IMG/VR virus record: IMGVR_UViG_3300007038_000027
Coordinates: 1-22,206 of that record
Length of the DNA: 22,206 nt
Reading direction: 5' to 3' (one strand)
Origin: a virus
The position numbers and the translations under genes were made by a program. The notes below the pieces were generated by a model that had not been told where the DNA came from, searched no databases, and worked only from the letters and a program-made list of their open reading frames with translations. Positions 1 to 22,206 of the stretch are shown here, piece by piece. The number at the start of each line of letters is the position of its first letter. Within the stretch, counting starts at the first letter, position 1.

Positions 1-470
1 AGCTGGCGCTCAAAGAACGCATTGACGTCGCCCTGCCCATCCTTGACCGTCGCCTCGGGGTTGGCCGGGACCGGAACGGCGGACAACTCCAACAGCTCCT
101 GGCGGATGAAGCGAATACCATCGCCCATGTCTCGGGGCTCAGCCTCCAGCGGGTTGAAGCTCACTGAGACCGAGTCGATAAAGTCCTCCTGGTACTTGCG
201 GTAGATCTCGGCCGCAAACTCATCGTCCAGGTCGAACTGGACGTCCAGGACAAGCTGTCCCTCCTCGATGGTCTTGCGGATGACCTTGCCGAGGGGCGGG
301 ATGGATCTGTCATGGACCCACAGGAATTTGACTTCCGACGTAAAGACCCAGCCGCCCTGGTCGATCTGATCTCCATGGCGATCGGGACTGTCCGTCGAGG
401 CGATGAACCGGAGAACGCCCTCCTTGAGGGTGTCCGATTCGGCTTTCATAACTCGGATGGTCTCTTCCAT
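1..470 (-). CDS. HK97-type prohead protease (3' end outside window)
   Basis: The frame is open from the ATG at 470 to the window edge, giving 156 residues without a stop, so the C-terminus is missing. It should be the U35-family serine protease that cleaves scaffold and capsid during head maturation. Visible signatures are DRHGDQIDQGGW near residues 30-41, catalytic His53 in WVHDRSIPPLGKV, a Ser-rich DSVSVSF segment (residues 99-105, candidate nucleophile) and ELLELSAVPVPANPEA (125-140), which is the classic prohead protease ending. A start at 470 is supported by AAGGTG upstream and by a gap of only 4 nt after the portal stop, so it is translationally coupled to the portal gene. The major capsid gene would be expected next, beyond position 1. 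Family assignment is firm from motifs; the exact catalytic Ser is inferred. Confidence 0.93.
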   Translation of the reverse strand, partial: MEETIRVMKAESDTLKEGVLRFIASTDSPDRHGDQIDQGGWVFTSEVKFLWVHDRSIPPLGKVIRKTIEEGQLVLDVQFDLDDEFAAEIYRKYQEDFIDSVSVSFNPLEAEPRDMGDGIRFIRQELLELSAVPVPANPEATVKDGQGDVNAFFERQ

Positions 471-474
471 TGTA

Positions 475-2550
475 CTACACCTTGTGAGAGATGATCTGAT
501 CGAACGCCTCAAGGGCGTTTTGTTTTTGCGCCTCAAAGTATTGGGCCACAACCGGCTCAAACTCGTCGGCCTTCTCGTCGACTTGGTCCTTGTACTTCTG
601 CCACTTCTCCTGGCGATCATGATCGGTCATTTCCATGTGGCGCTCCTGATCGGTCACGGGCAAGGAGGCACAGTGGCACCAGACGTCGTGACTCGGGTCG
701 TTCATCATGTGCGGCCCCTGCCCCGAGGTCCCATCGGACATCGTAAAGTCCTGGTTGACCGGAATGGGCTCTTTTCGGGTCCGATTCTCCATGAACTCGT
801 GCTGTTTGCGGGCGGCAGGCTTCAGGCCCCACGGGTGCAGCCAGGATTTCTTTTGGACCGATTTGGCGTCATCCATGACCTCTTGCTTGCCTCGACTGGA
901 GGCGGCCCCCATCTCATTCTGGGCGATGGTCTCGGCCCGGCTGGACTTCATGTCCTCGAAGGACTCGGCCAGGTCCTGTTTAATCTCTCGGGGATTCTTG
1001 CCGTCCTCGAAGCCATCCATCAGCGTGTCTTTGACCCGCTCCTTGGTATTCTGGTCGATCTTGCCCTTCCAGATCTCGTTGATCCGCTCGTCGACGGCCT
1101 CCTCGATGCCGGGCTTCAAGTTGCCCAGGTCCACGTCATCGGCATCCGAGCCCAGCTCCCCGATCAGGGCCGAAGCCGCCTCCTCAGTGGCCAAAGTCGA
1201 GGCGGCGACCACTTCGCCCGTCGCAGCCCCGCCGCCCTGGATGGCCTCCTCGGCCACTTGCTGGGCGTCTTGCTCTTGCTGGCCCTTGGTATACAGGTCG
1301 AAGTCCATCTCCTTGCTCTTGGGCTCCTCCTCGGCCGGGGGGCCGCCACCGTTGGAGGGGGCCGGGGCCTTCGGCCGGGCCATCTCCCCGTCCAGCTCGT
1401 CTTTGGCCTCCTGGCCAGCCATACGCCGGACCTCGTTCTTCTCGAACGAACCGGGGTGTTGCTTCATCAGCTTCCGGGTCAGCTCTTTGTCATCGGGCAC
1501 GGGGTTGGGGAAGGCGAACTCCCCGCTCCGGGCCGTCTGGATCATGGGCATGACTTTGAGATTCAGCTCCGAGATCAAGAGGGACAACCGAGGCTTGACG
1601 GCGTTTTTGTTGTAGATGACCTCGGCGGCCTCGATGGTCGCTCGGTTGGAGTCCTTGGAGTCCCCCAGGATTTCGGGTGGGATACCAAAGCCCTTGCGGA
1701 CCTTCTCCTCTTGCATGGTCCGCGTGGCCGCGGCCTCCGAGTCCCCCAGGCTACGGGACATCTCAACGGCCGACATCTCGGCCTCGGCCTCGTTGGACCC
1801 CGAGAACATAATCTTACCTGAGTTTTGCGGGCCTCCATACTCCTCGTACCACTTCTCCTTGATCTTCTTGAATTGCTTCTCACGAACCCCCGGCATGAAG
1901 ACCATCATGTCCGGTCTGGCGTGGTTGTGAAAGGTGCTGGAGATGTGCTTGGCCGCGTACTCGTCGACCTGAATCTCATCGGCCAGCGTCTGTCCCATGC
2001 CGTGGCCCCGGCCATAGAGGTTGGTCAGATCGGGCATGGTCAGGGCCGTAACCAGCTCATCGTCCAGTGTGACAAAGTCGGAGCCGAGTTTGACGTCCCA
2101 GACGGTATTGCCCTGGTCGTCCTGGGTCTGTGTGGCCTTGGTCGGCGGGATGGGCAAAAACTCGAAGCCCGTCGCATTGAAGTCCGAGGGCAGCGTCAGC
2201 CAGATGGCCTCCCCGACCAGGTCCAGATAGGCCTGAGTGATCATCGTAAAGATGTAGCCGGACTGGCGGGAGTTGGGCTTCTCGAAGATCTCCAGGGCCG
2301 GGTGGTCGGGGTCGGGCTCGGTCTGGGTCTCGGGGATGACCTGCCACTGCGTGTCCGCCACTGAGTGGGCGATCTTTGAGACACACATCCGCAGGATCGG
2401 GACCTCCTTGTAGGCCTCCAGGATGCCGGCCTTGTCCCGACTGGGCGGGAGCCGGTGGTCCTGGAGGGCCTGGAGGGCGTCCGAGGTCCCCAGCATCGTC
2501 TCATCGGAGCGCATACCGAGTAGTTTTTTGATCGGTGCAAAGAGGTTCAT
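475..2550 (-). CDS. Portal protein fused to MuF-like head morphogenesis domain
   Basis: This is a 691-aa protein. Residues about 20-360 resemble HK97/SPP1-type portals, the dodecameric DNA entry channel of the head. Recognisable parts are KIAHSVADTQWQV, IFEKPN, YLDLVGEAIW, and RKGFGIPPEILGD followed by the RATIEAAEVIYNKN helix. Residues about 370-480 are an acidic, Pro/Gly/Ala-rich linker. Residues about 500-690 resemble the phage Mu gpF/SPP1 gp7 minor head domain, with SRAETIAQNEMGAASSRG, a KSWLHPWG segment and a C-terminal HDVWCHCASLPV, equivalent to the usual NCRC-type ending. Most portals are 400-500 aa and the MuF protein is normally a separate downstream gene. The ATG at 2550 overlaps the terminase stop by 4 nt (ATGA). 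The protease gene follows after 4 nt. The fusion is seen directly as one uninterrupted frame; the functions are inferred from family resemblance. Confidence 0.92.
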   Translation of the reverse strand: MNLFAPIKKLLGMRSDETMLGTSDALQALQDHRLPPSRDKAGILEAYKEVPILRMCVSKIAHSVADTQWQVIPETQTEPDPDHPALEIFEKPNSRQSGYIFTMITQAYLDLVGEAIWLTLPSDFNATGFEFLPIPPTKATQTQDDQGNTVWDVKLGSDFVTLDDELVTALTMPDLTNLYGRGHGMGQTLADEIQVDEYAAKHISSTFHNHARPDMMVFMPGVREKQFKKIKEKWYEEYGGPQNSGKIMFSGSNEAEAEMSAVEMSRSLGDSEAAATRTMQEEKVRKGFGIPPEILGDSKDSNRATIEAAEVIYNKNAVKPRLSLLISELNLKVMPMIQTARSGEFAFPNPVPDDKELTRKLMKQHPGSFEKNEVRRMAGQEAKDELDGEMARPKAPAPSNGGGPPAEEEPKSKEMDFDLYTKGQQEQDAQQVAEEAIQGGGAATGEVVAASTLATEEAASALIGELGSDADDVDLGNLKPGIEEAVDERINEIWKGKIDQNTKERVKDTLMDGFEDGKNPREIKQDLAESFEDMKSSRAETIAQNEMGAASSRGKQEVMDDAKSVQKKSWLHPWGLKPAARKQHEFMENRTRKEPIPVNQDFTMSDGTSGQGPHMMNDPSHDVWCHCASLPVTDQERHMEMTDHDRQEKWQKYKDQVDEKADEFEPVVAQYFEAQKQNALEAFDQIISHKV

Positions 2551-3857
2551 ACGTATACCTGGATGCCATGATCGTTGTAGGCGTTCAGGGCCAGCTCCAA
2601 GGCGGAGTAAGAGTCACCGTGGCCGGACTGGTCCCGCTCGACTTTGAATTTCTGTTTGCCCGAGGGCGTCTCGGACTGCTGCACCTTGGCCAGATCGTCC
2701 AGGAGGACCCGAGATGGGGACGGCTGGAAGCCGCCATCGTCATACAACTTGGCCCCCTGGTAGGCGAACCGGATTTGGTCCTCCTCGACCAGGTTCTTGA
2801 GGGTCATCGTGTTCTCTGCCTTGCGTTCCCGGTTGCCCATCAGCCCATAGACCGACCCGGTCCCCTCCCAGTTGTCGGCAAAGGACTGATGGGCCGTGAT
2901 GTCCATGTTGACCTGTTCAGGATCATGTTGACTGATCAGTTGGTCGATGACCTGGCGCTGTTCTTTGAACGAGACCGAGCGCATCATGTAGGTCTCCTGG
3001 ACCTCTAGCCGCTCGGGGCCGTCTCGGAGGCACACAATGGACGTAAAGTCGTTCGTTTTACCGAGGTCGACGCCCATGTAGAGTGACCCCTGGTCGGCCG
3101 GCTCCCCCTCCAGGCTGCGGGCGAGCAGTTCCTGGCGGTCGAAGTACATCTCCCCCAGGGTCAGGAACATGCACAGATACTCGCGCTCAAACTTATCTTT
3201 CGGGTACTTCCGGCGGGCAGCCTCGATGTCAAAGGCGAACCGAGGGTCCCGCTGGACGGCCTGTTTGATGTCGACTCGGTGACGACTGAATGCCTCGTGT
3301 GTCTGGTCGTGATTCTCCCAGATCTCCCAGAACAAATTGCCGTGTTGGGTCCACGGGGTCGAGAAAATCCGCACGACCGAGGCCCGATTCTGGAAGGCAT
3401 CGATCTGTGGCCAGACGGCATCGACCAACTCCTCGTGAATCCGGCTGGCCCAGAAGGCGAACTCGTCGAACCAGTAGCTGGAGTCGGTGTTGCCTCGGAG
3501 CCGCCCCGGATCATGGGCCGTGGCGATCAGCTTCGAGCCGTTGGGCAGCTCAATCGAGTTCTTGTTGACCTTGACGCCCTCGACCAGGGCCTTCAGGTCC
3601 GGGTCCTCCTGGAACAGGGGCAGCCAGCGGTTCTTGATCCGGTCGAGGATCTGCCGGCGGGCGTTGGCCACCTTGGTCGAGACCAGGAAGCAAAAGTGGA
3701 CGTCGTGCCGCAGCCCGTGGAGAAAGGCCTCCAGAGCCGAGACCTCGGTCCAGCCGATCTGGCGGGACTTGAGGGCCACCTTCCAGGGGGACTGGTCCTT
3801 CAGCCATGCGACCTGCCAGGCAAACAGCCATTCTTTGATCCGGTCGATGATGTTCAT
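2547..3857 (-). CDS. terL: Terminase large subunit (packaging ATPase-nuclease)
   Basis: This 436-aa protein is the motor that cuts and packages phage DNA through the portal. The N-terminal ATPase half has a Walker A-like KSRQIGWT (residues 30-37), Walker B SSYWFDEFAFW with Asp131-Glu132, and a coupling-type IFSTPW at 165-170. The C-terminal RNase H-like nuclease half has three spaced acidic positions: Asp264 in MGVDLGKTND, Asp319 in VNMDI and Asp415 in GHGDSYSALELAL. The length fits complete TerL proteins of about 420-500 aa. The start at 3857 overlaps the small terminase stop by 4 nt, and the end overlaps the portal start by 4 nt, giving a tightly coupled TerS-TerL-portal-protease operon. 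Nothing looks truncated. Confidence 0.96.
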   Translation of the reverse strand: MNIIDRIKEWLFAWQVAWLKDQSPWKVALKSRQIGWTEVSALEAFLHGLRHDVHFCFLVSTKVANARRQILDRIKNRWLPLFQEDPDLKALVEGVKVNKNSIELPNGSKLIATAHDPGRLRGNTDSSYWFDEFAFWASRIHEELVDAVWPQIDAFQNRASVVRIFSTPWTQHGNLFWEIWENHDQTHEAFSRHRVDIKQAVQRDPRFAFDIEAARRKYPKDKFEREYLCMFLTLGEMYFDRQELLARSLEGEPADQGSLYMGVDLGKTNDFTSIVCLRDGPERLEVQETYMMRSVSFKEQRQVIDQLISQHDPEQVNMDITAHQSFADNWEGTGSVYGLMGNRERKAENTMTLKNLVEEDQIRFAYQGAKLYDDGGFQPSPSRVLLDDLAKVQQSETPSGKQKFKVERDQSGHGDSYSALELALNAYNDHGIQVYV

Positions 3858-4327
3858 TCGTCCCGCTGGTCTTGGCCGACCTCGGGCAGCAAGTCGGAGA
3901 CCTTGTCTTCCCCGGCCTCCTGGGAGCCGATCTGGATCTCGGTCTGCTCTTTGGGCTTGAGGCCGCAGCGGTCCATCAGGTCGATGATCAGCCGGATGTT
4001 CGGGTCCCCCTCGGCCAGGGCCTCGGCCAGGGCCGCCCGGCCGATCTCTTCCAGGTGGTCGTAGAACATCTCCAGGACTTCATCCTGGCGCTCCTGGAAT
4101 TTCTTCTGGCGCCGCTGGTCCTGATGCCGTGTCCAGGCGTCAATGCGATCGGTCCAGTCGTGTTTCGACGCCCACCGCTCGACGTGGCGGGGGCTATTGT
4201 GGTCCATCTCCTCGGCCACCTTGGCCTGGCTGCGGTCTGCCCCCATATCTCGGTAGAGCCGGAAGGCCTCGAAGGCCTTGTCCGTCTCGGCGTGCTGCTT
4301 GTCCCAGGGCTGTCGGTCATCAGGCAT
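3854..4327 (-). CDS. terS: Terminase small subunit (DNA recognition)
   Basis: This 157-aa protein lies immediately upstream of TerL with a 4-nt overlap, the standard place for the small terminase that recognises the packaging site. The N-terminal half contains a helix-turn-helix-like stretch, AEEMDHNSPRHVERWASKHD (about residues 38-57), with conserved Trp residues typical of TerS DNA-binding domains. The middle (LEMFYDHLEEIGRAALAEAL) is a likely oligomerisation helix. The C-terminus is acidic (EDKVSDLLPEVGQDQRDE) and could contact TerL. I chose the ATG at 4327 because GGAGG lies 6 nt upstream; an alternative TTG at 4342 would put that Shine-Dalgarno inside the gene. The assignment rests mainly on context plus the HTH-like segment. 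Confidence 0.82.
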   Translation of the reverse strand: MPDDRQPWDKQHAETDKAFEAFRLYRDMGADRSQAKVAEEMDHNSPRHVERWASKHDWTDRIDAWTRHQDQRRQKKFQERQDEVLEMFYDHLEEIGRAALAEALAEGDPNIRLIIDLMDRCGLKPKEQTEIQIGSQEAGEDKVSDLLPEVGQDQRDE

Positions 4328-4342
4328 CAGGCACCTCCACAA

Positions 4343-4416
4343 AGAGGTCGCCCCGGCCGGTCAAGGCCAGGGCGTCGGTGAGAGTCGTCTGTCTGTCAGG
4401 GAATTGGTACGTGGCT
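4343..4416 (-). other. Short gap upstream of terS
   Basis: This 74-nt interval lies between the unknown gene ending at 4417 and terS. It holds the GGAGG ribosome binding site of terS at its left edge. I see no convincing promoter or terminator, so terS is probably transcribed from upstream leftward genes. Confidence 0.5.
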
Positions 4417-4845
4417 TCAGCGCCTTTGGTCCCCCTCGGCCTGGAGGGCGTCCAGACTCACAAAGTCCAGCCCGCCCCGGCGCTCGGTCGTGGTCGACGG
4501 GGACCGGGCCTCCAGGGGCACAAAGGCCTGATCGACCAGGAACCGGGGCGTCGGCTCCCAACGGACGCCGTCCACTTCCACGAGGTACTGCTGGTTGCCT
4601 TGCTGGCGCGTGTGCAGGGCCATCTCATAGATGTCCCCCTGGAGGAAGTTGGAATCCTCGGGCCAAATGAGCCGGAACAACCGGCCCAGGGACGTGATGA
4701 CGTAGCGGCGCACGACCTCCTGGCTGATCTCATCGGGGCAACCCTGCCAACGATCATCGGCCGGATTGGTCAGGCACCCATGGAGGCTCGACCACTCCTC
4801 GCCGGGCCCCATGGCCTCGTTGAGCGCGTCTCGGTGTCTAGGCTT
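4417..4845 (-). CDS. Unknown phage protein upstream of terS
   Basis: This is a 142-aa product with no motif I recognise. It is charged and soluble in appearance, with a mixed alpha/beta pattern, for example VVRRYVITSLGRLFRLIWPED and QQYLVEVDGVRWEP, and no membrane segment or signal peptide. I chose the GTG at 4845 because a GGAGG lies 5 nt before it and it overlaps the upstream stop by 8 nt. A longer form from a TTG at 4875 is possible but would overlap the upstream gene by 38 nt. Position just before the terminase genes suggests a role in packaging or in the leftward gene programme, but nothing in the sequence proves this. Confidence 0.72.
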   Translation of the reverse strand, partial: KPRHRDALNEAMGPGEEWSSLHGCLTNPADDRWQGCPDEISQEVVRRYVITSLGRLFRLIWPEDSNFLQGDIYEMALHTRQQGNQQYLVEVDGVRWEPTPRFLVDQAFVPLEARSPSTTTERRGGLDFVSLDALQAEGDQRR

Positions 4846-5056
4846 CACGTCGCCCTCCCCGAGACCGAACCTCAACGACGGGCAGTACGAAACGGTCCTC
4901 CGATTGGCAGTACCGGACGTGGGCGTCCACGTTCAGGCCCTCGGTCTGAAAGGTCATCTGGGCCTTCAGGATCTGCACGTCCTCATTGCCCAGAAATTGG
5001 TCCTCCAGCCACTCGACCAGTTCGTCCAGCGAGTCTACATGGTCCGGGGCTTTCAT
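4838..5056 (-). CDS. Small unknown protein, 72 aa
   Basis: This short product has an acidic N-terminal helix (SLDELVEWLEDQF) followed by a beta-rich segment (VQILKAQMTFQ, RYCQSEDRFVLPVVEVRS). I recognise no family. The ATG at 5056 has GGAGG 6 nt upstream and overlaps the stop of the preceding membrane gene by 4 nt, so it belongs to the leftward operon and is translationally coupled on both sides. No membrane segment is seen. Confidence 0.7.
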   Translation of the reverse strand: MKAPDHVDSLDELVEWLEDQFLGNEDVQILKAQMTFQTEGLNVDAHVRYCQSEDRFVLPVVEVRSRGGRREA

Positions 5057-5244
5057 AGCAGTCCTCCAGCGGTGAGCATCAGCAACACGAGGAGTCCCAG
5101 AAGCAAGACCACGAACGCGACATCGTTGGCCCGGCGCTCCGCGGCGAGCTGGCGCTCCGTCATCTTGATGTCTTCCAGGAGCAGTTCGACCTCCCGGTCC
5201 ATCGTGTCCAGATTGTCCTTGAAGTCCTCAAACTCATCTCTCAT
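5053..5244 (-). CDS. Small tail-anchored membrane protein with coiled coil
   Basis: This is a 63-aa protein. Residues 1-40 are a highly charged amphipathic helix (MRDEFEDFKDNLDTMDREVE and onward) likely to form a coiled coil. Residues about 43-62 are one hydrophobic segment, VAFVVLLLGLLVLLMLTAGG, at the extreme C-terminus. That is tail-anchored topology. GAGGAGG lies 5 nt before the ATG. It could be a holin-like or superinfection-related membrane protein, but the lysis-like genes lie at the other end of the window, so I do not assign a function. Confidence 0.72.
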   Translation of the reverse strand: MRDEFEDFKDNLDTMDREVELLLEDIKMTERQLAAERRANDVAFVVLLLGLLVLLMLTAGGLL

Positions 5245-5310
5245 CAGCGCCTCCTCGGCTCAGTCAAAAGTCAGATTCACCCGGCGCATGACCGGGAATT
5301 GTCCGTCGTG

Positions 5311-5616
5311 TCAGTCTATCAGAAAAATCCCCTGGTCGTGCAGCTCATCCTCCAGGTTCTCGATGGCCTCAAGGGCCAGATTCGTCATCGGGACGTTCGG
5401 CTCCAGGTAAACACTCTCAGACATGGTCACGCCGTTGCCCTTCGTGTAAGAGGCCCGCACCATGGGGCCTGTGTTGGAGCGGAACATCTCCAGCCGGACG
5501 TTGTTGGAGCGGAACATCTCCAGCCGGACGTTGGTCTCGACCAGGTAGCGTCGGACCTTTTCGTCGGGCGTCATTTCCGTCTCGTGTGCTCGTCGAACGT
5601 CTGTCTCATCAATCAT
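5311..5616 (-). CDS. Unknown 101-aa protein with a tandem 10-residue repeat
   Basis: The start is the ATG at 5616, preceded by AACGGGAGCAACAC, the same GGGAGC-type ribosome binding site used by replication genes on the other strand. The product is acidic and has no recognised domain. Its outstanding feature is an exact duplication of the decapeptide NVRLEMFRSN at residues about 29-48, caused by a 30-bp tandem DNA repeat. The C-terminal part (NLALEAIENLEDELHDQG) is helical. It overlaps the upstream gene by 8 nt. A longer open frame up to 5772 exists but lies inside the upstream gene and has arginine-rich, out-of-frame character. Confidence 0.68.
   Translation of the reverse strand: MIDETDVRRAHETEMTPDEKVRRYLVETNVRLEMFRSNNVRLEMFRSNTGPMVRASYTKGNGVTMSESVYLEPNVPMTNLALEAIENLEDELHDQGIFLID
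5473..5532. repeat. Perfect 30-bp in-frame tandem duplication
   Basis: Two adjacent identical 30-bp units lie at 5473-5502 and 5503-5532, with one more matching base to the left. Each unit encodes ten residues on the minus strand, so the reading frame is preserved. No base has diverged between the copies, which suggests a recent duplication or ongoing homogenisation. Confidence 0.95.
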
Positions 5617-5998
5617 GTGTTGCTCCCGTTTCTGGGGGTTGGAGGTCCTTAGGGACCCCGCGGTGAAAGTAGAGCCAGCCGCCCGGGGACGGCATGGCCG
5701 GTACAAGGAGACCGTAACAGTTCGACTCCCATCCCTCAAACATGAACCTCGGGGCGTCGTCCCAGACCACAACCTCGACGGTCTGAGTCAGGTCCATCCC
5801 TGGGGACGAATCGTCCTGGCTGACCGCGTCCATCATGCACCCGAACTGAGTCATCAGGTCTCGGGACTGATCGGGATGGCCGGTCACGTCTGCCACCATA
5901 TCGAGGAAGGCCGGCAGGTCCAGGACAGTTGGGGCTGACATCCGAATGTGGTCGACGGACTGGAACCGCACGACCTCCACGCTCATTGGCCGTTCCAT
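5609..5998 (-). CDS. Unknown 129-aa protein
   Basis: This soluble-looking protein has no recognised domain. Notable parts are a hydrophobic/aromatic C-terminal half, VEVVVWDDAPRFMFEGWE and GGWLYFHRGVP, suggesting a small beta-rich fold, and a Met/Asp-rich centre. The start could be the ATG at 5998, with AGGAGGG 3-4 nt upstream, or the ATG at 5986, which overlaps the previous stop as ATGA. I list the longer form. It lies second in the leftward operon and overlaps its downstream neighbour by 8 nt. Confidence 0.7.
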   Translation of the reverse strand: MERPMSVEVVRFQSVDHIRMSAPTVLDLPAFLDMVADVTGHPDQSRDLMTQFGCMMDAVSQDDSSPGMDLTQTVEVVVWDDAPRFMFEGWESNCYGLLVPAMPSPGGWLYFHRGVPKDLQPPETGATHD

Positions 5999-6498
5999 CG
6001 TCCCTCCTCTTTGAGCTGATCTCGAACGGCCTGGCGCATCTGGTCGACCATCGCGGCCGAGGTTGCTTCCCCGGCCTCGGAGACGGCATCATCGTCGGCC
6101 ACCTCCTCCAGTGGGTGGTTGAACACGTCGACCTGGGCCCAGGTCTGGGCCACTTCCCGCTTGTACTCGTCGTCCACGGGCAAGCGGTCGCGTGCGGCCT
6201 TAAAGACGGACCACGTCCACGTGCGGTTGGTCGTCTGGATTTCCCGGCCCATGCTCCCATCCATGCGGGGGTTGAACTCCGGGGTGACGACATGGCCATC
6301 GACCTCCATGGCGTACTGGCCGGCGTCCTCGACCCGCGCGGCGATGGACTCGACGGTCGGGCCTCGGGTCTCGACCCCCAGGGCGTAGAGGTATTGGCCG
6401 AAGTCGGCCACGGACTGGAAGTGCGGGTTGGGGCGTCGGAGGGCCTTTTGGACCCGCGTCTCGTTTGCTTTGAGTTCCTGCAAGTGATCACTGCACAT
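5983..6498 (-). CDS. First gene of leftward operon, unknown 171-aa protein
   Basis: This is the promoter-proximal leftward gene. The ATG at 6498 has GGAG 7 nt upstream, and the predicted leftward promoter lies about 30 bp further. The product is hydrophilic and mostly helical, starting MCSDHLQELKANETRVQKAL, with an acidic stretch EEVADDDAVSEAGEATSA near residues 128-145 and a C-terminal helix (MVDQMRQAVRDQLKEEGRWN). I recognise no domain. As the first gene after a divergent control region it could be a regulator, but no HTH is obvious. Confidence 0.7.
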   Translation of the reverse strand: MCSDHLQELKANETRVQKALRRPNPHFQSVADFGQYLYALGVETRGPTVESIAARVEDAGQYAMEVDGHVVTPEFNPRMDGSMGREIQTTNRTWTWSVFKAARDRLPVDDEYKREVAQTWAQVDVFNHPLEEVADDDAVSEAGEATSAAMVDQMRQAVRDQLKEEGRWNGQ

Positions 6499-6533
6499 CG
6501 GTTACTCCATACATCGGACGGCTGCCACTACCA

Positions 6534-6562
6534 ATCATGGACACGGCCGAAAGCAAAGTCAA
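6534..6562 (-). promoter_or_regulatory. Leftward promoter for the structural operon
   Basis: Read on the minus strand, TTGACT (6562-6557) is followed after 17 nt by CATGAT (6539-6534). The -35 matches 5 of 6 consensus positions and the -10 matches 4 of 6. A TTT precedes GACT as in the rightward promoters, and AGATC lies about 9 nt upstream, similar to their AAATC element. TGGACA boxes overlap the -10/spacer (6538-6543) and lie just upstream of the -35 (6571-6576), placing the promoter under probable control of whatever binds those boxes. Confidence 0.55.
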
Positions 6563-6590
6563 ATGCGATCTGGACACTCGGACGGATGAC

Positions 6591-6640
6591 TGAGGAAATT
6601 TATTCAAATGGATTTGAGATTCTGAGGATCTGAGGAAATT
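6591..6640 (+). repeat. 10-bp direct repeat flanking an AT-rich patch
   Basis: TGAGGAAATT occurs at 6591-6600 and exactly again at 6631-6640. The segment between is the most AT-rich of this high-GC window and could be a duplex-unwinding element next to the TGGACA array. A second direct repeat, AATGAAAAATC, occurs at 6702-6712 and 6769-6779. Confidence 0.6.
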
Positions 6641-6654
6641 CTGGAAAATCGCCT

Positions 6655-6690
6655 GTGGACACCTTGGACAGGGTTGGACAGGGTTGTCTG
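6655..6690 (+). repeat. 10-bp-spaced iteron-like repeats (TGGACAGGGT)
   Basis: GTGGACACCT, TGGACAGGGT and TGGACAGGGT run in register with about 10-bp period, followed by a degenerate TGTCTG unit. More degenerate 10-bp units follow at 6721-6760 (TGGACGGGGT, TGGGCGGGGG, TGTCCACGGT, TTGGCCAGGG). A helical-repeat period puts the sites on one face of the DNA, as in initiator or regulator arrays. Confidence 0.75.
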
Positions 6691-6852
6691 ACCTCCAGTG
6701 AAATGAAAAATCGGCAATTCTGGACGGGGTTGGGCGGGGGTGTCCACGGTTTGGCCAGGGTGCTGTCCAATGAAAAATCCCCCCAATCCCCAAGGGGATA
6801 GCCCTCAAACCAATGCCCTTTGGACAGGATACCCAGGGTTTTGGCAAATAAA

Positions 6853-6879
6853 ACGTGTGCGTGTGTACGTGTGTGCATG
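6853..6879. other. 27-nt perfect alternating purine-pyrimidine tract
   Basis: From 6853 to 6879 every base alternates purine-pyrimidine, mainly GT/GC steps (CGTGTGCGTGTGTACGTG at its core). Such tracts can adopt Z-form under negative supercoiling. A shorter related stretch, GCACGTGTGTACG, lies at 6926-6938. Confidence 0.8.
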
Positions 6880-7088
6880 GGCCAGGACTCAGTCAGGATT
6901 TGGAATCTGGAGGGGTCGCGCATGGGCACGTGTGTACGGGTGAAAGTAGTAAAATCCCCGTCCACCTTGACTTGGCCCCACCCGACTCACCGCTAACCCC
7001 TTGGAATATGGCGGGTTTTGCCGTGGACAACACCCCCCGGACGTGAGAAAACCCCCCGTGTCCGCTGTCCAAATCGCCGCCCCGGCCC

Positions 7089-7127
7089 AAATCCATCGTT
7101 TGACTCTGTTTCCAAAACCGCTATGGT
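7089..7127 (+). promoter_or_regulatory. Rightward promoter P1 (primase-helicase)
   Basis: AAATCC (7089-7094), TTGACT (-35, 7100-7105), a 16-nt spacer and TATGGT (-10, 7122-7127). A second AAATC at 7071 overlaps the end of a TGGACA box (7066-7071, minus orientation). The predicted start is near 7134, directly before a hairpin. The motif set recurs at 9417, 13841 and 14634. Confidence 0.8.
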
Positions 7128-7134
7128 TGCCCGT

Positions 7135-7152
7135 GGCGGGGTCGCACCCGCC
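7135..7152 (+). promoter_or_regulatory. 5'-leader hairpin after P1
   Basis: GGCGGG (7135-7140) pairs with CCCGCC (7147-7152) across a 6-nt loop. It starts within a base or two of the predicted transcription start and leaves about 35 nt of open leader containing TTGATTCAACTGGGAGC before the ATG at 7188. No U-run follows, so it is more likely a stabilising or regulatory 5' hairpin than a terminator. Confidence 0.6.
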
Positions 7153-7187
7153 GTCGCAGCTCATTGATTCAACTGGGAGCTACAACC

Positions 7188-7847
7188 ATGACAGATTTCG
7201 CCCCCCTTCCCGTTTTCCCCAACAAATACGTCTCCGGGACCTCCTCGGTCATCGACGAGGGCCCACCCGGCCGCTCCGACCGTGGCATCTTGACGGACGT
7301 CGGCACGGCCCTGACCAACACCTGGGAGACCGACGCCCACTTCGGCCTCTACACGCTCGATGCCATCGAGGACGTCGACTTTGCCTGGCGCCTCAAAAAA
7401 TCGGCCCTCCCCGAACTGGCCGAGCGGGGCGCGGAGCCGAAGGCCCACTGGCTGGCCATCGACCTCGACAACCCCTACCACCGAGAGTGGACCGGTGAGG
7501 ACAAGAAACGACTCCAGAACCTGGCCCAGCGAGACGGCCAACTGAACGACTGGCTTGATGAGGCCTTCACCTACTCGACCCTCCATGGCTGGCGGGCCCT
7601 GTGGCCCCTCCAATTCGGGATGGAGGTTTCCAAATTCGAGTCCCTGGTCGAGCAGTTCCTGATCCGCCTCAAAGACCACGGCCTCGGGGACCACTTCGAC
7701 CTCGATGAGTCGTGTACCGACTGGACGCGCCTGTTCCGCCTCCCGTGCGTCAACCGCGAAGGCGAAGGCCGTGTCTATCCGAACATCCTGGCCGACCTGG
7801 ACCCGGAGGACGCCCGGCCACTCAGCTATACGCCCACGCCTCCCTGA
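7188..7847 (+). CDS. PrimPol-type (archaeo-eukaryotic) DNA primase
   Basis: This 219-aa protein is a primase/polymerase domain on its own. The three AEP motifs are visible: WLAIDLDNP with Asp92 and Asp94 (metal-binding motif I), STLHGWRALWPL with His133 (motif II, nucleotide binding), and CTDWTRLFRLPCVNREG with Asp178 followed by an Arg and the RLP element (motif III). In many phages and plasmids this domain is fused to a D5-type helicase; here it ends at a TGA (7845-7847) 8 nt before a helicase start in the -1 frame. I chose the ATG at 7188 because CTGGGAGC sits 8 nt upstream; a TTG at 7164 would include the ribosome binding site. It is the first gene from P1 and presumably primes synthesis near the adjacent origin-like region. 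Confidence 0.85.
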   Translation: MTDFAPLPVFPNKYVSGTSSVIDEGPPGRSDRGILTDVGTALTNTWETDAHFGLYTLDAIEDVDFAWRLKKSALPELAERGAEPKAHWLAIDLDNPYHREWTGEDKKRLQNLAQRDGQLNDWLDEAFTYSTLHGWRALWPLQFGMEVSKFESLVEQFLIRLKDHGLGDHFDLDESCTDWTRLFRLPCVNREGEGRVYPNILADLDPEDARPLSYTPTPP

Positions 7848-7855
7848 TCCACGCG

Positions 7856-9409
7856 ATGAACGAGGAGTTCGAGGACTGGCGCCCCAATCCGACCCGAGCA
7901 GTCAAAGATGACGACTATGAGGAGGCCCTGGCCACCCTCCAGGAACACGTCGACGTCCCCGAGGGCCAAAACCCCGAGAAATTTCTGATCTTGTACGACC
8001 GCCGGCAGTGTGGCAAGACCTTCTGGGCCTGGAACGAGTCCGAGGCTTGCTACGAGTATCCCGCCTCCTCGGGCGGAGCCTTCCGGGACGTTCTCGACCG
8101 GGCGTGTCCGACGCTCCTCCAGGGCCGGCACATCAATCCCGAGACCGGCCGGCGCCGGGGCGTGGAGTTTTTGACGAGCAACTTCGGCTCGCCGGTCCGG
8201 GACTCCTACGCCGAACTGGGCCACCGGGGCGTGCGGTACGACGCCCGCACCCAATCGGTCTATGAGGGCATGGCCTCGGTCGACCCCGACCTGGAGCCGA
8301 CCTACCATGAGCGGGTCCATACGTGGCTGGTCAAACTCGGCCACCACCGCTCCGAGGAACTGCTCGACTGGCTGGCGACATTCCTCCAGTTCGACCGGCC
8401 GACCTGCGCCCTGTACATCAACGGGCCCAACTCGACGGGCAAGTCGATGCTGACTCAGGGCCTGGCCCGGCTGTTCTCCGAACCCACGCCCGTCCCCTGG
8501 GCCGACGCCATGGATTCGTTCAACGCGAAAATCACGAACTGCCCACTGGTAGTGGCCGACGAACAGGTCCCCGACAACTTCTTCCAGGAGGATGAGTCCC
8601 AACTGATCAAGCGGTTCCTCGGCCAGTCGGGCATGACCATCAACGAGAAATTCACCCGCAAGAAGACCCTCCTGGGGGTGCCGAGGCTGATGATTACCGC
8701 CAACGACAAGGACGCCCTGGCCTTCCAGGAGAACGTCTCCGAGCAGACCCGCCGGGCCATCGAGAAGCGGATGGGATACATCGAGACCGACGACCAGGCC
8801 CGCCAGTACCTGGAGCAGCTCGGCGGCTACAAGACCACCCGCTCCTGGGTCGACGGAGGCAAGATTGCCGAACACGTCCTGTGGCTCCAGGAGAACCGGG
8901 ACGTCGAACTCGGCCCCCGGTTTTTGGTCGAGGGCTGGAAGTCGAAGCTGACCACGGCCATCGGCACCCGCCACGGTCTGACCGGCAAGATAACGGCGAC
9001 GCTCATCCAATACATCATGGATGGGGGCGGCCAACTCGGCCAGATGCCCTTTGGCTCCGAGGTCCGCCAGAAGTACCGAGACGAGGGCATCTACATCCAG
9101 GTCAACGTCAACGCCCTGCGGGACGCCTGGTCCGACTACTCCAAGTCCCCCGAGTCGGTCATCGAGGAGGCCAGCAACCAGCAGATCACCGACGCCCTCA
9201 AGCCCCTGGCCACTGACGACCACAAGGGCCAGCAGAAGTGCCGCATCAAGACTCGCAAGGGCAATCGCGTCCGAGTCTGGAATCTCTCGGTGGACGCCCT
9301 GGTCAGAAACGCCAAGGCGTGGAACCTCTACGGGCCCGAGCAACTGATGAACGCCCTGGAAGTCCAGCCCGAGGACCGCAAACGGCTGATGGACATGGAG
9401 CTGATGTAG
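7856..9409 (+). CDS. D5/SF3-like replicative helicase
   Basis: This 517-aa protein resembles the C-terminal helicase of phage/plasmid P4- or D5-type primases. It has Walker A INGPNSTGKS with Lys196, Walker B LVVADEQ with Asp235-Glu236, and an SF3 motif C-like LMITANDKD with Asn283. An Arg-rich EQTRRAIEKR follows and could hold the arginine finger. The N-terminal 170 residues match the usual D5_N linker position, and the C-terminal 150 residues look like a winged-helix-type region. The ATG at 7856 has no Shine-Dalgarno, so translation probably depends on termination-reinitiation from the primase stop 8 nt upstream, or on a frameshift. The frame is open further upstream, but that part is the out-of-frame reading of the primase gene and is arginine/proline rich. 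Confidence 0.88.
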   Translation: MNEEFEDWRPNPTRAVKDDDYEEALATLQEHVDVPEGQNPEKFLILYDRRQCGKTFWAWNESEACYEYPASSGGAFRDVLDRACPTLLQGRHINPETGRRRGVEFLTSNFGSPVRDSYAELGHRGVRYDARTQSVYEGMASVDPDLEPTYHERVHTWLVKLGHHRSEELLDWLATFLQFDRPTCALYINGPNSTGKSMLTQGLARLFSEPTPVPWADAMDSFNAKITNCPLVVADEQVPDNFFQEDESQLIKRFLGQSGMTINEKFTRKKTLLGVPRLMITANDKDALAFQENVSEQTRRAIEKRMGYIETDDQARQYLEQLGGYKTTRSWVDGGKIAEHVLWLQENRDVELGPRFLVEGWKSKLTTAIGTRHGLTGKITATLIQYIMDGGGQLGQMPFGSEVRQKYRDEGIYIQVNVNALRDAWSDYSKSPESVIEEASNQQITDALKPLATDDHKGQQKCRIKTRKGNRVRVWNLSVDALVRNAKAWNLYGPEQLMNALEVQPEDRKRLMDMELM

Positions 9410-9416
9410 AAAATCC

Positions 9417-9455
9417 AAATCAGCGTTTGAACTCCGCCCTGCATGTCTCTATGCT
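9417..9455 (+). promoter_or_regulatory. Rightward promoter P2
   Basis: AAATCA (9417-9422), TTGAAC (9427-9432), a 17-nt spacer and TATGCT (9450-9455). The 16 bases GAAAATCCAAATCAGC immediately upstream of the -35 are identical to those of P3. The predicted start is near 9462. The leader is about 43 nt with GAGGT before the ATG at 9505. No strong 5' hairpin is seen here, unlike P1, P3, P4 and P5. Confidence 0.75.
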
Positions 9456-9504
9456 TAGGGGCGGAGGCACTCATTTCCTGTGACGTATGTTGTGAGGTAG
9501 CAGT

Positions 9505-9828
9505 ATGCAAGGCAATCGAAGTAGATCGTCGACGCAAGTCCAGAAGCAAACGGCCGAACGGGCCAAGTCCCGCGCCGACCGCAAGAAGGCCGAGACTCTC
9601 AGCCAGAAGTTGTCCGACGCCCTCGGATACCTCGACAAGATGGAAAAGGACCTCAAGGAGGTCCGCCGGATGCAAGAGGCGCTCATCGAGATGACCGAAG
9701 AGGGTGAGTCGACCATCGACATCGACCAGCTCCTGGAGGTCTTCTCGGGCTGTTACTTCCTGCACGGCGACCGCATCGAACAGCAGGTCGAGGCCCGCAA
9801 AGAGAAGGGGGTCGAAGATGGTGGATGA
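9505..9828 (+). CDS. Coiled-coil protein, 107 aa
   Basis: A basic N-terminal tail (residues 1-30, rich in Arg, Lys, Ser and Gln) is followed by a long amphipathic helix, about residues 30-65 (ETLSQKLSDALGYLDKMEKD and onward), with heptad-like leucines. The remainder is acidic, TIDIDQLLEVFSGCYFLHGD. I do not recognise a family. It is the first gene after P2, with GAGGT upstream of the ATG, and overlaps the nuclease gene by 11 nt, so it may be a partner or DNA-binding accessory of that nuclease. Confidence 0.75.
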   Translation: MQGNRSRSSTQVQKQTAERAKSRADRKKAETLSQKLSDALGYLDKMEKDLKEVRRMQEALIEMTEEGESTIDIDQLLEVFSGCYFLHGDRIEQQVEARKEKGVEDGG

Positions 9829-11968
9829 AGCCCACGAGTATTGCGGCCATGTCTCGGCCAGCCAACTGACCACGTTCATCGACTGTGAGCGCAAGTGGGC
9901 GTTCAAGTACGTCTTTGGCCAGCGTCCCCCCGAGACCGAGCCGATGCGGTTCGGGTCCGTCTACCATCTCCTGGCGGAGCTGTGCAATACCGAGGGACTG
10001 TCCTACGTCAAACTCAAACGGTTCGCCAAGGGCGAGCTGACCTTCCAGGATGTCCCCCGACTCCCGGAGCCCGACTTCACCGACGGGCAGCCGGACCCCG
10101 GCCGCCAGCAGCGGGCCGGGCAGCTCATCAAGGCCGCCTGGGACCAGGGATATGTCGGCCCGGCCCTCCGGGACACGATGTCCTCGGAGATGAGCTACTT
10201 GGCCGAGACCGACGTCCAGACCCTGGAGATGGCCGGCTTCCCGGTCGTCGGCTACATCGACTTGACGTATGAGGGCCCGGATGGCCTCTATGTCAAGGAC
10301 TACAAGGGGACCTCCTCGTGGAAGTGGGCCGTCGATCAGCGGTCGATGCGCAAGAATGTCCAACTGATCGTCTACGCCCAGGAGATGCTGAATCGCTGCC
10401 CGTCCTACGATGAAGTCACCATCGGCCAGATTCAGATGCACAAAGAGAAGCTCGGCCACATCCGGGACGTGGAAGTCACGCTCGACCGTGACTATGTCCA
10501 AGAGCGATTTGACAAGCTGCGGCCCTACGCCCAGCGGATGGCTGAGATTGTCGAAGAGTCTCAGCTCGACAAGACCGAGCCCAACTACGACGCGTGCTCC
10601 AAGTACGGGGGCTGCCCCTTCATTGACACGTGCTCGGGCGTTGGTTACGATGACCAGTCCGACCCGTTCTCCGACTTCGGAGGCGGTTCTCAGAGCGATT
10701 CTTCAACGGGAGACCAAACGATGGAACTGAGCGACCTGAAGCAAAACGCCAATTCGTCCGACAACAACGACTCCAGCAGCGACGACTCCGAGGACAATCC
10801 GTTCGGTGGTGGAGGCTTGTCCTTCGGCAACTCGACCGAGCCGCCCAAAGATGACACCCCCGACCTGGACGCCGATGACGGCGACGACTCCGAGGATGAG
10901 GTTCACTCGGTCACAATCTACGGCCAGGACGTGGACGTCCACGACCACGATGACCCGGCCGCCTCGGCCAAGAAGCTGGAGCAGCTCAACGACCGGCTCC
11001 ACGAGATGGCCCTGGACTCCGACATCAGTCCGGCGGAGTACGACTACTCGCTGATCTCCGAGATGACCATTCAGCGGCGCACGCCCGATGGTCTGGTCGA
11101 GCTGGTCAAAGAGGAGATGGGCGTCGAAGAGGACGATGGGGAAGAGTCGGCCCCGGACAACCCCGGCCTGGAGCCCCCGGAAGCCCCGGAGGCCCAGCAG
11201 CCCAAGTCGATGTCCGACAAGACCCTCCACGACTGGGACATCACCCAGTGTGGTGGCGTCGGAGCCAAGGGCGCCCAGAAGACTTACGACAAACTGGAGG
11301 ACGGCCAAGATACCGACCTGGAGACCTTCGCGTCCAAGGATTTCTCGGAGTTCCCCGGCATCGGAGAGAAGACCGCCAAAAACATCGAACAGCAGTTGGC
11401 GGACGTCCTGAAGTTCCACGGCGACCTGCCCGAGGACGCCAACATCGAGGACGGCGATGACGACGGCCCGAAGGACCCGGTCGAGGCGGCCTTCGAGGAC
11501 TGGCGGGCCATCTATGAGGGGGAAGCCGAGGGGACCTTCAATCTCTCGGAGTACGGGCTCGATGACACCCAGGCCGATGAGGTCCGAGACAAGATGAACT
11601 CCTATCGAAAAGTCGACGACCAGTTCGAGGCCGAAGAGCAAGAGGAGACCGAGGGCGTCCAGGACAGCGGTGGTTCGGAGGACTCGGTCCTTCTGGTTGA
11701 CTGCGCACCGCTCAAGTACAATGGCCGTCCGACCGTCCTGATCGACGACCTCCTGGCCCCGCTCAAAGAGAAGGTGGCCGAGCAGTTGGGCGTCTCGCTG
11801 TACTCCTTGCCGGACTACCGGGAAGGCGAGAAGCAACTCGCCGGCCAGGTCCTGGCCAACCTCGACCAGTTCAAGGGCAAGGTCCTTGTGGCCGATTCCC
11901 GCTCCGACTACTCCAAGTCGGTCCTGGAGGCCCTGCGTCCGAACATGGACGTGGTGGTCCAGGGATAA
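9818..11968 (+). CDS. Cas4/AddB-like Fe-S PD-(D/E)XK nuclease with HhH motifs and C-terminal extension
   Basis: This is a 716-aa multidomain protein. Residues 1-275 are a RecB/Cas4-like nuclease: SASQLTTFIDCERKWAFKY at the N-terminus, His50, GYIDL with Asp148, VKDYKGTS with Asp161 and Lys163, and QLIVYAQE (Q182, Y186). Cys23 plus Cys260, Cys266 and Cys272 match the split four-cysteine pattern of 4Fe-4S nucleases of the Cas4/AddB class. Residues 280-465 are a long Asp/Ser-rich, probably disordered stretch. Residues 475-530 hold two helix-hairpin-helix-like motifs, GGVGAKGAQKTYDKL and EFPGIGEKTAKNIEQQL. Residues 622-716 form an unassigned alpha/beta domain beginning VLLVDCAPLKYNG. Typical phage Cas4-like nucleases are only 200-350 aa. 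The ATG at 9818 has AAGGGGG upstream and overlaps the previous gene by 11 nt. It probably processes DNA ends in replication or recombination. Confidence 0.85.
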   Translation: MVDEAHEYCGHVSASQLTTFIDCERKWAFKYVFGQRPPETEPMRFGSVYHLLAELCNTEGLSYVKLKRFAKGELTFQDVPRLPEPDFTDGQPDPGRQQRAGQLIKAAWDQGYVGPALRDTMSSEMSYLAETDVQTLEMAGFPVVGYIDLTYEGPDGLYVKDYKGTSSWKWAVDQRSMRKNVQLIVYAQEMLNRCPSYDEVTIGQIQMHKEKLGHIRDVEVTLDRDYVQERFDKLRPYAQRMAEIVEESQLDKTEPNYDACSKYGGCPFIDTCSGVGYDDQSDPFSDFGGGSQSDSSTGDQTMELSDLKQNANSSDNNDSSSDDSEDNPFGGGGLSFGNSTEPPKDDTPDLDADDGDDSEDEVHSVTIYGQDVDVHDHDDPAASAKKLEQLNDRLHEMALDSDISPAEYDYSLISEMTIQRRTPDGLVELVKEEMGVEEDDGEESAPDNPGLEPPEAPEAQQPKSMSDKTLHDWDITQCGGVGAKGAQKTYDKLEDGQDTDLETFASKDFSEFPGIGEKTAKNIEQQLADVLKFHGDLPEDANIEDGDDDGPKDPVEAAFEDWRAIYEGEAEGTFNLSEYGLDDTQADEVRDKMNSYRKVDDQFEAEEQEETEGVQDSGGSEDSVLLVDCAPLKYNGRPTVLIDDLLAPLKEKVAEQLGVSLYSLPDYREGEKQLAGQVLANLDQFKGKVLVADSRSDYSKSVLEALRPNMDVVVQG

Positions 11969-12006
11969 CGTCCGACGGCCCTGGCCCTGACCCGGCCGGG
12001 GCTTCT

Positions 12007-12082
12007 GGCCCCTGATGCCCAAGACGGCTGAGGCGCTACCCTGTGGCGGTAGTTGTTGCCGGTTCGATTCCGGCCGGGCGGC
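12007..12082 (+). tRNA. tRNA-His (GTG), weak acceptor stem
   Basis: A complete cloverleaf core is visible. There is a D arm GCCC/AGGC at 12017-12020 and 12031-12034 with GG in the loop, and an anticodon stem CTACC/GGTAG (12036-12040, 12048-12052). Its 7-nt loop CTGTGGC has T33 and anticodon GTG (12043-12045). A 5-nt variable loop follows, then T stem GCCGG/CCGGC with loop TTCGATT. G at 12007 opposite C at 12082 matches the G-1:C73 identity pair of tRNA-His. The acceptor stem has two mismatches and one wobble, and its 5' strand can alternatively pair upstream in a GGGGC/GCCCC hairpin (11998-12012). No CCA is encoded. It may be functional or decaying. Confidence 0.65.
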
Positions 12083-12107
12083 CCTTGTTGATTCATCCTA
12101 TTCCACT

Positions 12108-12122
12108 CAACGGGAGCTGAGT
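12108..12122 (+). promoter_or_regulatory. CAACGGGAGC leader / ribosome binding site of the SNF2 gene
   Basis: CAACGGGAGCTGA (12108-12120) lies just before the GTG start at 12123. Close relatives precede the genes at 7188 (TCAACTGGGAGC), 13944 (CCAACTGGAGC), 14766 (TCAACGTGGAGC), 15541 (AGCAATGGGAGC) and 19939 (TACAACGGGAG). The conservation extends 5' of the GGGAG core, so it is more than a bare Shine-Dalgarno. It fixes the GTG start choice here. Confidence 0.7.
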
Positions 12123-13826
12123 GTGTCCTCTTCTGGCACCTTCGTATTCGACATGGACCTTTCCGACCGACTGACTGAACGGCAGCGCGTCATCCAAATG
12201 CCCCGAGACGAGCGTCAGGCGGGCGATGTCGACCTGACCGACGAGTTCCAGTGTCTCGGGGGTGACTGGGACCTCCGCCCCATCCAATCCCTGGCCCTCC
12301 AGCAAGCCCGAGAGAACGACGGGCTTTTGGCCTCGATTGGCGTCGGCTCCGGCAAGACGCTTTTGGACTGTCTTCTGCCGACCGCCATGGAGGCCGACCG
12401 GGCCCTGGTCCTCATCCCGGCCAGCCGGCGTGACGAGTTCGTCACCGAGGCCATCGAGTACGACCAACATTTCGCCTACCGGGACAACTTCCAGCTTTGG
12501 AGCTACGCTGAGATCTCCAGCCGACACGGTCACGAACGACTGGTCGACTACCAGCCCGACCTCATCGTGGCCGATGAGGCCCACAAGCTGAAGGACCGCA
12601 ACTCGGCCCGGACCAAGCGAGTCCTCCGCTACTTTCGGGAGTTCCCCGAGACTTCCTTGTGCGCCTATTCTGGGACCTTGACCGCCCGGTCCATCGAGGA
12701 CTACTCGCATCTGTCAGAACTGGCCCTGGGCGACCGCTCGCCGGTCCCTCGGAGCCATTCCGAGCTGCAACGGTGGTCGCTGGCCATCGACGTCCAGGAT
12801 GGCGAGTCGTTCCCCTCTAGCGGCGACTATGAGAAACTCCAGCCTTTGGTCGACAAATTCGGAGATGGCCGAAACCTCGAAGACGAGACCAACCTGACGG
12901 CTCGAAACGAGGTCCGGCGGGCCTATCTGGAGAGACTCAAGACCACGCCCGGCGTGGTGATGACCGAGTCGGCCTCCTGCCAGGCATCCATCCTGGTCGA
13001 TACCATCGAGGAGCCGGACCCGCCCGAGGAGGTCGTCGAGGCCTTCAGCCACCTCCAGGACACCTGGGAGCTGCCCGATGGCAGCCTTGTACGCAATCAA
13101 ATGCATTTAGCGAAACATGCTCGCCGCATCCTCCAGGGGTTTTACTACTACTGGGACTGGACGGTCGACCCCTGGGATGGCCAAGAGGACCTCGACTGGC
13201 TGTCGGCCCGCCGGGAGTACCACCGAGCCGTCCGAGACTACTGTCGGCAGTCGATTCCCGGCCGAGACACGCCCGCCCTGGTCCGGGAAGCCCTCCAGGC
13301 CGGGGACATCGACTCGGAGCATTTGTGCCGCGTCTGGGAGATCTGGGACAAGCATCGCCACAAGCCCAAGCCGCCCGTCCGTACCGAATGGCTCTCCGAC
13401 TATCTCATCGAGGACGTCATCCGCTGGGCCCAGCGTCGAGACGCCATTGTCTGGTACGACCAAAAGGCCGTCGCCCGGCGGCTCCAGGACCATGGGCTCG
13501 ATGTCTTCTGGGCCAACGGCCGAGAGCCTTCCGAGGTCGACCAGGCCCGTCCGGTCGCCTGCTCATTGGACGCCCACGCCACGGGCGCCAACCTCCAGGC
13601 CTGGGACACAAACATCGTCATGTCCCCGCCCCCGTCCGGCTTCACATGGGAGCAGCTCATCGGCCGGACGCATCGGGCTGGTCAGACGGCCGACGAGATT
13701 ATCATCCGGCCGTATGCCAACCACCACATGTTGATCAACGCCCTGGAAAAGGCCCAGAATGATGCCCGCTACCTGGAGGATACGACCGGCCAGCAGCAGC
13801 GGCTACTCCTGGCCGACTGGACGTGA
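12123..13826 (+). CDS. SNF2-like superfamily 2 DNA helicase/translocase
   Basis: This is a 567-aa protein. Motif I is SIGVGSGKT with Lys78, motif II is ADEAHK (Asp151-His154), motif III is AYSGTLT, and motifs V/VI are ATGANLQAWDTNIV and EQLIGRTHRAGQTADEI with Arg515 and Arg518. Before motif I, WDLRPIQSLALQQAREND resembles the Q-motif region of SNF2 proteins. This combination is typical of phage SNF2/DEAH-type translocases implicated in replication restart and recombination. The GTG at 12123 is used because GGGAG is 6 nt upstream and the earlier part of the frame lies inside the tRNA-His. It has no promoter of its own that I can see, so it is probably transcribed from P2 through the tRNA. Confidence 0.9.
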   Translation: MSSSGTFVFDMDLSDRLTERQRVIQMPRDERQAGDVDLTDEFQCLGGDWDLRPIQSLALQQARENDGLLASIGVGSGKTLLDCLLPTAMEADRALVLIPASRRDEFVTEAIEYDQHFAYRDNFQLWSYAEISSRHGHERLVDYQPDLIVADEAHKLKDRNSARTKRVLRYFREFPETSLCAYSGTLTARSIEDYSHLSELALGDRSPVPRSHSELQRWSLAIDVQDGESFPSSGDYEKLQPLVDKFGDGRNLEDETNLTARNEVRRAYLERLKTTPGVVMTESASCQASILVDTIEEPDPPEEVVEAFSHLQDTWELPDGSLVRNQMHLAKHARRILQGFYYYWDWTVDPWDGQEDLDWLSARREYHRAVRDYCRQSIPGRDTPALVREALQAGDIDSEHLCRVWEIWDKHRHKPKPPVRTEWLSDYLIEDVIRWAQRRDAIVWYDQKAVARRLQDHGLDVFWANGREPSEVDQARPVACSLDAHATGANLQAWDTNIVMSPPPSGFTWEQLIGRTHRAGQTADEIIIRPYANHHMLINALEKAQNDARYLEDTTGQQQRLLLADWT

Positions 13827-13840
13827 GGGCAAGAAAATCC

Positions 13841-13879
13841 AAATCAGCATTTGCATCGTGTGTCCGAAGTCCCTATGGT
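13841..13879 (+). promoter_or_regulatory. Rightward promoter P3
   Basis: AAATCA (13841-13846), TTGCAT (13851-13856), a 17-nt spacer and TATGGT (13874-13879). The upstream 16 bases are identical to P2. It lies just after the SNF2 stop, and the predicted start is near 13886, 4 nt before a hairpin. Confidence 0.72.
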
Positions 13880-13889
13880 TAGTGGTGAA

Positions 13890-13906
13890 GGCGGGATTTT
13901 CCCGCC
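13890..13906 (+). promoter_or_regulatory. 5'-leader hairpin after P3
   Basis: GGCGGGA (13890-13896) pairs with TCCCGCC (13900-13906) across a 3-nt loop. The stem core GGCGGG/CCCGCC is the same as in the P1 leader. It could also act as a weak terminator for SNF2 transcription, but no U-run follows. Confidence 0.6.
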
Positions 13907-13943
13907 AGCGACAATGACTGAATCAACCAACTGGAGCGAAGTG

Positions 13944-14462
13944 ATGAGTGACCAAATCAAAGACCTGGAAGTTGACATCTCGCTGGACATCAGTGCCACC
14001 CTGGCCGGCAACGACGATGAGGACTCGGCCGAAGAGGACGGCGACTCGGAGTACGACTACGAGACCTTCGAGATCATGGCCGATGCCATCGGCGAAAACA
14101 AGAGCCTGACCCCGCCGCCCCGCTCCGACGAGTCCGCGAACCTGCCGGCCGAGGTCGAAGATGAGCCCAACGCCTTCCTGATGAACGTTCTCCACGTGAT
14201 TCTGGACAGTGGCCAGGATGCCGAGGCCGTCCTGATGATGACGCACCCATCCGACCCGCTGCCGATTGAGTGCGCAGACGGGCGCCGGACGGACCTGTTT
14301 CTGAGGGCGCCCGAGTCGAGGGCCAAACCGGCCGCTGAGGAGCTGCGTCGAAGAGGCATCGCCACCGTCCGCATCGGAGAAGTCAGGGTCGGTGGTTTCG
14401 TGGATGAGGGGACGCACATGGAAGTGGCGCTCAAGGTCCCGAACGTCGAGATGGTCGCATAA
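13944..14462 (+). CDS. Acidic unknown protein, 172 aa
   Basis: The N-terminal 85 residues are strongly acidic and probably disordered (DDEDSAEEDGDSEYDYE). The C-terminal half looks folded: NAFLMNVLHVILDSGQDAEA followed by a beta-rich part ending RIGEVRVGGFVDEG and MEVALKVPNVEMVA. I recognise no domain. The ATG at 13944 has CTGGAGCG upstream; an in-frame ATG at 13914 lacks a ribosome binding site. It is the only protein gene on the P3 transcript before P4, which suggests its dosage is set separately. It could be a DNA mimic or accessory protein, but that is speculation. Confidence 0.75.
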   Translation: MSDQIKDLEVDISLDISATLAGNDDEDSAEEDGDSEYDYETFEIMADAIGENKSLTPPPRSDESANLPAEVEDEPNAFLMNVLHVILDSGQDAEAVLMMTHPSDPLPIECADGRRTDLFLRAPESRAKPAAEELRRRGIATVRIGEVRVGGFVDEGTHMEVALKVPNVEMVA

Positions 14463-14468
14463 CAGCTT

Positions 14469-14516
14469 CGGCCCTGGTCCGAGATTTCAGCTCCCGTTGG
14501 CTCGGGCTCGGGGCCG
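14469..14516 (+). promoter_or_regulatory. Stem-loop whose loop is complementary to the gene leaders
   Basis: CGGCCC (14469-14474) pairs with GGGCCG (14511-14516), and CCGAG (14479-14483) pairs with CTCGG (14501-14505). The 17-nt apical loop contains CAGCTCCCGTTG. The 13 bases at 14487-14499 are the exact reverse complement of the leader at 12108-12120. It sits right after the stop of the acidic protein gene. Confidence 0.5.
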
Positions 14517-14556
14517 TCATTCACAGTCTGCGGGCTGACCGCAGACCGCCCGCCGA

Positions 14557-14630
14557 GGCGGACTCGGCAATCAATGGGCTGCCAGGCGGACTGGTTGTGT
14601 TCCGGGACGGTTCGATTCCGTCCCCCGCCC
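14557..14630 (+). ncRNA. tRNA-like element, degenerate
   Basis: A T arm (GACGG-TTCGATT-CCGTC, 14606-14622) and a D arm (GGCA/TGCC, 14566-14569 and 14580-14583, with GG in the loop) are well formed. The acceptor stem pairs only in its outer five positions (GGCGG with CCGCC). The anticodon arm is poor: one register gives T33 and anticodon GGT (Thr) with two mismatches. It may be a degenerating tRNA or a tRNA-like processing element at the 3' end of the P3 transcript. Confidence 0.45.
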
Positions 14631-14633
14631 CTC

Positions 14634-14673
14634 AAATCCGGCGTTTGACGCGCACTTCCAGTGTCGCTACGCT
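14634..14673 (+). promoter_or_regulatory. Rightward promoter P4
   Basis: AAATCC (14634-14639), TTGACG (14645-14650), a 17-nt spacer and TACGCT (14668-14673). The predicted start is near 14680, directly before a hairpin (GGCCG 14681-14685 with CGGCC 14710-14714, and CCGG/CCGG inside). It begins 4 nt after the tRNA-like element and should drive the SSB-like, polymerase, resolvase and phosphoesterase genes. Confidence 0.75.
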
Positions 14674-14765
14674 CGCCGGTGGCCGGGCCGGAAGACGGTG
14701 CGCCGGGAACGGCCGGACTCATCAGGCACCATTCATTGAACTGAGCATCAACGTGGAGCAGTATT

Positions 14766-15302
14766 ATGGCTTTCGGAGATAACAAAAACAGCGCGTTTTC
14801 GACCATCGGCGACGTCGGCATCAAAGACGAGACCCTCTACTTCACCGAGCCCGGCAAGTACATCCTGGCCCTCGACAAGGTCGTGTACGGCCACGGGGAC
14901 TCGGAAGGCCAGCGGCCCGGCGACCCGTACTGCGCCTGGGAGTTTTTGGTCGTGGACCGACTCTCGGAGTCGGGCAAGCCCGAAGGAGTGGTCGTCAGCA
15001 AGGCCGATTACCTGACCGGCAAGGGCAAGAAGTACAAGCTGCGGGACATTCGCGCCATGATGGCCTCGTTCCTGCACAAGAGCCAGGAGGAGATCAGCCA
15101 ACAGGTGGCCGAGAATTTCGTCGAGGACGATGGGGCCATGGTCGACCAACTGTGGGAGGAGAATTTCGGCTGCAACCCCCTGATTTTCATGGAAATCAAG
15201 AAGTCGGTCAAAGACTCCGGGGACGTCTACCATGACGTTTATCCGCGGCCGGCGACCGAGGAGCAGATCAGGAAGTACGTCGACCAGGTGTCGCAAGGAT
15301 AA
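14766..15302 (+). CDS. Possible phage ssDNA-binding protein (OB-fold-like)
   Basis: This is a 178-aa protein. The beginning, about residues 25-65, reads GKYILALDKVVYGHGDSEGQ followed by an AWEFLVVDR strand, a pattern of glycine-interrupted beta strands seen in phage SSB-like or DUF669-type proteins. The middle (YKLRDIRAMMASFLHKSQEE) is helical. There is a long C-terminal helix but no strongly acidic SSB tail. GTGGAGC lies 7 nt before the ATG. It is first on the P4 transcript and directly upstream of the DNA polymerase, a common place for SSB. The assignment is by position and general fold pattern only. Confidence 0.55.
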   Translation: MAFGDNKNSAFSTIGDVGIKDETLYFTEPGKYILALDKVVYGHGDSEGQRPGDPYCAWEFLVVDRLSESGKPEGVVVSKADYLTGKGKKYKLRDIRAMMASFLHKSQEEISQQVAENFVEDDGAMVDQLWEENFGCNPLIFMEIKKSVKDSGDVYHDVYPRPATEEQIRKYVDQVSQG

Positions 15303-15345
15303 TCGCCCCACCTTCCTTCGGCTGGCCCCCGTTACAGGGCCAAAA

Positions 15346-15409
15346 GGGCGCGAAGTGGCTTCGACTGGGCCGGTGGCCTAGGACGGGAGTTCGATTCTCC
15401 CCGCGTCCA
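15346..15409 (+). ncRNA. tRNA-like element A: intact acceptor and T arms, reduced D arm
   Basis: GGGCGCG (15346-15352) pairs with CGCGTCC (15402-15408) at all seven positions, with one G-T wobble. The T arm is GGGAG-TTCGATT-CTCCC (15385-15401), and A at 15409 takes the discriminator position. An anticodon-like arm CTGGG/CCTAG (15365-15369, 15377-15381) has a 7-nt loop CCGGTGG, reading GGT but with C instead of T33. Only about 10 nt remain for the D arm, and the variable loop has 3 nt. The total is 64 nt, against 73-76 for normal tRNAs. No CCA is encoded. Confidence 0.6.
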
Positions 15410-15412
15410 TTT

Positions 15413-15491
15413 GCCCTCTGACTTGGCACCTAGCCCAGCTCGACTCCCGTTGTGCAACCGCTAGGAGCCGGTTCGATTCCGGCGGAGGGCC
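15413..15491 (+). ncRNA. tRNA-like element B: intact acceptor and T arms, non-canonical core
   Basis: GCCCTCT (15413-15419) pairs at all seven positions with GGAGGGC (15484-15490), with one wobble, and the T arm is GCCGG-TTCGATT-CCGGC (15467-15483). The 47-nt core does not fold as a D arm plus anticodon arm. Instead CCTAGC (15429-15434) pairs with GCTAGG (15460-15465) around a 25-nt loop containing CTCCCGTTG. It starts 3 nt after element A ends. This could be a tRNA with an insertion or a tRNA-derived structure; no anticodon can be assigned. Confidence 0.55.
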
Positions 15492-15540
15492 TTGAAAACG
15501 ATGACCCATTAGTGGCCTTTTCAGCAATGGGAGCTGTGCA

Positions 15541-17577
15541 GTGGCTGTATCTGACGACGATTACGTAGTCGCCTTCGACTCCGAGACCTATCCGATTACC
15601 GACCGCAAACAGGCGCCCCCGCCTGTGGTCATGCAATGGCTGGACGAACGCCGCCTGGAGCCCGGCCAAGACCCGTCCCTGGCCGTCCAGATGACGACCG
15701 ACCAGGACGAAATGCTCGACCAGTTCCAGACCTGGCTGGCCGACGACCGTTGCCATCTTGTCGCCCACAACACGTCGTTCGATGCCGGCGTCCTGTTGAA
15801 TGCCTCGGACGCGGACCCGGTTCTGTGTGATTTGTTCTTCGAGGCCCTGGAGGATGGGCGTGTCCACGATACGATGTACCGCCATCGCCTCATCAAGCTG
15901 GCGACCAAGGGATACTCGGGCAACTTCATCGGACTGGACAAACTGGTCGACCGCCATTTCAACGTGGACATCTCCGAGTCCAAGCATGACGAGTTCTCTT
16001 GGCGGACCAACTACCACTACCTGGACGGCGTTCCCCTGGCCGAGTGGCCCGAGGACGCCATCGAGTACGCCCAGATGGACCCCGTCTGGGCCTGGAAGGT
16101 CTACAAGGCCCAGGGCAAAGAGGTCACGGCGCCCAACGGGGCCGAAGTCGCTGGCCCGAACGGCGTCATCGACGAACCGCTGACCGTGACCATGGCGTGC
16201 CAACTCCAGCTCAGCTCGATCTGGGGCATGAAGGTCAACGAGGACCTGGGAAGCCAGCGGGCCCAGGAGTTGGACGCGGACTTTGAACAGATTGCTGACT
16301 CTCTGACTCAGATTGGCTTTTACACGAAGCGCGGCCCCGGCGACTACAAGAAGAACACTCAGGCGGTCAAGGACCGCGTCGTCCAGGCCTATCCCCAGGG
16401 CGAAGCCCCGAGGACCGAGAAGGGCAACGTCCGCACGGCCAAGGAGGTCCTGGCCGACTCGGGCGATGCGGCCCTCGAAAAGATGGCCGAGTTGTCGGCC
16501 GTCGAGAAGCTGCGGTCCACCTACAAGCCCATCATCGAGGATGGAGGTAGCGTCCACCCTGGCTACGATGCGCTCAAGAACACGGGCCGTTCCAGCTCGT
16601 TTTCCCCCAACATTCAGAATATCCCCCGCGGCGGCGCCATCCGCCAGTGTTTCGAGGCTCGGCCCGGCTACGTCTACGTTCTGTGTGACTACTCGACTTT
16701 GGAGCTGCGGACGCTGGCCCAGACGTGCCTCGATTTGTTCGGCGAGTCCCACCTGGCCGAAGTCTTCCAGTCGGGCCGAGACCCGCACTCACTTCTGGCT
16801 GCGGACATCCGGGACATCTCTTATGACCGCCAGGTGGCCGAGGAGAATGGCCAGCATGGCCTGAAACTGGCCAAGACGGCCAACAATACGCGCCAATTTG
16901 CCAAGGTCCCCAACTACGGCGTTCCCGGCGGCATGTGCAACTCCGAGTCCCTCCAGTCCTATGCGGCCGGCATGGGCATCGACATCGCCATCAGTGAGGC
17001 CGATGACGCCTTCGACTACTTCCATGATACCTGGGAAGTGGTCGACCGCTACTTCGGCTTCATCGAGGACAAGACCGGCTGGAAGGACGCCATGACGGTC
17101 GTCTATCCCCGCTCGGAGCGCCTCCGGGCCAAGTCCTCGTTCACTCAGGCGGCCAACGCCCTGTTCCAAGGCCCGGCGGCCGATGGCGGCCGGCTAGCGT
17201 GCCACCGACTCAATCAACGATGCCTGGCCCGGCCGGACGATGTCCTCTACGGCAGCCGCTTGTGCGCGTTCGTCCACGACGAGACCATCACCGAGGTCCC
17301 CCAGGACCGCGCCCACGAGTGTGCCATGGCCATCTCCGAGACGATGGAAACGGCCATGAACAGGTACACGCCCGACGTGGACAACGAGGCCGAGGCGGCC
17401 CTGGCCCTCCGGTGGTTCAAGTCCGCCGACCCCGTCTATAAGCCCGGCGGCGACGAACTGGAGGTCTGGCTCCCCCACGAACAAAGTGATGACGGATCAA
17501 TTGACTTCGATGATGATGAACTCAAGTACGCCGAGGACCGCCTCGGAAGGAGTATCAACTATGAGACACGCCAATGA
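15541..17577 (+). CDS. Family A DNA polymerase with 3'-5' exonuclease
   Basis: This 678-aa replicative polymerase lacks a 5'-3' exonuclease domain. Exo I is VAFDSET (Asp13, Glu15), exo II is LVAHNTSFDAGVL, and exo III is YAQMD. Polymerase motif A is CDYSTLELRTLAQ with Asp383, motif B is TRQFAKVPNYGV with Lys455 and Tyr459, and motif C is AFVHDETITEV with His579-Asp580. Tyr459 aligns with E. coli Pol I Phe762 and T7 Tyr526. The GTG at 15541 has GGGAG 7 nt upstream in the common leader. Transcription must come from P4 through the SSB-like gene and the two tRNA-like elements, since I see no promoter in the gap. The end overlaps the resolvase start by 17 nt. Confidence 0.95.
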   Translation: MAVSDDDYVVAFDSETYPITDRKQAPPPVVMQWLDERRLEPGQDPSLAVQMTTDQDEMLDQFQTWLADDRCHLVAHNTSFDAGVLLNASDADPVLCDLFFEALEDGRVHDTMYRHRLIKLATKGYSGNFIGLDKLVDRHFNVDISESKHDEFSWRTNYHYLDGVPLAEWPEDAIEYAQMDPVWAWKVYKAQGKEVTAPNGAEVAGPNGVIDEPLTVTMACQLQLSSIWGMKVNEDLGSQRAQELDADFEQIADSLTQIGFYTKRGPGDYKKNTQAVKDRVVQAYPQGEAPRTEKGNVRTAKEVLADSGDAALEKMAELSAVEKLRSTYKPIIEDGGSVHPGYDALKNTGRSSSFSPNIQNIPRGGAIRQCFEARPGYVYVLCDYSTLELRTLAQTCLDLFGESHLAEVFQSGRDPHSLLAADIRDISYDRQVAEENGQHGLKLAKTANNTRQFAKVPNYGVPGGMCNSESLQSYAAGMGIDIAISEADDAFDYFHDTWEVVDRYFGFIEDKTGWKDAMTVVYPRSERLRAKSSFTQAANALFQGPAADGGRLACHRLNQRCLARPDDVLYGSRLCAFVHDETITEVPQDRAHECAMAISETMETAMNRYTPDVDNEAEAALALRWFKSADPVYKPGGDELEVWLPHEQSDDGSIDFDDDELKYAEDRLGRSINYETRQ

Positions 17578-18085
17578 GACGATTCTGGCCTTCGACCCCG
17601 GACTGAGATGTTCGGGCATGGCCATCTTTCAAGAAGGCCGACTGGAGTGGGTTGGCATGGCCAAGCCCTACCAGAATGATATGCCCCGAGACATCGAGGG
17701 CGCCAACCTGATGGCCAGTTGCATCCTGGACTGCTTGTCCAACGAGCAACTGGACCTGATCAGCCGGAACCGGCTGGTCTACGAAAAGCCCCAGGTCTAC
17801 GACTTCGGCGGCGACGTCGACCCCGACGACGTGATGCAACTGGCCTATGTCAACGGGGCGGTCGGCCGGACGCTCAATCCCAAGAACATGACCGGGCTGT
17901 TCGCCCGCGAGTGGAAGGGGCAGGTCCCCAAGGACGTCAGCCATCGGCAGGCCATCGGCAAGCTGGACGCCGATGAGACCCGCCTGGTCAACAAGGCCGA
18001 AGAGACCCATCAGTCCAGCCTGATGCACAATCTGAAGGATGCCGTAGCTATTGGACTTTCGTACTACCGGAGGATTCTCCTATGA
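17561..18085 (+). CDS. RuvC-like Holliday junction resolvase
   Basis: This 174-aa protein has an RNase H-like fold pattern. The first acidic motif is ILAFDPGLRCSGMAIF with Asp12, the second is LVYEKPQVY with Glu75, and the C-terminal motif is MHNLKDAVAIGLSYY with His156 and Asp160. The length equals classical RuvC (about 170 aa). AAGGAG precedes the ATG at 17561, which lies inside the end of the polymerase gene; a longer frame from 17486 lacks a ribosome binding site. It would resolve recombination or replication junctions before packaging. The stop overlaps the next start by 4 nt. Confidence 0.9.
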   Translation: MRHANETILAFDPGLRCSGMAIFQEGRLEWVGMAKPYQNDMPRDIEGANLMASCILDCLSNEQLDLISRNRLVYEKPQVYDFGGDVDPDDVMQLAYVNGAVGRTLNPKNMTGLFAREWKGQVPKDVSHRQAIGKLDADETRLVNKAEETHQSSLMHNLKDAVAIGLSYYRRILL

Positions 18086-19854
18086 GCAGTATCGACCAAG
18101 CACTTCTGGACATCATCCGCGAGACGCTCAACGAACAGGGAGCGACCAAATCCCTGGAGCACTTCGAGTCGCTGTCCCATCGCCAGTTGTCGAGAGACCT
18201 GGCCAGTCGACCGGACATCGACCGCGCCCCCGTCACCGTCCGCAAGAACTACCTGCCCAAGGTGGCCGAGGAGCTGGAGCAAGGTGGCGGCGTTCAGGTC
18301 GCGGGCCTGGATGAGGACCGACGCAATGACGATGAGGAAGACCCGCTGGAGGACGAGCTGGAGTGTGGGGGCCAGGTCTGCGGCGACCGCATGTGTCAAT
18401 CGACCGTCCGCCAGTGTCGCCTCAATCACGGCATCAACGTCGAAGAGGGCGGCGACGAGTACGACCAGGAGGACAAACCCAAGACCTTCCGAGACTGCGA
18501 CCAGGGCGACCTCCAGTTCGTCCCCTCGGGCCGGACCTCGGCCTACAAGGCGTACATGCACTGGCCGTCCGGCGAATACTGGTTCATCATCGGTGGCAAA
18601 GAGCCCTTCGACATTCCGTTCTCGGAGGTCCAGTATCTGATCAAGCTGTACGTCCACGCTGGGAGTGGCCTGACCGGCAAGACGGTCACGCGCCGTTGCA
18701 TCGACCAGCTCGGGCGGGACATGACCCACGGGCTGCTCAAGAAGATCTTCAAGGCCCTGGACATCGACAAGGACTCCCCGCCGTTCGCCCCGCACAAGCT
18801 GGCCGAGGAGGACCCCGATGACCTGGCCAGCGTCGAGAACCTCCGGGCCAAGGCCGAGGCGGCCGTCGAGCACAAGATGTCCGAGCGGGAGCCCAAGGCC
18901 CTCCGCCGGCTGGTCCGCAAACAGGCCCGCGACCTCAAGGACATCAAACATCAGATGTCCGAGGCCATCGAGGCGGCCGAGATGAGCCCCATCGAGCCCC
19001 GCCCCGTGGTCACTCAGTCCGGGGACACAAACCCCGAGGCCAAGCCCTACCGGCCGGTCGTCTTGTTGAGCGACTGGCATATTGGCAAGAAGGTCGACCT
19101 GCCCGACAACAAGTTTCACCTGGAGGTCGCCTGGGAGCGCATTCACCATCTGACCGAGCAGATCGGCCAGTTTTTTAAGTACAATCAACGCCCGTTCTCC
19201 GAGATCGTGGTCGGGGTCCTGGGCGACCTGGTCGACGGTGTCCTGGGCAACGTCTACGAACAGCAGTGGCTGGAGCAAGACGTCTCGGGCCGGCATCAGG
19301 CCGTCGAGGCCGCCAAGATGCTGTCCGAGGTCCTGGCCCAACTCCATTGGATGACCGGCAAGCCTGTCCACGCTGTCTGTACGCCCGGCAACCATGGCCG
19401 CTCCGGGGGCAACCGTGGCGCCGACCCCGAGCGTTTCCCCGAGGCCATGACCTATGAGCTGGCGGCCAGCTACCTGTCCGAGATTGAGGACGTCCAGCTC
19501 CAGATCAACGACGGGGACCGAGTGGCGACCTATGAGGTCGAGGAGTTCGGGACCCAGCTCCTCTTTACGCACGGCGACCGCACGCCTCGGGACATCCGAG
19601 AACTGGGCTGGTCCCGGATGAACGAGCGCATTGGCATCGCCTCGGGCCACTCCCATACCGATGAGCGCAGCGGCGTCTCCGACCGCCATGTCTACTGGCA
19701 GCAAAACGGCGCCCTGTGCGGCGTCGACGGCTTCGAGTCCGACCAAATCGGCAAGGCCTTTCGCCCCAGCCAGTCGATGATGATGGTCGACGACCAGGGG
19801 CCCCAGCCGGGCCGGTCGTTTCTCCTGGACTCATTCATCGAGCAGGGCGCTTGA
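18082..19854 (+). CDS. Metallophosphoesterase with N-terminal Cys cluster
   Basis: This is a 590-aa protein. The C-terminal 265 residues hold a calcineurin-like phosphoesterase core: LLSDWHIGKK (Asp331, His333), VLGDLVDG (Asp382), CTPGNHG (Asn437-His438), LLFTHGD (His497) and ASGHSHT (His523, His525). All usual metal ligands are present. Residues 95-112 contain Cys95, Cys100, Cys105 and Cys112, a possible zinc site. Residues 165-230 resemble a DNA-binding or homing-type domain (SGLTGKTVTRRCIDQLG, KKIFKALDIDKDSPPFAPHK). Residues 250-310 are a charged, coiled-coil-like linker. GGAGG precedes the ATG and the stop of the resolvase overlaps it by 4 nt. A nuclease role in DNA repair (Mre11/SbcD-like) is plausible; a nucleotide or RNA phosphatase cannot be excluded. 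Confidence 0.88.
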   Translation: MSSIDQALLDIIRETLNEQGATKSLEHFESLSHRQLSRDLASRPDIDRAPVTVRKNYLPKVAEELEQGGGVQVAGLDEDRRNDDEEDPLEDELECGGQVCGDRMCQSTVRQCRLNHGINVEEGGDEYDQEDKPKTFRDCDQGDLQFVPSGRTSAYKAYMHWPSGEYWFIIGGKEPFDIPFSEVQYLIKLYVHAGSGLTGKTVTRRCIDQLGRDMTHGLLKKIFKALDIDKDSPPFAPHKLAEEDPDDLASVENLRAKAEAAVEHKMSEREPKALRRLVRKQARDLKDIKHQMSEAIEAAEMSPIEPRPVVTQSGDTNPEAKPYRPVVLLSDWHIGKKVDLPDNKFHLEVAWERIHHLTEQIGQFFKYNQRPFSEIVVGVLGDLVDGVLGNVYEQQWLEQDVSGRHQAVEAAKMLSEVLAQLHWMTGKPVHAVCTPGNHGRSGGNRGADPERFPEAMTYELAASYLSEIEDVQLQINDGDRVATYEVEEFGTQLLFTHGDRTPRDIRELGWSRMNERIGIASGHSHTDERSGVSDRHVYWQQNGALCGVDGFESDQIGKAFRPSQSMMMVDDQGPQPGRSFLLDSFIEQGA

Positions 19855-19878
19855 CGCCCCGTCCCGAGCCCTTATAAT
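19851..19878 (+). promoter_or_regulatory. Rightward promoter P5 (near-consensus)
   Basis: TTGACG (19851-19856), a 16-nt spacer and TATAAT (19873-19878). The -10 is a perfect consensus and the -35 overlaps the TGA stop of the phosphoesterase gene. No AAATC element lies upstream, so it differs in class from P1-P4. The predicted start is near 19885. Confidence 0.82.
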
Positions 19879-19882
19879 CCAG

Positions 19883-19909
19883 GTGTCCGGGGGATGAGCC
19901 CTCGGGCAC
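19883..19909 (+). promoter_or_regulatory. 11-bp 5'-leader hairpin after P5
   Basis: GTGTCCGGGGG (19883-19893) pairs with CCCTCGGGCAC (19899-19909) around the loop ATGAG, with two wobbles. It begins at the predicted transcription start. About 20 nt of unpaired leader follow before the ribosome binding site at about 19925-19931. Confidence 0.7.
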
Positions 19910-19938
19910 TGACTGAAACGTACAACGGGAGTAGGACC

Positions 19939-20184
19939 GTGAAACACTCGTCGAAAGCTGACCGACCGTCTTACATCGACTCGACCTCGGACGCCATTCG
20001 GGCCTTTACCGGCCCCGACCGGCCGACCTCGTGGATTGGGCGCCTGGCCGACCACCACGGCTGGGACGCCGAGGAGACGACCAAGGCCATCGAGCGGGAA
20101 CTCGAAGAGGTTGGCTACCACCTCGACGTGGAGACTGCCCAACTGGAAGCGGCCGTCGAGGACATCCTGAACGAGGAGATCTGA
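19939..20184 (+). CDS. Small unknown protein, 81 aa, from strong promoter
   Basis: The GTG start at 19939 has ACAACGGGAG upstream. The product begins MKHSSKADRPSYIDSTSDAI and is mostly helical and acidic toward the end (TTKAIERELEEVGYHLDVET, AAVEDILNEEI). There is no membrane segment and I do not recognise a family. It has its own near-consensus promoter and a terminator right after it, giving a monocistronic transcript of about 340 nt. High early expression, as for host-takeover or anti-defence proteins, would fit but is not shown by the sequence. Confidence 0.72.
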   Translation: MKHSSKADRPSYIDSTSDAIRAFTGPDRPTSWIGRLADHHGWDAEETTKAIERELEEVGYHLDVETAQLEAAVEDILNEEI

Positions 20185-20192
20185 CATGCGAA

Positions 20193-20223
20193 AAGGCCCA
20201 GGGGGCAGACAGCCCTGGGCCTT
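20193..20223 (-). terminator. Intrinsic terminator at the convergent junction
   Basis: AAGGCCCAGGG (20193-20203) pairs with CCCTGGGCCTT (20213-20223) around a 9-nt loop. Read leftward, the stem ends in CCTTTT, giving a U-run, so it is a canonical terminator for the lysis operon. Read rightward the tail is CTTCTCG, which is weaker, but it may still end the P5 transcript. Confidence 0.8.
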
Positions 20224-20232
20224 CTCGACTGG

Positions 20233-20248
20233 CCCCGCGTCAGCGGGG
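20233..20248. other. Second hairpin at the convergent junction
   Basis: CCCCGC (20233-20238) pairs with GCGGGG (20243-20248) with a GTCA loop. It lies between the leftward gene end at 20262 and the terminator, and may add to termination or 3'-end stability. Confidence 0.55.
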
Positions 20249-20261
20249 ATGACAATGACTT

Positions 20262-20642
20262 TTAGAGTCCGAGCACAAGTCCCCCCACCAGTAAGGCGCC
20301 GAGTCCCACGCCCGCCCCGAGGCCCCACAAAAAGGCCTTGGCGGCGGGTTTCTTTTGTGGCGGGGGCTGGCTTCGGTGCAGCTCCAAGGCCCGTCCCAGG
20401 ACCTGGTTGGATTGGCCTCGGGCCTTGATCTCGGCGACCAGCAAGGCCAGCCCCGGCTGGCTGATCCAAAAGCCCGTGGTCTTGGTCTCCCCGGTCACGA
20501 GTGTGGCCCGCTTGATCTCCCGGACGTCTGCACCCCCTCCATGGGAGTCGTCACTGCTGGTCTGAGCGTAGGCGGTCGATGACAGACTGAGCGTAATCAG
20601 CAAGACCATCAGGATCGTTTTGGTAGTCTTCCACTTGGCCAT
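20262..20642 (-). CDS. Secreted protein with C-terminal TM, spanin-like candidate
   Basis: This is a 126-aa protein. It has a clear signal sequence: MAKWKTTK, then a hydrophobic core ILMVLLITLSLSS and a TAYAQ-type cleavage site near residue 26. A charged periplasmic segment follows (residues 28-95), then a C-terminal glycine-rich hydrophobic segment AFLWGLGAGVGLGALLVGGL. The ATG at 20642 has GAGGAGG 6 nt upstream. It overlaps the upstream gene by 92 nt in another frame. Signal peptide plus C-terminal TM in a lysis-type cassette suggests a membrane-fusion or spanin role, but there is no lipobox cysteine, so it is not a standard o-spanin or u-spanin. Confidence 0.75.
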   Translation of the reverse strand: MAKWKTTKTILMVLLITLSLSSTAYAQTSSDDSHGGGADVREIKRATLVTGETKTTGFWISQPGLALLVAEIKARGQSNQVLGRALELHRSQPPPQKKPAAKAFLWGLGAGVGLGALLVGGLVLGL

Positions 20643-20835
20643 GCTTGGCCTCCTCAATCTCGTCGAGCTGCTCTTGGGTCGCTTGCTTCTCGTCCCGGTC
20701 GATGCTGTTGGCCTGGCTTCGGGCGGCGGCCCCGACTCCTAGCAAGGAGGCCAGGACCCCGACCGCCGGCGAATAGGCCAGGATGATCAGCCCGGCGATG
20801 GCCAGGCCGAGATACAGGGCAGTCGTCCACTTCAT
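20551..20835 (-). CDS. Membrane-anchored helical protein, spanin-like candidate
   Basis: This 94-aa protein has an N-terminal hydrophobic region MKWTTALYLGLAIAGLIILA and a second hydrophobic stretch (PAVGVLASLLGVGAA), followed by a charged helical domain (KQATQEQLDEIEEAKHGQVE). TM plus helical domain resembles i-spanins (Rz), although the two hydrophobic stretches are unusual. Its last 92 nt overlap the downstream signal-peptide gene out of frame, an arrangement reminiscent of Rz/Rz1. It starts immediately after the preceding stop (20836). Confidence 0.7.
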   Translation of the reverse strand: MKWTTALYLGLAIAGLIILAYSPAVGVLASLLGVGAAARSQANSIDRDEKQATQEQLDEIEEAKHGQVEDYQNDPDGLADYAQSVIDRLRSDQQ

Positions 20836-21135
20836 CTAGTCCTCCTGGGCGCGGTGTTCGTCGCGTAGACGGTCGATAGACTTCTGGACGTTGTCCAGCT
20901 CCCGCTCGACCCCTTCCATGGCCGGCAGTAGATCGTTCTGGAGGGTCCGCTGAGTCGTCTTGACTTCCTTGATTTTCTTTTGGTTCTCCTTGGCCTGGGC
21001 GCGGGCCTGGGATGCGGCCATCAGCATCGAGCCGGCCCAGGCGACCGACGCTCCGAGGACCAGGACCAAAACGCCCTTGGTCACTTTGCCGATGAGACCT
21101 CGATTGTACCACGGGTTGGTATCATCCGCCGTCAT
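20836..21135 (-). CDS. Single-TM coiled-coil protein of lysis cassette
   Basis: This 99-aa product has a short cytoplasmic N-terminus, one TM (about residues 21-38, GVLVLVLGASVAWAGSML) and a long coiled coil (AKENQKKIKEVKTTQRTLQN then VERELDNVQKSIDRLRDE). The ATG at 21135 has GAGGAGG 6 nt upstream; the frame extends to 21231 but that part overlaps the upstream gene. It could be an i-spanin or a holin-associated protein; it is a better single-TM i-spanin look-alike than its downstream neighbour. Confidence 0.72.
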   Translation of the reverse strand: MTADDTNPWYNRGLIGKVTKGVLVLVLGASVAWAGSMLMAASQARAQAKENQKKIKEVKTTQRTLQNDLLPAMEGVERELDNVQKSIDRLRDEHRAQED

Positions 21136-21358
21136 GGGAGTCCTCCTCGGGCCCGGCCGTCTCCGAGACGCCAAACCGGCCCAGCGAGACGCCCCGGTAG
21201 TACCTGGAGCCGACCAGGGTGAGACAGCCAAAGGCCAACGCGCAGACGTTCGACCAGGGCAGGGTGATGCCGATCGTCGAGACGGCCATCACGAACAACA
21301 GGACGGCCAGTCCAGCGATCTCGGGCTTCTCGTCGATGAAGTTGAAGTAGTCAGTCAT
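21122..21358 (-). CDS. Two-TM small membrane protein, holin candidate
   Basis: A short N-terminus (MTDYFNFIDEKP) is followed by TM1 (EIAGLAVLLFVMAVSTIGIT), a short turn, TM2 (VCALAFGCLTLVGSRYY) and a charged C-terminal tail ending in EEDSHDGG. Size (78 aa), two TMs and position directly downstream of the endolysin fit a class II holin. Holins have little sequence signature, so this rests on topology and context. It overlaps the endolysin gene by 8 nt and the next gene by 14 nt. Confidence 0.72.
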   Translation of the reverse strand: MTDYFNFIDEKPEIAGLAVLLFVMAVSTIGITLPWSNVCALAFGCLTLVGSRYYRGVSLGRFGVSETAGPEEDSHDGG

Positions 21359-21950
21359 GGTCTGTGTCCCAGTGGTCGAGAGTCAGTCGGTAGGTGCAAT
21401 GGATGTCTGCAAAGTCGCGCTTGCCTTTAATGACGCCTTCCCCGGTCTGGCCGTCGCCCAGAAGCCCCGAGGCGTTCCCCTCAATGGTCGGGACCCGCTG
21501 GTTGACCGGCCGACCGGCGACCAGGGCGATATGCGACCCGAGGCCGCGGTTGTAGTCGCCCACGGTGATGATGTCCCCGGCCCTAAGCTCCTGGAGCCCC
21601 GGCTCCCGTGGGGCCGAGTCCCATCGGCTGCCATCGACCAGCTTGGCCGTGGACGCCAGGGGCCCGGAGGCGACCGACTCTTTGAGCGGCCCATCGGCCA
21701 CTTGCCGGCCACACCATCCGACGAACAGGCCGCACCAAGATTGGAAGGGCTTGTCTCGCCACTGCTCGGTATAGGTCCCATCGGAATACTGGTCCAGAAA
21801 CCACTGCCATCCGAGGTCCTCGAAGTACCGTTCGATGAGGTCCGGGGTCGGCTCCTGGCCGGCATCGAAGTCTCGGACGGGCCGCTCCCACTCCTCCTGG
21901 GCGACGTGGACCAAGTCCAGGGCCAACGATTGCGCGTTCGGAGTGTTCAT
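21351..21950 (-). CDS. CHAP-type endolysin (cysteine amidase/peptidase)
   Basis: This is a 199-aa protein. SWCGLFVGW places the nucleophile Cys73, LRAGDIITVGDYNRGLGSHIALVAG gives His140 in the usual context, and TIEGNAS gives Glu157/Asn159 as the third catalytic position, which is the CHAP/NlpC-like order. The N-terminal 65 residues are helical and could be a substrate-binding or regulatory part. No signal peptide is present, consistent with holin-dependent export. The ATG at 21950 overlaps the upstream stop by 1 nt. A virion-associated peptidase is an alternative, but three small membrane genes downstream favour a lysis role. Confidence 0.82.
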   Translation of the reverse strand: MNTPNAQSLALDLVHVAQEEWERPVRDFDAGQEPTPDLIERYFEDLGWQWFLDQYSDGTYTEQWRDKPFQSWCGLFVGWCGRQVADGPLKESVASGPLASTAKLVDGSRWDSAPREPGLQELRAGDIITVGDYNRGLGSHIALVAGRPVNQRVPTIEGNASGLLGDGQTGEGVIKGKRDFADIHCTYRLTLDHWDTDHD

Positions 21951-22206
21951 CACGATTGTACCTCTTCGATCAGCGTCGAGAGTGTCTCGGGACGTGTGAC
22001 GCATCGCCCGCCCGCCTCTTCGATGGCGGCCTCCAGCTCAGCCCCGTCCGGGACCGGCCCATCCCAGGCCCGGCAGGTCCGACCCTGGGCGTCTGTGATC
22101 TCGACCCCGTCCCCGAGGTAGTGAGGGCCGTAGGCCGCTTCCATACGCTGGACGAACTGGTCGACTGTCTCCAGGTCCGTCGCCGGGATGCAAAACGCGT
22201 AGGCTT
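21950..22206 (-). CDS. Unknown protein, 5' end outside window
   Basis: The frame is open through the right edge of the window. An internal ATG at 22144 lacks a ribosome binding site, and the upstream residues (AYAFCIPATDLETVDQFVQR) read like normal protein, so the gene probably starts beyond 22206. The visible part is helical and acidic, ending TLSTLIEEVQS, with no recognised domain. It is the upstream neighbour of the endolysin in the leftward cassette. Confidence 0.7.
   Translation of the reverse strand, partial: AYAFCIPATDLETVDQFVQRMEAAYGPHYLGDGVEITDAQGRTCRAWDGPVPDGAELEAAIEEAGGRCVTRPETLSTLIEEVQS

Follow-up and report, generated by a model that had tools for sequence, protein, structure and literature searches.

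The window analyzed here, the whole stretch of 22,206 bases, is a complete IMG/VR virus record whose gene content includes a terminase, portal, DNA polymerase A, helicase, exonuclease and an endolysin-like gene. Two tRNA-like elements, separated by the spacer TTT, lie between the end of an ORF (15302) and the start of the family A DNA polymerase gene (15541); their coordinates and parts are given in Table 1. The first-pass annotation had placed both elements ahead of the polymerase gene, and our analysis confirmed its coordinates and pairings (7/7 acceptors, TTCGATT loops, 3-nt gap), the 64-nt total length of element 1 and the 47-nt core of element 2 with its long central hairpin. Its ‘SSB-like’ label for the upstream ORF received no HMM support.

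Table 1. Features at and around the two tRNA-like elements of the window.
Feature	Position	Strand	Basis
Upstream ORF	14766..15302	+	without family match
Element 1, near-certain TLD-only (CDS-less) tmRNA gene, 64 nt	15346..15409	+	Rfam RF00023, own model R1
5' strand of the acceptor stem, GGGCGCG, with G3 of the alanine-identity pair G3.U70	15346..15352	+	sequence; kept in 348/349 relatives
tmRNA-type D region AAGTGGCTTCGA without D stem	15353..15364	+	alignment to RF00023 consensus
P2 hairpin CTGGGCC-GGT-GGCCTAG, 7 bp, 3-nt closing loop	15365..15381	+	fold, covariation
T arm GGGAG-TTCGATT-CTCCC	15385..15401	+	sequence
3' strand of the acceptor stem, CGCGTCC, followed by discriminator A73	15402..15409	+	sequence
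Element 2, tRNA-like, 7/7 acceptor, perfect T arm, non-canonical core	15413..15491	+	sequence, fold
Family A DNA polymerase with 3'-5' exonuclease, downstream gene	15541..17577	+	Pfam PF00476, PF01612; PHROG 17

The acceptor strands of element 1 (GGGCGCG/CGCGTCC) pair at 7/7 positions, with G3.U70 as the single G.U pair, and the T stem (GGGAG/CTCCC) pairs at 5/5 around the loop TTCGATT. A UUCGAC D region without a D stem is adjoined by the P2 helix, whose strands enclose a 3-nt loop only, with no mRNA-like domain between them; a GAC linker connects P2 to the T arm, and CCA is not encoded. The TLD of a tmRNA normally has neither a D stem nor an anticodon arm, and its D region is the SmpB-binding region in known tmRNAs. 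In an Rfam scan with curated cut-offs, tmRNA (RF00023) was the sole match in the whole window, at 15346-15412 (60.9 bits vs. a cut-off of 47, E = 8e-22). This match covers model positions 1-374 of 374, 3 nt standing in for 310 of them, and its E value argues against a chance resemblance. Our own TLD-only model R1 (72 training rows, the window sequence among them) scores element 1 at 55.7 bits; ARAGORN, run on the window, did not report it. Element 1 is almost certainly a TLD-only tmRNA, and what had been described as an ‘abnormal core’ is that of a tmRNA TLD, not of a broken tRNA.

Other assignments fit element 1 poorly. It was rejected as a canonical trans-translating tmRNA, since the 3-nt P2 loop leaves no room for a tag reading frame or resume codon and the pseudoknots between the P2 strands are absent. 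The order of its parts, 5' half then 3' half, speaks against a permuted two-piece tmRNA (RF04321), a model that matches only 17 nt of T arm, in element 2. A tRNA (RF00005) was rejected because there is no D stem and no anticodon arm with a 7-nt loop. A non-canonical alanine tRNA, or another unusually structured tRNA, that decodes would have the alanine identity and tRNA-like half seen here, but with a 3-nt P2 apex where a 7-nt anticodon loop would be needed, and with Rfam assigning the element to tmRNA and not to tRNA, we consider such a reading scarcely credible.

Perfect T arms occur four times in the window (12058, 14606, 15385, 15467), all on the + strand, against a chance expectation of 0.017 per first-order-shuffled window with both strands counted. 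Given a T arm, a 7/7 acceptor next to it exceeds chance only slightly (4-5% for each element). At 12008-12084 (+), ARAGORN calls a tRNA-His(GTG) with good anticodon and T arms and a mismatched acceptor stem; its Rfam tRNA score (27.9 bits) is slightly under the cut-off of 29. The stretch 14557-14630 (+), between two genes, contains the T arm GACGG-TTCGATT-CCGTC at 14606, a 4-bp D-stem-like pair, just 5/7 acceptor pairs and a weak tRNA-Sec match (20.7 bits vs. a cut-off of 47), and looks like a degenerate tRNA. A scan of the window for promoters and terminators found none.

Element 2 combines a 7/7 acceptor (GCCCTCT/GGAGGGC, one G.U) with the T arm GCCGG-TTCGATT-CCGGC at an acceptor-to-T-arm distance of 47 nt, and folds with a long central hairpin. 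Its T arm and acceptor together would arise by chance at about 1e-3 (the product of both figures), and on this combined evidence a chance origin is unlikely. Models of tRNA, tmRNA and mini-tmRNA give no match beyond the T arm; neither ARAGORN nor Rfam calls the element, and we found no convincing D or anticodon arm and no UUCGAC. Without UUCGAC or an R1 match it was rejected as a second mini-tmRNA, despite the CUAGGA shared before the T arm, and the pair can no longer be regarded as two like tandem elements, element 2 not being a TLD. Compared as a decayed tRNA-His, it has a T arm identical to that at 12058, and the remainder aligns poorly. On other contigs, a tRNA-Cys (L312) or another odd tRNA-like element (L096, L313, L331) lies 0-2 nt downstream of the mini-tmRNA. 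The elements of L096, L313 and L331 are 93 nt long, begin 2 nt past the mini-tmRNA, are silent in ARAGORN, and have a perfect acceptor and T arm with an odd core. Because tandem neighbors differ among contigs, we rejected element 2 as a conserved partner or constituent; it is probably a separate degenerate or unusual tRNA gene in the same transcript as the mini-tmRNA.

For relatives of element 1, IMG/VR was scanned with a short-core TLD pattern (TTCGAC, 8-38 nt, GGAC, T-loop), in a broad version, from which the matches listed were taken, and then in four complete scans with narrower patterns. Matches passed with ≥6/7 acceptor pairs and ≥4/5 T-stem pairs, the acceptor offset being picked for best pairing within 9 positions. 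At least 349 viral contigs pass, out of at least 369 viral rows. They yield at least 235 unique TLD-only sequences of 61-85 nt, most often 78-80 nt, including at least 14 unique forms of ≤68 nt that resemble the one in the window. G3.U70 and A73, which are absent from the search pattern, are kept in 348 of the 349 passing viral contigs among the matches listed, and A73 is present in all 94 unique sequences from the first scans; CCA is encoded in 32% of relatives. The same pattern applied to GTDB genomes gave 3 passes in 118 among the matches listed (a sample, not a census); among these matches, bacterial genomes hardly carry a TLD-only gene. Among bacterial genome records, L193 2882-2958 (-) holds the clearest mini-tmRNA; it comes from the Bacillota MAG Tb.RUG.116, and its 27-kb contig, which may be phage or prophage, has several weaker same-strand tRNA-like model matches.

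ARAGORN misses 336 of the 349 passing contigs. Its call of a full-length tmRNA at L009 2976-3318 was rejected, since Rfam locates the complete TLD within 3234-3318. In most carriers a small inner hairpin of the CCGCACGCGG type comes after P2; the window element has the P2 hairpin alone. In the majority form (e.g., L027, L037, L060) a conserved inner hairpin, about AAARCCGCACGCGGA, lies inside P2. That this hairpin recurs in many phages points to either a fold constraint or a second site for binding, which the window form lacks.

The helices of the class covary. In fixed register, P2 is 93% paired across the 94 unique sequences of the first scans, compared with 43% for partners shuffled between sequences and ≤48% for a slid register; three of the narrower scans demanded a Watson-Crick pair at the second P2 position, and pairing there is unbiased only in this 94-sequence set. 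From a MAFFT alignment of 72 sequences, RNAalifold recovers both P2 and the T stem unaided, with double changes in 9 of 11 pairs. Within this alignment 97.5% of cells pair, and the covariation score is 0.951 vs. 0.19 when shuffled and ≤0.17 when slid. Acceptor pairs 4-6 run through all Watson-Crick types, and pairs 1-3 stay GC, GC and G.U. Covariation was measured on the wider TLD-only class, not on near kin, since the window has no close relatives: none at the DNA level in INPHARED and none found in IMG/VR with polymerase peptide patterns, with TerL and polymerase protein matches remote (22-27%). Across that class the acceptor stems covary, as the first-pass annotation had asked to be checked, and its view that the acceptor-T half was kept while the decoding core was lost is upheld, the covarying stems speaking for selection on RNA recognition rather than decoding.

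The carriers are phages, as judged by neighboring genes and cultured isolates. Among the latter, the Streptomyces phages LuckySocke (OR725497, with expected RNA ends near 17977 and 18054), GiJojo, pSt2308, BRock and Alone3 have no tmRNA annotation, and the unannotated mini-tmRNA of the cultured Stenotrophomonas virus Jojan60 lies directly before the DNA primase. Proteins of the window match few ORFs near other mini-tmRNAs, showing that the carriers are not one phage lineage. The elements neighbor major head, portal, helicase, exonuclease and many other genes, and 273 of the 349 loci are without any tRNA gene; a polymerase leader is thus not their usual setting, and nor is a tRNA array.

This diversity bears on a role in RNA processing, in which RNase P and RNase Z would cut at the elements and split the polymerase mRNA from the upstream message. 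Both elements, the third T arm (14606) and the tRNA-His (12008) do sit between same-strand genes, and processing would occur anyway if the RNA is matured. However, quite different genes adjoin related elements (portal, head, helicase, exonuclease, others), so separation of the polymerase mRNA fails as a general role. RNase P and RNase Z need neither the alanine identity (G3.U70, A73) nor P2 nor the GG ahead of UUCGAC, all of which are known alanylation or TLD features; their conservation is superfluous for cleavage and does not suit the ‘minimal RNase P/RNase Z substrate’ initially proposed. We regard processing as the main function as improbable.

Nor does element 1 resemble a leftover of a host gene. 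The 3' ends of tmRNA genes are common phage integration sites (PMC6109161), and element 1 could in principle be the remnant of a host tmRNA gene captured at such a site, or a decayed tmRNA pseudogene. An attachment core, however, carries the 3' part only, and here nothing is missing from the 5' acceptor, the D region or P2, which co-vary across at least 235 unique sequences. An integrase-family match occurs in 1 of 54 downstream neighbors of related elements, and decay would not be expected to remove the mRNA-like domain so exactly and spare every TLD feature. A remnant origin is very improbable, and an att site in a tmRNA gene was rejected, given the 5' half and the rarity of integrases near related elements.

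No SmpB gene was found in 50 carrier contigs, and no full-length tmRNA either, their above-cut-off tmRNA matches spanning 64-85 nt only; as most of these contigs are fragments, both absences are provisional. Dependence on host factors would follow. A small GGQ release-factor-like protein is encoded in 2 of 27 carriers (L492 356-760 (+), on a 146-kb contig, and L493 275-643 (+), on a 115-kb contig). These proteins, of 134 and 122 aa, have the GGQ motif and an RF-1 domain and resemble ribosome-rescue hydrolases, and may work together with a block in trans-translation.

AlaRS reads G3.U70, and SmpB binds the TLD, replaces the absent lower half of the tRNA and, with Ala-TLD, enters ribosomes without a codon. 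By analogy with a reported phage case, element 1 probably damps host trans-translation as a decoy, or dead-end, tmRNA. Transcripts of 15346-15409 would give a mini-tmRNA, a free-standing TLD without tag template or pseudoknots, matured by host RNase P, RNase Z and the CCA-adding enzyme, charged by AlaRS through G3.U70, and bound by host SmpB and EF-Tu. It would compete with host tmRNA for SmpB and stalled ribosomes and, with no resume codon, tag or stop to offer, would be a dead end there, so that trans-translation and proteolytic tagging of nascent chains would be damped during infection. For the phage of the window, we infer expression, charging, SmpB binding and inhibition.

We favor the decoy because a TLD-only molecule offers no resume codon and because a molecule of this type has been reported to inhibit: the TLD-only tmRNA of mycobacteriophage DS6A inhibits endogenous tmRNA in E. 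coli, a finding that originates in Mao et al. 2009 and is relayed by PMC4131195 and PMC11915505. According to PMC4131195, the DS6A-type molecule inhibits whether chargeable or not, perhaps via SmpB titration. If inhibition is indeed independent of charging, the almost absolute conservation of G3.U70 suggests that charging matters, and a pure SmpB sponge fits less well. Inhibition need not be beneficial, as some phages need tmRNA (lambda-immP22 and Mu, cited in PMC12656738).

The conserved alanine identity, together with polyalanine synthesis by SmpB and a TLD fragment in vitro without mRNA (Shimizu and Ueda 2006, via PMC3929946), leaves room for an active, alanine-adding role. Here the charged mini-tmRNA and SmpB would enter stalled ribosomes, take over the nascent chain and be translocated; further copies would add an untemplated Ala tail or permit release, clearing ribosomes without the host tag. 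Mitochondrial CDS-less tmRNA with SmpB is thought to be still helpful with incomplete mRNAs (PMC11915505), and the small GGQ proteins with an RF-1 domain would suit such a pathway, yet they occur in just 2 of 27 carriers, and no peptidyl-tRNA hydrolase was found in these 27. The sole test of a TLD-only phage form cited in these sources showed inhibition of endogenous tmRNA. We consider template-free rescue unlikely. The broader proposal that TLD-only tmRNAs are a widespread phage weapon against ribosome rescue and act as charged, SmpB-dependent extenders with untemplated alanine, not as passive sponges, is doubtful.

The element in the window is new; its kind was already known but thought rare, from one phage, from organelles and from two doubtful cases in bacteria, with 9 ‘standard, no CDS’ sequences in the 2025 tmRNA database. 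The new result is a widespread phage class: at least 235 unique sequences from at least 349 viral contigs of diverse phages turn a curiosity into a class, one nearly wholly invisible to ARAGORN, a usual annotation tool. This points to interference with trans-translation, by blocking or redirecting it, as a tactic common among phages. The Streptomyces phages LuckySocke, GiJojo and BRock and the Stenotrophomonas phage Jojan60 provide culturable models for it.

By its published description, the DS6A tmRNA (tmID 11587) is TLD-only like element 1; it comes from a phage different from that of the window and is the sole published phage case in the literature considered. CDS-less tmRNAs also occur in mitochondria and, at about 65 bp, in Mallomonadaceae plastids; they likewise have no tag frame and a similar length (PMC11915505). 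The organellar forms differ in that the mitochondrial ones are accompanied by nuclear-encoded SmpB and usually derive from permuted genes (PMC11915505). The full-length tmRNAs encoded by phages Bxz1 and Wildcat and the two-piece tmRNA of Melnitz belong to the same gene family as element 1, but they are not TLD-only, and full trans-translation is possible for them in principle. Standard bacterial tmRNA (RF00023) shares with element 1 the acceptor, D region, P2 start, T arm and alanine identity, whereas element 1 has no tag frame and no pseudoknots and is missing about 310 nt. A close likeness is the T. thermophilus TLD crystallized with SmpB (PDB 2CZJ), a construct that PMC3929946 gives as the 5' 25 nt, a UUCG loop and the 3' 34 nt. 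At 63 nt, compared with 64 nt for element 1, it has almost the same architecture; the construct is engineered and the phage form natural, making element 1 a natural counterpart of the hand-built TLD of structural biology.
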